Shown here: piece after piece, positions 1-64,000 of the stretch
Numbering within the stretch: position 1 is the stretch's first letter
Layout of the letters: every line of letters starts with the position of its first letter
Assembly (NCBI GenBank): GCA_029263215.1
Contig: JAJCXY010000078.1
Location: 1-64,000 of the forward strand
Length of the DNA: 64,000 bases
Origin: Acidimicrobiales bacterium
Lineage (GTDB): Bacteria; Actinomycetota; Acidimicrobiia; Acidimicrobiales; Aldehydirespiratoraceae
Direction: 5' to 3'
The notes under the pieces: model-generated
The model's input: the letters and a program-made list of their open reading frames with translations, nothing else
What the model was told of the DNA's origin: nothing
The model's database searches: none
Program-made: the position numbers and the translations under genes

Positions 1-98
1 CACTGGATCACCGAGGCCCGAGCCATCGCATCGAGCAGTTCCGACCGACTCGCCCCGCCGGCCCAAGCTCGGTCGAATTCGGTGAGGGACGGGAACAT
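1..98 (-). CDS. Partial CDS, possibly a DUF222/13E12-type HNH endonuclease family protein (5' end only)
   Basis: An open frame begins with ATG at 98 on the minus strand and runs off the window edge. It encodes about 32 residues starting MFPSLTEFDRAWAGG and ending in a helix-like stretch, ELLDAMARASVIQ. The fragment is too short to identify. Its start resembles actinobacterial DUF222 (13E12-repeat) proteins, which are often SOS controlled, and a consensus LexA box lies 15 nt upstream of the ATG. A TATAGT hexamer (105-110) ends 6 nt before the ATG, so the transcript may be leaderless. The family name is inference; the open frame and its promoter context are seen. Confidence 0.5.
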   Translation of the reverse strand, partial: MFPSLTEFDRAWAGGASRSELLDAMARASVIQ

Positions 99-112
99 GG
101 TTCAACTATACA

Positions 113-126
113 CGAACATACGTTCG
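113..126. promoter_or_regulatory. LexA (SOS) box
   Basis: The sequence CGAACATACGTTCG is a palindrome that fits the actinobacterial LexA consensus CGAAC-N4-GTTCG at every defined base. It sits just upstream of the TATAGT hexamer of the minus-strand gene starting at 98. It lies 64 nt before the dioxygenase start at 191, so it could also affect that gene. Position favours control of the minus-strand gene. Confidence 0.75.
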
Positions 127-190
127 CTCACACCATCAAAACAGGACTTCGAGAAGGTCGCCACTTGTAGCGGATCTAGGATCAGAGTCC

Positions 191-1207
191 GTGACCGCCA
201 TCCCCACCGAGAGCCTCTGGCGCGCCGACGACATCGCGTCAGACGAGAGCTTCGCCATCGATATCGATGTGGCCGAACTGACAGAAGCGGCCGAATTGCT
301 GAGGGCGACGGGATGTCACGTCGCCTCGGTGGCCAGCGCCGCCCTTCCCCTCGGGGGCGCGGCTCGCACGCTCACCGAAATCCGCCACCGACTCACCGAG
401 GGTCGAGGCATCGCTCTCCTACGCGGCTTCCCGGTCGGCGACGTTGCCGATGAAACGATCGAGTTCGTGTTCTGGCGAGTGGGACTCGCCCTCGGCACTC
501 CGGTATCTCAGAGTGTGATGGGCGAGCGCTTCGGTCACATCGTCGATCACAGCCACACCGACCCCGACGCTCGCGCCTATCGCCGCAACGACGAGCTCAG
601 GCCCCACACCGATCCTGCCGACTTCCTGAGCTTCCTCTGCCTCAGGCCTGCCGCTGAGGGCGGCACCAACCACTTTGTGAGCTCCATGACGATCCACGAG
701 GAGTTGAGGCAACACCATCCCGAGCTCCTCGAGCGTCTCGAGCGCGGTTATCGCTACTCACGCTTCGGCGAGCAGGCCGACGACGAGGAGCCGATCACGC
801 CATACCGCGTCCCGGTGTTCTCGACTTGCGACGGTCATCTCAGCTGCCGGTTCGTGCGTCAGTACATCGAGATAGCGGCGGCCGAGGACGCCGACTGCGC
901 ACTCGACGAGATCGATCGCGCCGCTCTCGACACCTTCGAGTCTCTCGCCGTCGACCCCGCCCTGGCCCTCAGCCTGCGCCTCGCCGCCGGGGAGGCGATC
1001 TTCGCCAACAACTACACCGTGCTCCACGATCGCACTGGCTTCAGCGATCCGGCGGACGGGCCGAAGCGTCACCTGCTCAGGCTGTGGCTCGAGGCCGATC
1101 CGCCCCGGCCGGTGAAGGCGGAGACGCGCATCTATCCAACGAGCGCCGGTATACCGCCCCAGCCGGGACGAACACCCTCCTACGCCACCGACGTGGAGAT
1201 CATCTGA
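191..1207 (+). CDS. TauD/TfdA-family Fe(II)/2-oxoglutarate-dependent dioxygenase
   Basis: This 338-residue protein looks like a cytosolic non-heme iron oxygenase that couples 2-oxoglutarate decarboxylation to hydroxylation of a small organic substrate. The iron-binding facial triad is visible as the HTD motif (H139, D141) and a distal His in TVLHDR (H279). It is followed by an Arg in LLRLWL that would bind the 2-oxoglutarate carboxylate. Length fits the clavaminate synthase/TfdA branch. The start is GTG at 191; no strong ribosome binding site is visible. It stands alone between a divergent truncated gene and a convergent RDD gene, so the substrate cannot be inferred from context. Confidence 0.85.
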   Translation: MTAIPTESLWRADDIASDESFAIDIDVAELTEAAELLRATGCHVASVASAALPLGGAARTLTEIRHRLTEGRGIALLRGFPVGDVADETIEFVFWRVGLALGTPVSQSVMGERFGHIVDHSHTDPDARAYRRNDELRPHTDPADFLSFLCLRPAAEGGTNHFVSSMTIHEELRQHHPELLERLERGYRYSRFGEQADDEEPITPYRVPVFSTCDGHLSCRFVRQYIEIAAAEDADCALDEIDRAALDTFESLAVDPALALSLRLAAGEAIFANNYTVLHDRTGFSDPADGPKRHLLRLWLEADPPRPVKAETRIYPTSAGIPPQPGRTPSYATDVEII

Positions 1208-1231
1208 TCGTCGGGCTTCGCTCGTCGAGGT

Positions 1232-1816
1232 TCAGAGGCGGTTCTTGTAGACCACGCGGGTTTCGCCGACGCGGTCGAAAACGCTGCGTCGTTCGTCGTC
1301 GTTCGACACATAGACGATGCTGACGATGAAGACCACGAGCATGACAACAAGGCCGAGGAAGGGGATGATCGTGCTCAGGAATGGCGAGTTTCGCCTCGCG
1401 GCCACCGAGAATGTGAGAGGTGACGTGCCTGAAGCGTTGGTGACACGGAGCCCGACGATGAGCTTGCCGGGGGTGCCGCCGTATTGGGCCAGGATGGCGG
1501 TGTAGATCCCGAACGTGGCCAGCGTGATGATGACACCGCTGATGAGGTCGACGTTGACGGAGTTGTCGGAGCTGAGAAACGCCACGAGCGCCAGAGTGAC
1601 GCCCAGGTTGATGAAGAAATCGATGACGTTGGCTCCGATGCGAACCCCGACTCCGGCGTAGCGGCTGTTGTCGGCGTCCACGGGTGAGGCCATGCCGGGC
1701 GAGCCGGGCGGAGCTGGTATCGGATCACCTGACCATTGGGTGCCGTCCCAATAGCGCACGGTGCCGGGAGGGTCGCCATCGGCGTGGTAGTGGCCGGGCA
1801 TGTTGGCATTGGACAT
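1232..1816 (-). CDS. DUF2510/RDD-domain membrane protein
   Basis: The 194-residue product opens with a DUF2510-like segment (residues about 7-30, with MPGHYHADGD and RYWDGTQWS), a short motif common at the start of actinobacterial membrane proteins. A Pro-rich linker follows. The RDD domain begins with the Arg/Asp signature near RIGANVIDFF and has three to four hydrophobic segments, with the conserved YGGTPGKLIVGLRV stretch between them. RDD proteins are integral membrane proteins with poorly defined roles; some have been linked to transport. The gene is divergent from the carbonic anhydrase gene at 1939. Confidence 0.85.
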   Translation of the reverse strand: MSNANMPGHYHADGDPPGTVRYWDGTQWSGDPIPAPPGSPGMASPVDADNSRYAGVGVRIGANVIDFFINLGVTLALVAFLSSDNSVNVDLISGVIITLATFGIYTAILAQYGGTPGKLIVGLRVTNASGTSPLTFSVAARRNSPFLSTIIPFLGLVVMLVVFIVSIVYVSNDDERRSVFDRVGETRVVYKNRL

Positions 1817-1938
1817 GGGTGTTCCTCACGGGGTTGAGGCGACTTCGTTCCCCGCATGATGCAAGCGCGAAGACCCGGCCGCCAACTTCACCTCAGGGTT
1901 CGACCGCTTCAGTCCGTCGATGTAGTAGTTCTCTCAGG

Positions 1939-2451
1939 GTGGACGAAGAAGATTTCACCCCCAACGCCGATGCACTGGTGCTCCTCAACCGGGCCGCTGC
2001 GGCCGATTTCGGCGCCGATCACCTCCAGGTGGCCCCCACTCGCCGGATGGCGATCGTGACATGCATGGATTCGCGGATGGACACCTTCGAGATCCTCGGA
2101 CTCGGCCATGGTGAGGCCCACATCATCCGCAATGCGGGTGGGGTCATAACCGACGATGTGATCCGGTCTCTCTGCCTGTCGCAGAGGTTCATGGGCACCC
2201 GCGAGATCCTCCTGATGCACCACACCGATTGCGGCCTCCAGCATGTGAGCGAGGACGACTTCAGAGACGACCTCCAAGCCGAGATCGGGGTGAAGCCGGT
2301 CTGGGCGCTGGAGTCGTTCAACGACCCCTACGCCGATATCCGCCAGTCGATTCAGAGACTGATGATTTCGCCGTTCATCACCTACAAGGACCACGTCCGA
2401 GGGTTCGTCTACAACGTGACCGACGGTCTGCTCACCGAGGTCGCCGACTGA
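1939..2451 (+). CDS. Beta-class carbonic anhydrase (mycobacterial Rv1284-like)
   Basis: Predicted zinc enzyme of 170 residues that interconverts CO2 and bicarbonate in the cytosol. The beta-class ligands are visible: Cys42 and Asp44 in CMDSR, and His95 and Cys98 in HHTDCG. The spacing and the flanking RNAGGVITDDVIRSL segment closely match the short mycobacterial type exemplified by Rv1284. The frame is open much further upstream, but conserved sequence begins only near 1939, so I chose this GTG. No good ribosome binding site precedes it, and a leaderless transcript is possible. Its last 20 bases overlap the end of the convergent peptidase gene. Confidence 0.85.
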   Translation: MDEEDFTPNADALVLLNRAAAADFGADHLQVAPTRRMAIVTCMDSRMDTFEILGLGHGEAHIIRNAGGVITDDVIRSLCLSQRFMGTREILLMHHTDCGLQHVSEDDFRDDLQAEIGVKPVWALESFNDPYADIRQSIQRLMISPFITYKDHVRGFVYNVTDGLLTEVAD

Positions 2452-3538
2452 GCTCGTAGAGCCCGATTGCGGCTTCGGTGATGGCAAGGGCCACGCGCTC
2501 CAGCGAGGCCGCGGATGTGGCCCGATCGGGTATGTCGTCGGGCGTGTGGAAGTCGATCCCGGCGCCGGTGAGCGAAAGCATGGGTGCCCCTACGTCGCAG
2601 AACACCTCGCTTTCGCCCAGCCACTCGGCGGTGCTGGTGATGGGGGCGAGTCCGATCGGCGCCAGGGCATCGACAATCGGCGCCGCCTGTTCGGTCGGTG
2701 CCGAGGTCATGGCCAGCCGCGACGCGATCAGCTCCCGCCCGCCGCCGGGGTCGGGTGCGTCCACCGCAACCGACGCCCCGACATGGATGATCGCGGCCGG
2801 TTCCACCTGCCTCGTCTGCACCCAATGACGCACACCGAGATAGTCGAGTTCGTGGCCACCGGTGGCGATCACGATGAGGGGAAGGTGCGAACATCGTTGG
2901 ATCAGGTCGAGGAGAACAGCAACACCCGTGCCGCGTTCGCCCGCGCAGGTGAACCAGCCCGTGAGGGGAGTGGTGAGCAGCAGGGGCGGACCCGCGATGT
3001 CGTTGGCGGCGATCAGGTTTGTCGTCTCGCCGGCAACTACGGCGGCGCGCATTTCGAGTCGGGCCGGGCCAGTCTGGAGCCGCTCGTGATCGCGGCCGGC
3101 CACGAGAACGGTGGGGATTCCGCCATCGAGTACGGGCTTGCGGTTGATTGCCACCAGTGAACCCTCGGGGTGCTCCGTCGCCAGGATCAGGGCTTCTGCC
3201 CCAGGGTCGCTCGGTGCCCACCTCAGCTCGGAGAGCGAAACGGTGTGGCCGCCTCCCGGATCAAATGGCTCGATGCGGATCCTGTCGGTGGCGACCGAAC
3301 CGGTCCACTCGTAAAACACGGGTAGGTGCTCGATCTCGACGCCGTCGACGGTCAGGCGACTCGCGACGACCCACCTCGAGAACGGAACCGGCTGGGTACC
3401 GATGCGTAGTCCCCGTCGGTTCAGTTTCTCGACCAGCCACTCCACCGTGGCCCGGTCGACATCGGTTCCGGCTCGGTGGATTCCGAGGTCGGAGTACTCC
3501 TTCACGAAGTCGAATAGCTGCTCTCCGGTGGTGCCCAT
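2432..3538 (-). CDS. M28-like peptidase family protein with altered metal-site residues
   Basis: The 368-residue protein has the layout of M28 zinc aminopeptidases: an N-terminal helical start, an inserted beta-rich segment (residues about 65-165) and a catalytic-type domain with IVIATGGHELDYLGVRHW and a terminal DFHTPDD motif. Several usual zinc ligands look changed. The first His region reads LTGWF, the bridging-Asp region reads GERGTG, and the later Asp region reads IIHVGAS. The general base Glu (HEL) and last His (FHTP) remain. No signal peptide is visible, so it appears cytosolic. It may be a noncanonical peptidase or a pseudo-enzyme. Confidence 0.7.
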   Translation of the reverse strand: MGTTGEQLFDFVKEYSDLGIHRAGTDVDRATVEWLVEKLNRRGLRIGTQPVPFSRWVVASRLTVDGVEIEHLPVFYEWTGSVATDRIRIEPFDPGGGHTVSLSELRWAPSDPGAEALILATEHPEGSLVAINRKPVLDGGIPTVLVAGRDHERLQTGPARLEMRAAVVAGETTNLIAANDIAGPPLLLTTPLTGWFTCAGERGTGVAVLLDLIQRCSHLPLIVIATGGHELDYLGVRHWVQTRQVEPAAIIHVGASVAVDAPDPGGGRELIASRLAMTSAPTEQAAPIVDALAPIGLAPITSTAEWLGESEVFCDVGAPMLSLTGAGIDFHTPDDIPDRATSAASLERVALAITEAAIGLYELSRRPR

Positions 3539-3592
3539 GGGTGAAGAGTAGGTTGATGCTGCGGGCCATGGTTAGGCCCATGCCAGGAGCGG

Positions 3593-3623
3593 ATTGTTGA
3601 CAATTTCCCGAATTGTTGACAAT
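3593..3623. promoter_or_regulatory. Tandem GntR-like operator: two copies of ATTGTTGACAAT
   Basis: Two identical 12-mers, ATTGTTGACAAT at 3593-3604 and 3612-3623, lie 19 bp apart start to start and 37 bp before the liv operon start codon. Each is itself an inverted repeat (ATTGT-TG-ACAAT), matching the GT-N(1-2)-AC core bound by many FadR/FCD-type GntR repressors. Each also contains TTGACA, a -35 consensus. The arrangement suggests a repressor acting over the operon promoter. No GntR gene is in the window. Confidence 0.65.
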
Positions 3624-3660
3624 CTGCCATCGCTGGAACTGGACAACCTCTGGGGGAGTA

Positions 3661-4998
3661 ATGACCAAGAAGCGATATTTGTGGGTGGCACTATTTGCCG
3701 TGTTCGCCCTGTTCGCCGCCTCGTGCGGCGACGATGACGACGCATCAGGCGACGACGCGGCCGCTGATGCCGACGACGATGCCGACGACGCCGCCGGCGA
3801 TGATGCCGACGACGACGACATGGATGCCGACGACGAAGGCGACGACGCAGAGCCTGCCGACGACGGCGACGATGCCGAGCCGGTCAACACCGAGCCGATC
3901 AAGATCGGCGCTCTCACCTCCCTCACCGGGCCCTTCACGCCCTGGGGTATCCATTCGAGCCAGGGCATGCAGCTTGCGGTCGATGAGATCAACGCCGCAG
4001 GCGGCGTCGACGGTCGCATGTTGGAGTTGATCATCGTCGATGATCAGTCCGATGCCGAAGAAGGTGTGCTGCAGCTGGAGCGCTTGCACGAAGATGGCGT
4101 AGTGGCCGTCGGCGGAGCGATCTCCAGTGGCGTCGGCTTGGCCACCACCCTGGTAGCCGAGGAGGCCGGAGTACCCCTGTTCTTGAGCAAGGCGGGTTCC
4201 TCGGCGATCCTCACCACCGACAGCCGCTATACCTTCCGCACCTGCCTGCCGGCAGCTCCGATGTTGGCCACTCCGTGGTCCCAGTACGCGAGCGATCAGG
4301 GCTTCACCAGGGTCGGCGCGATCATCGCCGACTATGCATGGGGGCAGTCGTTCAAGTCGGCCGCCGAGACAGCGTTCGGCGCGATCGACGAGATCGACCT
4401 TCAGGTCGAAGTCGCTCCGGTGCCCGAGCAGGACTTCACCACCTACCTCCGCAGCCTCGAGGACTTCGATCCCGAGCTGATTCTGGCCACCGGCCACCCG
4501 CCGGGGACTGGCCCGATCCTCCTACAGGCAGCTGATCTAGGCTTCGAGACGAACGTCAGCGGTCCGTCGGCTTCACTCTCGGCCGTGATGGAAGGCGTCG
4601 GCGATACCGGAATCGGCCGATACGTCGACTACAGCTGCGCCGACTACTTCGGCGACTCCTACGCCGATCTCGCCCAGCGCTACATCGCAAACTCGGGCCA
4701 TGGCTTCATGGAAGACGACGCGGTGGCGGGCTTCGGTGTGGTCACCATGGTGGCCGAGGCGATTGCTGCGGTCGGAGACGACCCCGGCGCCATCGCCGAG
4801 TACCTCCACGCAAATACCTTCGATCTCGAAGGTATGGCTGCACCGGTCAGCTGGACCGAGTGGGGCGAACTCGCCACTTCCCAGCTGCTCTTGATCGAGG
4901 TCGGCCCCGGGCCTGCCCCGGCCGGCTTGAACGAGGCAGGCGATTGGTGGCCCGAGAAGCTGTTCCTGTCGGATCCGCTGGAACCGTTCGTTCCCTAG
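3661..4998 (+). CDS. Branched-chain amino acid type ABC transporter substrate-binding lipoprotein
   Basis: This 445-residue LivK-like protein would capture the substrate outside the membrane and deliver it to the permeases encoded downstream. A signal peptide with lipobox FAASC is followed by an extraordinarily Asp-rich linker to about residue 75, then a Peripla_BP_6 (leucine/amide-binding) domain starting IKIGALTSLTGPF. The start ATG is preceded by GGGGGAG at a good distance. It is the first gene of a five-gene operon, and tandem GntR-like sites lie upstream. The substrate could be an amino acid, amide or other small organic acid; sequence alone does not decide. Confidence 0.88.
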   Translation: MTKKRYLWVALFAVFALFAASCGDDDDASGDDAAADADDDADDAAGDDADDDDMDADDEGDDAEPADDGDDAEPVNTEPIKIGALTSLTGPFTPWGIHSSQGMQLAVDEINAAGGVDGRMLELIIVDDQSDAEEGVLQLERLHEDGVVAVGGAISSGVGLATTLVAEEAGVPLFLSKAGSSAILTTDSRYTFRTCLPAAPMLATPWSQYASDQGFTRVGAIIADYAWGQSFKSAAETAFGAIDEIDLQVEVAPVPEQDFTTYLRSLEDFDPELILATGHPPGTGPILLQAADLGFETNVSGPSASLSAVMEGVGDTGIGRYVDYSCADYFGDSYADLAQRYIANSGHGFMEDDAVAGFGVVTMVAEAIAAVGDDPGAIAEYLHANTFDLEGMAAPVSWTEWGELATSQLLLIEVGPGPAPAGLNEAGDWWPEKLFLSDPLEPFVP

Positions 4999-5025
4999 TT
5001 TCCGACCCGATCAAAAACCCTTTCA

Positions 5026-5763
5026 GTGACAGTCTTGGAGCTTGCCGGTGTTGAAAAACACTTTGGTGGCCTACCCGCTGTCAATGGTGTCAGCCTGACG
5101 GTCGACGAGGGCGAGATTCTCGCCCTCGTCGGCCCGAACGGCGCCGGCAAGAGCACCCTTCTGAAAGCGATCAGCGGGCTCCAGCCCGCGACGCGCGGCA
5201 GCGCCAAGTTCTTCGGTGAGGAATTGGTGGGGATGAAGGCCCATGTCGTGCGCCAACTCGGCATCTCCATGGTGTTGCAGACTCCTCGCGTGTTCGAGTC
5301 GATGACGGTTCGCGAGAACGTGATCGTCGGCGCCACCTTCGGCGTCACCGGCGATCGGCCATCGGCCGCACAGGCTTTCGCCCGGGCCGAGGATGCTCTG
5401 GGGTTCGTGGGCTTGGCCGGCTACGCCGATGCCGAGGTCGACTCCCTCAACCTGCACCAGCAGCGATTCCTCGAACTGGCCCGATCACTAGCGGGCCAGC
5501 CCAAGCTCCTCCTGCTCGATGAGGTCATGGCTGGCCTCAACGACACCGAACTCCAGGCATCGATCGACATCGTGCGCACCGCTCGAGATGAGCTCGGCGT
5601 CACCGTGATCTGGGTGGAACACGTGATGAAGGCGGTCATGAGCCTGGCCGAGCGTGTGGTGGTGTTGAACTTCGGCCAGATCCTGGCGGATGGCAGTCCC
5701 GCCGATGTGATGGCCCACCCCGAGGTTGTCACCGCCTATCTGGGTACCGAGATGAAGACATGA
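5026..5763 (+). CDS. LivG-type ABC transporter ATP-binding protein
   Basis: Predicted cytoplasmic ATPase subunit (245 residues) of the branched-chain amino acid type importer. Walker A is GPNGAGKST, Walker B is LLLLDEVMAGL and the switch His is in WVEHVM. The ABC signature, normally LSxGQQ, reads LNLHQQRFLELARSL, so the central Ser-Gly is missing. That is unusual and may weaken or asymmetrically distribute ATP hydrolysis between the two ATPases. The start is a GTG with no clear ribosome binding site. The gene overlaps the next ATPase gene by ATGA, which implies translational coupling. Confidence 0.87.
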   Translation: MTVLELAGVEKHFGGLPAVNGVSLTVDEGEILALVGPNGAGKSTLLKAISGLQPATRGSAKFFGEELVGMKAHVVRQLGISMVLQTPRVFESMTVRENVIVGATFGVTGDRPSAAQAFARAEDALGFVGLAGYADAEVDSLNLHQQRFLELARSLAGQPKLLLLDEVMAGLNDTELQASIDIVRTARDELGVTVIWVEHVMKAVMSLAERVVVLNFGQILADGSPADVMAHPEVVTAYLGTEMKT

Positions 5764-6467
5764 CCGACCACTTGCTTCGCGTAGAGGGACTCTCGGCTGG
5801 CTATCTCGGCGAGAACGTGGTGCACGACGTCTCCCTGTCGGTCGGCAAGGGGGAGGTCGTCGCGGTCATCGGTTCGAACGGGGCCGGAAAGTCGACGATG
5901 TTCAAGGCCATCTGTGGGCTACAGCGAGCCACCAGTGGCACGGTCGAATTCGCTCATGCCGATCTCACTGCCAAGAAGGCGCACGCGATCGTCCGCGCCG
6001 GCATGGTTTACGTGCCCGCCGAACGCCATCTCTTCCCCCACATGTCGGTGCGCGACAATCTCGCGCTCGGTGCCTACCCCAAACGCCCACGGCCCGAGCA
6101 GATCGAGTTCGTGTTCAACACCTTTCCCCGGCTCAAGGAACGCGCCACCCAACATGCGGGCACGATGAGCGGTGGTGAGCAGCAGATGCTCGCAGTGGGA
6201 CGAGCGCTCATGTCTTCACCGCGCTTGTTGATGCTCGACGAACCCACAACCGGTTTGTCTCCGTTGTTGGCATCAGAGGCATACGCGGCGCTCACCGATC
6301 TGCGGGCCGAAGGTCTCACGATCCTCGTGGCCGAACAGCAGGTGCCGCTGGCTCTGGGTTTGGCCGACCGGGGCTATGTGCTCGATCACGGGCGGATCGA
6401 ACTTACCGGCACAGCTCAAGAGTTGGCCGACGACCCTGGTGTCCGCAAGGCGTACTTGGGCGTGTGA
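5760..6467 (+). CDS. LivF-type ABC transporter ATP-binding protein
   Basis: Second ATPase subunit (235 residues) of the importer. It has Walker A GSNGAGKST, a canonical MSGGEQQMLAVGRAL signature, Walker B LLMLDEPTTGL and switch region VAEQQ. It retains an intact signature where its partner does not, so one of the two composite ATP sites should be fully canonical. The gene starts within the stop codon of the previous gene and is followed 13 nt later by the permease gene. Confidence 0.9.
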   Translation: MTDHLLRVEGLSAGYLGENVVHDVSLSVGKGEVVAVIGSNGAGKSTMFKAICGLQRATSGTVEFAHADLTAKKAHAIVRAGMVYVPAERHLFPHMSVRDNLALGAYPKRPRPEQIEFVFNTFPRLKERATQHAGTMSGGEQQMLAVGRALMSSPRLLMLDEPTTGLSPLLASEAYAALTDLRAEGLTILVAEQQVPLALGLADRGYVLDHGRIELTGTAQELADDPGVRKAYLGV

Positions 6468-6480
6468 TGAGGAGTAACCC

Positions 6481-7338
6481 ATGACCGCGGTAGTACTTGA
6501 CGGGATCGTCCTGGGCCTCCAGTTCGCGATACTGGGAGCGGGACTCACCCTCGTCTACGGCCTCGGTGGTGTCGTCAACCTCGCCCACGGCCAGATGGCG
6601 GTCTTCTCCGCCATCGTGATTGCTCGCCTCATCGACCACGGAGTCTCGACCTTCCTGGCCGTCATGATCGGGATTGCCGCGGTCGGTGTGCTTGGTCTGC
6701 TGATCGACCTCTCCTTGATGAAACCGGTCTACCGGCAGAAGGGTGAGAGTCGGGTGTTGCTGGGCCTTCTGCTCATGCTGGGGGTCGGCTTCATCATCGA
6801 CGGCGTTCTCGAGTGGAAGTATCCGATCGAGGCTCTCACCATCCGTATCAGCGGCGATCCGATCCCCATCCTCGGCGTCAACATGCGCCGCGGGTCTCTC
6901 ATCGCATCGGGGATCATTGTGGTTGTCGGTGCCTCGCTTGTCTTGTTCTTCCGGTTCACCACGTTTGGCCGCGCGACGCGATCCGTCATCCAAGACGAGC
7001 GGGGGGCTCGGCTCTGCGGCGTCAATCCGGCCACCGTTCGCACCGTCATTTTCGGTCTGAGCGGCGTCCTGGCCGGTGTAGTGGCCGTAACTCGGGCCAT
7101 GAGCACGCCGGTGGTGTCGACCGCCGGCGTCGACCTCACCATCTTCGCTCTGATCGTGGCCGTCGTGGGCGGCCTCGGCAGTGTGTCGGGCTCGTTCTTT
7201 GCCGGGATCCTGCTCGGAATCGTCAACACCTTCAGCGCTTTCTACATCGGCACCTACATCACCACGATCGTGTTGTTGCTGGCTGCGGCCCTCACCATCG
7301 TTTTGCGACCGAGCGGCCTGCTGGGGGAGAAACCATGA
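6481..7338 (+). CDS. LivH-type branched-chain amino acid ABC transporter permease
   Basis: Integral membrane permease of 285 residues with about eight hydrophobic segments. The family's VNLAHGQM motif (residues about 31-38) is present, as is the cytoplasmic coupling region (TFGRATRSVIQDERGARLCGVN) that contacts the ATPases. It forms the membrane channel together with the LivM-like protein. A GAGGAG element precedes the ATG at 6481. It overlaps the next gene by ATGA. Confidence 0.9.
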   Translation: MTAVVLDGIVLGLQFAILGAGLTLVYGLGGVVNLAHGQMAVFSAIVIARLIDHGVSTFLAVMIGIAAVGVLGLLIDLSLMKPVYRQKGESRVLLGLLLMLGVGFIIDGVLEWKYPIEALTIRISGDPIPILGVNMRRGSLIASGIIVVVGASLVLFFRFTTFGRATRSVIQDERGARLCGVNPATVRTVIFGLSGVLAGVVAVTRAMSTPVVSTAGVDLTIFALIVAVVGGLGSVSGSFFAGILLGIVNTFSAFYIGTYITTIVLLLAAALTIVLRPSGLLGEKP

Positions 7339-8366
7339 CCGCTTCCACCGCGTCCGCCAAGGAGGGCGCGCCCAACACCGCGGCGCGAGGTTCAGCGACG
7401 GCTTTCCGCGACTTCGCGCCGATCGCGGTGGTTGCAGTGCTCCTCGCGCTCGTGCCGCTCAATTTCCACGACTCGCGTTCGATGATGACGGTGATCATCG
7501 CCGGCATGTTGTTCCTCAGCTACACGATTGCGTTCAATGTGATCTTCGGAAGCACCGGACAACTCTTCCTCTGCACGGGTGCTCTGGCAGGAATCGGAGG
7601 GTTCGGGTCAGTGATCCTCAGCGATCGTGTGGGTATTCCCATGACCCTCAGCATCGTTCTGGCCGGTGCTGTGGCGGCCGTGTTCGGCGGCCTCCTCAGT
7701 TGGATCGCGGTGAGTCGATCGCTCGACACCATTTTCACCGGCATAGTCACCCTCGCTTTCTCATTGTCGTTCCAGAACTTCGTGCTCGGCCGCCGCGACC
7801 TCACCGGTGGCGAGAACGGGCTGCGCGTCGAGGCCGGCAAGGATGGCCTCCTCGACACCCAGGTGAAGCCCTACTACGTGTTCCTGGCTCTGGCTGTGGC
7901 GTACCTGATCCTGTTCCGGCTCCTCCAGAGATCCCACATCGGCTGGGCCTTCAGGGCTCTGCGCGACGACGAGGTGGCAGCCGAACTCTCCGGCGTCGAT
8001 GTCACCCGTTACCGGGTCTACGCCGGGATCATCGGTTCGGCCATGCTCGGCGTGGCCGGAGCGATCTTCGCCCATCATCGCGGCTTCATCGGCACGTCTA
8101 CCTATTCGTTCGGAAGCGTCGACGTGAGGGTGCTGGTGATGCTCGCCTTCGGTGGGATCGGCACCCTGATCGGGCCCGTGCTCGGGGCGGCGGTCTTCAC
8201 CATCCTCGACGAGATCCTGGTGTCGTACGCCCAGCTGCGAGAGGTGCTCTACGGAGTGGTCACAGTGGGTCTCTTCCTGGGCTTTCGCCAGGGGGTCATC
8301 CCCGCCCTGAGTTCTCTGTGGGACCGGGTCGTGTCGTCCGGCGGCCGAGGCCGAAAATCCACCTAA
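7335..8366 (+). CDS. LivM-type branched-chain amino acid ABC transporter permease
   Basis: Second permease, 343 residues, with a hydrophilic N-terminus of about 25 residues and roughly ten hydrophobic segments. The coupling loop around GWAFRALRDDEVAAELSGVD is typical of LivM. I chose ATG 7335 because it overlaps the preceding stop (ATGA) and lies just after GGGGGAG; the frame extends upstream but not plausibly. It closes the operon, and a long inverted repeat follows at 8371-8419. Confidence 0.9.
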   Translation: MTASTASAKEGAPNTAARGSATAFRDFAPIAVVAVLLALVPLNFHDSRSMMTVIIAGMLFLSYTIAFNVIFGSTGQLFLCTGALAGIGGFGSVILSDRVGIPMTLSIVLAGAVAAVFGGLLSWIAVSRSLDTIFTGIVTLAFSLSFQNFVLGRRDLTGGENGLRVEAGKDGLLDTQVKPYYVFLALAVAYLILFRLLQRSHIGWAFRALRDDEVAAELSGVDVTRYRVYAGIIGSAMLGVAGAIFAHHRGFIGTSTYSFGSVDVRVLVMLAFGGIGTLIGPVLGAAVFTILDEILVSYAQLREVLYGVVTVGLFLGFRQGVIPALSSLWDRVVSSGGRGRKST

Positions 8367-8370
8367 CCCG

Positions 8371-8419
8371 GTTCTGGTGTAGCGGGTGTTCGGTTTCCGG
8401 GGTTTGGCTACACCAGAAC
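8371..8419. terminator. Long hairpin after the liv operon
   Basis: GTTCTGGTGTAGC at 8371-8383 is perfectly repeated in inverse at 8407-8419, separated by 23 nt. The 13-bp stem begins 5 nt after the liv operon stop codon. No T-run follows, so it may be a non-canonical terminator or an RNA-stabilising hairpin that limits read-through into the SRPBCC gene. Confidence 0.55.
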
Positions 8420-8495
8420 GAGATTCGGTTTGATCTTCGGGGCGGGAATGCTGGTGGGGGCTGGGGAGTTGAAGCCTTCAACAGGAGGTTGTTTC

Positions 8496-8942
8496 ATGCG
8501 TGAGATCAATGTCGAAGGCAATATCGACGCCCCCGTGGGTGCGATCTGGGGAGTCCTGGCCGACTTCCCCAATATCGCCGACTGGAACGGTGGCGTGAAG
8601 AAGAGCTTCTCCACCAACGACCAGACCGACGGTGTGGGTGCCACCCGCCACTGCGACCTTTCCCCTGCCGGGGGGCTGGAGGAAACCGTGGTCGAGTGGG
8701 ATGAAGGCAAGCGGCTGGTGATCAGTATCGACTCCACGTCGAAGCTTCCCTTCAAGAGTGGTCTGGCCACGATGTCGTTCGATGAGGTAAACGGCGCAAC
8801 AGCGATGTCGATCCACTACGCCTATGAACCCAGGTTCGGCCCGCTCGCTCGTTTGCTCGGGCCCTTGCTCGACAAGCAACTGTCGAAGGGTTTCACGGGA
8901 TTCCTCTCGGACCTGGAGAGCACGGCTCAGGCAAAGGCCTAA
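8496..8942 (+). CDS. SRPBCC (polyketide cyclase/START-like) family protein
   Basis: A 148-residue single-domain protein that starts REINVEGNIDAPVGAIW, the typical first strand and helix of the SRPBCC fold, and ends in a long C-terminal helix. Members bind hydrophobic ligands in a deep cavity; the sequence does not reveal the ligand. The start ATG is supported by AGGAGG at 8483-8488. It is separated from the liv operon by a hairpin and from the DsbA-like gene by 114 nt, so it probably has its own transcript. Confidence 0.82.
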   Translation: MREINVEGNIDAPVGAIWGVLADFPNIADWNGGVKKSFSTNDQTDGVGATRHCDLSPAGGLEETVVEWDEGKRLVISIDSTSKLPFKSGLATMSFDEVNGATAMSIHYAYEPRFGPLARLLGPLLDKQLSKGFTGFLSDLESTAQAKA

Positions 8943-8961
8943 GGCGGCCTTCGCGTCGTTC

Positions 8962-8992
8962 AGCAACGGGCGGTGTCTGCCCGTGTTGCTGT
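8962..8992 (+). terminator. Hairpin terminator-like element
   Basis: CAGCAA-CGGGC at 8962-8972 pairs with GCCCG-TG-TTGCTG at 8980-8992 around a 7-nt loop, giving an 11-bp stem with one small bulge. It lies 20 nt after the SRPBCC stop. There is no T-tract, so factor-independent termination is uncertain. Confidence 0.45.
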
Positions 8993-9056
8993 CGCGTCGA
9001 TCGGGGAGTGATTCTGGCCCCAACCGATCGGGTCCTTTGCCAGCCTTGGAGGGTTT

Positions 9057-9665
9057 GTGCCTGCCGAAGTCGAAGTCTTCGCCGACATCACCTGTCCGTT
9101 CACCCATGTCGGGCTCAAACTCGTCGCATCGCGATTGGCTGAGCAACACCCCGATGCCGAGTGCCGAGTGCGCGCCTGGCCCCTCGAGTGGGTAAACGGT
9201 ACGCCGCTCGAAGGCGACGCCGTGGTGGTCAAGATCCAGGTGCTCCGCGACCAGGTCGGCAGTGAGTTCTTCACCGGGTTCAGACCCGACCGTTTCCCCT
9301 CCACCACGATTCCGGCCCTCAATCTGGCTGCCGCGGCGTACGCGGTCGATGCCGCCACCGGCTTGCGCGTGAGTATGGAGCTACGCGACGAACTGTTCGA
9401 GAACGGGCGCGACATCGCCGACCCGGAGGTGCTGGCGGAGATCGGGGCTCGTCACGGCCTCGATGCCCCGGCGCTCGATCCGAGTCCCGCGGTAGAGGCC
9501 GAGTATGCCGACGGTCAGCGGCGCGGAGTGAGGGGTTCACCCGACTTCTTCACCGGCGACGACGAGTTCTTCTGCCCTGCTCTCGACCTCGACCACGACG
9601 ACGCCGGCCAACTTCTCGCCGCGATCGACATCGAGGGCCTCGAAGCGTTCATCTCGACGATCTGA
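9057..9665 (+). CDS. DsbA-like thioredoxin-fold protein (2-hydroxychromene-2-carboxylate isomerase/FrnE-like)
   Basis: The 202-residue protein has the DsbA-type split thioredoxin fold: an N-terminal strand VEVFADITCPFTHVG, a helical insert, and the cis-proline region GVRGSPDFF near residue 160. The active-site position reads CPFT, so only one Cys is present instead of CxxC. That argues against disulfide oxidation and for a glutathione-transferase-kappa or isomerase-like role, perhaps with mycothiol, which is inference. GTG 9057 is preceded by TTGGAGGG. No signal peptide is seen, so it acts in the cytosol. Confidence 0.78.
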   Translation: MPAEVEVFADITCPFTHVGLKLVASRLAEQHPDAECRVRAWPLEWVNGTPLEGDAVVVKIQVLRDQVGSEFFTGFRPDRFPSTTIPALNLAAAAYAVDAATGLRVSMELRDELFENGRDIADPEVLAEIGARHGLDAPALDPSPAVEAEYADGQRRGVRGSPDFFTGDDEFFCPALDLDHDDAGQLLAAIDIEGLEAFISTI

Positions 9666-9675
9666 TGGATTCCCG

Positions 9676-10830
9676 ATGAGCGATGCCTTGCTGGACATGG
9701 CATCGGCGTTCAGGCTTCCGTCCGAGCGGGTGTGGCTGAACGCGTCGCACCAGGGGCCCTTGCCTCAGGGGGCGGCCGATGCGGTGCAAGAGATGGTTCG
9801 CTGGAAACAGCAGCCCCACCACATGTCGACCCCGGAGCCATTCATAGAGATACCGGGCCGTCTCCGCACGGTGCTGGCCGATCTTCTCGATGCTGGCATC
9901 GACGAGATCGCCTTGGCCAACAGTTCTTCCTACGGGCTCCATCTCGTGGCCAACGGACTCGGACTGAAGGCGGGCGACGAGGTAATTGTTGCGGCCAACG
10001 ACTTCCCCTCTGATGTGCTGCCCTGGCTCAGGCTGAAGGACCACGGTGTGGTGGTGAAGCAACTCGATCCCCAGGGTGAGGTGTTGACGGTCGATGAGAT
10101 CGCCGCCGAGATCACGCCCGCCACCAGGGCGGTGTGTCTGACCTGGGTGCACTCGTTCAGTGGGCATGTGGTGGATCTCGACGCGATGGGGGAGCTGTGC
10201 CGACTAAGTGGCGCACTTTTCGTCGTCAACGGCGCCCAGGGAGTCGGTGGCATCCCCATCCGGCCCGCGTCCCGATCGATCGACGTCCTTGTCGGAGTTG
10301 GATTCAAGTACCTCTGCGGGCCCTACGGCACGGGCCTGCTGTGGCTCGGGCCCAGAGCGATGGATCAGGTTTCCTCCGACAAGCTCTATTGGCTGAGCGC
10401 CCTCACCGCCGACGACCTGGCTCAGGAAGAACTCGACCTCGATCAGATCGAAGCGCCCGCCACTGCCGCGCGCCACGACGTCTTCGGGACGGCCAACTTC
10501 TTCAATTTCGCCGCTCTCGCCGCCAGCGCGGGCCTGGTTCTCGACACCGGCGTCGATCGGATCTACGCCCATAACCTGGCGTTGACCGAGATGCTGGTGG
10601 AAGGGATCGATCCCACCCGGTTCGAACTTCAGCACCGTGGCCCGGTGGAACGCCAGTCGTCGATCCTCTTCGCCCGTCCCCTCAAGAGTTCACTGGAGGA
10701 GGTCGGTGCCCGCCTGGTGGCCGCCGGAATCGATGTGGCTCGCCGCAGGGGAATGGTCCGCCTGGCGCCTCACTTCTACAACACCGCCGAAGACATCGAT
10801 CGTGCCCTCGCGGTGATCAACCGGGTGTGA
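9676..10830 (+). CDS. Class V aminotransferase (cysteine desulfurase/isopenicillin N epimerase-like)
   Basis: A PLP-dependent fold-type I enzyme of 384 residues. The cofactor Lys is in VGFKYLCGPYGTGLLW (near residue 213), and a conserved His and Ser/Thr platform is visible in LTWVHSFSGHVVDLD. No desulfurase active-site Cys loop is evident, so desulfurase function is doubtful. The close relatives with this layout include kynureninase-like and selenocysteine-lyase-like proteins. It lies 10 nt after the DsbA-like gene and is probably co-transcribed. The substrate is unknown. Confidence 0.8.
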   Translation: MSDALLDMASAFRLPSERVWLNASHQGPLPQGAADAVQEMVRWKQQPHHMSTPEPFIEIPGRLRTVLADLLDAGIDEIALANSSSYGLHLVANGLGLKAGDEVIVAANDFPSDVLPWLRLKDHGVVVKQLDPQGEVLTVDEIAAEITPATRAVCLTWVHSFSGHVVDLDAMGELCRLSGALFVVNGAQGVGGIPIRPASRSIDVLVGVGFKYLCGPYGTGLLWLGPRAMDQVSSDKLYWLSALTADDLAQEELDLDQIEAPATAARHDVFGTANFFNFAALAASAGLVLDTGVDRIYAHNLALTEMLVEGIDPTRFELQHRGPVERQSSILFARPLKSSLEEVGARLVAAGIDVARRRGMVRLAPHFYNTAEDIDRALAVINRV

Positions 10831-10851
10831 GCCGCGCTCGGCTCGGCTGAG

Positions 10852-12387
10852 TCAGGCCGATTCGGTGCCCGCTTCCCCGGTGGCTACTTCGCCGGTGCCC
10901 ACTACCCGAACGACGATCGCAGAGAACACGAAGATCGCCGCACCCACGAACATGGCGAGGCGCTTGCCGTCGACATAGGCGTCGCGTGCCGCCAGCGCGA
11001 GGAGCTCTCCGCCGGGGGCTTCGGCCGCGATGACGAGAGCGGCCCCGATGCTGTCGCGAGCGGCCTCGGCGGCATCCGGAGGGAGGGGATCAGTAGCTGA
11101 CCCCAGACCGTCTCGATAGCCGACCGACAGCAGGGTGCCGAGCAGAGCGATGCCGATCGCGCCGCCCACCTCGCGAGTGGTGTCGTTCATGGCCGAGGCG
11201 ACCCCGGCCTTGTCCTGGGGCAGGGATCCCACGATGAGTTCGGTAGCGGCGGGGAAGACAAGTGCCATCCCGCCGGCCAGCAGCAGGATCGAGCCGAGCA
11301 CGGGGCCGTACGACGAACCGGAACCGAGAATCGCCAGCCAGAACGCGCCCGATGCCGCGATCAGCATTCCGGTGGAGATGGTGGTGCTTCGTCCCAGCTT
11401 CTGTACCAGGGCCGGCCCCCGCGGGGCCACGATCACCATGGCGATGGCAAACGGCAGGGTGCGCACCGCGGCCTGCAGAGCGGTGTAGCCGAGCACGAAC
11501 TGGAGGTACTGGGTGAGCACGAAGAACATGCCGAACATCACCAGGAAGGAACTCGTGATGGTGAAGCTGCCGACCGAAAAGGGGCGGAGCTTGAAGAGGC
11601 GGGGGTCGAGCATCGGGTCGGCTTGGGCGAGTTCAACCCGAACCCAGCCGGTGAGGAAGACCGCGGCGGCGATGAACGCACCGATGACGGCACCGTCGGT
11701 CCAGCCGAACTCCGGTCCCTGGACGAGCCCGTATACGAGGGCTACGAGTCCGGCTATCGACAGAGCACCACCGACAGGGTCGAAGGGCCGCTCGGTCGCG
11801 TCGCGGCTGGTAGGTACCCGAAGGGTCACCAGCAGGAGGGCCAGGGCGGCGATCGGCACGTTGACCAGGAACACCGATCCCCACCAGTACCACTCGAGCA
11901 GGAGTCCGCTCGCGAGGATCCCGATCGCTCCGCCGGCACCGGCGAAGCCCGACCAGATGGCGATGGCCTTCGCTTTCTCATCAGCCGGGAAGATCACCGT
12001 GATGATCGACAAGGTGGCAGGCATGGTGAGAGCGGCGCCGACACCCATGAGGCCGCGGAGGACGATGAGTTGGGAGGGGCTGTCGGCGAAGGTGGCCAGC
12101 AGGGCGGAAGCGATGAAGATGCTGAGTCCCGCCTGGAGGGCGCCCTTGCGCCCGAGGCGATCGCCGAGCGCTCCGGCGGGAAGCAGGAGGCCGGCGAACA
12201 CCAGGGCATAGGCCGCATTTATCCAGACGAGTTCGGAGGCGCTTGCGTTTAGCTCTCGCTGGATGGTCGGGATGGCCAGGTTGAGCGAGCTCACGCTGGC
12301 CACGATCAGCACGAGTGAGAGGTTGAGAATCCAGAGGATCGCCCAACGATCAGGATGTCCGGCGGTCGACGAGCTTGCTTCGGTCAC
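10852..12387 (-). CDS. DHA2-family MFS drug exporter (14 TM)
   Basis: Predicted proton-driven multidrug exporter of 511 residues with fourteen hydrophobic segments and the MFS motif A loop GDRLGRKGAL (near residue 85). Motif C-like GGAIG and GVG runs follow. The frame stays open further upstream into the neighbouring gene, but GTG 12387 has GGAGG (12393-12397) five bases upstream and begins just before the first TM, so I prefer it. It lies 73 nt downstream of a second DHA2 gene on the same strand, and the pair is probably regulated by the divergent TetR gene. Confidence 0.85.
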   Translation of the reverse strand: MTEASSSTAGHPDRWAILWILNLSLVLIVASVSSLNLAIPTIQRELNASASELVWINAAYALVFAGLLLPAGALGDRLGRKGALQAGLSIFIASALLATFADSPSQLIVLRGLMGVGAALTMPATLSIITVIFPADEKAKAIAIWSGFAGAGGAIGILASGLLLEWYWWGSVFLVNVPIAALALLLVTLRVPTSRDATERPFDPVGGALSIAGLVALVYGLVQGPEFGWTDGAVIGAFIAAAVFLTGWVRVELAQADPMLDPRLFKLRPFSVGSFTITSSFLVMFGMFFVLTQYLQFVLGYTALQAAVRTLPFAIAMVIVAPRGPALVQKLGRSTTISTGMLIAASGAFWLAILGSGSSYGPVLGSILLLAGGMALVFPAATELIVGSLPQDKAGVASAMNDTTREVGGAIGIALLGTLLSVGYRDGLGSATDPLPPDAAEAARDSIGAALVIAAEAPGGELLALAARDAYVDGKRLAMFVGAAIFVFSAIVVRVVGTGEVATGEAGTESA

Positions 12388-12460
12388 AGATACCTCCGTA
12401 GGTAACCGGACGAGCATGCCACGTCGATCGCCGGACAGGGAGCTCTCGGCGGTGATGCGC

Positions 12461-14032
12461 TCAGGCGGCGAGAACGGTCTCGGTGTCTCGCTCGACCTGG
12501 CTGACGCGTGCGGTGCGGGGCAGCAGGGTGGCCGCCACGACGATGGCCACACCCATGACACCGGCGCTCAGCAGGAAGCCGCTGTTCATGGCATCGACGA
12601 AGGCCTGGCCGGCCCCGGTGAAGGTGGTCTGGGCGACATCGGTCGGGAGATTCGGTGACGCGGCGGCCACCACCCCGATGCCTTCACGGGCGAGCTCGAC
12701 TGCATCCTCGGGGACCTGGCCGGAGAGGCGGTCGTCGATATTGCTGCGGTAGATGCTGTTGATGAAGGTGCCGAGCACGGCGATGCCGAGGGCGGAGCCG
12801 AGTTCGCGGCTCACGTCGTTGACCGCAGAGCCGACTCCGGCGTCCTCCACCGGCACCGACGCCATGATCGAGTCGGTGAGCGACGGCATGCCGAGTCCGA
12901 AGCCGAAGCCGAACCCGCTGATGATGAGGATCTCGGTGAGCGCGTTCCAGCCCGCATCGACTCGGGAGAATGCCAGCATTCCCAGCGCCATGATCGTTAC
13001 CGAGATCATCACGGTGCCGCGGAGCCCGATGCGGGCCGCGACCTTGGGTGCGATGACCGAGGCGGCCACGATGGCCCCTGCGTTGGGGAGGATCAGCAGG
13101 CCCGCCTCGAAGGGATCGCGTCCTTGCACGATCTGGAAGAACTGGGTGAGGAAGAAGAACGTGGCCGGGCCCGCGAAGAACATCAGGCCGATGATCAGCA
13201 CCGAACCGGTGAAGTCGCGGTTGGCGAAGAAGTGAAGCGGCAGCATCGGGTTGGTGGTGTTGAGTTCGATGACCACGAAGGCGGCGAGAAGGGCCGCTGC
13301 GGCCAGGAAGCTGATCAGGATCACCGGCGAGGTCCATCCGGCCTCGGTTCCCTGAATCACGCCGAATACGAGTGCGCTGATACCGAGGGTGGCGGTGACG
13401 GCACCGGGCACGTCGAGTCCCTTGATCCGTGAGTCGCGGCTCTCGGCCACGACCACCTGCCCGACAAGGGCGACGAGGATGATCGGTACATGGATCCAGA
13501 AGGCCGCAGCCCAGTCGTATCGATCGACGAGGTAGCCGCCGACTGCGGGGCCGAAGCCGATCCCCATTCCGCCGACCGCGGTCCACACCGCGATGGCCTT
13601 GTTGCGTTCCTCGCGGGGGAAGGCGTTGGTGACGATGCTGAGAGTGGCGGGCAGCACGAAGGCCGCACCGAGGCCCTGGATCGCTCGGCCGGCCACGAGG
13701 GTGGGGATGGAGTTGGACAGGGCACCCACCACTGAGCCGGCCATGAACGTGAGCAGGCCGACGCTCATCCAGCGGCGGCGGCCGTATCGGTCGCCGATGG
13801 ATCCGGCGAGGATGAGCAGTCCGGCGAGGGCGAGCACATAGGAGTCGACGACCCATTGGAGTTCAGAGGTGGTGGCTCCCAGGTCGACCGAGATGGCGGG
13901 GAGTGCGGTGTTCACGACCGTGAGGTCGAGGAACACGATGAGGGTTCCCAACGACATGACGGCAAGTACGAGCCAGCGGCGAGGATCTGGTTCGGCTCGA
14001 GTCGTGAAGTCGGGGATTTCGTTGGTGGTCAT
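12461..14032 (-). CDS. DHA2-family MFS drug exporter (EmrB/QacA type, 14 TM)
   Basis: 523-residue membrane exporter with fourteen hydrophobic segments. Motif A, GDRYGRRRWM, follows TM2; motif D1-like sequence DLTVVNTALP lies in TM1, typical of QacA/EmrB proteins that expel lipophilic drugs by proton antiport. The ATG at 14032 is followed by a soluble N-terminus of about 20 residues. It is divergent from a TetR gene, and the 157-bp space between them contains three operator-like palindromes. The second exporter gene downstream may be a paralogue with different specificity. Confidence 0.88.
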   Translation of the reverse strand: MTTNEIPDFTTRAEPDPRRWLVLAVMSLGTLIVFLDLTVVNTALPAISVDLGATTSELQWVVDSYVLALAGLLILAGSIGDRYGRRRWMSVGLLTFMAGSVVGALSNSIPTLVAGRAIQGLGAAFVLPATLSIVTNAFPREERNKAIAVWTAVGGMGIGFGPAVGGYLVDRYDWAAAFWIHVPIILVALVGQVVVAESRDSRIKGLDVPGAVTATLGISALVFGVIQGTEAGWTSPVILISFLAAAALLAAFVVIELNTTNPMLPLHFFANRDFTGSVLIIGLMFFAGPATFFFLTQFFQIVQGRDPFEAGLLILPNAGAIVAASVIAPKVAARIGLRGTVMISVTIMALGMLAFSRVDAGWNALTEILIISGFGFGFGLGMPSLTDSIMASVPVEDAGVGSAVNDVSRELGSALGIAVLGTFINSIYRSNIDDRLSGQVPEDAVELAREGIGVVAAASPNLPTDVAQTTFTGAGQAFVDAMNSGFLLSAGVMGVAIVVAATLLPRTARVSQVERDTETVLAA

Positions 14033-14076
14033 TGGGGAACTCCTGAGGTGTGAGCAGGGGCCTCATCCAAGGTTTT

Positions 14077-14157
14077 GGACCGGCCGGTTCAGTACGTTGT
14101 TGCACTTTGGACCAGTTGGTCCCAAAATGTCAAGAAGTTTTTCGGACCAAGGGGTTC
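14077..14157. promoter_or_regulatory. Triple operator GGACC-N4-GGTYC between MFS and TetR genes
   Basis: Three inverted repeats of the form GGACC-N4-GGTYC occur in the divergent promoter region: GGACCGGCCGGTTC at 14077-14090, GGACCAGTTGGTCC at 14109-14122 (perfect) and GGACCAAGGGGTTC at 14144-14157. Start-to-start spacings are 32 and 35 bp, near three helical turns. They are the likely binding sites of the adjacent TetR protein, repressing both exporter and regulator. Confidence 0.75.
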
Positions 14158-14189
14158 ACAAATGGCTCTTCTTTGTTTACGGTGGATTC

Positions 14190-14819
14190 ATGACCGCACC
14201 GACCCAGTCCGAGAGGAGCCGTGGACGGCCCCGCTCCTTCGACGAGGACGAGGTCCTCGACGCCCTGGTCGGCCTCTTCTGGGAACGCGGTTTCGGGGCG
14301 GCATCGCTCAGTGAGATCGTCGAGACGTCGGGGCTCAACAAGTCGTCGCTCTACAACACCTTCGGCTCCAAGGACGCCATGTTCGAGCGGGTGCTCACCC
14401 GCTACATGGACACGCGCGAGGCCACCTTCAACGAGGCCATGGCCGAAGGCACACTCGATGCCCTGCTCGGATTCGTCGAGCTGATGCGCATGGAGGTCAA
14501 CAGTGAGATCGGCGGCCGCGGCTGTCTGGCGATCAACTCCTCCACCGAACTCGGCTTGCACAGCGACTCGGTCACCGAGTTGGCCAACCGCTACCGTTCC
14601 ATGCTGCGCGACGGTCTCAGCGGGCCGCTCGCGAGGGCCGAGCAGGCCGGCGAGATCGCCCCGGGCATGGCTCCCGTCTATGCCGACGTGATCATGTCGT
14701 TCGCCATGTCGACCGCAGTCACCATTCGCAGTGGCGCCGGAGCCGGCGAGATCAACGCACTACTCGACTCGATGGCGACGCTCATCGAGAGCTGGCGGAT
14801 CCCGGCCCCCGTGCTCTAA
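14190..14819 (+). CDS. TetR/AcrR-family transcriptional repressor
   Basis: 209-residue regulator. The N-terminal helix-turn-helix spans residues about 18-62, with the recognition segment SLSEIVETSGLNKSSLYNTFGSK. The C-terminal ligand domain resembles TetR_C_16/YxaF types and contains GGRGCLAINSS, typical of regulators sensing lipophilic or electrophilic compounds. ATG 14190 is the natural start; the upstream open frame crosses the operator region and is rejected. It is divergent from the DHA2 exporter gene, so induction of drug efflux is the likely output. Its stop codon is one base from the convergent pyruvate kinase stop. Confidence 0.88.
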   Translation: MTAPTQSERSRGRPRSFDEDEVLDALVGLFWERGFGAASLSEIVETSGLNKSSLYNTFGSKDAMFERVLTRYMDTREATFNEAMAEGTLDALLGFVELMRMEVNSEIGGRGCLAINSSTELGLHSDSVTELANRYRSMLRDGLSGPLARAEQAGEIAPGMAPVYADVIMSFAMSTAVTIRSGAGAGEINALLDSMATLIESWRIPAPVL

Positions 14820-14820
14820 C

Positions 14821-16251
14821 TCAGGGGATGCTCATCACGCGGATGGTGTCGGTGGCCAGCGTCTTGGTGGACTGACCCGAAATCACCACCACTCGCTCTC
14901 CGCTCTCCAACCCCATCTGGTCTCGGGCGATCCTCAATGCGTCGTCACGGATATCCGAAGCGCTCGAGCGCTCAGCGCTGAGCGCGGCACGGGTGCCCCA
15001 GCTCACCCCCAACTGGCGAACTGCGGTGGCATCGGGGCTGAAGGCCAGGATCGAAGTGCGAGGCCGGAACCGGGTGACCGATCGCACCGTGAAGCCCGTA
15101 CGCGACAAGCACAGGATCGCCCGAGCATCGATCTCCTCGGCAATCCTGCAGGCCGCGGACGTGAGGGCATCGGTGATCGCACGAGCCGGATCCACGAGTC
15201 CGTCGTCGTATTCGGTTTCATCGATCATTCTCGCCCACGCCTTGTGATCGAATTCCTCGTCGGCGCGGTTGATGATCTCCGCCATCGTGGCGACCGAGTT
15301 GACGGGGTCGACGCCGATGGCAGTCTCCCCCGAGAGCATCAGCGCACTCGAACCGTCGAATACGGCGTTGGCGACATCGGAAGCCTCGGCCCGGGTCGGG
15401 GTGGGCGCGTAGACCATCGACTCCAACATCTGGGTGGCGGTGATGACCGGGCGCCCCATCGCCAGACAGCGGCGGATGATGTGCTTCTGGAGGTGGGGGA
15501 GTTCGGAGAGCGCGAAGTCGGTGCCGAGATCGCCTCGCGCCACCATCACCCCTCCGCTGGCTTCGATGATCCCATCGAGATTGGTCACCGCGGCAGACGT
15601 TTCCACCTTGGCGATCAGCAGGGGACCCCTCGGCGCAGGCTCCACGCCCACGCGACGCATGTCGTGGGCCGATCGCACGAAAGACACCGCGATCATGTCG
15701 ACGCCTTCGTCGACGAACGCGTCGACAAGCCGGAGATCTTCGGGAGTGGGGGTCGGCAGGCCGAGGCGATCGGAGGGGATCTGCAGCCCGGGACGACCCT
15801 GGGCCCTTCCGCCCCGTAGCACCTTGACCGTCAACCCCTCGGCATCGACGGACTCGATGATCATGGCGATGTTGCCGTCGCCCAGGGCAACACGATCGCC
15901 GGCCTGCATTGTCTGCATCAAGCCGTCGTAGTCGACCGAAATTACCGCCGCCGTACTTGCGTCACGCCCGGTCGTGATGATGAGGTTCGCCCCATCGACT
16001 ATGTCGACTCCACCTTCCGCGAATGATGCACAACGTACCTTCGGGCCGGGCAGATCGACCAGGATCGATACCTCGGCACCCATTTCGTCAGCGGTGTGGC
16101 GGATGGAGTGGTAGCTGGCGAGGTGGTCCTCGAGTGTTCCGTGGGCCAGCCCGATTCGGGCCACGTTCATCCCAGCATCGATCATTTGCCGCAGGATGGG
16201 CGGGTCGAGAGAAGCCGGCCCCACGGTTGCCACGATCTTCGTACGTCGCAT
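14821..16251 (-). CDS. pyk: Pyruvate kinase, K+-independent type residues
   Basis: Converts phosphoenolpyruvate and ADP to pyruvate and ATP in glycolysis. The 476-residue protein has the core motifs KVET (substrate Lys), VARGDLG and ATQMLESM..PTRAEASDVANA. The region equivalent to DTKGPEIR reads DLPGPKVR. Lys instead of Glu and Leu instead of Thr there are reported marks of K+-independent enzymes. The usual NFSHG motif reads GLAHG, removing two further K+ ligands. ATG 16251 sits at better spacing from GGGGG than the ATG at 16254. The C-terminal allosteric-type domain is complete. Confidence 0.87.
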   Translation of the reverse strand: MRRTKIVATVGPASLDPPILRQMIDAGMNVARIGLAHGTLEDHLASYHSIRHTADEMGAEVSILVDLPGPKVRCASFAEGGVDIVDGANLIITTGRDASTAAVISVDYDGLMQTMQAGDRVALGDGNIAMIIESVDAEGLTVKVLRGGRAQGRPGLQIPSDRLGLPTPTPEDLRLVDAFVDEGVDMIAVSFVRSAHDMRRVGVEPAPRGPLLIAKVETSAAVTNLDGIIEASGGVMVARGDLGTDFALSELPHLQKHIIRRCLAMGRPVITATQMLESMVYAPTPTRAEASDVANAVFDGSSALMLSGETAIGVDPVNSVATMAEIINRADEEFDHKAWARMIDETEYDDGLVDPARAITDALTSAACRIAEEIDARAILCLSRTGFTVRSVTRFRPRTSILAFSPDATAVRQLGVSWGTRAALSAERSSASDIRDDALRIARDQMGLESGERVVVISGQSTKTLATDTIRVMSIP

Positions 16252-16393
16252 CATTCCCCCAGAATCCAGCTGCGCAATCGGTCCACCCTTTCACGTCTGA
16301 GGATCAACGTCTTCTGAGTCGGGGGAGCACGGGGAGCCCGATTCAGCCGGGTGAGACCTGTACAAGACTCGATGATGGTGGTCCACTGGTGAA

Positions 16394-17569
16394 GTGAGGG
16401 TCGTGGCCAGTGGGTTGGTGTCGCTGTCGATCGTGCTGGCCGGTTGTGGCTCCAGCGACGGCGCCGAAGTCGAGGAGACCCCCGTACCTGACGTCAGCGA
16501 CGAGACCCCGTCGGCCACCACGACAGACAACTCGACTCCGCCCGCCACGGCGGAACAGGACGCTCCGCCGGCTGCGGTGGCCATCGCTGCGGCCGCGGCC
16601 ACCGCCGGCGACACCTTCGACGAAGCGTTCTACGACCCCAACGCCGGGAACTTCCCGGCCCTCGACGACCCTGAGATGGTCGCCGCGTCGAGTGCTAGCT
16701 GGCTCGACCCCGGCGACATTGTGATGGGAATCGTGTCGGAGTCGGGCGAGGCGATGGCCTTCCCGGTCGATCAGATGGCGTACCACCATGTGGCCAACAC
16801 CCGACTGGCCGGCGAGCCGTTCGTGGTGACCTATTGAACGGTCTGCTCCAGCGGGATCGGTTTCGATCCCGTCGTGAACGAGGTGGCCCATACGTTCGAG
16901 ACCGCGGGCATCTACAACGGCTTGTTCGTCATGGCCGACCGCGAGACCGGGTCTGTGTGGACCCACTTCGACGGCACCGTGATCACCGGGCCACTGGCCG
17001 GTGCTGGCCTGGCGATGGAAATTCGGCCCCTGACCCACACCTCGTGGGGGAGCTGGCTCGAAGACCATGGCGACACGACGGTGCTCGCTCCGATCGAGCA
17101 ATACAAGGCCTGGTACGGCACCAGTGGATGGGGCGACGGCAACATCGGGGCCTCTTGGCTGGGCCCCCTGTTCTCCGACACCGTCATCAATGACGACGAC
17201 CGGCTGGCCGGTAATGAACTCGTTCTCGGAGCGGGGGTGGGCGACGACTTCCGGGCCTATTCCCTGGCGATGGTCGATGAACTCACCGTGATCCACGACG
17301 ATCTGGGAGGGCAGCCAGTGGTGGTGTTCCTCGACCCGGCGAACATGTTCGGATTGGCGTTCTCATCGGTGGTCGATGGTGAGGAGAGGCAGTTCTTCGT
17401 CGATGACGGAGAGGTATTCGACAGCCAGGGCACCCGCTGGCGCCTCGATGGCCATGGCACCGACGGACCCGATGAGGGCACCTCGCTGGAGTATGTGACC
17501 TCGTTCGTGACCGAGTGGTACGGCTGGGCGACCTATCACCCCGAAACCACGATCTACGGTTCGAGCTGA
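16394..17569 (+). CDS. DUF3179 lipoprotein, probable selenoprotein (in-frame TGA = Sec148)
   Basis: Read through the TGA at 16835-16837, this is one 391-residue protein. It has a signal peptide with lipobox VLAGC, a Thr/Pro/Ala linker, and a DUF3179 domain from about residue 95. Before the TGA come the family's MGIVSESGEAMAFPVDQ and HHVANTRLAG; after it come TVCSSGIGFDP and DRETGSVWTHFDG. Family members usually have TYCPLCG at the interruption, so the TGA replaces the first Cys of CxxC, giving Sec-x-x-Cys. No frameshift occurs and no start codon for a separate second gene is convincing. A SECIS-like hairpin follows. The function is unknown; an extracytoplasmic redox or metal-binding role is inferred. 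GTG start; weak ribosome binding site. Confidence 0.85.
16852..16871 (+). promoter_or_regulatory. Bacterial SECIS-like hairpin
   Basis: CGGGATCG (16852-16859) pairs perfectly with CGATCCCG (16864-16871) around the loop GTTT; a G-T pair can extend the stem outward. The stem begins 14 nt, and the loop 22 nt, after the in-frame TGA. This falls in the usual 16-37 nt window for bacterial SECIS loops, and the loop begins with the expected G. It lies within the coding sequence, as bacterial SECIS elements do. Confidence 0.75.
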
Positions 17570-17589
17570 GCCGAGGGGACCGCTACGAC

Positions 17590-17604
17590 TTGTCGGGCAG
17601 GCGG
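17590..17604 (+). repeat. Left target-site duplication of the IS481-family element
   Basis: TTGTCGGGCAGGCGG is identical to 18611-18625, which forms the 3' end of tRNA-Pro. Fifteen bases is within the range of IS481-family target duplications. This copy no longer belongs to a tRNA. Confidence 0.8.
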
Positions 17605-18610
17605 TCTAGAACTGACGGACATCGTTGACAGTTGGGTCTCTTGATGAGAGAGAGATTCTATGAACGAACAAGAGCTCCAACGCCAGGCGAAGCATCGGTT
17701 GGCGATCCTTCGTCACTCTGAGGAGGTGTCGGGCAATGTCGCGGCGACGTGTCGTCACTACGGGATTAGCAGGACCCGGTTCTACAAGTGGCGGCGCCGT
17801 TATGACGATGAGGGTCTCAACGGGCTACGGGACCGTTCGACACGCCCCCACCACAGCCCGCTGGCGACCTCGAGCGAGGTGGTCGGAAAAGTCATCCATC
17901 TGCGCCAGACCTATCATTTCGGGCCGCTCAAGATCTCGATGTACCTCAAGCGCTACCACGACATCGACATCTCGCCGTCGGGGGTGTGGCGGATCCTCAA
18001 ACGTCTCGACATGAACCTGTTGCCGGCCTCGCAACGTCACAAGACCCACGCCAAACGATGGAAACGCTACGAAAAACAGCAGCCCGGTCACCGGGTCCAG
18101 ATCGACGTGAAGTTCATCGAGCCGCTCAAAGGCTCACGAAAGACCAAGTACTACCAATACACCGCGATCGATGACTGCACCCGACTACGAGTCCTGAAGA
18201 TCTACGACCGCAACAACCAGAAAACCGCGATCCAGTTCCTCGACTACGTCTGCCAGAAACTCCCCTTCGCGGTCGAAGTCATCCAGACCGACAACGGCTC
18301 CGAATTCGCCAGCCAATTCCACTGGCACGTCCTGGACCGCGGCATCCGCCACGTCTACATCAAACCCGCCACCCCAAGACTCAACGGCAAAGTCGAAAGA
18401 TCACACCGCATCGACGGCGAAGAGTTCTACCGGCTCCTCGACGGCGTCGTCATCGACGACACCGAACTCTTCAACGACAAACTCGCCCAATGGGAGAACT
18501 TCTACAACTTCGACCGACCCCACGGCAGCCTCGATGGACAAACCCCATACGAACGACTACGACAAAAGACAACCGAGGCCCCGCTGTAACGCAAGACCGT
18601 CAGTTGCACA
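17605..18610 (+). mobile_element. IS481-family insertion sequence
   Basis: The 1006-bp element starts TCTAGAACTGACGG and ends with the complement of TGTGCAACTGACGG. These imperfect terminal inverted repeats share AACTGACGG, and the right end has the TGT tip usual for this family. It is bracketed by a 15-bp direct repeat and carries one intact transposase gene. It inserted at the 3' end of tRNA-Pro; the duplication restored the tRNA sequence. Confidence 0.85.
17660..18589 (+). CDS. IS481-family transposase
   Basis: 309-residue DDE transposase. The N-terminal helix-turn-helix (residues about 12-60, RHYGISRTRFYKWRRRYD) would bind the element ends. The integrase core has D149 (QIDVKFI), D211 (QTDNGSEF) and E246 (NGKVERSHR), with 34 residues between the last two as expected. 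The C-terminus has the YNFDRPHGSLDGQTPYERL motif found in IS481 and related families. The frame is intact, so the element may be active. It lies wholly within the IS. Confidence 0.93.
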   Translation: MNEQELQRQAKHRLAILRHSEEVSGNVAATCRHYGISRTRFYKWRRRYDDEGLNGLRDRSTRPHHSPLATSSEVVGKVIHLRQTYHFGPLKISMYLKRYHDIDISPSGVWRILKRLDMNLLPASQRHKTHAKRWKRYEKQQPGHRVQIDVKFIEPLKGSRKTKYYQYTAIDDCTRLRVLKIYDRNNQKTAIQFLDYVCQKLPFAVEVIQTDNGSEFASQFHWHVLDRGIRHVYIKPATPRLNGKVERSHRIDGEEFYRLLDGVVIDDTELFNDKLAQWENFYNFDRPHGSLDGQTPYERLRQKTTEAPL

Positions 18611-18613
18611 TTG

Positions 18614-18687
18614 TCGGGCAGGCGGGATTTGAACCCACGACCTCCTCGTCCCGAACGAGGCGCGCTACCAACCTGCGCCACTGCCCG
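18614..18687 (-). tRNA. tRNA-Pro (anticodon CGG)
   Basis: On the minus strand a 7-bp acceptor stem CGGGCAG/CTGCCCG, a GGTTCAAATC-type T arm and the anticodon loop TTCGGGA give anticodon CGG, reading CCG. CCA is not encoded. An IS481-family element lies immediately beyond the 3' end and its target duplication includes the last bases of this gene. The tRNA itself remains complete. Confidence 0.92.
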
Positions 18688-18712
18688 TGTGCAGAACCGG
18701 AAGGTTATCGGC

Positions 18713-19093
18713 TCAGGCGGTGGACGGCTCTCCCGCGAGTGCAGCCTCGACCGCCCGCAGGATGCGGAAGGGGTCGAGGGGCTTGATGAGCCAGGAATCT
18801 GCGCCGGCCTGGGTGGCGATGAAGGTGTCGACCTCACGATCGAGCAGGAGCAAAACCGGCCGGGTTTCGAGGTCGCCCATGCCCTCGCGGTGGCGTATGG
18901 CCAGGCAGGTGGCCACGCCGCCCATGTTGCCGATCTGGAGATCGAGCAGCACGAGTGCGGGATCGACCTCTTCGATGGCGGGTACGACATCGACGCCGGC
19001 GCGAACTCGAAGCAGAAGGTGGCTGCCGGCCACGGCTGCTTCCACCTCGTCGGCGAGCCAATCTGAATCGGTGGCGAGAAGGATGTCCGTCAC
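18713..19093 (-). CDS. Stand-alone response regulator receiver protein (CheY-like)
   Basis: A 126-residue single receiver domain with no output domain. The phosphorylation site is the Asp in LVLLDLQIG (about residue 51), acidic residues lie near TDSDW at the N-terminus, and the conserved Lys is in IKPLD. Such proteins work by protein-protein contact in phosphorelays or in regulated localisation. No kinase gene is adjacent. The neighbour on the opposite strand is a STAS-domain protein, so a partner-switching link is possible but unproven. Confidence 0.83.
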   Translation of the reverse strand: MTDILLATDSDWLADEVEAAVAGSHLLLRVRAGVDVVPAIEEVDPALVLLDLQIGNMGGVATCLAIRHREGMGDLETRPVLLLLDREVDTFIATQAGADSWLIKPLDPFRILRAVEAALAGEPSTA

Positions 19094-19178
19094 GGATCGG
19101 ATCGTACACGCCGCCCAGGTACGGCCCCACGTTGGGCCCGCGGTGTGTCCGGCGGGTGAGTGCGGTTACCATGCGGCG

Positions 19179-19529
19179 GTGCTCGAGATCCGTGTCGAAC
19201 GTTCCGAAGCCACCGACTACGTCCAGCTTTGCCCCGAGGGCGAGCTCGATGCCTACTCCGTGGCCCAATTCCGCGAGTCATTCGCCGAGTTGGGTGGCGA
19301 GCCGCGCCTTATCGTGAACCTGGGCGGTGTGCAGTTCATGGACTCCGCCGGCCTGGGTGCCCTCATCGGCGGCATCCGGAAGGTTCGCGAGAACGACGGC
19401 CGGATAGCGGTGTTCTGCGACCGGGCCAATATCACGCGCCTGTTGCACACCACCGGCTTCGACCGCATCGTTCCGGTTAAGGAAGTGCTCGAGGAATCGG
19501 TCGCGGCGCTCGACGAAGATCCCAGCTGA
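19179..19529 (+). CDS. STAS-domain anti-sigma factor antagonist
   Basis: 116-residue SpoIIAA/RsbV-like protein. The regulatory Ser lies in FMDSAGLGALIGG (about residue 60), the residue phosphorylated by HATPase anti-sigma kinases; when unphosphorylated, such proteins sequester the anti-sigma factor. GTG 19179 is chosen because the conserved beta-strand LEIRVERS begins right after it. No kinase partner is adjacent; another STAS/HATPase pair occurs at 53592-54433 and could cross-talk. Confidence 0.83.
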   Translation: MLEIRVERSEATDYVQLCPEGELDAYSVAQFRESFAELGGEPRLIVNLGGVQFMDSAGLGALIGGIRKVRENDGRIAVFCDRANITRLLHTTGFDRIVPVKEVLEESVAALDEDPS

Positions 19530-19545
19530 TCTGAGCCAGCGGGGT

Positions 19546-20622
19546 TCAGTCGGCGGTGAGTAGATCGGCGATGGTGGCGAGTCCGTCGAGATCGTGGACA
19601 TCGTCGGCCAGGAGTGGCACCTGAACCATGATGGCGTCTGGCGCGGCGTCGGTGATCTCATGTATCCGACTCTGGTCTTCGGCTCCGGACCCGGCGAGGT
19701 CGGCGAGCGCGACGGCTGCCCCGGCCGCCTGGGTGCCCGCCAGCGACCTGACGAGCTCGGTGGCCCGCTCCGGCGACGTGGAGACGGAGGGAAGCACGCG
19801 GTTCACGACGACGGCCGCCGCGTCGAGATCGGCTGTTCGGATCCGGTCGAGGAAGTAGCGGGCCTCCATGAGGGTGTCGGCTCGAGGTGAGGCCACCAAC
19901 ACGAACGCTGTGCGCTGATCGCCCAACAGCTTCAGGGTGGCATTGGCGCGATCGCGAAATCCGTCCTCCATCCCCTCGAACGCCTGGAAAAAGGCGACAG
20001 CTTCGTCGACCACGGTGGCGCCCACCACTCGTGCCAGCTGGCGAAGCACGGTCTGGGCCGCGCTGTTCACCGCTCTGAACACCCCTCGAGATGGAGCGGT
20101 CACGATGCGGTAGATCGGATTGTCGAGAAGGCGAGCCAGCAGCTTCGGAGCCTCGAGGAAGGCGAGGGCGTCGCGGGTGGGCGGGGTGTCGACCACGACC
20201 AGATCCCAATCACCGCTGTCGTAAAGCTCACTGAGCTTCTCCACGGCCATGTAGTCCTGGGTGCCCGACAAGGTGCCGGACACGTTGCGGTAGAAGCGGT
20301 TGGAGAGGATCCGCTCCGCCTGGTGATCGTCGTGGGCATGGCGGCGCACCACATCGTCGAACGTCGACTTGGTGTCGAGCATCAGGGCGGCGAGCTTGCC
20401 GGGCCACGGGCCCGCGATTTCGGTTGGTGTGTTACCGAGCTCGGCGATCCCGAGCGCATCGGCCAGCCGCTTGGCGGGGTCGATGGTGACCACGACGGCG
20501 CGTTTGCCGGAGCGGGCCGCGGCGACCGCAGTAGCTGCCGCGGTGGTGGTCTTGCCGACGCCTCCCGTGCCGCAGCACACGATGACGTCCCTGCCACCGA
20601 TGAGTTCCGCGTAGGCGTTCAC
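19546..20622 (-). CDS. ArsA/GET3-like ATPase, second of a pair
   Basis: 358-residue P-loop ATPase with Walker A CGTGGVGKTTTAA at residues about 17-29, switch I DPAKRLADALG, and the DTPPTRDAL switch II motif. It lacks the Cys triad of arsenite pumps. Paired ArsA-like genes of this kind are conserved in actinobacteria (Rv3679/Rv3680 in M. tuberculosis), sometimes near a WhiB gene, as here. They may act in membrane-protein or metabolite handling. It overlaps the upstream paralogue by four bases. Confidence 0.83.
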   Translation of the reverse strand: MNAYAELIGGRDVIVCCGTGGVGKTTTAAATAVAAARSGKRAVVVTIDPAKRLADALGIAELGNTPTEIAGPWPGKLAALMLDTKSTFDDVVRRHAHDDHQAERILSNRFYRNVSGTLSGTQDYMAVEKLSELYDSGDWDLVVVDTPPTRDALAFLEAPKLLARLLDNPIYRIVTAPSRGVFRAVNSAAQTVLRQLARVVGATVVDEAVAFFQAFEGMEDGFRDRANATLKLLGDQRTAFVLVASPRADTLMEARYFLDRIRTADLDAAAVVVNRVLPSVSTSPERATELVRSLAGTQAAGAAVALADLAGSGAEDQSRIHEITDAAPDAIMVQVPLLADDVHDLDGLATIADLLTAD

Positions 20623-21563
20623 GAGAGATCCTCGAGCGATTCGATCTCGGCGAGCATCGTGGTGGCGAGCTGCTCGAGGTCGTCGGGGCCGATGCTGGTG
20701 CCGAATATCTGGGGAAGGCGGATCTGGGGGAGTGGGAGTCGGTCTTCGAGTCGGGCGAGTTGCTCGTCTTGGAGAGCGGTTCGCCCTGCTCGGAACTCAG
20801 CCGCGGTGGCCAGGTCGGACCGTTCGTGGTCGGAGCACTTTGCCCATCTGAGGCGCCCGTCGAGGCCGTCGATCCGCGGCAGGACACTGTTCACCACCAC
20901 CGGCCCGAGTTTCACCCCCACCTCATCCTCCACCGCGAACGAGGTCTCGATAAGTTCGTTGATCGGCGTTTCCTCGGGGATGGTTACCAGCACCACCTGG
21001 CAGCGGCTCGGATCGCTGATCATCTCCAACACCTCTACGGCCTGGCGGTGGATCGTGCCGCTACGCGCGGCTTCACGTACCCCTGCGGGACTTCTCAGGA
21101 AACCCAGCGCATGGCCCGCGGCGGGAGCGTCGACCACGATGAGGTCGGCGGCTCGGGCTGCCTCGAGGGCCTTGATGCGGCCGAAGACGAGCAGGTCCTT
21201 GATGCCGGGAGTTGCGGTGGCCACCACCTCGAGAAGACCCGACTTCGTCATCCGCTTCACGATCCGCTGGAAGCCGTGACCCGAAAGCCACTCGACCAGA
21301 GCCTGGTCCGGGGTGATCGAGCGGCCGCGGATCTCCCCGTGTTGGTTTCCCGCGTGAACCAGCACCGCTTCCTCGTAGCCTTGTGCGTCGGCTCCGAACA
21401 TAGGAGCCGCGGCCGAACGCCCGGACACCTCCACCAGGAGGACCGACAGGCCGCATCGAGACGCCGCCGCAGCGATCGTCGCTGCGGTGACCGTCTTGCC
21501 GACACCGCCCTTTCCCGCCACAATCAGGACACGCGACGATGCGAAGAACTCACCGGGATCCAT
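20619..21563 (-). CDS. ArsA/GET3-like ATPase, first of a pair
   Basis: 314-residue P-loop ATPase. Walker A is GKGGVGKTVTA near residues 17-27; the aspartate switch II motif is VVDAPAAGHALGF. The usual switch I DPA is replaced by LVEVSGRS, as in the first member of such actinobacterial pairs. I chose the ATG at 21563 because GAGGAGGG lies directly upstream, though an ATG at 21587 is also in frame. Its start overlaps the divergent NfeD gene by 25 bp, so the two promoters must lie inside each other's coding sequence. Confidence 0.82.
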   Translation of the reverse strand: MDPGEFFASSRVLIVAGKGGVGKTVTAATIAAAASRCGLSVLLVEVSGRSAAAPMFGADAQGYEEAVLVHAGNQHGEIRGRSITPDQALVEWLSGHGFQRIVKRMTKSGLLEVVATATPGIKDLLVFGRIKALEAARAADLIVVDAPAAGHALGFLRSPAGVREAARSGTIHRQAVEVLEMISDPSRCQVVLVTIPEETPINELIETSFAVEDEVGVKLGPVVVNSVLPRIDGLDGRLRWAKCSDHERSDLATAAEFRAGRTALQDEQLARLEDRLPLPQIRLPQIFGTSIGPDDLEQLATTMLAEIESLEDLS

Positions 21564-22897
21564 TTCCCTCCTCGCAGAAGCGATCAACCGTCCGACGGCG
21601 GGTCACCCTATCGGCAGCGTTCGCCGCCGTTCTTCTCGGGATGCTCGCGAGTATGTCGCCGGCGCGAGCAGGCGACATACCGGCGCAGGTATCCCAGGAG
21701 TCGCTGGATGCGCCCACCTTCGACGTGGTGCAGATCTCGGGCTTCCTCGACGGGATCGTGGCCGACTACATCGAGAAATCGATAAGTCGTGCGGAAAGGT
21801 CTGGCTCGGGCGGCCTGATCCTCCAGGTAAACAGCACCCACTCGGTGATCGACGACGAGCGACTGGTCGAGCTGGCGGAGGCGATCTCGGCCTCCGAGGT
21901 GCCCGTGTATGCCTGGGTCGGCCCGTCCGGGTCGAAGGCCGAAGGTGGCGTCGCCCAGTTGGTGGCCACCACCGACGAACTTGCCGTCACCATCGGCTCC
22001 CATTTCGGCAAGACCGGCGATCTCGTGATCCCCGAGGAGTTCTTCATGCCCGCCTTTGTCGCCGCGGCCGATGCCTTGGCCGATGGCACCGTCAACGAAC
22101 AGGGTGTTATCGAGATCGGGCTCGCCGACCGCGATTCGCCAACGCTCGGGTTCTTTGCTCTGGATCTCCCCGGTTTTGTGTCCGAGATCGATACCTCCGG
22201 CGATGCGGCCGTTCGGGTACCGGTGTCGGCGATCCGTTTCTCGAAGCTCTCGGTGTTCGACGGCTGGATGCATTCCTTCGCCAGCCCGGCGATGGCCTAC
22301 TTGCTGTTCCTGATCGGAGCGGCCCTGCTGATCTTCGAGTTCTACACCGCTGGTATCGGCATCGCCGGAGCGGTCGGTGCCTTCTGTTTCGTCATCGGAA
22401 GTTTCGGCCTGGATGTGCTCCCGACCCGCACCTGGGCGCTTGCTCTGCTGGTGATCGCAATGCTCGGCTACGCGATCGACGTACAAACGGGGGTGCCCCA
22501 GCTGTGGTCGGTCATCGCAACGCTGGCATTGGTGGTCGGATCGTTGTTTCTCTACGAGGGCACCTCTCTGTCATGGATCACCCTGCTCGCCGGCATTCTT
22601 GGCATCTCGATGTCGATGATCTCGGGTATGCCGGCCATGATCCGTACCCGCTTCGGGACGCCCACCATCGGTCGCGAGTGGATGATCGGGTCGATGGGCG
22701 CGGCAGCTGAAGACATCAAGAAGGAGGGCGTCGTGGTGATCGACGGCGCCCCGTGGAAGGCACGGGTGAATCGCACCACCCCGATTGCCAAGGGTGATCC
22801 CGTCCGTGTCGTGTCGATCGAAGGGCTCTACCTGGAGATCGAGCCGGAAGAGGGCGGGGCGCGCGACTACCGCGATATGCGCGGTGGTTCGGAGTAG
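21539..22897 (+). CDS. NfeD-family membrane protein with ClpP-like serine protease domain
   Basis: 452 residues with a signal peptide (cleavage after SPARA), a ClpP-fold extracytoplasmic domain (about residues 55-220), several TM helices (about 250-380) and a C-terminal OB-fold NfeD domain with GEWMIG-like sequence and the KGDPVRVVSIEGLYLEIE motif. Full-length members are membrane proteases or scaffolds acting on stomatin-like partners. The putative catalytic Ser lies in GPSGSKAEGG; the motif departs from the common form. ATG 21539 is the only start that leaves the signal peptide intact, and it overlaps the divergent ATPase gene. Confidence 0.84.
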   Translation: MRRTHRDPFPSSQKRSTVRRRVTLSAAFAAVLLGMLASMSPARAGDIPAQVSQESLDAPTFDVVQISGFLDGIVADYIEKSISRAERSGSGGLILQVNSTHSVIDDERLVELAEAISASEVPVYAWVGPSGSKAEGGVAQLVATTDELAVTIGSHFGKTGDLVIPEEFFMPAFVAAADALADGTVNEQGVIEIGLADRDSPTLGFFALDLPGFVSEIDTSGDAAVRVPVSAIRFSKLSVFDGWMHSFASPAMAYLLFLIGAALLIFEFYTAGIGIAGAVGAFCFVIGSFGLDVLPTRTWALALLVIAMLGYAIDVQTGVPQLWSVIATLALVVGSLFLYEGTSLSWITLLAGILGISMSMISGMPAMIRTRFGTPTIGREWMIGSMGAAAEDIKKEGVVVIDGAPWKARVNRTTPIAKGDPVRVVSIEGLYLEIEPEEGGARDYRDMRGGSE

Positions 22898-22908
22898 CCC
22901 TGCCGCGG

Positions 22909-25900
22909 TCAGTTTCCGCCGAGGCGGCGCTCCAACATGGCGGTTAGTTCCTCGACCGGCCCGCCCAGCTCGTCGAGTACCTCGTGGCAGCGCTGCATCG
23001 CCCGGTGGGCGGCAGCGCGGTCGCCGCGCTGGAGATGAGCGGCTACGAGGGTGCGATGGGCCGGCTCTGACCACGGTTCGGCCCGGATGGTGCGGCTGGC
23101 GAGCAGGACGGCGTCGTCGACCCGGTCGTGGGCGAGGAGCAGCTCGCTACAGCGCACCGCGGCCTTGACGAACCGCACGTGAAGGCGCTGGCGCTCGATA
23201 TGGAGCCACTCGCCTTCGTGGATTCCTGCGAGCAGATCGCCGCGATACAACGCACTTGCCTCGGCCAGGCACTCCAGGGCAAGGCTGGGCGCGCCGTCGG
23301 ACTCGAGCTGCTGGGCTTCATCGACGAGGGAATCGAAGCGCCACACATCGATCTCGAGCCGGTCGTGGCCGGCCAGACGTAGACGGTTGCCGTCGGAGCG
23401 AATGAAGTAGGCCGCGTCACCCCCCGCCCGAGAGCTCTCGAGGACGCCGAGGAGGAGGTTGAGGGTGGAGCGGAGGTTGCGCCGGGCGGCATCTTCGGTG
23501 GCTTCGGGCCACAGGGCGGCCATGACGGCATCGCGGGTGGTCTCGGGGTGGATCACGAGAAAGCCGAGGAGCGATCGGACGCGTTCACGGCGCCAGCCAT
23601 CGTGGTCTGATTCGACATCGCCCAGAAGGAGCTGTTCGGTGCCGAGGAGATGGAGCCGACGCGGTTCGGCCGGCGGGAGCGGCACCGAAGCGAGGATCTC
23701 CTTGGCCGCACCACTAACTGCGGCAATCGGGTGGTCGGCGAGGTCTCGAAAGCGGAGCCGGGCGTTGTCGCCGATCACATCGAGGAGCCACTCAGCGGCA
23801 CCACGAGCCTCGGTTCTGCCTGCTGCCCACCCGGCAGCGACGAACTCGCACGTGGTTCTCAAGAAGAGGGATGCAAGAAGCAGGCCGGATGTGGGTGGCC
23901 AGTTGACGGTGGCCAGCGACTGGAGATCGCCGGTCTGATCCATGCTGCGCAGAGCCACGCCCAGGTCGAGGTCGCGGGCCGGGAGCGGCACGGAGAGCTC
24001 GGCGAACGCCTCGGGCGCGTAGCGCGCAACGAGCGCTCCCGCACCGTTGTACGACAGGCGCGTATCGGATGCGATCGGGATCTGTTCGAGCAGCTCATGC
24101 ATCATCTCTTCGGCGTGGGCAGAGTCACCCTCTTCGTGAACGATGAGCAGTTCCGGCAGGGCGAGGGTTATCTCGACCTGCTTGGCTTCACGCTCGCCGG
24201 CGAATCTGCGGGCCATACTCAGATGCGATCGGGCCGTATCGGTGTCGCCACACCCCGCGGTGACCGCGGCGAGCCATGAGTGGCTCAGGAATCGTGCTCG
24301 CTCGCTCCCGCTGCGCGACGCCCAGCTTTCCGGATCGGCGAGAAGCTCTTCCACCTGTCCGGCGCGCCATCGAGCGGAGATGGCGATCACCTCGGTGCCG
24401 CGGATTGCGCCCGCACCCTCGAGATATTTGTCGGCCAGTGCCACCTCGGTCTGACCCAGGAACTCGAGGGCCTGAAACTCGAGCCAGTAGCCGATCGCGT
24501 CGAAGCGGCCCGTCATCGGAACGTTTCTCGCCCGGCGGATCGCGGAGAGCATCGCGTGTGGGTCGCCCTGGGCGAGAGCCACGAAAGCGGCGGTGATGTC
24601 GATGTAGGGGGCGGCAGCACTCTCCCCTTTTTCGGCCAGGTCGGCCATCCAGGAAGCGACCCTCATGAGTCCACCGGCATCGCGCTGGATGTGATACCAG
24701 AATCCGAGCTCGGCCACCGCGGACACGACCGCTTCGGTGTCGCCGAGAGCGGTGAAACCTTCGGCGGCGTTTTCGAACAGTTCGCGACCGCGATCGGTCG
24801 TGGGATCGGCCGATTGTTCGAGCAGGCCCTCGACATGGGCGGCGATGGGATGATGCCTGATCTCATCGGGTGCCAGGCCGAGCCAGCGGCGCAGCGTGTC
24901 GGGCTCCTCCACCCGACCGGTGATGACGGCCTCGCGCAGGGCCAGCACGATCAGGTCGGGTTGGGTTCCCCGGCAGGCCAACTCCACGGCTCGATCGGGT
25001 TGGTCTCGGCTCAGCAGGTGGTCAACGGCCGGCCGAAGCATCTTGCTCTGGGTGGCAGCGAGGTCCCGGGCGGCAAACACCTCCAGCCAGAGATCGTGGG
25101 CTTCGTACCAGCCGTCGACGTGGTGCACCATGGGCAAGGAGCCGAGGGCGGGTGCGGGGTCGATGCTCGTGAGATGGTTGAGCAAGGTGTTGTCGGCACC
25201 TCCGAGAGCCACCACCACTTCGAGTAGGCGGCGCTGGTCGTGATCCAGCGAGGTGAGCACCTCCTCATCGAGGAAGCTTGCGATTGGGCCGGATTGGAGT
25301 CCGAGAGCGACAAGGGCGGGCCAACCGCCCAGGTGAGCGATCTCATCGGATCTGCGGCCTGCTCGACCGGCGAGACTGGCGAGTTCGGAGGAGTCGAGGG
25401 CGAGATCGGAATCGTAGATCCTGGTGACCTGTCCTTGGGCCTCCATACGAGCGAGGCTCAGAGGAGGGTCGGTGCGGGTGGCGAGCAGGACGTGGCCGTT
25501 GGAGGGCAGGTCGGCGATGAGGTGCTCGATGAACTCGGCACCCGACGACCTGCGAGAGACCTCGTGGAAGTCGTCGAGGATCAGGCAGACCTGGACGGGG
25601 GACCGGGCTGCGACGGCGTCGCAGATGGCGTCGCGGTTGACTCCGGTGGGGAGTCCGAGAGCGGAGGTGATGCCGGCCCGGAGGTGGGACCCGTCGGTGT
25701 CGGCCGGTTCACAACCCAACCAGATGTCTTGGCCCCGTGAGGCGAGAACGTTCTGCGTCACCGCTTGGGCGAGTGCGGTGGTCTTACCGAACCCCGCCGC
25801 GGCCCGCACGACCACCACCCTCGACTCGAAGCGGCTCAGGAGGCGCCTCAGGAGGCCAGGGCGCAGAAGCGCGCCGACGGCATCAGGCGGCGCGGCTCTG

Positions 25901-25926
25901 AATGGCCGACTCATCGAAGACCCCAT
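22909..25926 (-). CDS. STAND-ATPase/BTAD transcriptional regulator (SARP-like)
   Basis: Very large (1005-residue) regulator. The N-terminal MalT-like P-loop domain has Walker A AAAGFGKTT (residues about 42-50) and Walker B LILDDFHE. A long helical TPR-like middle follows. The C-terminal 250 residues hold a winged-helix-like segment (RVRSLLGFLVIHPETTRDAVMAALWPEATEDAARRNLRSTLNLL) and a bacterial transcriptional activation domain. Such proteins sense a ligand, oligomerise and activate transcription, often of metabolite clusters. No cluster is adjacent. Start ATG 25926, with an alternative at 25914. Confidence 0.83.
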   Translation of the reverse strand: MGSSMSRPFRAAPPDAVGALLRPGLLRRLLSRFESRVVVVRAAAGFGKTTALAQAVTQNVLASRGQDIWLGCEPADTDGSHLRAGITSALGLPTGVNRDAICDAVAARSPVQVCLILDDFHEVSRRSSGAEFIEHLIADLPSNGHVLLATRTDPPLSLARMEAQGQVTRIYDSDLALDSSELASLAGRAGRRSDEIAHLGGWPALVALGLQSGPIASFLDEEVLTSLDHDQRRLLEVVVALGGADNTLLNHLTSIDPAPALGSLPMVHHVDGWYEAHDLWLEVFAARDLAATQSKMLRPAVDHLLSRDQPDRAVELACRGTQPDLIVLALREAVITGRVEEPDTLRRWLGLAPDEIRHHPIAAHVEGLLEQSADPTTDRGRELFENAAEGFTALGDTEAVVSAVAELGFWYHIQRDAGGLMRVASWMADLAEKGESAAAPYIDITAAFVALAQGDPHAMLSAIRRARNVPMTGRFDAIGYWLEFQALEFLGQTEVALADKYLEGAGAIRGTEVIAISARWRAGQVEELLADPESWASRSGSERARFLSHSWLAAVTAGCGDTDTARSHLSMARRFAGEREAKQVEITLALPELLIVHEEGDSAHAEEMMHELLEQIPIASDTRLSYNGAGALVARYAPEAFAELSVPLPARDLDLGVALRSMDQTGDLQSLATVNWPPTSGLLLASLFLRTTCEFVAAGWAAGRTEARGAAEWLLDVIGDNARLRFRDLADHPIAAVSGAAKEILASVPLPPAEPRRLHLLGTEQLLLGDVESDHDGWRRERVRSLLGFLVIHPETTRDAVMAALWPEATEDAARRNLRSTLNLLLGVLESSRAGGDAAYFIRSDGNRLRLAGHDRLEIDVWRFDSLVDEAQQLESDGAPSLALECLAEASALYRGDLLAGIHEGEWLHIERQRLHVRFVKAAVRCSELLLAHDRVDDAVLLASRTIRAEPWSEPAHRTLVAAHLQRGDRAAAHRAMQRCHEVLDELGGPVEELTAMLERRLGGN

Positions 25927-26184
25927 GAGGTCGCGACCGTACCTTTCATGACCCCATCGTGCTGTCGTGGTGTCACCGGGGCGTCACTCATGGTTGGTCG
26001 GTAGGCGACTGGAATCGGCCGAGCGCGGCTCGATTTCGGGCCCTCTCTGTCTGTACGATTCGCACTGGACGCTGAAATCAGTCGATTACGGCGGAAAGTG
26101 ACCGATATGTAGATATCGACCGCGGTGGGCGTTTGTGGGAATCGCTCTGCTCTGGTAATCGTGATGCAGAAGACGGGGGACGAG

Positions 26185-26439
26185 ATGGCGATTCGCAATG
26201 ATCAGGTGGAATGGCAGCTGCGTGCTGCGTGTCGTGGACCCCAGGCGATCGTGTTCTTCCCGCCCACCCAACCCGAGCGGCGCGACGAAAAACGTTTCCG
26301 CGAAGACAGCGCCAAAGCGATCTGTGTGGGTTGCTCGGTACGAGACGACTGCCTGTCCTACGCCTTGTCGATCCGTGAACAGCACGGGATCTGGGGCGGA
26401 CTCAGCGAGGCGGAGCGTCGCGACCTCAACTCCTGCTGA
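26185..26439 (+). CDS. WhiB-family Fe-S transcription factor
   Basis: 84-residue protein with the four Cys that ligate a [4Fe-4S] cluster: one in AACRGP, two in CVGC and one in DDCL. The GIWGGLSEAERRDL turn follows, which contacts the sigma factor region 4. WhiB proteins bind the primary sigma factor and respond to redox or nitric oxide. ATG 26185 lies after GGGGGACGAG; an in-frame ATG at 26164 is possible. The gene is divergent from the BTAD regulator gene with 258 bp between them, in which I see no clear motif. Confidence 0.9.
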   Translation: MAIRNDQVEWQLRAACRGPQAIVFFPPTQPERRDEKRFREDSAKAICVGCSVRDDCLSYALSIREQHGIWGGLSEAERRDLNSC

Positions 26440-26463
26440 GCAGACCCTCGCTCCGGTCCTGGC

Positions 26464-28182
26464 TCAGAGTTCCGGCAAGCGGGGACCACCGATCCTCAGA
26501 TCCCCGCGGCGTCGGGTGACCCCGGTGCTGTCGAGACGAGTGATGAGGGGGATAGCGAACTTACGGGTGGTGGCCCATGCGTCGCGGGCTTCGGCCACGG
26601 TGATCCCATCGGGCTGAGCCTTGAGGAGTTGGGCAACGACGCGAGCAGCGTCGTCGATGGCGGTGGCCGCGAAATACACGCCGCCCTCCTCCACGATGTC
26701 GCCGCGGCGCACGAGCTCACGAAGCTCGGCACGGTCTATGCCCTCGGGGTCGGGAGGTGAGAATGGCTCGGCGGCGAGTAGATCCACAAAGGAGTGGCCG
26801 GCGAGAGGGTCGGCCGCGGCCGCAGGGCGGGCGTGGCCGCCTTCTATCGCCACCGCCTCGAGAGTGTCGAGAACAGCTCTCTCGAACTCGTCGAGTCCGG
26901 CGATGTCGAGCCCGAGGGCGTCGGCGCGGTGGACCGCCTCGGCGAGGCGTTTCTCGACCGCGTCCAGGGCGGCGGGATCGACCACCCATCTCCCGACGTC
27001 GGGCTGATGCCGCTCACCCGTGAACCGCTCGAGCTGGTCGGCATCCACCCGACCGCGTTCGGCGACGAGGCGCTCCGCTCTCTTGTCGGGGCTGGCCTTG
27101 GAAGCGGCGATGATCGGGTCGACGTCGAGGATCTCACCCCCACCGAGGGTAACCCCTTGGCCCGACTCGCGAAGTATGAAGCGGTCGCCGATCACGAGTG
27201 GCAGACCGGCGGGGAGATGGAGCCGCACCGCACCGCTGTGTCCGGGTTCGATCGTGTCGGGTCCGAGCACGCGCATCTGCACAGGGTGTTCCCCCGACCC
27301 TATGTAGGCGACGTGAGCTCCCCGCCTGCTCACCGCCCGATCGAGGGAGTCGAGCACGTTCAATGAGCCGTCCACACGAGTGGTGATGTGCCACTGGTCG
27401 GCGCGGATCAACACGTCGCCTCGCTTGAGCTCATCGTGACTCACCCCGGAGAGGTTTGCGGCAACCCGGTTGCCGGGGCCGACCTTGGTGCGGTCGGCGT
27501 GGAGGCTCTGCAGGGCGCGGACCCTCACCGGGCGTTGTGCGGGAGCCACCTCGAGCTCGTCGTCGACGCGGATCATCCCGCCCGTGAGGGTGCCGGTGAC
27601 CACGGTGCCAGCGCCCTTTGCGGCGAATACGCGGTCGATCCACAGGCGGGGGCGCTTCCGATCGATCGCGGTGGGTGTTGTGTCCGTCAAAGTGTCGAGA
27701 GCGTCGGCGATGTCGTCGACGCCCACACCGTCGATGGCATCTACGCCCACGATCGGGGCATCAGCGAGGAAGGTGCCGCCCACCCGGTCGCTGATCTCGA
27801 GCATGGCCAGCTCAACCAGCTCGTCGTCGGCCTGGCCGATCTTGGTCAAGGCGATGAGTCCGTGCTCGATTCCGAGCAGGGAGAGGATCCGCAGGTGCTC
27901 TTCGGATTGGGGCTTCCACCCTTCGGTTGCGGCGACAACGAAGAGGCAGGCATCGACGCCGCCCACACCGGCAAGCATGTTCTTCAAGAAGCGCACGTGG
28001 CCGGGCACATCGATGAACGACACGCCGCGGCCCGACGGCAGCTTCATGCCCGCGAAGCCAAGGTCGATGGTGAGCCCCCTGGCCTTCTCCTCGGCCAGTC
28101 GGTCCGGGTCGGTGCCGGTGAGGGCGGTTATGAGGGTCGACTTGCCGTGATCCACGTGGCCTGCGGTGGCGACGACGTGCAT
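26464..28182 (-). CDS. selB: Selenocysteine-specific translation elongation factor SelB
   Basis: 572-residue translational GTPase that delivers Sec-tRNA to UGA codons marked by a SECIS hairpin. G1 is AGHVDHGKST (residues about 7-16), switch II is DVPGHVRFLKNM, and the KARGLTIDLGFA segment is typical of SelB rather than EF-Tu. Two EF-Tu-like beta domains and SelB domain IV follow. The C-terminal winged helices (about residues 400-572) bind the SECIS RNA. The ATG shares one base with the selA stop codon (TGATG), so the genes are translationally coupled. The frame extends upstream through selA in another reading, which is not coding. Confidence 0.95.
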   Translation of the reverse strand: MHVVATAGHVDHGKSTLITALTGTDPDRLAEEKARGLTIDLGFAGMKLPSGRGVSFIDVPGHVRFLKNMLAGVGGVDACLFVVAATEGWKPQSEEHLRILSLLGIEHGLIALTKIGQADDELVELAMLEISDRVGGTFLADAPIVGVDAIDGVGVDDIADALDTLTDTTPTAIDRKRPRLWIDRVFAAKGAGTVVTGTLTGGMIRVDDELEVAPAQRPVRVRALQSLHADRTKVGPGNRVAANLSGVSHDELKRGDVLIRADQWHITTRVDGSLNVLDSLDRAVSRRGAHVAYIGSGEHPVQMRVLGPDTIEPGHSGAVRLHLPAGLPLVIGDRFILRESGQGVTLGGGEILDVDPIIAASKASPDKRAERLVAERGRVDADQLERFTGERHQPDVGRWVVDPAALDAVEKRLAEAVHRADALGLDIAGLDEFERAVLDTLEAVAIEGGHARPAAAADPLAGHSFVDLLAAEPFSPPDPEGIDRAELRELVRRGDIVEEGGVYFAATAIDDAARVVAQLLKAQPDGITVAEARDAWATTRKFAIPLITRLDSTGVTRRRGDLRIGGPRLPEL

Positions 28183-29444
28183 CAGTCGAGAGCCGTGAGC
28201 GCGGCTGTCACTTCGGTGTCGTCGTCGGCGTGAACGGTCCTCAGGTCGATGATGGTGTTGCCGTCGACCACCCGCGCGATCAAGGGGCGCTCGCGATTGC
28301 GGAGTTCGCTGCGACGGTCGCCGCCAACGCGAACGCCGACAGAAGGGATCTCGACGCCGGGAAGGGTGCCGCCCCCAGGCGTGGACTGGGTGTCGGTCGG
28401 TACCCCCACGCCGAGGGCTTCGGCCCGGGCGGTCAGTGCGTCGACCGAGGCCGAGGCCATACGCCAGAACGGGATGGCCTGGCCGTCTTCGGCGAGATAG
28501 GCGAGCGCCGTGGCCTGCAACGCCCCGAGCACCAACCCTCCGGGCCTTAGGGCCCGCGCGAGTGGGTGACGGGCACAGAGCGCCACGAGATCGGCGCGGC
28601 CGGCGATGATCCCGGCTTGGGGTCCGCCGAGGAGCTTGTCGCCCGAGAAGGTGATCAGCCCCGCTCCCGCGTCGAGGGTCTGGCGGGCCGCTGGCTCGTC
28701 GGCCAACCATCCCGGCGGGCCGCCCTCGAGCCAGGGGCACCGACTGTCGAGCAGCCCGGACCCGATGTCGGCCACCAGAGGAACTCCGAGATCGGCCAAC
28801 TCGGCCGTGCGGGGGGCCTCGGTGAATCCGATGATCCGATAGTTCGACTGGTGGACCTGCAGCACGATGCCGACATCGTTGTCGGGGTCGACCACAGCCT
28901 TTTCGAAATCGGCTCGGCGAGTGCGGTTGGTGGTGCCGACCTCCAGCAGACGGGCGCCGGAGCGGTCCATCACCTCGGGCACCCGGAACCCTCCACCGAT
29001 CTCCACCAGTTCGCTGCGCGACACCACCACATCGCGTCCATCCGCCAGTCCGGCCAGAACGAGGAGCACCGCGGCTGCGCAGTTGTTGACGACGATCGCG
29101 GCTTCGGCCCCACACGCCCGCGCCATGAGAGCGCCTGCGGTGGCCATGCGTGACCCTCGTTCGCCGGTTGTGAGGTCGAGTTCGAGATTTGTGTAGGTGG
29201 CGGCCTGTTCGAAGCCCATCGGGGCGCGCCCCAGGTTGGTGTGTAGCAGGGTGCCCGTTCCGTTGATGACCGGGCGGAGGGTGCGACGGGCCATATCGTC
29301 GGCGATTCGGCGAGCTCCTCCGGGATCACCGGCGGCGATCGCGGCTCGCGCCGCCTCCACCAGCATCGGATGGGGGAGACCGACATCGGCGATCGAGCGG
29401 GCCAGCTTGTCGACGGACGGTGGGCGGTCGGCGGGTGTGGTCAC
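28182..29444 (-). CDS. selA: L-seryl-tRNA(Sec) selenium transferase SelA
   Basis: 420-residue PLP enzyme that converts Ser-tRNA(Sec) to Sec-tRNA(Sec) using selenophosphate. The N-terminal tRNA-binding domain leads into NGTGTLLHTNLGRAP, and the PLP Lys is K270 in TFSGDKLLGGPQAG. GERGSR and HQSNYRIIGF are SelA hallmarks. It forms an operon with selB and lies 7 nt downstream of a phosphotransferase frame. The selenophosphate synthetase gene selD is not in the window. Confidence 0.95.
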   Translation of the reverse strand: MTTPADRPPSVDKLARSIADVGLPHPMLVEAARAAIAAGDPGGARRIADDMARRTLRPVINGTGTLLHTNLGRAPMGFEQAATYTNLELDLTTGERGSRMATAGALMARACGAEAAIVVNNCAAAVLLVLAGLADGRDVVVSRSELVEIGGGFRVPEVMDRSGARLLEVGTTNRTRRADFEKAVVDPDNDVGIVLQVHQSNYRIIGFTEAPRTAELADLGVPLVADIGSGLLDSRCPWLEGGPPGWLADEPAARQTLDAGAGLITFSGDKLLGGPQAGIIAGRADLVALCARHPLARALRPGGLVLGALQATALAYLAEDGQAIPFWRMASASVDALTARAEALGVGVPTDTQSTPGGGTLPGVEIPSVGVRVGGDRRSELRNRERPLIARVVDGNTIIDLRTVHADDDTEVTAALTALD

Positions 29445-29451
29445 GGTTGGA

Positions 29452-30497
29452 TCAGCCTAGGTGGTCGGCTGTGGCGGTGATCCCGCGGATCGCGTTGCTG
29501 CGTAGAAATTCAGCTCCTCGATCACTACCGGGCGTCACGACGGCCAGGGCACTCACCGGATTGGGAAGGTTGACGATATGGCCGAGGCGGTAGTCGTGCT
29601 CGAGCTGTGAACGGCTGTAGGCGTCGACCCCTCGCCGCCGGAGGCCGGCGAGGTAGCGATCGAGGAGGTCGGGCTCCAGGCGGCGCCTGGATTCGGTGCT
29701 CAGCGAACCGGCACAGAAAAGGCGAGGTCGTAAGCCCCTCGGCTGCGAGTGGCCAGCTGGAAATCGAGTAGCACGGCGTGATCGTGGGCGAACCGTGTGT
29801 TGTCGAGTCGGGCGTCGCCATGCACCAGGGTTCGGGGGCCCGAGCCGAACTCGGCGAGTGAAGAATCGAACTGGCTCCGTGCCGAGAGAGCAGTCTGGAG
29901 GACCTCGTCGGAGAGTGCCCCCTCGAGGCGCTCGACACAGGTCTGCCACGTTGTGTCGAAGATCTCTCCGTAGCCCGCCACCACCGCACTCGATGCGTCG
30001 GGGAGCCAATCGAGTTCGGCGAGCCGCGGATCGTCCCACCAGGCGCCGTGCCATGCCGAAAGTGCGTCCACCACCATGTGGGCCTGTTCGTCGGTGGCCC
30101 CGCCGAGTTGGTCACCGGTGTCGAGCTCACCCAGATCCTCGAGCATAAGGCAGCCCCCGCCGGCCTCGTCGTCCCAGAAGTGGGCCAGACAACGCGGTGC
30201 CGGAGCGCACTCCCACGGGCGGAGATCTCGATACACGCCGGCCTCGCGCCGGGCGTAGCCGAAGTGCTGAACGATCCATTCGTTGCGGGGATCGCTCGTC
30301 GGCAGCTTCGCCACGATCGACGAGGGACCCGCAATCTGATCCGCCCAGGTCAGGTGAACCCTCACGAGCGTTCCGAGGAAACCGTCGCCCGCCGCGAGCG
30401 GCTCGACGGTCGCTTCGAGGGGGTCGGCCGCTACGACCCCAGTGGCGGTCAGGGCCGCGCCGATGCTGGTTGCGGTGAGATCTGCTGGTGTTCGCAT
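29452..30497 (-). pseudogene. Aminoglycoside/ecdysteroid-kinase-like phosphotransferase, frameshifted
   Basis: The first 265 codons encode a kinase-fold protein with the catalytic loop LVHGDARLDNTRF and metal motif LLDFQLATR, ending prematurely at 29700 after YDLAFSVPVR. The expected continuation, FCAGSLSTESRRRLEPDLLDRY to residue about 348, is in the next frame and stops at 29452. One missing T in the TTTT run (plus-strand AAAA at 29717-29720) explains the break. It could be a real mutation or a sequence error. The same-strand position just upstream of selA suggests one transcript. The substrate is unknown. Confidence 0.78.
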
Positions 30498-30510
30498 CTA
30501 CGATGAGCTG

Positions 30511-31014
30511 GTGTTTGGACTACTGGTCATCTTGTTTCTCGCCCTCCCGATCGTGGAGATCTACATCATTGTGCAGGTGGGCGGCATCGTGGGGGGCTGG
30601 AACACGATCGGGCTGATGATCCTGATCAGCATCGTGGGAGCCTGGATGGTGAGGCGGGAGGGCCTCAGCATCATCGCCAAGGTGCAAAGCCAACTCGCCG
30701 AGGGTTCGCTCCCCACCAAGCAACTGGTCGATGGCCTGCTCGTCGCTTTTGCGGGGGCCCTGATGCTTACGCCTGGTTTCCTCACTGACGGCATCGGTCT
30801 GCTGTTGCTCTTGCCCCCCACCCGGGTGATTGCCCGCACTGCTCTGATCGCGCGATTCCGCAACCGGGTTCAGGTGGGAGGAGCCTTCTCGGGGCCGCCG
30901 CCCGGTTTCGGTGCCAGACCACCCGGATTCGATCCCCAGGTATACGACGTCGGTGAAGCCGACTACTCGCGATCAGACGACTCACCGGATTCGCCCATCG
31001 AGCTCGGGCCCTGA
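30511..31014 (+). CDS. FxsA-family membrane protein
   Basis: 167-residue membrane protein with four hydrophobic segments. The FxsA signature is visible as the first helix VILFLALPIVEIYII, the GAWMVRREG loop, and LMLTPGFLTDGIGLLLLLPPTR. FxsA relieves exclusion of phage T7 by the F plasmid in E. coli; its normal role is unknown. The Gly/Pro-rich, acidic C-terminus looks disordered. GTG 30511 is chosen at the onset of the first helix. The start is 13 bp from the divergent phosphotransferase start. Confidence 0.82.
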   Translation: MFGLLVILFLALPIVEIYIIVQVGGIVGGWNTIGLMILISIVGAWMVRREGLSIIAKVQSQLAEGSLPTKQLVDGLLVAFAGALMLTPGFLTDGIGLLLLLPPTRVIARTALIARFRNRVQVGGAFSGPPPGFGARPPGFDPQVYDVGEADYSRSDDSPDSPIELGP

Positions 31015-31015
31015 A

Positions 31016-32572
31016 TCAGGACTGCTCGGCCACGAGTTCGCTCAGACGGCGACCTTCGATCGGCGGCGAGAACAGGTAGCCCTGGGCATAACGACACCCG
31101 AGTTCTCGCACCGCCTCGAGGTCGTCTTGGGTCTCCACCCCCACCGCACACACATCGACACCTCGATCGATGATCGCACCGATCACCAACTCGGCCCGGG
31201 CTCGTCCCCGCTCACCGTGGATGCCGTGCACGAGGCGCTTGTCGAGCTTCACCAGGTCGATGCTGGCGCCGTCGATCAGCTCCAGCTCGCTGGCGCCGAG
31301 GTACTCGTCGACGACCACGCAGACCCCGAGGGCACGGAGCTGGGTGATGAGGCGGACACCTGCGCCCTTCTCGGCCAGTACTTCCGGGTGGAGCTCGAGG
31401 TGGACCTGTTCGGCCGGCAGATCGGCATTGTGGAGGGTGCGGGCCAGGTTGAGAGGGAACCGACTGTCGAGCAGGCGACGATCCGACACATTGACCGAAA
31501 CGAACATCGGATCGTCGGAGATGTCGGGCAGGATGCGGATCGTGTTGGCGGCACGATGCAGCACGGTCTCCTCGATACGGCGGATGAGGCCTCCGTCCTC
31601 GGCGGCACCGATGAGCTCGCGAGGATCGAGATGGCGGCCGTCTTCCCCGACGATTCGCAGGAGGGCCTCGCAGCCCACGATCCGGTCGGCATGAAGATCA
31701 ACGATCGGCTGGTAGTGAACCTCGATCGCGTCGTCGTCGAGGGCCCGGCGGAGGCGCTGGTCGACATCGTTGTGTCGCTCAGCTCGCGTACGTAGCGCTT
31801 CGTCGAAGAGCTCGCAACGATCGCGGCCCAGTCCCTTGGCTTGGTACAGGGCGGTCTCTGCCTCCTGGACGAGGTCCTCGGCCCCACGGTCGGCGCGACC
31901 CACGGCGATGCCCACCGAGACGGTCAGCCCGTGCAGTGGACTGTCGACGGGGACCTCCAGGCACGCGTTGCGAAAGCGTTCCGCGAGGTTGGCCGCTTCG
32001 GCCACACCGAGAACGTCGGGGCACAAGATGGTGTACTCATCGCCCCCGAATCGGGTGAGCACGTCGTCGGGGCGAAGCACACCGGCGAGTTCGGTGGCCA
32101 TGGCCCGCAGGGTGTCGTCTCCGGCGCTGAAGCCGCGAGTGTCGTTGACCGTCTTGAACCGGTCGATGTCGATCGAGAACACCGCCACGGAATGCTTGCT
32201 CGCCACCGAATCCTGGAGCGCGATCGTGAGCATCTCGAGGAGATAGTCGCGGCCGGGGAGTCCGGTGACGCGGTCGAGGCTCATGCTGTCGCCCGCGTCG
32301 CCCACCAGGGTGGTGGCACCGGACTCATTGCCCATGACCACGATCCGAACGTGGCGATCGGGACCCCCTTCGATCTCGACCCGAGCGAGCACTGTTGTGC
32401 TGAATCCGGTCGAACGGTGTTCGGCCACCCTCAACATCGTGGCCACGGCCACGGCATCGTCGGGATGCAGACCCTCGGGAAGGCCGAGCGAAGTGAACCG
32501 CTCCTCTGCGGAGTCGTGCTCGCCGTCGCGGACCCGGGAGGCCGCGGCCACCCTTCGATTCCACGACGTCAT
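31016..32572 (-). CDS. GGDEF-EAL cyclic-di-GMP signalling protein with atypical EAL residues
   Basis: 518 residues. An N-terminal PAS-like remnant (about 40-90) leads to a GGDEF domain with the active motif RFGGDEYTIL and then an EAL domain starting CEALLR. The diguanylate cyclase site looks intact. In the EAL domain the metal motif DDFG reads DEYLG and the AEGVE motif reads AVGVE, changes at residues that bind catalytic metal, so phosphodiesterase activity is doubtful. No TM or signal peptide is seen, so it is cytosolic. The convergent FxsA stop is one base away. Confidence 0.87.
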   Translation of the reverse strand: MTSWNRRVAAASRVRDGEHDSAEERFTSLGLPEGLHPDDAVAVATMLRVAEHRSTGFSTTVLARVEIEGGPDRHVRIVVMGNESGATTLVGDAGDSMSLDRVTGLPGRDYLLEMLTIALQDSVASKHSVAVFSIDIDRFKTVNDTRGFSAGDDTLRAMATELAGVLRPDDVLTRFGGDEYTILCPDVLGVAEAANLAERFRNACLEVPVDSPLHGLTVSVGIAVGRADRGAEDLVQEAETALYQAKGLGRDRCELFDEALRTRAERHNDVDQRLRRALDDDAIEVHYQPIVDLHADRIVGCEALLRIVGEDGRHLDPRELIGAAEDGGLIRRIEETVLHRAANTIRILPDISDDPMFVSVNVSDRRLLDSRFPLNLARTLHNADLPAEQVHLELHPEVLAEKGAGVRLITQLRALGVCVVVDEYLGASELELIDGASIDLVKLDKRLVHGIHGERGRARAELVIGAIIDRGVDVCAVGVETQDDLEAVRELGCRYAQGYLFSPPIEGRRLSELVAEQS

Positions 32573-32637
32573 CGGGCGTGCCTACCCGTGGTGTGAGCCA
32601 TCCTCCCCAATCGACAGATCGACCGGAGAAGTTGAGG

Positions 32638-33822
32638 TCAGGCGGTACTTTCGGTGGCGTCGAGAGCGTCGAGCGCGGCCATGGCCGCGTCGAGCATCCG
32701 GGCGCTACAGCCGGCCATTTCGGTGGGCGGCACCCATTCCTCCGCGATGGCGGTGGCAATGGCACGGAATTCGTCGGCTGCGGCACCCGAACCGAGCACG
32801 GCCGGTTCGCCGATATCGCCCCCTTCCGACACGGCCGACTCGATCGGCACCCTGCCCAGCAGCGGTGCGCCCACGTCGGCCGCCAGCTGCGAACCGCCTC
32901 CTGCGCCGAAGAGGCGGTGAGCCGAGCCATCCGGGGCGATGAACTCCGTCATGTTCTCGATCACGCCGACTATTCGCAAGTAGTTTTTGCGGCCCATGTC
33001 GACCACCCGTGCAGCCACCTTCTGGGCATTGAGCGCAGGAGTGGTGACCACGACCATCTCGGCTCGAGGGAGCATCTTGGCGAGCCCCATCTGCACGTCG
33101 CCGGTGCCCGGGGGCATGTCGATCAGTAGATAGTCGAGGTCGTCGGGCCAGGAGACGTCTTGGCAGAAGTGCTGCACCGCCCGGTTGAGCATGAGGCCAC
33201 GCCACATGAGCGCGGAGTCTTCCTGGCCGACTAGGAACCCCATCGACACGACCTCGAGTCGACCTTCGCCGATCGGGCGGGTGAGGGGTTGGATCTTGCC
33301 TTCGACGGCCAGGAGATCTCCGGAGACTCCCAACATGCGAGGGACCGAGAATCCCCAGATGTCGGCGTCCATCACCCCGACGGCATAACCCTTGTGGGCA
33401 AGAGCGGCGGCGAGGTTGGTGGTGACCGACGACTTGCCGACGCCCCCCTTGCCCGAAGCGATCATCAGGACCTTGGTGGTGGCGGGAATGGCTGTATCGG
33501 GCGCGTCCTGGCTTACGTTGAAGCGGGCTTTCGACATGGCTTCGGCGCGCTCGTCGGCGTTGAGTTCCGTCCAGTTGATCTTCACCCCGGTGACACCGGG
33601 CAGCGAGGTGAGTCGGCTACGGATGTCCTTTTGGATCTGGCCGCGGAGGGGACATCCCGAGGTGGTGAGGGCGATCTCGAGTCGGACGACACCGTCGGGG
33701 TCTACCCGGGCCGATTTCGCCATGCCGAGCTCGACGATGTCGCTTCCCAATTCGGGGTCGATGACCCCGCGCAGAAGCCCCATCACGTAGTCGTCAGATG
33801 GAGGCGCGGTGTGAGCGGCCAC
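32638..33822 (-). CDS. mrp: Mrp/ApbC-type Fe-S cluster carrier ATPase
   Basis: 394 residues: an N-terminal MIP18/DUF59 domain (about 10-90, with TTSGCPLR) and a ParA/Mrp ATPase with deviant Walker A SGKGGVGKSS and DMPPGTGD. These proteins carry and transfer Fe-S clusters. The CxxC pair seen in many Mrp proteins is replaced by ENMTEFIAPDG, as in other actinobacterial members. The start is GTG 33822. The HesB/IscA gene next door, divergent across 121 bp, fits a shared cluster-assembly role. Confidence 0.9.
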   Translation of the reverse strand: MAAHTAPPSDDYVMGLLRGVIDPELGSDIVELGMAKSARVDPDGVVRLEIALTTSGCPLRGQIQKDIRSRLTSLPGVTGVKINWTELNADERAEAMSKARFNVSQDAPDTAIPATTKVLMIASGKGGVGKSSVTTNLAAALAHKGYAVGVMDADIWGFSVPRMLGVSGDLLAVEGKIQPLTRPIGEGRLEVVSMGFLVGQEDSALMWRGLMLNRAVQHFCQDVSWPDDLDYLLIDMPPGTGDVQMGLAKMLPRAEMVVVTTPALNAQKVAARVVDMGRKNYLRIVGVIENMTEFIAPDGSAHRLFGAGGGSQLAADVGAPLLGRVPIESAVSEGGDIGEPAVLGSGAAADEFRAIATAIAEEWVPPTEMAGCSARMLDAAMAALDALDATESTA

Positions 33823-33943
33823 GGGGTCATGGTACCGGTGCCATCGAGGTAGGGCTTCCGCCGAGGGAATTCATACCGATACACTCCCCTTCGAGGTTTG
33901 TGGCGGGTTCATCCCCGCACCAATACAGAGGAGCAATCTCACC

Positions 33944-34264
33944 GTGATAACTCTCACCGACAGTGCAGCGTCGAAGGTAGGCGAACTCATCACCGCCGAA
34001 GGCGAAGAAGGCTTGGCCCTGCGGGTCGCCGTCCGCCCGGGGGGATGCAGCGGCTTCTCCTATGAGATGTACTTCGACACCGATCGGGCCGCCGACGATG
34101 TCACCGTCGACTATGCCGGTATCGACGTCGTGGTCGATCCGTCTTCCGCCCAACTGCTCGAGGGAGCCACCCTCGACTACAAGGACGGGCTCCAGGACGC
34201 AGGGTTCTCGATCGACAACCCCAACGCCGAACGCACCTGCGGTTGCGGCCAATCGTTCAGCTGA
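33944..34264 (+). CDS. HesB/IscA-family Fe-S assembly protein
   Basis: 106-residue A-type carrier. The three conserved Cys are visible: one in RPGGCSGFSY and two in the C-terminal TCGCGQSF. It would accept clusters from a scaffold and deliver them to apo-proteins. GAGGAG precedes the GTG start with a slightly long gap. It is divergent from mrp, and the ferredoxin-type oxidoreductase nearby is a plausible client, by inference only. ErpA and IscA cannot be told apart here. Confidence 0.9.
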   Translation: MITLTDSAASKVGELITAEGEEGLALRVAVRPGGCSGFSYEMYFDTDRAADDVTVDYAGIDVVVDPSSAQLLEGATLDYKDGLQDAGFSIDNPNAERTCGCGQSFS

Positions 34265-34294
34265 CCCTTACCGGGGCTGCGGTTCGCTAGAGGC

Positions 34295-35209
34295 TCAGAG
34301 GATCGCGAGCGCGTCGGCCAATTCGCTGCGGTCCCACATGACATCGAGTCGAGCCATGAGGGTGCCGCCTGCGTCGACGACGAACAGCGCCGGCTCGTAG
34401 GGCAGACCCATGGCCGCGATCGAGGCAGTGGTGTCGGGGAATCCGCCCTTGTCGAAATCAGACGGGTCTACATACACCTCGGCGTGGATGAAGTCGACAT
34501 CGTCGTGTCCATCGGCTCCATCGATGAGCAGATCCACCACCGGGCCGCAGATATCGGTCTGACAGAATCCCGGGGTCGCGATGATCAAGACGGTGGGGCG
34601 GCCATTGTCGATCATGTCGGTGAGATTGTTTTCGTGGAACGGGCACTGGATGGCCCGCGTGCAGATCGGCGTGACTCCTCGGGGATCGTCGATCGTCGGG
34701 GTGTCGACCACGGGGAGCGTGTCGCCTACCTGAGGGATCGTGCTCTCCGCTCGATCGATCACGATGAATGGCACGGGGGTGACGTTGGGATGATCCACGA
34801 GGGTGGCTGCGTACTCGCCCGGCTCCGGCGCGGTGAACCGGATGGGGTAGTAGGGCGTGATCACACCGTCGGAGCGCAGGGCCACCGTCTCGCTGACCAC
34901 GGTGGTATCGCCTCGGGTGATCGTGAACGCAAGCTCAGAGGGAGCGGACTCGCGCATCGTGTCGATCTCGTCGCGCACCAGCAGCGTGATCCGCTGCTCG
35001 ATCCCGGCCACCACCGTGGCGGGGGACCGGAAGCCATCGGGAAACGACGGCACCAGGAAAGTGAGCTCGGTGCTCGGCACCGGCAGATCAGAAGAAGCGG
35101 TGTCGGCCGCTGATCCAAGATCACTATCGCCGCACGCCGCGAGGAGAGCGGCGCCCGACGGAACGGCGAGCGCGCCAGCAATGAACTTGCGACGATCTAG
35201 GCGAGTCAT
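34295..35209 (-). CDS. Tat-exported lipoprotein with thioredoxin-like domain (CX4C)
   Basis: 304 residues beginning with a twin-arginine signal (LDRRKFIAGA) and lipobox LLAAC, so it is exported folded and lipid-anchored. A middle immunoglobulin-like beta domain is followed by a thioredoxin-like domain (about residues 190-304) whose active-site helix starts TPGFCQTDICGP. The CX4C spacing differs from CxxC and recalls peroxiredoxin or copper-chaperone SCO-like sites (CxxxC) without matching either. I cannot assign a function beyond a likely extracytoplasmic redox or metal role. The first bases overlap the upstream region of the divergent oxidoreductase gene. Confidence 0.72.
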   Translation of the reverse strand: MTRLDRRKFIAGALAVPSGAALLAACGDSDLGSAADTASSDLPVPSTELTFLVPSFPDGFRSPATVVAGIEQRITLLVRDEIDTMRESAPSELAFTITRGDTTVVSETVALRSDGVITPYYPIRFTAPEPGEYAATLVDHPNVTPVPFIVIDRAESTIPQVGDTLPVVDTPTIDDPRGVTPICTRAIQCPFHENNLTDMIDNGRPTVLIIATPGFCQTDICGPVVDLLIDGADGHDDVDFIHAEVYVDPSDFDKGGFPDTTASIAAMGLPYEPALFVVDAGGTLMARLDVMWDRSELADALAIL

Positions 35210-35234
35210 GGAGACCGACCGTAACCTGCGGTCG

Positions 35235-36785
35235 ATGTCAATGAGCACGCGGCCACCAATCGAATTTGTCGTCAACGAAACGCCGGTTGTGGTCGACGAC
35301 GACTCCCTCACCCTGCTCGACGTTCTCCGTGACCAAGTCGGGGTGCGTTCGGTCAAGGACGGGTGCAGCCCCCAAGGCCAGTGTGGGTGTTGCACGGTCC
35401 TCGTCGACGGCCAACCCCGAGTGTCCTGCGTGACTCCGATTCGACGGATGCAGGGCCGATCGATCACCACCGTCGAAGGGCTTGATGGCGACGTGGCGGA
35501 GGCGTGGGGCAACGCGTTTGCCGCCACGGGTGGCAGCCAATGCGGATTCTGTACGCCCGGCATCATCTGCCGCTACGAAGGACTCAGGGAGAAAGGGGCA
35601 AGCCACGAGCAACGCCAACCGGCGGCTGACGCCCTGCTCGCTCACATGTGTAGGTGCACGGGCTGGCGGCCGGTGGTGGATGCCTGGGTCGCGTTCGGCT
35701 CAGCACCTGCACCCCCAGAAGATGATGGTGGCGCCGCGATTCGGGCCGAGTTGGAGGGTGGTGTGGCCCAACACGTCGGTGCTCGCGTTGCTCTGGGTCA
35801 GGGCGTGTTCGCCGACGACACAGCCCCGGCCGACGCGCTGGTGGCGGTTCCTTCCCCCGAGAGCGGGGGCTGGCTGGTGGCCCCTTCGCGAAGCCAAGCA
35901 CTCCGCGAAGTAGGCAAGGTGCAGGGGCGCAGGACCACTGCGGAATTCGACCCTCCCTTGAACGTGCCCGACGGCGATTGGGCGCTCACCTTGAGCACCT
36001 CGTGGGTCGAGCCTGCGTATCTCGAGACCGACGCATCATGGTGTGAACCAGGGGGTGAGCCGGCATCGCCATTGGCCAATGGGGGCGCGTTCGGCGCCAA
36101 GGTCACCAGTGAGGTGGAGGAGGTGGCTCGCCGACTCGCTGATGAGCACGGACGGGCCGTGCGGGTGCTCTATTCGCGTGAGGACGCCGTGCGTCGGGGG
36201 CCCAAGCGTCCACCGATCGCGGCGGGCCTGCGATCTGATGGCACCGGTGTTGTGCGGGTGGTCCGTACTACCGGCGTCGGCGAAGCCATGAGCTCTGTCG
36301 CTCCGGGGCTCATTGTCGAGGAGGTCGATGTTGCGGGGCCGCCCACTTCGGCTGCGATCCGGGGTGCCGGTTGGGTGGAGGCGGAGGTGCTGCTGGCGGG
36401 CCTGCGGGGCGAGGTCGGCTGGATCACCGCGCCGGGAGGAGGCAAGGCCACCGCGTCGGTCGCGGAGGATGGTTCGATCTCGGTCCGGGTGCAGTGCGGC
36501 GCTCCGCTCGACGCCACCGTGCTTCGCTCCTACTGCACAGGCGCCGCCCACATGGCTCTCGGGATGGTCACCAGCGAGTTCCTGTCGGTCGATCAGGCCG
36601 GTGAGGTCCACGACCTCACGATCCGCTCGTTTGGTGTACTGAGGGCTGTCGACACGCCACCGGTCGATGTGGTCATCGAACCCGATGAGGGTGTGCCGGT
36701 GAATGGCAGCGACGCCGTGTTCGCCGCGGTCGCGGCTGCCGTCTGGATCAGCCGTGGTCTTCCGCCCCGATGGCCCTGCGGCTGA
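35235..36785 (+). CDS. Fused [2Fe-2S] and molybdopterin-binding oxidoreductase (xanthine dehydrogenase family)
   Basis: 516 residues. The first 165 form a CoxS/XdhC-type small subunit with plant-type cluster ligands in CSPQGQCGCC...C, and a second cluster in GGSQCGFCTPG and CRCTGW. The rest resembles a shortened molybdenum subunit, with the Moco motif GGAFGAKV and RGAGWVEAE. It is about half the usual size of such a subunit and lacks the FAD subunit. The start is ATG 35235 or 35241. The substrate is unknown. No cofactor-insertion genes are adjacent, so function may depend on another locus. Confidence 0.75.
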   Translation: MSMSTRPPIEFVVNETPVVVDDDSLTLLDVLRDQVGVRSVKDGCSPQGQCGCCTVLVDGQPRVSCVTPIRRMQGRSITTVEGLDGDVAEAWGNAFAATGGSQCGFCTPGIICRYEGLREKGASHEQRQPAADALLAHMCRCTGWRPVVDAWVAFGSAPAPPEDDGGAAIRAELEGGVAQHVGARVALGQGVFADDTAPADALVAVPSPESGGWLVAPSRSQALREVGKVQGRRTTAEFDPPLNVPDGDWALTLSTSWVEPAYLETDASWCEPGGEPASPLANGGAFGAKVTSEVEEVARRLADEHGRAVRVLYSREDAVRRGPKRPPIAAGLRSDGTGVVRVVRTTGVGEAMSSVAPGLIVEEVDVAGPPTSAAIRGAGWVEAEVLLAGLRGEVGWITAPGGGKATASVAEDGSISVRVQCGAPLDATVLRSYCTGAAHMALGMVTSEFLSVDQAGEVHDLTIRSFGVLRAVDTPPVDVVIEPDEGVPVNGSDAVFAAVAAAVWISRGLPPRWPCG

Positions 36786-36836
36786 GCGGTCGAGTTCCCG
36801 CTCGGGTGAGGCACCTCATCGCCCTATGATGCCGAC

Positions 36837-37181
36837 ATGAGCAAACCCGTTGGTCCCTACACGCCGATCGTTCGCGGCGGCGATCTCCTTTTCAGCTCCG
36901 GCCAGATCGGTATCGTTGATGGTGCTCTCGTGTCTGATGGGCTCGAAGAGCAGCTTCGCCAGGTGTTCGTCAACCTCCGCGGAGTGTTGTCGTCGGCCAA
37001 CGCGTCGCTGGCCGACGTGGTGAAGACCACCGTGTTCATGGTCGACATGGCCGACTACGCGGCGATGAACACGATCTATGTGGAGGAGTTCGGCGAGCAC
37101 CGACCGGCCCGTTCGGCCGTGGCGGTTGCGTCTCTCCCCCTCGGTGCGCGTGTCGAGATCGAAGCGATCGCCACGGTCTGA
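36837..37181 (+). CDS. RidA-family enamine/imine deaminase
   Basis: 114-residue YjgF/YER057c/UK114 protein; these trimers hydrolyse reactive enamines made by PLP enzymes. The conserved pocket includes the Arg in EHRPARSAV (about residue 90), the SSGQIG turn and the C-terminal EIEAIATV. Starts at ATG 36837, 52 nt after the oxidoreductase stop. It probably has a housekeeping detoxification role. Confidence 0.9.
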   Translation: MSKPVGPYTPIVRGGDLLFSSGQIGIVDGALVSDGLEEQLRQVFVNLRGVLSSANASLADVVKTTVFMVDMADYAAMNTIYVEEFGEHRPARSAVAVASLPLGARVEIEAIATV

Positions 37182-37230
37182 TCGAAGGCCGGTACTGAAC
37201 GGTCTGGTCGGATCTGGCAGACTCTCGCCC

Positions 37231-37422
37231 ATGGACTTCGGTGCGATCGTGATGCTTGTTGTTCTTGTGGTGGTCATGCCCGTGGGCATCCTCGTGAGCA
37301 TGACCGGCTTGGCCGGCGTTTTGGGTGCCCTGGTGGGCCGCAACAGCGATCTCGCCAACGTCAGCGAAGAGGGCGATCCCAACGAATACCTCGTCCTCGC
37401 GAACACCAACCCCTACGAATAG
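37231..37422 (+). CDS. Small single-TM protein of unknown function
   Basis: 63 residues: one or two hydrophobic stretches (residues 4-40, GAIVMLVVLVVVMPVGIL) and a short acidic C-terminal tail ending NTNPYE. ATG 37231 follows a 49-nt gap after the RidA gene. I do not recognise the family. The composition suggests a membrane-anchored small protein. Confidence 0.6.
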   Translation: MDFGAIVMLVVLVVVMPVGILVSMTGLAGVLGALVGRNSDLANVSEEGDPNEYLVLANTNPYE

Positions 37423-37437
37423 CCCTCGAGCCCCGGG

Positions 37438-38115
37438 TTACACCCAGCGGGAAGTACCGAAGCTGTAGCCGACCGATCTCACGGTCTGGATCAGGTTGGC
37501 GTGTTCCTCACCTAGCTTGGCTCTCAGCCTTCGCACATGCACATCCACCGTGCGGGCGCCGCCGTAGTAGTCGTAGCCCCACACCCGGCTGAGAAGGGTC
37601 TCGCGGGTGAACACCCTGCCCGGATGAGAGGCTAGAAACTTCAGCAGCTCGTATTCCATGTAGGTGAGGTCGAGCGGTTTGGCCTCGATGACCGCCTGAT
37701 AGGTCTCGAGATTCATGGCCAAGGGTCCGTACTCGATCACTTCGGCCCTCGCGGCCCGCCCGGCTCGGCGGAACAGGTGCTTGAGGCGGGCTTCGAACTC
37801 GACCGGATGGAAGGGGTGGAGGCAGAAGTCGTCGAAGAGATTCTCGCGGAAATCGAGGCTCGCGAGGTGGCCTCCGTTGATGAGCAACAGCACCGACTCG
37901 ACATTGATGTCGCCGCTGCGTATTGCCCGACAGAATCGGAAGGCATCGTCGGGGTCGTCACCGGCCACGATCACCGCGCCCATCCAACCTTCGGCAGGTT
38001 CTTCGCGGCGGGCCGAGTCGATGTCGACCGCGCTCTTCCACACCCAGCCACCCATGTCGAGTGCCTGGGCCAGCTCCGGTGGGGCCGGTTCGGGGAAGAC
38101 GATCAGGGCGTCCAT
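37438..38115 (-). CDS. glnR: GlnR-like OmpR-family nitrogen regulator
   Basis: 225 residues. The C-terminal winged helix (about 130-225) has RTVDVHVRRLRAKLG and IQTVRSVGYSFG and is very close to actinobacterial GlnR. The N-terminal receiver domain is divergent and lacks a clear LLDxxxP phosphorylation motif, as expected for GlnR, an orphan regulator. GlnR controls nitrogen assimilation, and the gene sits directly downstream of glnA with 12 nt between them, which supports the assignment. Confidence 0.8.
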   Translation of the reverse strand: MDALIVFPEPAPPELAQALDMGGWVWKSAVDIDSARREEPAEGWMGAVIVAGDDPDDAFRFCRAIRSGDINVESVLLLINGGHLASLDFRENLFDDFCLHPFHPVEFEARLKHLFRRAGRAARAEVIEYGPLAMNLETYQAVIEAKPLDLTYMEYELLKFLASHPGRVFTRETLLSRVWGYDYYGGARTVDVHVRRLRAKLGEEHANLIQTVRSVGYSFGTSRWV

Positions 38116-38127
38116 CAGGTCAACAGC

Positions 38128-39465
38128 TCACCACGTGGGGAGGTAGCGCTCTAGTTCGAATGGTGTGACGTGGGCACAGAAATCGGCCCACTCGGCCCGC
38201 TTGTTGCGCAAGAACCACTCAAAGACGTGGTCGCCGAGCGTTTCGCGGGCCAGCTTCGATTCCTCCATCACGTCGAGGGCCTCATCGAGCGATCGTGGCA
38301 GCGGCTCCACGCCGATCTCGCGTCGTTCGAGGTCGGTGAGTTCGAAGAGATTGACGTTGGTCTCCGCAGGTAGCTCGTACCCCTCGGAGATTCCCTTGAG
38401 TCCCGCGGCGAGGAGCAGGGAGTAGGCGAGGTAGGGGTTGTTGGCTCCGTCGATCGCCCGATATTCGATACGGGCCGACTCGGACTTGCCCTGGCGGCGC
38501 ACCGGAACCCGCACCAGAGCAGACCGGTTGTTGCGGGCCCAGGCCACAAACGGGGGCGCTTCAGATGTTTCCGCGAGCCGCTTGTAGCTGTTGACGAGTT
38601 GGTTGGTGACCGCGGTGATCTCGCGGGCGTGGCGCAGGATCCCGGCGGTGAACTGGCGAGCCGTTTGTGACATGCCGTACTCGTCGCTCGCGTCGTGAAA
38701 GGTGTTGGTCTCACCTTCGAACAGCGACAGGTGGGTGTGCATCCCCGACCCCTGCACCCCGTTGAGAGGCTTGGGCATGAAAGTTGCGTAGGTGTCGCGT
38801 TCCATGGCGATCTTCTTCACGACGAGCCTGAGCGTCATGACATTGTCGGCCATGTCGAGCGCTTCGGTATAACGCAGGTCGATCTCGTGCTGGCTCGGGC
38901 TGTCCTCGTGGAATGAATACTCCACCGGGATGCCCATCGCCTCCAGCATGTGGATCGTGCGCTTGCGTAGATCGCTCGACACATCTGAGGTGGTGAGGTC
39001 GAAGTAGGAAGCGCTGTCGAGGGGCTGAGGCTTGCCGAGCGATGGGTCGCCGGAAGCGAAGTAGAAGAACTCCGCTTCGGGTGCGGCGAAGAACGAATAG
39101 CCCTGCTCTCGCGCCGATTGCAGGTTGCGGCGAAGGATCTGACGCGGGTCGCCCTCGAACGGGGTGCCGTCGAGATTGTCGATGTCGCAGAACATCCGAC
39201 CCGATGGCTCGTCCTCCTGGGCCCACGGGAGCAGCTCGAAGGTTGTGGCGTCGGGTCGGGCCAAAACGTCGGATTCGTGCACTCGGGAAAACCCGTCGAT
39301 GGCGGTGCCGTCGAACTGCACACCTTCGGCGAAGGCCGATTCCAGCTCCGCGGGAGAGATCGCCACCGACTTGAGTCGACCGAGCACGTCGGTGAACCAG
39401 AGGCGGACGAGTCGGACCCCGCGCTCCTCGACTGTACGGAGGACGTACTCCTGCTCTCGCGACAT
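38128..39465 (-). CDS. glnA: Glutamine synthetase type I (short alpha-like form)
   Basis: ATP-dependent synthesis of glutamine from glutamate and ammonia. The 445-residue length matches the short GSI-alpha-like class. Motifs include DGFSRVHESD, the metal and substrate segments APEAEFF and HEDSPSQHEIDLRY, GSGMHTHLS, and RIEYRAIDGANNPYL. ATG 39465 is chosen because GGGAG precedes it; an ATG at 39492 has no such signal. It is divergent from a GSII gene and upstream of the GlnR-like gene, so nitrogen control is likely. Confidence 0.93.
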   Translation of the reverse strand: MSREQEYVLRTVEERGVRLVRLWFTDVLGRLKSVAISPAELESAFAEGVQFDGTAIDGFSRVHESDVLARPDATTFELLPWAQEDEPSGRMFCDIDNLDGTPFEGDPRQILRRNLQSAREQGYSFFAAPEAEFFYFASGDPSLGKPQPLDSASYFDLTTSDVSSDLRKRTIHMLEAMGIPVEYSFHEDSPSQHEIDLRYTEALDMADNVMTLRLVVKKIAMERDTYATFMPKPLNGVQGSGMHTHLSLFEGETNTFHDASDEYGMSQTARQFTAGILRHAREITAVTNQLVNSYKRLAETSEAPPFVAWARNNRSALVRVPVRRQGKSESARIEYRAIDGANNPYLAYSLLLAAGLKGISEGYELPAETNVNLFELTDLERREIGVEPLPRSLDEALDVMEESKLARETLGDHVFEWFLRNKRAEWADFCAHVTPFELERYLPTW

Positions 39466-39568
39466 GGAAGCTCCCGGAGGATTCGACACCAAAACAGCTT
39501 GCCCGGACGGGCTGCCGTTTCCCAGGGTGCCGTGTCGGGCACTAGCTCGCCAGGGGTCCGCGGGGTGC

Positions 39569-39607
39569 GTTCACACACCGTTCACAATTGGGCAACAGCA
39601 ATGAAAT
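39569..39607. promoter_or_regulatory. GlnR-box-like array between the two glutamine synthetase genes
   Basis: Four half-sites follow an 11-bp period: GTTCAC (39569-39574), GTTCAC (39580-39585), GGCAAC (39591-39596) and TGAAAT (39602-39607). GlnR boxes in actinobacteria are phased repeats of GTnAC- and GAAAC-type half-sites with this period. The match is partial, but the position between divergent glnA and glnII, with a GlnR-like gene next door, supports it. Confidence 0.55.
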
Positions 39608-39695
39608 TCCGTGATGGAACGCTGCATCTCGGACCACCACCCTGTGGTCTGATCACGATGCCCTGACGGGCAAGCACAACCAAGGAAACGAAACG

Positions 39696-40706
39696 ATGGC
39701 TTACCGGGCTGAATACCTTTGGATCGACGGCGTTGCGCCGACACCTGAGATCCGTTCCAAGACCAAGATCCTCCCCGACGGTGAGTCGCCGGGAGTCTGG
39801 GGTTACGACGGTTCGAGTACCAACCAGGCCACCGGCGACAATTCCGATGTGGTCCTGAATCCGGTCTTCAGTTGCCCCGACCCGATTCGTGGTGGCGCCA
39901 ACATCCTCGTGATGTGTGAGGCCCTGCTCACCGACATGACGCCGCACCCCACCAACACCCGTGCGCTCGCGGTCGAGGCGCTCGCGACATATGCCGATCA
40001 GGAACCCATCTTCGGCCTCGAGCAGGAGTACACCCTCATCAACCCGGCAACAGGTTGGCCTGCCGGCTTCCCGCCCAACGGTTTTCCTGCCCCGCAGGGC
40101 CCCTACTACTGCGGTGTGGGTGCCCTCAAGATCCATGGTCGTGACCTCATCGAGGAGCACACCAGTGCGTGCATCGAAGCCGGGCTTGCGATCTCGGGCA
40201 CCAACGCCGAGGTGATGCCCGGCCAGTGGGAGTTCCAGATCGGCCCTGTCGACACAGTCACCGTCGGCGACCACCTCTGGATCGCCCGCTACCTCCTGTA
40301 CCGGCTCGCGGAGAACCATGGCGTGGAGGTCAGTATCAAGCCGAAGCCCATGCCCGGCGACTGGAACGGCGCGGGGATGCACACCAACTTCTCCACCAAG
40401 GCCATGCGTGAGAGCTACGAGCCGATCATCGCGGCGTGCGAGGCGATGGGTGCTTTGGGCAAGCCTGAGGAACACCTCACCGGCTACGGCGTCGGTATCG
40501 AGGATCGTCTCACCGGTGCTCACGAGACCCAGCGCTTCGACGAGTTCTCCTACGGCGTGTCCGATCGCGGTGCGTCTATCCGGATCCCGTGGCAGGTTGC
40601 CAAGGACGGCAAGGGTTACATCGAGGATCGGCGGCCGAATGCCAACGCCGATCCGTATGTGGTCAGCGCCCTCGTGACAGAGACCGTTTGTTCAGCACTC
40701 ATCTGA
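39696..40706 (+). CDS. glnII: Glutamine synthetase type II (eukaryote-like)
   Basis: 336-residue GSII enzyme. The N-terminus MAYRAEYLWIDG, the WGYDGSSTNQATGDNSDV segment and the catalytic GDWNGAGMHTNFSTK are characteristic; the C-terminal ADPYVVSALV matches other GSII proteins. It catalyses the same reaction as glnA. Actinobacteria such as Streptomyces and Frankia use GSII under nitrogen limitation. It is divergent from GSI with a 230-bp promoter region containing the GlnR-like array. AAGGAAA lies near the ATG. Confidence 0.93.
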   Translation: MAYRAEYLWIDGVAPTPEIRSKTKILPDGESPGVWGYDGSSTNQATGDNSDVVLNPVFSCPDPIRGGANILVMCEALLTDMTPHPTNTRALAVEALATYADQEPIFGLEQEYTLINPATGWPAGFPPNGFPAPQGPYYCGVGALKIHGRDLIEEHTSACIEAGLAISGTNAEVMPGQWEFQIGPVDTVTVGDHLWIARYLLYRLAENHGVEVSIKPKPMPGDWNGAGMHTNFSTKAMRESYEPIIAACEAMGALGKPEEHLTGYGVGIEDRLTGAHETQRFDEFSYGVSDRGASIRIPWQVAKDGKGYIEDRRPNANADPYVVSALVTETVCSALI

Positions 40707-40725
40707 GTGACGGCCGGCGGCGGTC

Positions 40726-42543
40726 GTGACGTCTTCGCACCCCTACGATGAAGGGGTGTCCGACTCCGATTCGTCGCCCGGCTCGATCCGGATAGCGATT
40801 GCCCAGCTCAATTCGGTAGTGGGTGATCTCGAGGGCAACACTTCTCGCGCCCTGGAGATGGTGGCGGCGGCCACCGAGGCGCGGGCCGACGTGGTGGTGC
40901 TGCCCGAGATGACCCTCACCGGCTATCCGCCCGAGGACCTGGTGCTCAAGCCGGGTTTCGTCGCTGATGTTCGTGCCGCGTTGGAGAAATTCGCGGCTGG
41001 CACCAGTCGCACGGTTGCCGTGGTGGGCTTCGCCGACGGCGACGATCTGGGTGGGAGACCCGATCGCCTGGCCGAGGATGCCGCCGGCATCTCATACTTC
41101 AACGACGTGTGGAATGCGGTGGCGGTTTGCGCCGAGGGAAAGGTGTTCGGCTCTTATCACAAGCGCCACCTCCCCAACTACGACATCTTCGATGAGCTGC
41201 GACATTTCCGGCCCGGTGATCAGGCACTCCGGTTGTTCGAAATCGGCGGCGTGCCGGTGGGGGTGACACTTTGTGAGGACTCGTGGATCCCGGATGGCCC
41301 GGTGGTGCAGTTGGCCCAGGGCGGCGCTCGAATCGTGATCAACGTCAACGGGTCGCCGTTTCGAGTGGGCAAACAGCAGGTGCGCGAGGGCGTCATAGCC
41401 GACCGGGTCGCGGAGTCCGGGGTACCGGTCGTATACGCGAATCTCGTCGGCGGGCAGGACGAGCTTGTCTTCGATGGTGGTTCGTTTGTGGTGAGTCCCG
41501 GTGTCGATGGGCCCGAAGTGGTCGCTCGTTGTGCTTCGTTTGCCGAATCGCTCGACGTGTTCGATGTCGAGCTTCCGCCGGCCCGACCCGTGCTCGACCG
41601 GTATCCGGTCACCGTGGTGTCCCCTCAGCACGCCGAGCCCGGTGATCCGATGAGGCCGCCGCTGCACCCCCATCTCGACCCTCAGGCGGAGCGCTGGGGC
41701 ACCCTTGTGCTCGCCGTCCGCGACTATGTGCGAAAGAGCGGTTTCACCGACGTGTGCATCGGGTTGTCCGGTGGGGTCGACAGTTCGATCGTCGCCGCCA
41801 TAGCGGTGGATGCCCTGGGCGCCGACCACGTGCACGGGGTCTTGATGCCGTCGCGTTACTCGAGCGACCACTCCATTGCCGATGCCGAAGAGCTCGGCCA
41901 CAATCTGGGGATCGACACCCGCACTGTGCCGATCGAGCCGGCCCATGCCGCGTTCACCGAGATGCTCGTCCCTCACGTGAGCGACGGCCGGATCGAGGTC
42001 GGCGACCTCACCGACCAGAACGTGCAGTCGCGCGTGCGAGGCATGATCCTCATGGCGTTGGCCAACGAGCACGGCTGGCTCGTGCTCACCACGGGCAACA
42101 AGAGCGAGTCGGCGGTGGGCTACTCCACCCTCTACGGCGACACTGCCGGCGCCTTCGCAGTCATCAGGGATGTGTGGAAGCTCACCGTCTACGAGCTGTG
42201 TGAGTGGCGAAACGCTCAGGAACGACGAGAGCTGATTCCCCGATCGGTGCTCACCAAGGCGCCCTCGGCCGAACTCAGGCCCGACCAGCGCGACGATCAA
42301 TCTTTGCCGTCGTATGAGATTCTCGACCCGATTCTGAGGGCCTACGTGGAAGACAATCGCACGGTCGCGGAGGTGGTTCATCTGGAGCTTCCCGGGGCCG
42401 ATGCCGAACTCGTGCGGAGGGTGTGTCGCCTCGTTGATATTGCCGAGTTCAAGCGACGCCAGACACCGGTGGGCCCTCGTGTCACCAAGAAGGCGTTCGG
42501 CCGGGATCGTCGGATGCCGATCGTCAACCGGTATCGCGGGTGA
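40726..42543 (+). CDS. nadE: Glutamine-dependent NAD+ synthetase
   Basis: 605 residues: an N-terminal nitrilase-type glutaminase domain with catalytic Glu (LPEMTLTGYPPEDL), Lys (KRHLPNYDIFDE) and Cys (TLCEDSW), and a C-terminal synthetase with the PP-loop GLSGGVDSSI. It amidates nicotinic acid adenine dinucleotide using glutamine, so it is functionally connected to the two adjacent glutamine synthetases. Two GTG starts are possible, 40726 and 40756; GAAGGGG precedes the second very closely. The stop codon overlaps the following start. Confidence 0.94.
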   Translation: MTSSHPYDEGVSDSDSSPGSIRIAIAQLNSVVGDLEGNTSRALEMVAAATEARADVVVLPEMTLTGYPPEDLVLKPGFVADVRAALEKFAAGTSRTVAVVGFADGDDLGGRPDRLAEDAAGISYFNDVWNAVAVCAEGKVFGSYHKRHLPNYDIFDELRHFRPGDQALRLFEIGGVPVGVTLCEDSWIPDGPVVQLAQGGARIVINVNGSPFRVGKQQVREGVIADRVAESGVPVVYANLVGGQDELVFDGGSFVVSPGVDGPEVVARCASFAESLDVFDVELPPARPVLDRYPVTVVSPQHAEPGDPMRPPLHPHLDPQAERWGTLVLAVRDYVRKSGFTDVCIGLSGGVDSSIVAAIAVDALGADHVHGVLMPSRYSSDHSIADAEELGHNLGIDTRTVPIEPAHAAFTEMLVPHVSDGRIEVGDLTDQNVQSRVRGMILMALANEHGWLVLTTGNKSESAVGYSTLYGDTAGAFAVIRDVWKLTVYELCEWRNAQERRELIPRSVLTKAPSAELRPDQRDDQSLPSYEILDPILRAYVEDNRTVAEVVHLELPGADAELVRRVCRLVDIAEFKRRQTPVGPRVTKKAFGRDRRMPIVNRYRG

Positions 42544-43097
42544 CCACAGCTGAATCTCGAGGCTTCAGTGCTGTCGAGACCGCTCGGCTGGTGGGCGCCC
42601 TGCAATGGACCACTGGGAGCTTGTTCGAGCTTCTGGGTGCTTGGGTGGTCGCCTGCGATGATCCGGCCGCGTCGGTCTGGTTGGCGGAGGCGAGCCGCAA
42701 GCTCGGCTCCCACGTTCAGCCCCTGGCTGAGGTGATGCCCGACTCTGAGCTCCTGGCCGAGTTCGCAGTGGTTGCCCCGCACGCCTCCGAAGTGGCTGAT
42801 GCGTTCAGATCGTGGCGCCTACTCCCGACCGATGCCGGCCGAAACCACGAGCTGGTGTTTGGTATCGCCCGTGAGTCGATCGCTGGCTTGGCGGACGAAT
42901 GCCAGCGGTTACTCGATCACTGTGCGTCGCATTGCGACGGACCGTTGGAGCGGGTCGTGACTGCTCTACGGGTCGATCTGATCAGCCTCGGTTCCCAAGA
43001 TTCGTCGACTGTCGACGGTGGCGGAGGCGATCCCGCGGCGAGCGCGCCGCAGTTCATTCCTGATGTGCTCAGCGGCCGGGGTATCGATTGCCATTGA
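42540..43097 (+). CDS. Uncharacterised helical protein downstream of nadE
   Basis: 185 residues, predominantly alpha-helical by composition, with no signal peptide or TM helix. The helical repeats around LFELLGAWVVACDDPAASVWLAEASRKLG and ADECQRLLDHCASHC give a four-helix-bundle impression, but I see no metal-binding motif and recognise no family. It overlaps nadE by four bases and is therefore translationally coupled to it. The Gly/Ser-rich C-terminus looks disordered. Confidence 0.65.
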   Translation: MTTAESRGFSAVETARLVGALQWTTGSLFELLGAWVVACDDPAASVWLAEASRKLGSHVQPLAEVMPDSELLAEFAVVAPHASEVADAFRSWRLLPTDAGRNHELVFGIARESIAGLADECQRLLDHCASHCDGPLERVVTALRVDLISLGSQDSSTVDGGGGDPAASAPQFIPDVLSGRGIDCH

Positions 43098-43156
43098 GAA
43101 CTTCTTATGGCCCCACCGAACCTTGCCGATAGTTTCGGAGTGGTCGCACCGGTGGT

Positions 43157-44200
<1,044 letters not shown>

Positions 44201-44214
44201 CAGCAAAGAACAGT

Positions 44215-44310
44215 TGGCGGAGGTGGACGGGAATCGAACCCGCCGGACAGGGATCACCCATCCCACCCGCTTTGAAGGCGGGGGAGCCCACCAGGCGCTC
44301 GGACACCTCC
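44215..44310 (-). tRNA. selC: tRNA-Sec (anticodon UCA)
   Basis: Minus-strand gene starting GGAGGTGT at 44310, with encoded CCA at 44215-44217. The acceptor and T stems stack to 13 bp (8+5), longer than in standard tRNAs. The anticodon stem CCCGC/GCGGG encloses the loop CTTCAAA, giving anticodon UCA, which reads UGA. A long variable arm is visible as GGGAT/ATCCC. These are hallmarks of selenocysteine tRNA. It is located about 14 kb from selA and 27 kb from the UGA-containing gene. Confidence 0.93.
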
Positions 44311-44373
44311 GTCGAGGAGGGTAGCGGTCGGGGGCGACGACACGGCGACGATTCTTGTGGCTACGGTCTTGCC

Positions 44374-44454
44374 ATGTCGAAGAACCGACTTGTCCTACTG
44401 GTCGTGCTGGGTGTGCTTCTCGCGATTCTCGCCCGCAAGGTGCGCGACGTTTAG
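44374..44454 (+). CDS. Very small membrane peptide (26 aa)
   Basis: ATG 44374 begins a 26-residue frame, nearly all a hydrophobic helix (LVLLVVLGVLLAIL) flanked by basic residues, N-terminal KNR and C-terminal RKVRDV. Topology is typical of small membrane proteins found in actinobacteria. Its stop codon overlaps the HAD gene's stop by two bases. No clear ribosome binding site is seen, so it may be spurious. Confidence 0.4.
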   Translation: MSKNRLVLLVVLGVLLAILARKVRDV

Positions 44455-45263
44455 CGATTGAACCAGCGCCGGCGTTGGTTCATCCGACGGCTGCGCCACC
44501 ACAAGGCTCCACCGGCCGCTACCGCGGCACCCACCGCTCCTGCCCCGAGGGTGGTGGATTTGGGTGGTGTGATGTTGCGTTCCTCGCTCAGCGGACGCGG
44601 ATGGTTGAAGGTTCTGATCTCCCATCCCCGCTCGGTTGCCTCTTTCAGCAGGGCCTTGTCGGGGTTGACCGCCACTGGATGGCCTACCGATTCCAGCATC
44701 GGAAGATCGGTGATCGAGTCGGAGTAGGCGAATGATGCTTCGAGGTCGAGACCGTGGCGTTCGGCGTGTTCGGTGATGGCCTCGACCTTGTGAGGTCCGG
44801 CGGAGTAGAACTCGATCTCTCCGGTGTAGCGACCGGTGGGGTCGGTTCGGGCGCGGGTGGCGATGGCGTCGTCGACTCCGAGATGGCGGGCGAGGGGGAG
44901 CACGATTTCCTCGGGTGACGCCGATACGAGGTAGACCCGGCGGCCTGCCTGTTGATGGGAGTCGATGAGTTCGATGGCTTCGTCGTAGACGAGGGGGTCG
45001 ATCACTTCGGTGAGGGCGTTGTCGACCAGGGTGGAGATCCTCTCCTTGTCCCAGCCGACACAGACCCGCAGGGCCGTCTCGCGCATCTTCTCCATCCGGC
45101 TTTCGTCGGCGCCAAGGTATCGGAAGACGAGTTGGCCCCACAGGGCGCGGGCGACGAGCCAGCGGTTGAGCATGCCTGCCTTCTGGAGGCTGGGGCCGAG
45201 CGCGAGCATGGCGGCTTTGGCGATGACGGTCTTGTCGAGATCGAAGAAGGCCGCTTCGGTCAT
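44451..45263 (-). CDS. HAD-IB family phosphatase (SerB-like)
   Basis: 270 residues. HAD motifs: I FFDLDKTVIA (nucleophile Asp), II SASPEEI, III Lys in VNPDKALLK and IV YSDSITDLPML. The C-terminal segment LGAGAVGAAVAAGGALWW is a possible membrane anchor followed by basic residues. The gene divergent from the Tad cluster is a recurring arrangement in actinobacteria (Rv3661 in M. tuberculosis). I prefer ATG 45263 because HAD homology starts there; the frame extends upstream. Its substrate is unknown. Confidence 0.85.
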   Translation of the reverse strand: MTEAAFFDLDKTVIAKAAMLALGPSLQKAGMLNRWLVARALWGQLVFRYLGADESRMEKMRETALRVCVGWDKERISTLVDNALTEVIDPLVYDEAIELIDSHQQAGRRVYLVSASPEEIVLPLARHLGVDDAIATRARTDPTGRYTGEIEFYSAGPHKVEAITEHAERHGLDLEASFAYSDSITDLPMLESVGHPVAVNPDKALLKEATERGWEIRTFNHPRPLSEERNITPPKSTTLGAGAVGAAVAAGGALWWRSRRMNQRRRWFNR

Positions 45264-45360
45264 GTTGGCATCGTAGGACCCCGACCCTAGAGTCGAGCGC
45301 GCGACTTCCCCGTCGATGCCTCGCCACTTCCCCTGGTTCGAAGCGATCCGGGAGTGAGTC

Positions 45361-45993
45361 GTGTTTGTTGTTTGTTGGTCGGCCAAGGGTGGAGCCGGCA
45401 CATCGGTCGTGGCTGCAGCCATGGCGCTCATGTCTGCCGCCGACGGTGTTGCCACCCTGCTGGTGGATCTTGATGGTGATCAGGCGTCGATCCTGGGTCT
45501 GGCCGCGCCGGCCGGCCCGGGGGTCGGAGACTGGCTCGATGCCGGCGACGACGTGCCGGTAGACGCGCTTGCAGAGTTGGAGATTCCGGTTGGGGCCAAC
45601 CTCTCCTTGCTGGTGAGGGGCGAGGGCAGCATCGTCGATGTCGAGCGACTCGCCCTGCTCGGCTCGATACTTGCCGGATCGGGCCGAGCGGTGATCGTCG
45701 ATGCCGGCTCAACCGGCCCGCTTCGGTGGTGGGCGGGGCGAGCGGAGTCCATCCTCGTGTCGAGGGCGTGTTACCTGGCTGTGCGCAGCGCTGGTCGGGT
45801 GCCGGTCGACACCCAGCTGGTGCTGATAGACGAGCCCGGCCGCGCCCTTCGGGTCGACGACGTCTTGATGGCCACCGGGGCTTCGTTGCGCTGCCGTATC
45901 GCACACGACCCTGCAGTGGCGCGTGCTGTCGACGCGGGCCTGTTCACCACGCGACTGCCCCGCTCACTGCGCCCGCTCGGACCCAAGCGATGA
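45361..45993 (+). CDS. CpaE/Ssd-like septum-site/Tad pilus ATPase-like protein
   Basis: 210-residue MinD-superfamily protein at the head of the Tad cluster. It starts VVCWSAKGGAGTSVVA: the signature Lys of deviant Walker A remains, but the second P-loop Lys is Thr (GTS rather than GKT), so ATP binding may be weak or lost. Similar degenerate P-loops occur in actinobacterial Ssd proteins. It probably localises the secretion apparatus. It overlaps the CpaF gene by ATGA. Confidence 0.78.
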   Translation: MFVVCWSAKGGAGTSVVAAAMALMSAADGVATLLVDLDGDQASILGLAAPAGPGVGDWLDAGDDVPVDALAELEIPVGANLSLLVRGEGSIVDVERLALLGSILAGSGRAVIVDAGSTGPLRWWAGRAESILVSRACYLAVRSAGRVPVDTQLVLIDEPGRALRVDDVLMATGASLRCRIAHDPAVARAVDAGLFTTRLPRSLRPLGPKR

Positions 45994-47069
45994 CCCATAT
46001 CGACGTTGTTGATCTGGTGGATGCCGTGCATCGCGACGTATTGGACGACGACGATCTGGATCCGGATGCAGCGGTGGTGAAGCGGGCGCCCCTGCTGGCC
46101 ACACCCGTGAGGGCCGACGTGGTTCGCAAGGTAAACGCCCGGTTGGCGGGTCTCGGACCGATCGAGGAGATCCTGGCTGATCCCGAGGTGAGCGAGGTGA
46201 TGATCAACGGCCCGGGGCCGGTCTGGATAGAGCGAGCAGGGGTGATCGAGCAGGCCGGCCTCATCCTCGATCGCGATGAGATCGACCATCTCGTCGAGCG
46301 GGTGGTGGCCCCGATCGGTCGCCGGGTAGATCGTCGGTCGCCTTGTGTCGACGGGCGCCTCCCCGATGGGAGCCGGGTCAATGTCGTGGTTCCGCCCGTG
46401 GCCCTCGATGGGCCCTACGTCACAATTCGCAGGTTTGTCCTGCGTGATCTGGGCCTCGAGGCCTTCGCCGAGGTGGGTGTGGCGGCCCTGATCGGTGAGG
46501 CAGTGGCGGCGGGTGCCAACATCATGGTGAGTGGCGGTACCGGCGCAGGCAAGACCACCTTGCTGAATGCGGTGGCCGGGTTGGTCGATGGCGACGCGCG
46601 GATCATCACGGTGGAGGATGCCGCTGAGCTACGTCTTCGGCATCCCCACGTGGTCAGGCTCGAGGCTCGGCCTGCGTCGTCGGAGGGGGTTGGTGAGCTC
46701 ACGATCCGCGACCTCGTGCGCAATGCTTTGCGGATGCGCCCCGATCGCATCGTGGTGGGGGAGGTGCGAGGCGATGAGGCGCTTGATCTGGTGCAAGCGC
46801 TCAACACCGGCCATCGCGGCTGCCTCTCCACGATCCATGCCAACGGTCCCGTGGATGCCCTTCACCGCCTGGAGTTGCTCGCCCTGCTGAGCGGCGAGGG
46901 AATGCCGCTCATCGCCCTGAGGGCTCAGATCGCGGCTGCTCTCGATCTCGTGGTCCATGTCGAACGAGGAGTTGGGGGCGATCGGCGAGTGTCTGCGGTT
47001 GCCGAGGTGATCGGGCCCGCCGAAGTGCGGATTGTGGCCGTGGGAACCAGCGGTGGAGTGGGCGCATGA
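45990..47069 (+). CDS. CpaF/TadA-type secretion ATPase
   Basis: 359-residue hexameric ATPase powering a Tad-type pilus or secretion system. Walker [14 protein letters not shown], Asp box [10 protein letters not shown], Walker [19 protein letters not shown], and the His box [12 protein letters not shown] are all present. ATG 45990 overlaps the previous stop. The preceding and following genes make up the usual Tad order. The ATPase is intact although the adjacent CpaE-like protein has an altered P-loop. Confidence 0.92.
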
Positions 47070-47767
47070 CCCTTGTCATCGTCGGGTGCTGTCTGGTGGT
47101 GGCCGCAGTGGTGCCTCCCCGCGGTCGTCGCTCCCGATCGACGGCTGCGGTTGATACGGCCATGGTCATCTCCCGCCGGGTCGATCCGCTTCGCGGGTTC
47201 GGGCGCTGGCTCACCCGATCGCGGCGTCACCGGCTCCTGATCGGAGCGCTTCCCGAATTTGTCGATCTCGTGGCCCGAGGCCTCCGAGGGGGAGCAAACC
47301 TTCATGTGGCACTGGCCGAGGCGGCTGAAGGCGAAGGCCCGGCGTCGAGATCGATACGTGAAGTGCTGGCCCGAGTGGCCGGTGGTGAGCGTTTGGGCGA
47401 GGGGGTCGATCGATGGGCTGCGGGGTTGGATCACCCCGATGCCTTGATGGTGAGGGCTGTGCTCAGACTGGGTGAGTCCACCGGCGGCGCGCTGGCACTC
47501 CCGCTCGAACGCGCCGCGGCCACCTTGAGGGAGAGGGCCGCTCTCAGCGACGAGATCAGGGCGCTCACCGCTCAGGCTCGCGCCTCGTCGATGGTGGTGG
47601 CGCTGGCGCCGCTCGGCTTTCTGGGGATGGTGACCCTGGTTGATCCCGGATCGGCGACCGTGCTGTTCACCACTCCGCTCGGCATGGTCTGTCTGGTGGT
47701 CGGGCTGGGGCTCGATGCGGTGGGGATCGCGTGGATGTCGCGAATCGCCGCGGCGGTGGAGCAGTGA
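47066..47767 (+). CDS. TadB-like inner-membrane platform protein (T2SS F domain)
   Basis: 233 residues with a hydrophobic N-terminal segment, a cytoplasmic T2SSF helical domain (RLLIGALPEFVDLVARGLRGGANLHVALAEAAE) and two C-terminal TM helices. Works with the CpaF ATPase to assemble Flp-type pili. It overlaps both neighbours by four bases, so the operon is tightly coupled. Confidence 0.85.
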   Translation: MTLVIVGCCLVVAAVVPPRGRRSRSTAAVDTAMVISRRVDPLRGFGRWLTRSRRHRLLIGALPEFVDLVARGLRGGANLHVALAEAAEGEGPASRSIREVLARVAGGERLGEGVDRWAAGLDHPDALMVRAVLRLGESTGGALALPLERAAATLRERAALSDEIRALTAQARASSMVVALAPLGFLGMVTLVDPGSATVLFTTPLGMVCLVVGLGLDAVGIAWMSRIAAAVEQ

Positions 47768-48543
47768 GCTGGCTGATCATGGCGCTATCTGTCGTGGGGG
47801 CGAGCGCGGTGCTGTGGCCACCCGCTCACCTTCGCACCGAGTCTGTCGATGCCCGACCGGTCCTAACTCGTAGATCGCCGGGGTGGCTCGCACGGATCGG
47901 GGGCCTGGTGCGCCGATGGCGTCTCCTCAGCACCTGGCTGGGCGACGACGTGAGCGACTCGACCCTCGGCGCGGGGGCTATCGCCGCGGCCGCCATGGGG
48001 GCAGTGGCACCGCCGTTGATGCTCGTTGTTCCTTCCGGACTCGCCCTTGTGGTGGTGCGGCGGCGGCGCGAAAGGCTCCAGGCCGCGGCCAATGAGGTGA
48101 TGCGGGGTCTTCCCGACGTGATCGACCTCCTCTCGCTCGGAGTAGGTGCCGGGCTCACTCTCCGCCATGCCCTTGCCCACGCTGTGCCGTGGATGCCGTC
48201 ACCGTTCGCGGCGGTGTTCGAAGAAGCTCTTCAGCGAAGTAACGAGGGCGAGCCGCTCGCTCGCTCCCTCGGCCGGTGTGAGTCTCGCCTGGGCGACCCG
48301 GCTCGGGCGCTCCTGCGGGTATTGATGGCAGCAGAGCGCGATGGAGTGGCCCTTCTCCCCGCCCTCGAGCGGGCCGGTGACGAGGCGCGGCGTAAGCGGC
48401 GGGTCAGGGCCGAGGAACGGGCCCGGAAGGTACCCGTCACGATGCTCTTCCCGCTGGTGGTGTGCGTGCTGCCGGCATTCGCCCTGCTCACGATCGTCCC
48501 CCTGCTGCTCGGCACCCTCGCCGACCTCGAGCTACCGGGCTGA
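47764..48543 (+). CDS. TadC-like inner-membrane platform protein (T2SS F domain)
   Basis: 259 residues. TM segments flank a T2SSF domain with the sequence GLPDVIDLLSLGVGAGLTLRHALAHA and a basic RRKRRVRAEERARKVPVTMLFPLVV stretch typical of TadC. GTG 47764 lies in the preceding stop (GTGA). Together with TadB it forms the pilus platform. A 65-nt gap precedes the pilin-like gene. Confidence 0.85.
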   Translation: MSWLIMALSVVGASAVLWPPAHLRTESVDARPVLTRRSPGWLARIGGLVRRWRLLSTWLGDDVSDSTLGAGAIAAAAMGAVAPPLMLVVPSGLALVVVRRRRERLQAAANEVMRGLPDVIDLLSLGVGAGLTLRHALAHAVPWMPSPFAAVFEEALQRSNEGEPLARSLGRCESRLGDPARALLRVLMAAERDGVALLPALERAGDEARRKRRVRAEERARKVPVTMLFPLVVCVLPAFALLTIVPLLLGTLADLELPG

Positions 48544-48608
48544 GGCCCCTGATCTTCGCTTCCCCTCGTGCTTCCCCAGACACAGCCTCAGACTCTCAGG
48601 AAAACGAC

Positions 48609-48854
48609 ATGACAACAATTTCCACACGACCGGCGCCGACACCCACGGTGAGACTTGCCTCGAGCGTGCAGGCCTACGCCGTCACCTGGTGGTATCACCG
48701 AGACGATCGGGGCCAGGCCACCGCCGAATACGCACTCGTGATTCTCGGTGCCGCCACCATGGCCCTGCTCGTGGTTTCGTGGGCAGCGAAGACCTCGAAG
48801 GTATCAACCCTGCTCAACAAGGTGGTCGACGCGGTGGCGTCGCGGGTCGCATGA
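48609..48854 (+). CDS. DUF4244 Flp-pilin-like protein
   Basis: 81 residues: a basic N-terminus, then the class IV pilin-like motif GQATAEYALVILGAATMALLVV (residues about 37-58). The Glu-Tyr pair after Ala-Thr-Ala is the Flp/DUF4244 mark, where prepilin peptidase cleavage before the hydrophobic helix is likely. The ATG at 48609 is supported by AGGAAAACGAC. It overlaps the TadE gene by four bases. DUF4244 is restricted largely to actinobacteria. Confidence 0.85.
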   Translation: MTTISTRPAPTPTVRLASSVQAYAVTWWYHRDDRGQATAEYALVILGAATMALLVVSWAAKTSKVSTLLNKVVDAVASRVA

Positions 48855-49264
48855 CCGGCTGGTTCCGGGTCCGCGACGAAGTTCCGGACCCGGGGCCGGG
48901 TCCCCTTCGCGATGCGTCGCGCGGTCAGGCCACGGTGGAGTCGGCTCTGCTCATCCCCTTCGTGGCCCTGCTGTTGCTGGCTCTCGTGCAGGTGGGACTC
49001 CTCGTGCACGCGCGGGTGATGGTGACCCACGCCGCTCGCGAGGGGGTGAGGGTGGCCGCGGTGGGAGGATCCGATGATGAGATCCGTGAGGCGGTTGCGG
49101 TGGCAGGCGATCTGGCCCTGCATCGGCTCCGAGTCGAGATAGCCCGCGAGTCGGGCACTGTCACCGTGCAGGTCAGCTACACCGATCCCACGTCGGTGCC
49201 GCTGGTGGGGTCGATGATTCACGACGTCGAGCTGGTGGCTCGGGCGCGAATGAGAATCGAATGA
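48851..49264 (+). CDS. TadE-like minor pilin
   Basis: 137 residues with a 25-residue N-terminus and the TadE motif GQATVESALLIPFVALLLLALVQVG, followed by an extracellular beta-rich domain. TadE proteins are pseudopilins needed for Tad pilus assembly. It is the last visible gene of the Tad operon; no TadG or TadV-like prepilin peptidase gene follows. The next gene is convergent. Confidence 0.85.
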   Translation: MTGWFRVRDEVPDPGPGPLRDASRGQATVESALLIPFVALLLLALVQVGLLVHARVMVTHAAREGVRVAAVGGSDDEIREAVAVAGDLALHRLRVEIARESGTVTVQVSYTDPTSVPLVGSMIHDVELVARARMRIE

Positions 49265-49270
49265 TCTCGC

Positions 49271-51151
49271 TCAGAAGAGCTTGAACTCCGACGGATACGT
49301 CGACGACCCGAATTCGACCCAGAGATCGTGGGTCGAAGCCTCGGGAACGGCCACCGTCACCAGCAGGTGGCGGCCGGCGGGGATGGTGTGGTCGACTTCG
49401 CCGAGGTAGATCTCGATTTCGCCGAAGCCACTCCCGAACCCGACCTGGGCAAACCCGCTCTGACCGGAACTGATTGTGGTGCAGCCGGATGAGGGTTGGC
49501 GGCACTCGACGAGTCCGGCGATTACAACCCCGAAGCCATCGGCGAAGTCGGCGGTGGCGACGTGGAGGCGAAGTGTTGCCCTGCCGCGGAGCACCATCTC
49601 GTCGCTGACCGGGACCGACCAGGCCTGCACGCTTGCGCTCGATATCTCGATGAGCCCCTCCGCCGATCGAGGGATCGTGAGGCCTGGATTGGCATCGTTG
49701 TCGACGTCGAGAATGCCCCCGCCATCGACACTGGCAACCAATGCAAGTACCTCGCCGGCTCCGCCTCCGAGAAATCCGGTGGCGAACGTTGAGCTCGGTG
49801 CGGCTGTGGTGGTGGTCGGTGCGGCTGTGGTGGTGGTCGGAGGGGCGGTGACAGTGGTGGTCGGGAGCGTGGCGGTGGGAGCCGCGGTGGTGGATGTGGT
49901 GATCGTGGATGTGGTGGTGGGCGCAGCTGTGGTGGTGGGAGCGGCGGTTGGCGGAGGCGCCGGGTTCGTTGTCGGTGGAGCCAGGGTGGTGGTGATCTCC
50001 ACGACACGTTCGGCCGCTACCTCCTCGACCGGAGCAACGGGAGCAATAGGAGCCAGCATCGTTCCTGCCGCAATGGTGGCCGCCGCCATCCCGGCAACGA
50101 CGGTGGTGGGCACCGCGGCACCGGCGGTGATCGACGTGGCCATCGGGGAGTTGGTGAGCCAGCTGATCACGCTCCAGTGGCGCCGACGCTTGCTGAGCGA
50201 CAGGGCCAGGAAGGCTCGGACAACCTCAGGATCGAATTGGGTGCCGGAGCAGGCAGCCAGTTCGGCTCGGGCTTCATCGAAGCTGAGTGATGGCTTGTAC
50301 GAGCGGGTCGTGGTCATCACGTCGAAGGCATCGACAACCGAAATGATCCGGCCCCCGCGGGAGATCTCATGGCCGGACAGGCCCCTGGGGTATCCGCTGC
50401 CGTCCCACTTCTCGTGATGGTCGCGGGTGGCTCGTGCCCACTCGCCGAGCCATCCCCGAAGGGGTTGGACCAGGGCCCAACCCTCATTGGGGTGCAGCTT
50501 GATCTGAGCCCATTCGCGGTCGGACAGCGGGGTTCGCTTGTTGAGAATCACCGCGGGCACCGACAGTTTGCCGATGTCGTGGATGAGGCCGGCCCAGTGC
50601 ATCTTGTGGCGTTCCTCGAGGCTGAAGCCCATCTGCTCCGCCACCAGGTCGGCGTAAGCGCGGACTCGTTCGGTGTGACCCCGGGTGAGTCGATCGTGTC
50701 GGCTCAGTTGGGTGACGAGGCCGATGAGCTTCTCCGCGGCGGCCTGAGGGGTTGCCTCGTCGAGGCTTTCGTCGGCGACGTCTCGCGCCAACTGGCGGGT
50801 GGAACCGTGGCGCATGGCGACGCGAAAGCGCGACGGGACATCGTCGGGGAACACCACCGACATGTGCAGCAGCACGGTGAGCGGAAGGAGGCGCTTGGCA
50901 CCGCGGTCGATGAGGCGGATGGCGACCGTGCCGCCGGCGGAGAGTGCGGCCCAGCGAGCCACTCCCTCGATGAGTTCGCCGGGAGGTCCCAGCGCGAGGT
51001 GGATCTGCCATGCCGCGAACGAGACGACGATGAGGGGCACGAGAGTGATCGCGACGCGCAACGTCCGGGCGAGCCCAGGATGGGCTTGCCAGGTTCGAGC
51101 GGTGGCCGGAGCGGCCGCTTCGGTTGGATCTTCCTCGGCTGTCGCCTCCAT
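49271..51151 (-). CDS. HD-GYP domain protein with Thr/Pro-rich linker and exported C-terminal domain
   Basis: 626 residues. Two N-terminal TM segments (about 30-110) precede the HD-GYP domain with HDIGK and HHEKWDGSGYP (about 170-330), the site of cyclic-di-GMP hydrolysis. Then comes another hydrophobic segment (about 345-375), a long Thr/Pro/Ala linker (about 390-455), and a beta-rich C-terminal domain of about 170 residues that should lie outside the cell. HD-GYP domains rarely have such an external tail. Between tadE and the helicase gene, it may control or sense surface structures. Confidence 0.83.
   Translation of the reverse strand: MEATAEEDPTEAAAPATARTWQAHPGLARTLRVAITLVPLIVVSFAAWQIHLALGPPGELIEGVARWAALSAGGTVAIRLIDRGAKRLLPLTVLLHMSVVFPDDVPSRFRVAMRHGSTRQLARDVADESLDEATPQAAAEKLIGLVTQLSRHDRLTRGHTERVRAYADLVAEQMGFSLEERHKMHWAGLIHDIGKLSVPAVILNKRTPLSDREWAQIKLHPNEGWALVQPLRGWLGEWARATRDHHEKWDGSGYPRGLSGHEISRGGRIISVVDAFDVMTTTRSYKPSLSFDEARAELAACSGTQFDPEVVRAFLALSLSKRRRHWSVISWLTNSPMATSITAGAAVPTTVVAGMAAATIAAGTMLAPIAPVAPVEEVAAERVVEITTTLAPPTTNPAPPPTAAPTTTAAPTTTSTITTSTTAAPTATLPTTTVTAPPTTTTAAPTTTTAAPSSTFATGFLGGGAGEVLALVASVDGGGILDVDNDANPGLTIPRSAEGLIEISSASVQAWSVPVSDEMVLRGRATLRLHVATADFADGFGVVIAGLVECRQPSSGCTTISSGQSGFAQVGFGSGFGEIEIYLGEVDHTIPAGRHLLVTVAVPEASTHDLWVEFGSSTYPSEFKLF
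49797..49838. repeat. Two tandem 21-bp units in the Thr/Pro-rich linker
   Basis: A 21-base unit beginning GGTGCGGCTGTGG is repeated exactly at 49797-49817 and 49818-49838 within the linker coding region of the HD-GYP gene. It encodes Thr/Ala/Pro-rich heptads. The identity at DNA level suggests recent duplication. Confidence 0.75.
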
Positions 51152-51179
51152 CTGTGTCCAGTCGGTGACTGGAGTCAGT

Positions 51180-53528
51180 TCATGTATGGGCCGATTGGCC
51201 CATTTTCGGCGGAGGGGATGGCTCGGATCCGGCGAGGACGAGGCGAATCAGGTGCCGTGCACCGGCCTTGTCGAGGGGTTCGTTGCCGTTGCCGCACTTG
51301 GGCGACTGCACACACGATGGACAACCCGACTTGCAGCCACAGCCTTCGATGAGTTGGGCCGTGGCTTCGAGGTGGTGGTTTGAGGCCTGCCAGCCGAGTT
51401 CGGCGATGCCGGCCCCGCCGGGCGATGCGTCGTAGATGAAGATGGTGGGCGCGTCGGTGTCGTGGTGGTGCGTCGTGGACACACCTCCCACATCCCAGCG
51501 ATCGCAGATTGCGAAGAGTGGCAACAGGCCGATGGCGGTGTGCTCGATCGCATGAAGGGTGCCGGCCGGATCATTGCCCGACTCCACCAGGGTGTTGATC
51601 GGATCCTGGTCGAACACATACCAGAACGCACGGGTGGTGAGTAGCTGTTCGGGCAGATCGAGGGTTTCGTTGGCAAGTACCTTGCGAGAACGGGAGTCGC
51701 GTCGCTGGTAGCCACGCACCTGGGTGGCCACCTCCACCGAACCGAGGTGAAGGGTGGCGTTTCCCACCCGGCGGGAGTCGTCGATGCCGAGGACGCTGAT
51801 GCGCGTGTCGGTGCGGGCTTGAGTGTATTCGTGGCCGTCGGCCTCGATCACGTGGGCCTGGCGGGCATCGAGATCGAGTCGGATCACATCGAACGCCTGG
51901 CCGCGATGCACATACACGGCGCCTTCGTGAACTGATGTGGCTCCGCGGGAGTGGTCGACCGTGCCGATCAGTCGTTGGGTGTGGAAGTGCAGGATCTGGA
52001 TCTCTCCTCGGGAGCCGGATCTCAGACTCATGGTGCTCGATGGGTAGCCGGTGCCGCACCAGTGGGCGAACGGCTCTTCGCGTCCGTTGCGCCAGCGTCG
52101 CCGGAGGCGAAGCTGATCCTGGTGCACCAGATCACGGACCCCGTCGTGGAGCTCTGCTTCGGTCCACCAGCGGAGGTCGTCGTATGACAGGGGAAGTTCG
52201 TAGGCGGCGCAGGCGAGGTGGGGGTCGAGGATGAAGGGGTTCGCGGTGTTGACCACGGAAGGCTCGGGCGGGCGCGTGAAGACTTCGGCCGGGTGGCGCA
52301 TCAGGTAGCGATCGAGTTGGTCGTCGCCCGCCACGAGAACGGTTACGGATGGATCGGTGCTGCGCCCGGCCCGGCCGGCTTGCTGCCACATCGATGCGAT
52401 GGTGCCAGGGAAGCCGTTGAGGACACAGGCATCGAGCCCGCCGACGTCGACCCCCAGCTCCAGTGCAGATGTGGCCACCACACCACGGAGTTCGCCGAGT
52501 GCCAGTTGGTCCTCGATTTGGCGTCTTTCGTCGGGGAGGTATCCGCCGCGATAGGGCATCACCGCCTCGCTGAGATGGGTGGGGAGGCGGCGGGCGATGT
52601 CGGCGGCGACCACCTCGGTTGCCTTGCGGCTTCGACAGAACGTGATGGTGCGATGGCCCGATTCGACGAGGGCGGCGGAAACCGACGCGGTTTCGGACCC
52701 GGCGGATGAGCGGGCCCCTGAACCGGTGTCGATCACCGGCGGGTCGAGGAGGGCGAATCGTTTCGGTCCGCGGGGCGAACCGTCGTCGGTGACAGTGCTG
52801 ACCGGTGCACCGCAGAGGGCCTCGGCGAGACGTTGGGGATCACCGATCGTGGCCGAACAGAACACGAAGGTGGGGTCGGATCCGTAGTGGCGGCACAGCC
52901 GACGAAGTCGTCTGAGCACTTGGGCGACGTGGGTGCCGAACACCCCTCGGAGAACGTGGAGTTCATCGATCACCACATAGCGGAGCCTCATGAGGAAGGC
53001 GTCCCATTTCTGGTGGCGAGGGAGGAGTCCGCCATGCAGCATCTCGGGATTGGTGAGCAGGACGTTGGCGTGCTCACGGATCCACTGCTTTTCCTCGGAA
53101 CTGGCATCGCCGTCGTAGGCGCCGGCCACGAGATCGGGAAATTCGAGGGTGGCGAGCGAGCGAAGCTGGTCGTGGGCGAGTGCCTTGGTGGGGTAGAGGA
53201 GCAAGGAAGTGCCCGGCTTCACGGGGTGGATGACCGCCTCGGCGATGGGCAGCTGAAAAACCAACGACTTGCCCGACGCGGTGCCGCTGGCGACCACCAC
53301 ATTTTCACCCGATCGTGCGAGGTCGATGGCATGGGCTTGGTGGCTCCAGAGCCTGTTGTGGTCGAGTCGGTCGATGATCGCATCGGGAAGCGGTCGAGCG
53401 AGCGAACCGAATCGCTCTTGGCGCGCCTCCATGTGCTCGATGTGGACGAGGCGACCGTCGTCCTCGAGCTCTTCGAGGATGTCGTCGAACGCCGGAGGAA
53501 CCGGCAGGGGGGCGGACGCGAGCGCCAT
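51180..53528 (-). CDS. DEAD/DEAH helicase with DUF1998 zinc/Fe-S-type domain (MrfA/YprA-like)
   Basis: 782 residues. Walker A GTASGKS, DELH box, SAT motif FCSATIG and motif VI QQAGRAGR make a superfamily 2 helicase. The C-terminal DUF1998 domain ends with a Cys cluster, CGCKSGCPSC followed by a further Cys. Homologues include MrfA, a DNA repair helicase for mitomycin damage. ATG 53528 is chosen; the open frame upstream overlaps the divergent STAS gene. The helicase near tad and topA genes is a conserved actinobacterial neighbourhood. Confidence 0.88.
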   Translation of the reverse strand: MALASAPLPVPPAFDDILEELEDDGRLVHIEHMEARQERFGSLARPLPDAIIDRLDHNRLWSHQAHAIDLARSGENVVVASGTASGKSLVFQLPIAEAVIHPVKPGTSLLLYPTKALAHDQLRSLATLEFPDLVAGAYDGDASSEEKQWIREHANVLLTNPEMLHGGLLPRHQKWDAFLMRLRYVVIDELHVLRGVFGTHVAQVLRRLRRLCRHYGSDPTFVFCSATIGDPQRLAEALCGAPVSTVTDDGSPRGPKRFALLDPPVIDTGSGARSSAGSETASVSAALVESGHRTITFCRSRKATEVVAADIARRLPTHLSEAVMPYRGGYLPDERRQIEDQLALGELRGVVATSALELGVDVGGLDACVLNGFPGTIASMWQQAGRAGRSTDPSVTVLVAGDDQLDRYLMRHPAEVFTRPPEPSVVNTANPFILDPHLACAAYELPLSYDDLRWWTEAELHDGVRDLVHQDQLRLRRRWRNGREEPFAHWCGTGYPSSTMSLRSGSRGEIQILHFHTQRLIGTVDHSRGATSVHEGAVYVHRGQAFDVIRLDLDARQAHVIEADGHEYTQARTDTRISVLGIDDSRRVGNATLHLGSVEVATQVRGYQRRDSRSRKVLANETLDLPEQLLTTRAFWYVFDQDPINTLVESGNDPAGTLHAIEHTAIGLLPLFAICDRWDVGGVSTTHHHDTDAPTIFIYDASPGGAGIAELGWQASNHHLEATAQLIEGCGCKSGCPSCVQSPKCGNGNEPLDKAGARHLIRLVLAGSEPSPPPKMGQSAHT

Positions 53529-53549
53529 CACCCGATCGTAGGGCAGGTG

Positions 53550-53574
53550 TGTGACCGAATCACATGCTTGTGAT
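53550..53574. promoter_or_regulatory. Alternating TGTGA/TCACA half-sites in the divergent promoter
   Basis: TGTGA (53550-53554), TCACA (53560-53564) and TGTGA (53569-53573) alternate, giving TGTGA-N5-TCACA and ATCACA-N4-TGTGAT palindromes. They lie between the helicase start (53528) and the STAS start (53592). CRP-type sites have TGTGA-N6-TCACA, so the spacing is one short and the regulator is uncertain. Confidence 0.4.
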
Positions 53575-53591
53575 CCGATACGGTCATCAGG

Positions 53592-53933
53592 GTGCAGATT
53601 GTCGTCCACACCCATGTCGAAGGCGACTGGACAGTGCTCACTGTCGCGGGTGATCTCGACGTGGTTGGCGCGCCGGATCTGCGCCAGCACGTGATGACCG
53701 CGGTTCACGATGGCCAACATCGCCTCGTCATGGATCTCAGCGGTGTCGACTTCATCGACTCATTCGGTCTGGGAGTCCTGGTGGGGGCGCTCAAGCGCAC
53801 GCGCCTCCTCGACGGCGACCTGCTGCTGGTCGTGCCGGAGCCCCGCCTTCGCCGGGTGTTCGAACTGTGTGATCTGGATCGGGTCTTCACCTTGCATCAC
53901 GCGCTCACCGACGCCCTGGAGGTGCCGGAGTGA
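53592..53933 (+). CDS. STAS-domain anti-sigma factor antagonist
   Basis: 113-residue SpoIIAA/RsbV-like protein. The phosphorylatable Ser is in DFIDSFGLGVLVGAL (about residue 57). It overlaps the downstream HATPase gene by four bases (GTGA), which makes them a likely partner-switching pair: the kinase phosphorylates this Ser, and the unphosphorylated form frees a sigma factor. No ECF or SigF gene is adjacent. Confidence 0.87.
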   Translation: MQIVVHTHVEGDWTVLTVAGDLDVVGAPDLRQHVMTAVHDGQHRLVMDLSGVDFIDSFGLGVLVGALKRTRLLDGDLLLVVPEPRLRRVFELCDLDRVFTLHHALTDALEVPE

Positions 53934-54433
53934 CCAACCAGCAAGGCGGCGGCTCAACTCCGGTAGACGGCCAGATCGCATTCCGACCCGGGCAGTTGGT
54001 GCTGGAGGTTCCCGCCCGCACCGAGTTCGTTTCGTTGGTCCGGGTGGTGGTTGCCGCCGCGGCCGAGATCGAACCCGACATCTCCTCCGATCGCATCGAG
54101 GACCTACGAGTTGCGGTTTCGGAGGCCACCACCAATGCCATGGAGGCCCACGGCCTGTCGGACTCTCTCGACCGCATACGTATCCAATGCAATCTCGCCG
54201 ACGACGAGATCTCGGTGGTTGTCCACGACGAGGGAGTGGGTTTCGACCCAGCTGCTATTCCGCCCCTTCCCGACCCTTCGTCACCGGAGCGTCTGGAGTA
54301 CGAATCGGGGTTGGGCGTGCACCTGATGCAGATGTTGGCCGACGAATCGGAAGTCTCATCCAGCGATGAGGGTACCGACGTGAAACTGGTCGTGTATTCG
54401 TCGAAACGTCGGCGCAAGGGCCGACTCCGGTAG
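53930..54433 (+). CDS. RsbW/SpoIIAB-like anti-sigma factor kinase
   Basis: 167-residue GHKL ATPase. N box EATTNAMEAH, G1 VHDEGVGFD and G2 SGLGVHLMQMLADE are present, as in HATPase_c_2 anti-sigma factors. It would bind either its sigma factor or the STAS protein encoded immediately upstream. The basic C-terminus (KRRRKGRLR) is unusual and might contact nucleic acid. The GTG 53930 start overlaps the upstream stop. The partner sigma factor cannot be named. Confidence 0.85.
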   Translation: MTNQQGGGSTPVDGQIAFRPGQLVLEVPARTEFVSLVRVVVAAAAEIEPDISSDRIEDLRVAVSEATTNAMEAHGLSDSLDRIRIQCNLADDEISVVVHDEGVGFDPAAIPPLPDPSSPERLEYESGLGVHLMQMLADESEVSSSDEGTDVKLVVYSSKRRRKGRLR

Positions 54434-54446
54434 CGTTTCTGGCGCT

Positions 54447-55805
54447 ATGGCCCACGACCACCTTGATCCATCTCCCCTGACCTGGCTCGGAGGCGAGCGT
54501 CGTCTCGCTCGCCGCATCGGCCGACCGGTGCGGGATTTTCTTCGCATCGAGGCCGCCGGTGGGCTCCTCCTCATCATCGCCACGGTTGTTGCGCTCGTCT
54601 GGGCCAACTCACCTTGGAGCGGCTCCTACCACGAGATTCTCGAGACCCACATCTCCTTGGAGATCGGCGATCTTTTGCTTCTCGATGAACCGTTGGAGGC
54701 CTGGATCAACGACGCTCTCATGGCTGTGTTCTTCTTCGTCGTCGGCCTCGAGATCAAGCGTGAACTGGTGGTCGGCGAACTGAAAGACCCCCGTGCGGCG
54801 GCTCTTCCCGCAGTTGCGGCGGTGGGCGGCATGGTGGTGCCCGCTCTCATCTTCTTCGCCATCAATTCGGGTGGATCCGGAGCCGACGGCTGGGGCATCC
54901 CGATGGCCACCGATATTGCTTTCGCGGTGGGTGTGGTGTCGCTGTTGGGCAACCGGGTACCGGGCGCGATGAAGGTCTTCCTCCTCACCCTGGCGATCGT
55001 CGACGACATCGGCGCGATCGCGGTGATCGCGATCTTCTACACCGACGACCTCTCGACGGGATGGCTGCTAATCGCTATCGGCTTGCTCGGTCTCGTTTTG
55101 TTCATGCGGATGGTCCGCATCTGGTACATACCCGCCTACGTCGTGGTCGGTACGGCAGTTTGGCTGGCGGTGTTCGAGTCGGGTATCCACGCCACCATCG
55201 CCGGGGTCATCTTGGGGCTCATCACCCCGGCCCGGGCGCTGAAGTCCGAACCCCCCGACCAAGATGTTCACATCGGCGCGGCCATCTCCGGACAGGCGAG
55301 CGCCACGGTGGTGCGGCGCGCCAACTTCGAACTCAAGGAGCAGGTGTCGGTGGTGGACCGACTCGAAGACATCCTCCATCCGTTCACCGGCTTTCTGATC
55401 ATTCCGATATTCGCACTCGCCAACGCCGGCATCGAGATTTCCGGCGACAGCCTCGCCGACGCCGTATCGAGCGACGTCACCATAGGTGTCGTACTGGGTC
55501 TGGTGGTGGGCAAGCTCGTCGGCGTGTCCTTCGCCACCTGGATCGCGGTGCGAAGCGGCTTGTCGCGCCTGCCTCGCGGCGCCACCTGGACCCACGTCTT
55601 CGGTTTGTCCGCGGTGGCGGGTATCGGCTTCACGGTGTCGCTCTTCATCACCGGGCTGGCGTTCGACGACCCGGTCGTCACCGACGAGGCGAAGCTCGGA
55701 ATTCTGGTTGCGTCCACCGTCGCCGCGGTTGTGGGTATCCTCATTTTGCTTCGAGCCAATGAAGTGATCGAGGTGGAGATCTCCGAGCCGGACGGTAGCT
55801 CTTGA
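54447..55805 (+). CDS. nhaA: Na+/H+ antiporter NhaA
   Basis: 452-residue antiporter with about twelve TM helices. Conserved are VGLEIKRELVVGELKDPRAAALPA, ATDIAFAVGVVSLLG with the sensor and TM4 Asp/Thr, and LTLAIVDDIGAIAVIAIFYT with the paired Asp that exchange Na+ for H+. It controls pH and sodium, which suits a saline or marine habitat but does not prove it. It starts 13 nt after the anti-sigma gene. An intracellular insert (about 280-320) is longer than in E. coli NhaA. Confidence 0.93.
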   Translation: MAHDHLDPSPLTWLGGERRLARRIGRPVRDFLRIEAAGGLLLIIATVVALVWANSPWSGSYHEILETHISLEIGDLLLLDEPLEAWINDALMAVFFFVVGLEIKRELVVGELKDPRAAALPAVAAVGGMVVPALIFFAINSGGSGADGWGIPMATDIAFAVGVVSLLGNRVPGAMKVFLLTLAIVDDIGAIAVIAIFYTDDLSTGWLLIAIGLLGLVLFMRMVRIWYIPAYVVVGTAVWLAVFESGIHATIAGVILGLITPARALKSEPPDQDVHIGAAISGQASATVVRRANFELKEQVSVVDRLEDILHPFTGFLIIPIFALANAGIEISGDSLADAVSSDVTIGVVLGLVVGKLVGVSFATWIAVRSGLSRLPRGATWTHVFGLSAVAGIGFTVSLFITGLAFDDPVVTDEAKLGILVASTVAAVVGILILLRANEVIEVEISEPDGSS

Positions 55806-55881
55806 TCCCTCGTCTCACGGCCGACCAGCAATACAACAAGTTCTTCACCCCAACCCACCCGATCGGATCGGTTAGTCACTC

Positions 55882-58602
55882 GTGGCCAACGCCCTCGTAA
55901 TCGTAGAGTCGCCTGCCAAGGCCAAAACAATCGCCGGCTACCTCGGCGACGGCTTCGTCGTGGAGTCGTCGATCGGTCATGTGCGCGACCTGCCCCGAAA
56001 CGCAGCTGAGGTACCCAAGGCCTACAAGGGTGAATCGTGGGCGCGCATCGGCATCGATGTCGACAATGGTTTCAAGCCTCTCTATGTCGAGAACTCCGAC
56101 AAGAAGGACCACATCCGCCATCTGCGGGCCCTGCTGAAGGATGCCGACGAACTCTTTCTCGCCACTGATGAGGATCGTGAGGGGGAGGCGATCGCCTGGC
56201 ATCTTCTGGAGGTGCTCAGTCCCACCGTGCCGGTGAAGCGCATGGTGTTTCACGAGATCACCAAGTCGGCGATCCAGGCCGCCATAGATCAGCCCCGCGA
56301 GCTCGATCGCCGGATGGTCGATGCCCAGGAAGCCCGGCGAATGCTCGACCGGCTCTATGGCTATGAGGTTTCGCCCGTCCTCTGGAAGAAGGTGATGCCC
56401 CAGCTCTCGGCCGGCCGTGTGCAATCGGTGGCCACACGGGTGGTTGTGCAGCGCGAACGTGAGCGGATGGCCTTCGTGTCCGCCGGGTACTGGGACATAA
56501 CCGGCTCCTTCGTGGCTTCTGAAGGTGAGGCTCGTGAGTTTTCGGCCTCGCTCGCCACGATCGATGGAGCACGGGTGGCCAGCGGCCGCGATTTTGGCGA
56601 CGACGGTGCGCTCAAGCGCGACGACGTCACCGTTCTCGATCAGGCCGGAGCGGGCGTTCTGGTGGCTGATCTCGACGGTGTTTCCTATGAGGTGCGCTCG
56701 CGTGAATCGAAGCCGTACCGGCGTCGACCGGCCGCGCCGTTCATCACTTCCACGTTTCAACAAGAGGCCGGCCGCAAGCTGGGTATGTCGTCGGCGATGG
56801 CGATGCGAGCCGCGCAGGGACTCTACGAAAAGGGTTTCATCACCTACATGCGCACCGACAGCACCACCCTGTCGGGCACCGCGCTCAGCGCGGCGAGGGC
56901 GATGGTCAAGGAGCGTTACGGCGATTCCTTCCTGCCCGATGCGCCTCGCCATTACACCAAGAAGTCGAAGAACGCCCAGGAGGCCCACGAGGCGATCAGG
57001 CCGGCCGGCGACCGGTTCCAGCTCCCCGCCGACGTGGCCAAGCAGGTGCCCCAATCCGAAGCGCGCGCCTATGAGTTGGTCTGGAAGCGCACCGTCGCCT
57101 CCCAGATGACCGACTGCACCGGCGACACCGTCCAGCTTCGCCTCGGCGCCGCCAGCGCGGGTGGTCGCGACGTGGTGTTCAACGCCACTGGCACTGTCAT
57201 CACCCATCGCGGCTTTCGTGAGGTCTACGAAGAAGACATCGACGCTGGCGCCCGGCCCAACGCGGAGGACGACGAGCGTCGCCTGCCGCCGTTGGAGGAG
57301 GGCGACGGCGCTCGCAATGTGTCGATGGAAGCCGACGGGCACGAGACCCAGCCGCCGAGTCGGTTCACCGAAGCGAGCCTGGTGAAGAAGCTGGAGGAGC
57401 TCGGTGTTGGCCGGCCGTCCACCTATGCGTCGATCATCGGAACCATCCAGGACCGCGGCTATGTCTGGAAGAAGGGTTCGGCGCTGGTCCCCTCGTTCAC
57501 GGCCTTCTCGGTGGTGAACGTGCTGGAGGGCCATTTCCCCAACCTGGTCGACTATGCCTTCACCGCGCGTATGGAGGACGACCTCGACAAGATCGCGGGT
57601 GGGTCCGAGGAGTCGGTGCCGTGGCTCGAGCGCTTCTACTTCGGTGAGGGCGACGGCGGTGAGCCGGGGCTCAAGGAGAAGGTGTCTACCCGACTCGCCG
57701 ACATCGACGCCCGCGCCGTCAACACGATCCCGCTCGGAATGGCCGAGGATGGTGAGCCAGTGGTGGCTCGGGTCGGGCGCTACGGACCGTATGTACAGAA
57801 GGGGACAAACGGGGAGGCAGGAGACAACGCCACCGCCTCGATCCCCGACGACATTCCTCCCGACGAGCTCGACCTCGAGAAGGCGTTGGAGTACCTCGCC
57901 ATCCCCAAGGATGGTCGGGTGCTCGGTCAGGATCCCGAGACCGGGCTCGACATCTTCGCCAAGGCAGGGCGTTTCGGGCCGTTTGTGCAGGTTGGCTCGC
58001 ACGACGAACAGGACGACAAGCCGAAAACGGCGTCGCTGTTTCAGACCATGACCCTCGAGCGGGTCACCTTCGAAGATGCGCTACAGCTGCTCTCATTGCC
58101 GCGCACGGTGGGAGCAGATCCCGCTGATGATGAGGTGATCACGGTGCAGAACGGGCGTTATGGCCCCTACCTGAAGAAGGGCACCGACAGCCGAAGCCTC
58201 GAAAACGAAGAGCAGCTCCTCACCGTCACCCTCGAGGAGTGCCTCACGATCCTCGCCCAGCCCAAGCGCCGGCGGGGCCAGGGTGCGCCCAAGCCGCCGC
58301 TACGCGATATGGGCGAAGACCCGGAAACCTCCAAACCCATGGTGGTGAAGGACGGCCGCTGGGGTCCCTACGTCACCGACGGCGAAACCAACGCTTCACT
58401 GCGCAAGGGCGACACCGTCGAAGAGCTCACCGTCGAGCGGGCATCAGAACTGCTGGCCGAACGGCGGGCCAAGGGGCCGTCGAAGAAGAAGGCGCGCAAG
58501 AAGAAGGCGGCCAAGAAGAGCGCCAAAAAGAAGGCCACCAAGAAGAAGGCGGCGAAGAAGAAGGCAGCCAAGAATCCAGACCCGGCTCCTGACGACGACT
58601 GA
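55882..58602 (+). CDS. topA: DNA topoisomerase I
   Basis: 906-residue type IA enzyme that relaxes negative supercoils. The TOPRIM domain has the ATDEDREGEAIAWH metal site near residues 93-106; the catalytic Tyr is Y322 in GFITYMRTDST. Four-Cys zinc fingers are absent. Instead there are several C-terminal repeats with the GRFGPFVQ/GRYGPYLKKG motif and a Lys/Ala-rich tail from about residue 855, both typical of actinobacteria. GTG 55882. In actinobacteria topA lies near tmk and holB, as here. Confidence 0.95.
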   Translation: MANALVIVESPAKAKTIAGYLGDGFVVESSIGHVRDLPRNAAEVPKAYKGESWARIGIDVDNGFKPLYVENSDKKDHIRHLRALLKDADELFLATDEDREGEAIAWHLLEVLSPTVPVKRMVFHEITKSAIQAAIDQPRELDRRMVDAQEARRMLDRLYGYEVSPVLWKKVMPQLSAGRVQSVATRVVVQRERERMAFVSAGYWDITGSFVASEGEAREFSASLATIDGARVASGRDFGDDGALKRDDVTVLDQAGAGVLVADLDGVSYEVRSRESKPYRRRPAAPFITSTFQQEAGRKLGMSSAMAMRAAQGLYEKGFITYMRTDSTTLSGTALSAARAMVKERYGDSFLPDAPRHYTKKSKNAQEAHEAIRPAGDRFQLPADVAKQVPQSEARAYELVWKRTVASQMTDCTGDTVQLRLGAASAGGRDVVFNATGTVITHRGFREVYEEDIDAGARPNAEDDERRLPPLEEGDGARNVSMEADGHETQPPSRFTEASLVKKLEELGVGRPSTYASIIGTIQDRGYVWKKGSALVPSFTAFSVVNVLEGHFPNLVDYAFTARMEDDLDKIAGGSEESVPWLERFYFGEGDGGEPGLKEKVSTRLADIDARAVNTIPLGMAEDGEPVVARVGRYGPYVQKGTNGEAGDNATASIPDDIPPDELDLEKALEYLAIPKDGRVLGQDPETGLDIFAKAGRFGPFVQVGSHDEQDDKPKTASLFQTMTLERVTFEDALQLLSLPRTVGADPADDEVITVQNGRYGPYLKKGTDSRSLENEEQLLTVTLEECLTILAQPKRRRGQGAPKPPLRDMGEDPETSKPMVVKDGRWGPYVTDGETNASLRKGDTVEELTVERASELLAERRAKGPSKKKARKKKAAKKSAKKKATKKKAAKKKAAKNPDPAPDDD

Positions 58603-58653
58603 TTCTGGCCCCTCTGGCCAACCTGGCGGCAGTGTTGGACCTGGTTTGATCTA

Positions 58654-60117
58654 GTGTCGAGACCCGTGAAACCTCCGGTGTCCAACAGTGCGGAGAGGAT
58701 GGCGGACGCGCTCGGGGCCACCCAGCCGAGCGGTCGGATCGTACGCGTATTCGGTTCTCACGAATTCTTCCGCCTCTGGGTCGCCCAGGTCATCTCTGCC
58801 ACCGGAGATTGGCTGGGCCTGATCGCCATCATCGCGTTGGCGGCCCGCATCAGCGAGGGGTCAGAAGGCACGGCGATAGCGCTCGTACTCGGGGCCCGCA
58901 TCGCCCCCGGATTCTTCCTTGCCACCGCGGCCGGGGTGATCGTCGACCGTCTCAACCGCAAGCGCGTGATGCTCGTCTGCGATGTGGGTCGGGCCCTGGT
59001 GTTGTTCTCCCTGCCGTTCGTCGACTCGTTGTTCGGCCTGATCATCGCCTCGTTCGTGCTCGAGTTGTTCACCATGTTGTGGTCGCCGGCGAAGGAGGCG
59101 ACGGTCCCCAACCTGGTGCCCACCGAGAAGCTCACCTCAGCCAACTCGCTCAATGTTGCCGCGGCCTACGGGACCTTCCCGGTGGCGGCTGGCATTGCGG
59201 CCTTACTGGCCAAGGTGGCCGAGAGTTTCGCCGACGAAGGTTGGGTCGACACCTGGCGCCTCAACGAAGAAGGGCTGGCGTTCTACGTCGACGGCTTCTC
59301 CTTCCTGCTCACCGCCCTGATCATCTGGAAGATAGCGATACCCAGTCGTTCGTCGGCGGAGCGAAGGTCGGGTGAGCGAGGGAGCTTGGATCTCAGCGGC
59401 GCGGTTCGTGAGCTACGGGAGGGTTGGGAGTTCATCGCCGTCAATCCGATAGTGCGTTCCGTCAACCTCGGCCTCGCCACCGGTGTGGTGGGAGGCGGCA
59501 TGCTGGTGCCGCTCGGGGAGATATTCGTCAACCAGGTGATCTCGGGTGATGCCGCAGATTTCAACCTCATCCTGTTTGCCCTGGGCACGGGAATGGCCCT
59601 GGGTGTGGTGGCGGCATCGGTCCTCCAGAACAAGATCAACCGGGCTCGGGTGTTTCCCTTCGCCCTGGTGACCGCGGGTGCAGCCCTGATGGTGGCGGGG
59701 TCGTCGTCGGTGCTGCTGATCGTGGTGCCGCTCATCGGTGTGGTCGGCTTCGCCGCGGGGCCCATTTACGTGCTCGGCTTCACCCTGCTGCACGAAAATG
59801 TCGACGACGATCTGAGAGGCCGTGTCTTCTCCGCCCTCTTGGTGTTGGTGCGGTTCTGCCTGCTGCTGGCGCTGGCTGTGGCCCCACTCGTATCTGACCT
59901 TCTCGATGGCCTGTCCAACCGCTGGTGGGGTCGCGAGATCGAGATCTCCGGCCTGGCGATAGCGGTGCCCGGGGTGAGGCTCACGCTCTGGTTGTCGTCG
60001 GTGATAATCATCGGCGCCGGGGTGCTTGCTTTGTGGAGTTTGCGGGCAGGATCAGGTGTGTTCCTGGCTGATCCCTCACCACAGGACGACGACGAGATGG
60101 AGCCTCCCGAACAGTGA
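58654..60117 (+). CDS. MFS transporter (MFS_3/enterobactin-exporter-like)
   Basis: 487 residues with about twelve TM helices. The N-terminal segment FFRLWVAQVISATGDWLGLIA and DRLNRKRVMLVCD (motif A) resemble the MFS_3/EntS group of exporters. An acidic C-terminal tail (DDDEMEPPEQ) follows. The frame opens at a GTG at 58654, 51 nt after topA, and overlaps tmk by four bases, so it belongs to a topA-MFS-tmk-holB unit. The substrate is unknown. Confidence 0.84.
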   Translation: MSRPVKPPVSNSAERMADALGATQPSGRIVRVFGSHEFFRLWVAQVISATGDWLGLIAIIALAARISEGSEGTAIALVLGARIAPGFFLATAAGVIVDRLNRKRVMLVCDVGRALVLFSLPFVDSLFGLIIASFVLELFTMLWSPAKEATVPNLVPTEKLTSANSLNVAAAYGTFPVAAGIAALLAKVAESFADEGWVDTWRLNEEGLAFYVDGFSFLLTALIIWKIAIPSRSSAERRSGERGSLDLSGAVRELREGWEFIAVNPIVRSVNLGLATGVVGGGMLVPLGEIFVNQVISGDAADFNLILFALGTGMALGVVAASVLQNKINRARVFPFALVTAGAALMVAGSSSVLLIVVPLIGVVGFAAGPIYVLGFTLLHENVDDDLRGRVFSALLVLVRFCLLLALAVAPLVSDLLDGLSNRWWGREIEISGLAIAVPGVRLTLWLSSVIIIGAGVLALWSLRAGSGVFLADPSPQDDDEMEPPEQ

Positions 60118-60725
60118 CCGGCCGACTAATAGCGTTCGAGGGAGCAGACGCATCAGGCAAGTCCACCCAGGCTCGTCGCCTCGCCCGACGCCTCGGCGCA
60201 ACCCTTACGTTCCAGTTCGGGGCCACCGAGATAGGCGGTGCGATCAGGTCCATCCTCCTCGACCCCGCTCACTCTGCTCTCGATGATCGGGCCGAAGCCC
60301 TGCTCGTGGTGGCCGACAAGGCCCAACACATCGCCGAGATCGTGAGGCCGGCGCTGGCCCGCGGCGAGACGGTGGTGTCGGATCGCTTCACCGCTTCCTC
60401 CCTCGCTTACCAGGGTTATGGACGCGGGCTCGATCTCGAGGTTCTCGATCAGATGATGCGGTTTGCCACCCACGACCTGAGCCCCGAACTCACGGTGCTG
60501 CTCGACGTTGATCTGGAGTTGGCGCGGGCTCGCCTCGGCGACGAGGTCGACCGCATCGAGGGAGCCGGCGGCGATTTCCATCGGCGGGTCCGACAGGGCT
60601 ACCTGGCGATGGCGGCGGCCGACCCCGATCGGTGGCTGGTGATCGATGCCGGTGGCACCGTCGACGAGGTGGCGGCCCGAGTGGATGCTGCCGTCGATCA
60701 GTGGATGGCCGGCGAACACCGATGA
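60114..60725 (+). CDS. tmk: Thymidylate kinase
   Basis: 203 residues, phosphorylates dTMP to dTDP. P loop EGADASGKSTQ, the DR(F/Y) motif SDRFTASSLAYQGYGRGLD and the LID region with basic residues DRIEGAGGDFHRRVRQGYL are all recognisable. It overlaps both neighbours by four bases, GTGA at the start and ATGA at the end. Confidence 0.92.
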   Translation: MTGRLIAFEGADASGKSTQARRLARRLGATLTFQFGATEIGGAIRSILLDPAHSALDDRAEALLVVADKAQHIAEIVRPALARGETVVSDRFTASSLAYQGYGRGLDLEVLDQMMRFATHDLSPELTVLLDVDLELARARLGDEVDRIEGAGGDFHRRVRQGYLAMAAADPDRWLVIDAGGTVDEVAARVDAAVDQWMAGEHR

Positions 60726-61765
60726 CCTGGGAGTCGGTCATCGGCCAGGACGGCGCCCTCAGGCGACTCACCGCCGCGGTCGACGCGCCGGTTCACGCCT
60801 ATCTCTTTGTGGGCCCCAACGGGGCCGGTAAGCGGCGGGCCGCCAACGTCTTCGCCGGAGAGCTTCTTGCTTCTGCTGACCCCGACGGCGCCGAGCGCCA
60901 CCGGCGCCTTGCCGCCGCCGAACATCATCCCGATGTTCACGTGCTCGACCCGGCGGGCAACTCGCTACGTCGAGATGAGGAGGCCGAGCCCCTGATCGTC
61001 GAAGCCAGTCGGTCCCCGGTGGAGGGCAACCGCAAGGTCTTGGTGGTGAATCGTTTTCACACCGCCACCCCCGCGGCGGCCGCTTCGCTGCTCAAGACGA
61101 TCGAAGAACCCGCGGCCACCACCATCTTCGTGTTGCTGGCCGAGGATGTCCCTCCCGAACACGTCACCATCGAGAGTCGGTGCACACGGGTCGATTTCTC
61201 ACCTGTCCCCACCGAGGCGATCGAGGCTGCGCTGGTGGCGGAGGGCCTCGCCGACGCCACCCAGGCGGGGGTGGTTGCCGCCGCGTCGGGCGGAAGCATG
61301 GAACGGGCCCGGGTATTGGTGCGAGATGATCATCTCGTCGCCCGCCGTGAAGCGTGGTGGTCGATCCCCGATCGTCTCGACGGCACCGGATCGGAGGTCG
61401 CGGTGATGGTGGAGGAGGTCCGTTCGCTGATCGATGATGCCGGTGCGGCCAAGGCGGAGGTCCATGCAGGCGAAGGCGAAGCCCTCGATGAGCGCGAGGA
61501 ACGGCTCGGCACCCGCGGCTCGGGTCGTCGCGACATGGAGGCTCGCCACCGACGCGAACTTCGCCAGTTCCGCACCGAGGAGTTGAGGTTCGGACTGGCC
61601 ACGCTCGCCGGTCGTTACCGAGAGGTGATCGTGGCGGGCGATGATCGGCCGGGTGTGCTCGACGCGAGCAGCCGAATCCGTGACGCGTCTGAGGCTCTCA
61701 ACCGCAATCCCAACGAAGCCCTCCTGCTTCAGGCCCTGCTGTTGAAGCTGCCCGCCCTTCACTGA
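60722..61765 (+). CDS. holB: DNA polymerase III delta-prime-like subunit
   Basis: 347 residues, a clamp-loader subunit similar to mycobacterial Rv3644c. VIGQDGALRRL and the AAA+ core are followed by SLLKTIEEP and VTIESRCTRVDF, the SRC motif of clamp loaders. The P loop reads GPNGAGKRR with Arg where Ser/Thr is usual, and the four-Cys zinc module is missing, so it probably does not hydrolyse ATP, as expected for delta-prime. It overlaps tmk by four bases. Confidence 0.88.
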   Translation: MTWESVIGQDGALRRLTAAVDAPVHAYLFVGPNGAGKRRAANVFAGELLASADPDGAERHRRLAAAEHHPDVHVLDPAGNSLRRDEEAEPLIVEASRSPVEGNRKVLVVNRFHTATPAAAASLLKTIEEPAATTIFVLLAEDVPPEHVTIESRCTRVDFSPVPTEAIEAALVAEGLADATQAGVVAAASGGSMERARVLVRDDHLVARREAWWSIPDRLDGTGSEVAVMVEEVRSLIDDAGAAKAEVHAGEGEALDEREERLGTRGSGRRDMEARHRRELRQFRTEELRFGLATLAGRYREVIVAGDDRPGVLDASSRIRDASEALNRNPNEALLLQALLLKLPALH

Positions 61766-61858
61766 GCGATGGGGGAGGGCCGGAGGCGTCGGCGGGGAGG
61801 AACCGCATACCTCGTTTGGTACCTTCTGTTGTCTGTCGCATTGGGCGACATGAGTCTC

Positions 61859-61931
61859 GCCCGAGTAGCTCAGTTGGTAGAGCGACGCTCTCGTAAAGCG
61901 TAGGTCAGGAGTTCAATTCTCCTCTCGGGCT
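61859..61931 (+). tRNA. tRNA-Thr (anticodon CGT)
   Basis: The acceptor stem GCCCGAG/CTCGGGC closes a standard cloverleaf with D arm AGCTCAGTTGGTAGAGC and T arm GGAGTTCAATTCTCC. The anticodon loop CTCGTAA gives CGT, reading ACG. CCA is not encoded. The gene lies between holB and the ECF sigma gene. Confidence 0.93.
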
Positions 61932-61987
61932 CAGCGGTTCCGATGGTCGGAGCCAGGTGTGTAAGCGATGTTCCTCCTGGAGGTCAG

Positions 61988-62593
61988 GTGGCCGATCCGG
62001 CGACTTTTGCAGATGAAGCAATGCCGCTCATGTCGTCGCTCTACTCCGCCGCGCTGCGCATGACCCGGAATCCGGCCGATGCCGAGGATCTCGTCCAGGA
62101 GACCTATCTCAAGGCCTACCGGGCCTATGAGCGGTTCGAGGCCGGCACCAACCTGAAGGCGTGGATGTATCGCATCCTCACCAACAGCTACATCAACGAC
62201 TACCGCAAGAAGCAGCGTCGCCCCGATGAGTCCGATATCGAAGATGTCGAGGACCTCTACCTCTATCGCCGTATCGGGGGCTTGGCGGGCGCCACCCTCG
62301 GTCGGAGTGCCGAGGACGAGCTTATGGATCTCTTCGGGGAGGCCGAGGTGAAGGAGGCGCTAGAGGAGCTGGCCGAGCACTACCGACTGCCCGTACTCCT
62401 TGCCGATGTCGAGGGTTTTGCCTACAAGGAGATCGCCGAAATTCTCGACGTTCCGATCGGAACGGTGATGAGTCGCCTGCATCGGGGAAGAAAGCAGCTC
62501 CAGAAGTTGTTGTACGGATTTGCCGAAGCCCACCGGCTGCTCCCCGACTCCGAACGAGCCGTCGTGGGCGCCGACTCTAATGATGAGGTCTGA
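61988..62593 (+). CDS. ECF sigma factor, SigR/SigH/RpoE-like
   Basis: 201 residues with sigma2 ([36 protein letters not shown]) and sigma4 ([28 protein letters not shown]). The long inserted segment between them ([15 protein letters not shown]) is characteristic of the SigR/SigH group controlling thiol-oxidative stress. GTG 61988 is preceded by GGAGG at 61979-61983. The gene for a zinc anti-sigma factor of RsrA type follows 16 nt later, which fits a redox switch. Confidence 0.9.
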
Positions 62594-62609
62594 GCATGAG
62601 GTCTGAGAA

Positions 62610-62894
62610 GTGACATCCGACCAGCCAGATCCGTGCGCCGACGGCGGTGGAGGCGATTGCACCGCTGCGCTCGAAGCGCTCTACATCTATCTCGATGGCC
62701 AGCTCACCATCGAACGACGCACAACGATCAAGACCCACATCGACCTCTGCTCGCCCTGTTTCGATGCGTTCTCGTTCGAGACCGAGCTTCGCCAGGTCGT
62801 CTCGCGCCGATGCACCGATGAGGTTCCCGAGGCCCTGAAGGCCCGGATCGCCGATGCCATTCGGGGTGAGCTGGGCGGCGGTCCCATCGGCTGA
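62610..62894 (+). CDS. RsrA-like zinc anti-sigma factor
   Basis: 94 residues. The zinc-binding ZAS motif, HIDLCSPC (H-x3-C-x2-C), sits near residues 43-50, with a preceding conserved Cys and His-poor helix. RsrA/RshA releases its sigma factor when the zinc-site Cys form a disulfide under oxidative stress. It is the direct partner of the SigR-like factor encoded upstream. Confidence 0.87.
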   Translation: MTSDQPDPCADGGGGDCTAALEALYIYLDGQLTIERRTTIKTHIDLCSPCFDAFSFETELRQVVSRRCTDEVPEALKARIADAIRGELGGGPIG

Positions 62895-62986
62895 GGCACT
62901 TTCGCGGCCCGGGCTGATTGAGTTTCGAATCTGACACTTGGGCTGCGCACGGAACTAATTGGGCGCCTCACGCCGTTCTCTATGGC

Positions 62987-63169
62987 ATGAGGGTCCAGGG
63001 CGAACGCTTCACCAGCATCGAGAGGCACACCCCGCTGTCGTCAATGGGTCGGGTGTGCGGTGAGTCGGGTTGCGAGACCCGATTGTCGGTCTACAACGAT
63101 CAGGATTTCTGCAGCCTCCACGCGCCCATGGTGGTGCCGAGGATGCGGGGCAAGGTCCTGAACGATTAG
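62987..63169 (+). CDS. Small Cys-rich, zinc-ribbon-like protein
   Basis: 60 residues. RVCGESGCETRLSVYN followed by FCSLHAP makes a C-x4-C-x13-C-x2-H pattern that should bind zinc. Similar small actinobacterial proteins carry the same LSVYN segment; their role is unknown. I prefer ATG 62987; an upstream GTG at 62918 would add 23 residues without similarity I can recognise. It may belong to the SigR regulon, by position only. Confidence 0.65.
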   Translation: MRVQGERFTSIERHTPLSSMGRVCGESGCETRLSVYNDQDFCSLHAPMVVPRMRGKVLND

Positions 63170-63177
63170 GGCCGCGC

Positions 63178-63711
63178 TCAGTCGAGGCTGAGGCGGCCTG
63201 TTCGGCTCGCGCCATCGTCGGTGATGTAGTCGACCCTCAGCTTGAGGCTGTTGATATCGGTGGGAGGATCCGAGCAATCGCGGAGCCTGTACGCGATTTG
63301 GGCCGCGCTCTCGTCGGTGAGCGCCGAAACCGTTAGGTCGAATTGCTCGTCGAACCCGAACGATGGATGACGGGGTACCACCTCGAAGCTGTGGATCTCG
63401 ACTGCTTCGTCGGTCAAGTTCTTGAACCTGAATTCAAGATTCCACGTACAACCGTTGCCATCGCTGTCGACAAGCACGCTGAGCTTCGTGGAGCCGTCCA
63501 CGATAGTGAGATCGGACCGCTCGTCGAAGAGATCCACGACGCGGCTACCCACGAATACCAGTCCGAGTACCAGAGCGACGATCCCGACAATCAGCGCAGC
63601 GAACTCCACCTTGGTGGCCGGATTGGCTCCCTGTTTCGGATCCACCCACCTGGGCGACGATCGCTCGCGGAGAGGTCGGACGTCGTCTGCCTCCCGCTCA
63701 GAATCTTCCAT
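63178..63711 (-). CDS. Membrane-anchored protein of unknown function
   Basis: 177 residues: a charged cytoplasmic N-terminus of about 35, one TM helix (about 36-57, FAALIVGIVALVLGLVFVG), and an external beta-rich domain with one pair of Cys (GNGCTWN, LRDCSD) that might form a disulfide. I recognise no family. The domain could be immunoglobulin-like. Confidence 0.6.
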   Translation of the reverse strand: MEDSEREADDVRPLRERSSPRWVDPKQGANPATKVEFAALIVGIVALVLGLVFVGSRVVDLFDERSDLTIVDGSTKLSVLVDSDGNGCTWNLEFRFKNLTDEAVEIHSFEVVPRHPSFGFDEQFDLTVSALTDESAAQIAYRLRDCSDPPTDINSLKLRVDYITDDGASRTGRLSLD

Positions 63712-63794
63712 ACTCGAAGTATCTCATGGCGTTCGAGGGCCGTCTGAGCCCACTGGGTGCGGACAAGGGCCCGAGGCGTTCTACACTCTGCGCC

Positions 63795-63926
63795 ATGAGT
63801 CAACTTGCTGTCGTATGGCACTTCTGGATTGCGCCGGTTCTCGCCATCGCCTGCATCGCGGCGATCGTGTTCACCGTCGTCGGGTATCTGGGCCAGGTCA
63901 CCTACAAGCGCTATCCGCGCGACTGA
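63795..63926 (+). CDS. Small single-TM protein
   Basis: 43 residues with one hydrophobic helix (VVWHFWIAPVLAIACIAAIVF) and a short basic C-terminus ending KRYPRD. ATG 63795 lies directly before the partial downstream gene, with one base between the stop and the next ATG. Small proteins of this form are common in actinobacteria. The function is unknown. Confidence 0.6.
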   Translation: MSQLAVVWHFWIAPVLAIACIAAIVFTVVGYLGQVTYKRYPRD

Positions 63927-63927
63927 T

Positions 63928-64000
63928 ATGACCGAGGCGGTCGACTGGGAGGTCGCCCGGAAGGTTGCGGGCAAGGTCTCGGGCAAGGAGCCCTACCGCG
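63928..64000 (+). CDS. Partial CDS, likely zinc-dependent metalloprotease-like protein (DUF2342) N-terminus
   Basis: ATG 63928 opens a frame that runs off the window. The 24 residues, beginning MTEAVDWEVARKVAGKV and ending KEPYR, match the VDWxLAxRVxxRVAG start common to actinobacterial DUF2342/F420-associated putative metalloproteases. The active site lies beyond the edge, so the identity is tentative. Confidence 0.5.
   Translation, partial: MTEAVDWEVARKVAGKVSGKEPYR

Follow-up and report, generated by a model that had tools for sequence, protein, structure and literature searches.

Comparative evidence that a DUF3179 gene of an Acidimicrobiales genome encodes a member of a known selenoprotein family

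DUF3179 (pfam11376), with the motif UxxC/T, is among the known bacterial selenoprotein families tabulated in PMC9312934 (2022) and PMC13188914 (2026), both of which refer for this family to the 2007 paper of Zhang and Gladyshev on the Olavius algarvensis symbiont. In PMC9230427 a DUF3179 protein appears only as a table entry, and DUF3179, an uncharacterised and probably extracytoplasmic family, is nearly absent from the open literature. A literature search combining selenoprotein or selenocysteine with Acidimicrobi returned, as judged from the listings, no paper on a DUF3179 selenoprotein in this class. The first-pass annotation of the locus described here had proposed a probable new selenoprotein, a claim of novelty that the two published tables overturn: the protein is a member of a known selenoprotein family, extending its range and anatomy. 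New here are the Acidimicrobiia members, a nearly all-Sec subfamily that we call the HH type, a parallel Sec subfamily, and evidence for an internal duplication with a Rieske-like unit.

The gene lies in the window, by which we mean the whole 64,000-nucleotide stretch of Acidimicrobiales DNA that was analysed. The reading frame 16394-17569 holds a single internal stop, the TGA at 16835-16837, which falls at residue 148 of the translation; the ORF ending there is 147 amino acids long. The only Pfam match of the product, to PF11376 (DUF3179) at 205 bits against a cut-off of 27, covers residues 86-385 and so runs across the TGA, where the motif reads VTYU-TV-C with U in the place of the first Cys of C-x-x-C. 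Cys18, U148 and Cys151 are the only Cys or Sec residues of the whole protein. The open frame with DUF3179 features on both sides of the TGA, the position of the TGA within the motif, a G-loop hairpin within SECIS distance and the presence in the window of selA, selB and tRNA-Sec had all been noted in the first-pass annotation, and all of them were borne out. The features are as follows:

16394..17569, + strand: DUF3179 gene, read as a selenoprotein gene; 391 amino acids with Sec148, GTG start, TGA stop at 17567-17569
16394..16447, + strand: putative lipoprotein signal peptide with lipobox LAGC (residues 15-18, Cys18), recognised by eye; the N-termini of relatives are similar
16784..16789, + strand: His131-His132, invariant across the HH subfamily alignments and predicted to lie opposite U148 across a beta hairpin
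16835..16837, + strand: Sec-UGA codon (U148), first position of U-x-x-C
16844..16846, + strand: Cys151 (TGC), second position of U-x-x-C, invariant in alignment A2
16851..16872, + strand: bacterial SECIS hairpin; 16852-16858 pairs with 16865-16871 as the core stem, around the loop 16859-16864 with G first
26464..28182, - strand: selB (Sec-specific elongation factor), 273.4 bits against a cut-off of 242.25; SelB winged helix
28182..29444, - strand: selA (Sec synthase), PF03841 at 309.6 bits
44215..44310, - strand: tRNA-Sec (selC), anticodon UCA, RF01852 at 64 bits against a cut-off of 47

From its lipobox the product would be a probable surface lipoprotein with a membrane anchor. No NCBIfam model comes near its cut-off for the window protein or for a second Sec-containing DUF3179 protein of the same genome (the WUPLC protein, below), so that genes of this kind probably escape annotation or are entered as truncated. 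The window protein gives two NCBIfam matches below cut-off (E 0.035 and 0.047), one of them to a (seleno)lipoprotein model and confined to the leader (residues 9-70). Phage sequences gave no match to it, and the 27 plasmid records that match are all under 60% identity, none of them covering 80% of the query. The upstream neighbour is a pyruvate kinase gene (14821-16254), and an IS481-type transposase gene (17660-18589) lies directly downstream; these neighbours give no hint of function, and mechanically picked ORFs around 15 related loci showed, by eye, no shared partner gene.

To follow the TGA through relatives, we scanned genome contigs with an alignment of eight relatives and the peptide patterns WTH[YF]DG[TKS]V and [QM][ML][AST][YF]HH[IV][AV]N, both of which lie off the U column. 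At that column TGA was found in 30 of 31 loci, which come from 30 genomes, and Cys in one (L107, titled Planctomycetia); the count includes two loci at contig ends (L108, L110), a partial match (L109) and a decayed copy (L093), all four with TGA. By submitters' titles, some of which disagree with the genome grouping, the loci belong to Acidimicrobiia/Actinomycetota, Chloroflexi, Acidobacteria, Planctomycetota and one Acidaminobacter; the sequence of L083, titled Acidobacteria, is identical to that of L051 from genome G278, which is grouped with the same class. As the TGA is common to loci of 30 genomes, a sequencing error at 16837, a concern of the first-pass annotation, is excluded.

Within the class, at least 7 of 395 genomes, the own genome included, have a match above 300 bits, a figure from which copies may be missing because at most four first-look candidates were scored per genome (five in the WUPLC search below). 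All seven have exactly one TGA, at the U column, and the remaining matches listed reach at most 136 bits and have no stop inside. In the family of the window organism the gene is rare: 2 of 51 genomes have it, the own genome and G027. The G027 copy (L009/L093, G027:C10 941869-942720) retains the Sec TGA and much the greater part of the hairpin, but with a second in-frame stop, a TAA, and a 3' end that has diverged it looks decayed.

Ungapped comparison of close pairs places the differences mostly at codon position 3 on both sides of the TGA. Between L081 and L082 there are 5, 4 and 25 differences at positions 1, 2 and 3 in the 60 codons before the TGA and 5, 3 and 28 in the 74 after it; between the window gene and L093 the figures are 11, 12 and 29 in 55 codons before and 27, 15 and 44 in 74 codons after. 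In two more distant pairs with the window gene the position-3 bias is weaker and still present.

Several other TGA readings were considered and set aside. Genome-wide recoding of TGA was rejected, as the window gene itself ends in TGA and four of the seven DUF3179 matches of the genome have no internal stop. Matches flagged for TGA in G691, G788, G042 and G021 are not Sec forms and have Cys at the site, and one in G006:C273, which spans only query residues 181-243 and lies past the site, was not counted as Sec.

The bSECIS rules as given in PMC13188914 (Fig. 2 legend) allow a loop of 3-9 nt (G in its first two positions), a stem of 4-16 bp, a distance of 16-37 nt from the UGA and an energy of at most -7.5. 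The hairpin at 16851-16872 satisfies them with a 9-bp stem, a 4-nt loop GUUU, a distance of 22 nt and -15.2 kcal/mol; it can alternatively be described as 7 bp with loop GGUUUC, 21 nt from the UGA. The rules are permissive, being passed by 623 of 4938 in-frame codons (12.6%) in 10 window genes, among which 15 of the 4938 are followed by hairpins as stable as this one. Shuffles of single sequences make the fold unexceptional (z -1.56 for the window, -0.7 to -1.6 across four sequences), and Rfam gives only chance-level matches at the hairpin (E 2.8 and 3.3).

Given this permissiveness, selection on the stem was tested separately, against a null in which codons were swapped for synonyms drawn from each gene's own usage. 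The sequences in these and the covariation tests are related, so that the zero counts are not independent probabilities: in 23 SSG/NSG-type sequences 154 of 161 stem pairs are kept against 106±4.4 in the null (0/5000), and in eight CHTG-type relatives, which have a different hairpin at a spacing of 16 nt, the lower limit of the rules, 56 of 56 are kept against 47.6±1.9 (0/5000). L107, the Cys relative, was tested apart; it pairs as the null does (4 of 7 against 4.1±0.9), and none of its hairpins passes the bSECIS rules. The hairpin of L109, a locus outside both Sec groups of this test, passes them.

In the 23-row alignment two pairs are changed on both sides, from G-C to A-U in three rows and from C-G to U-A in five. 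With the same reservation about relatedness, the covariation score of 0.283 exceeds the 0.203±0.020 of shuffles (0/500), more cells are paired than in shuffles (0/500), and eight cells have both sides changed against 3.1 (2/500). There is no excess of pairs in which both sides changed (2 against 2.1, 398/500 shuffles) or of further pair types (7 against 7.3, 403/500). This comparison of sequences shows the hairpin to be under selection at the RNA level, kept beyond the needs of the protein.

The own genome has a second DUF3179 Sec gene, at G000:C108 50478-51491 on the minus strand (L039 3479-4492; PF11376 at 173 bits), with TGA at the same column in the motif SWU-PL-C. Among the 395 class genomes, with at most five candidates scored per genome, this WUPLC type gave at least 47 matches above 240 bits in at least 41 genomes. 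All of the 47 matches listed were read at the column, where 43 have TGA and 4 have Cys, so that TGA and Cys alternate here as they do among the 31 loci of the contig scan, the sign of Sec to which the first-pass annotation had looked. A 61% match in G278:C246 (238.6 bits), which starts past the site, was left out of this count. Both types occur together in at least three of the seven HH genomes (G000, G278, G193).

In most rows the WUPLC stem is CGGCGAUG paired with CAUCGCCG. It is a full 8 bp in all 43 TGA forms, which with the caution just given for related sequences amounts to 344 of 344 pairs against 238±6.3 in the null (0/3000); of the four Cys forms one has the full stem, and together they keep 24 of 32 pairs (null 19.8±1.8, reached in 66/3000). 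In the own C108 gene, 60 bases fold at minimum energy into another hairpin; the 8-bp stem can form there and passes the rules. At one locus (L189, G159:C19 81000-83500) a Sec and a Cys copy stand side by side, and the Cys copy keeps the full stem, which would fit a recent replacement of Sec by Cys or a gene conversion.

For a tree in which the U/C column was masked, we used 101 of the 120 distinct sequences extracted by motif and a quick method with SH-aLRT support only; three partial rows and near-duplicates of 16 named loci were left out, and loci lacking the motif were never extracted. Labelled as Sec (63) or Cys (38), its rows require 7 changes, at least 4 of them forced by strongly supported branches, against an average of 30.8 when the labels are shuffled (0/500 as low). 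The window gene stands inside a 14-row set that is all Sec (support 100). The Planctomycetota loci L098 (Sec) and L107 (Cys) are sisters (support 100), and the phylum's Cys rows L113 (HH) and L115 (YH) group together elsewhere in the tree. WUPLC is a separate clade of 42 rows, 38 of them Sec (support 100), and the place of L109 is unsure because its branch is very long. The comparison shows exchange of Sec and Cys at the U column, and the tree fits gain and loss alike.

The residues 17 and 16 positions before the U/C column differ among these groups. All 27 HH rows have H/H, the His at -16 being part of what defines this group; 31 of the 32 remaining Cys rows have H/E, and in all 42 WUPLC rows an R, H or K is followed by E.

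The own genome holds the full set of selA, selB, selC and selD, the last on another contig (L205, G000:C18 50460-51386). Close to the N-terminus of this SelD the frame is again crossed by a TGA, a frequent feature of SelD, and the protein is probably also a selenoprotein. SelA was sought in 31 genomes, namely the 30 of the contig scan (one with the Cys form) and G273: it is above cut-off in 27, present only as a sub-cut-off fragment in two and absent from two, against 1 of 14 control genomes. Of the 395 class genomes 280 exceed the Rfam cut-off for tRNA-Sec, as do 5 of 14 controls, so that co-occurrence of the machinery within the class says little; these numbers suggest that selenocysteine use is common in the class, and 280 of 395 may be too high given the 5 of 14 controls.

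On the conservation of the TGA, its alternation with Cys, the selection on the SECIS hairpin and the complete machinery, we conclude that the window gene is almost certainly a genuine selenoprotein gene with Sec at U148. The UGA at 16835-16837 would be decoded as Sec by the SelA, SelB and tRNA-Sec of the window together with the SelD encoded elsewhere in the genome, with the hairpin at 16851-16872 directing insertion. The product would be an extracytoplasmic DUF3179 protein, lipid-anchored if its leader works as it reads, in which the first repeat of the domain bears the redox pair U148-x-x-C151. His131 and His132, across a beta hairpin from U148, would probably activate the selenolate, and the pair may cycle through a selenenyl-sulphide bond in a thiol/selenol oxidoreductase.

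The repeats emerged from alignment A2: hhalign of its two halves (columns 100-245 and 285-427) gives a probability of 99.8% and E 4e-30, from which we take the DUF3179 domain to be an internal tandem duplication. U/C-x-x-C is found in the first repeat only. Two AlphaFold models, of residues 81-391 (pLDDT 91.2) and 93-232 (95.7), are confident, and in both the strand that ends at U148 is joined with the HH stretch in a beta hairpin. The register of the two strands was deduced from DSSP of the predicted models, and in that register His131 would face U148.

Searched with Foldseek, the full model finds Rieske-domain proteins first (3gce, probability 1.00, E 7.3e-3), and the first repeat finds 3c0d and 5bok, also at probability 1.00, with E between 1.3e-2 and 2.9e-2 and rmsd 3.2-3.6 across some 90 columns; no match of either query reaches E 0.001. 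Profiles of the two repeats against the 12 Rieske domains of the own genome give a probability of 0.3% for the first and 2.7% for the second, and the A2 profile finds nothing under E 0.6 among PDB sequences. A Rieske [2Fe-2S] protein was rejected, as the C-x-H / C-x2-H ligands are absent and the sequence profiles disagree. With E above 0.001, disagreeing profiles and missing ligands, the Rieske resemblance is a lead only. It is rather unlikely that DUF3179 derives from the Rieske fold by tandem duplication, having no Fe-S ligands but a Sec/Cys-x-x-Cys centre with a His/His or His/Glu pair nearby. If this were so, Sec forms would have arisen or persisted in at least two parallel subfamilies (HH and WUPLC), and the protein would be a Rieske-fold selenoprotein, with its selenolate possibly at an extracytoplasmic metal or electron-transfer site.

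We give a low probability to U148, C151, His131 and His132 forming a metal site, of copper, mercury or Fe-S type, on a Rieske-like scaffold, where the protein, still a selenoprotein, would serve metal binding or electron transfer and not thiol redox. The leading place of Rieske-domain proteins in both Foldseek searches favours this, as does the near constancy, among HH and canonical rows alike, of His at -17 and of His or Glu at -16, but the E values and profile probabilities just given, the absent Rieske motif, and UxxC being a common redox motif among selenoproteins in the table of PMC2398784 weigh against it. A function as an extracytoplasmic selenol/thiol redox protein is the probable one.

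Two further alternatives deny Sec, or regular Sec, at the TGA. Sec decoding of UGA competes with termination, and an in-frame GTG at 16874 (231 amino acids) follows the hairpin, from which the TGA might be a regulated stop, with Sec insertion rare and a functional 147-residue or downstream-start product; this is highly improbable, since the TGA sits inside the first domain repeat, and those relatives that have Cys at the column lack a stop there by which the product could be shortened. That the gene is a decaying pseudogene with an ordinary stop, as the state of its only same-family relative of this type (G027) might suggest, is less probable still, as 30 of 31 loci share the single TGA at this column, the protein sequence is constrained before and after it, and the hairpin is maintained.

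Read as a selenoprotein gene, the locus adds to a comparative set of two Sec subfamilies with TGA and Cys forms and with hairpins kept and lost, and the two Sec paralogues in one genome, together with the predicted active-site set (U148, C151, His131, His132), make the function testable. Compared with the published DUF3179 selenoprotein family, the window protein has the same PF11376 domain and the same U-x-x-C motif (TYUTVC) and is likewise bacterial. The tabulated examples MBW1804167.1 and MDJ0986319.1 may belong to the HH, the WUPLC or another type, and the window protein is an HH-type member with a lipobox in an Acidimicrobiia genome. The canonical Cys-form DUF3179 proteins (CPLC, preceded by HE), of which there are several per genome, share the Pfam domain and have CxxC in the same place, but carry Cys for Sec and, in 31 of 32 rows, Glu for the second His at -16. 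The WUPLC type resembles the window gene in having Sec at the same column and a hairpin of its own, and differs in forming a separate clade, in having E at -16 after an R, H or K at -17, and in its stem. Rieske-fold proteins such as NirD and the Rieske ferredoxins resemble the first repeat in Foldseek, with probabilities up to 1.00, whereas the window protein lacks their cluster motif, the E values stay above 0.001 and the profiles show no similarity.
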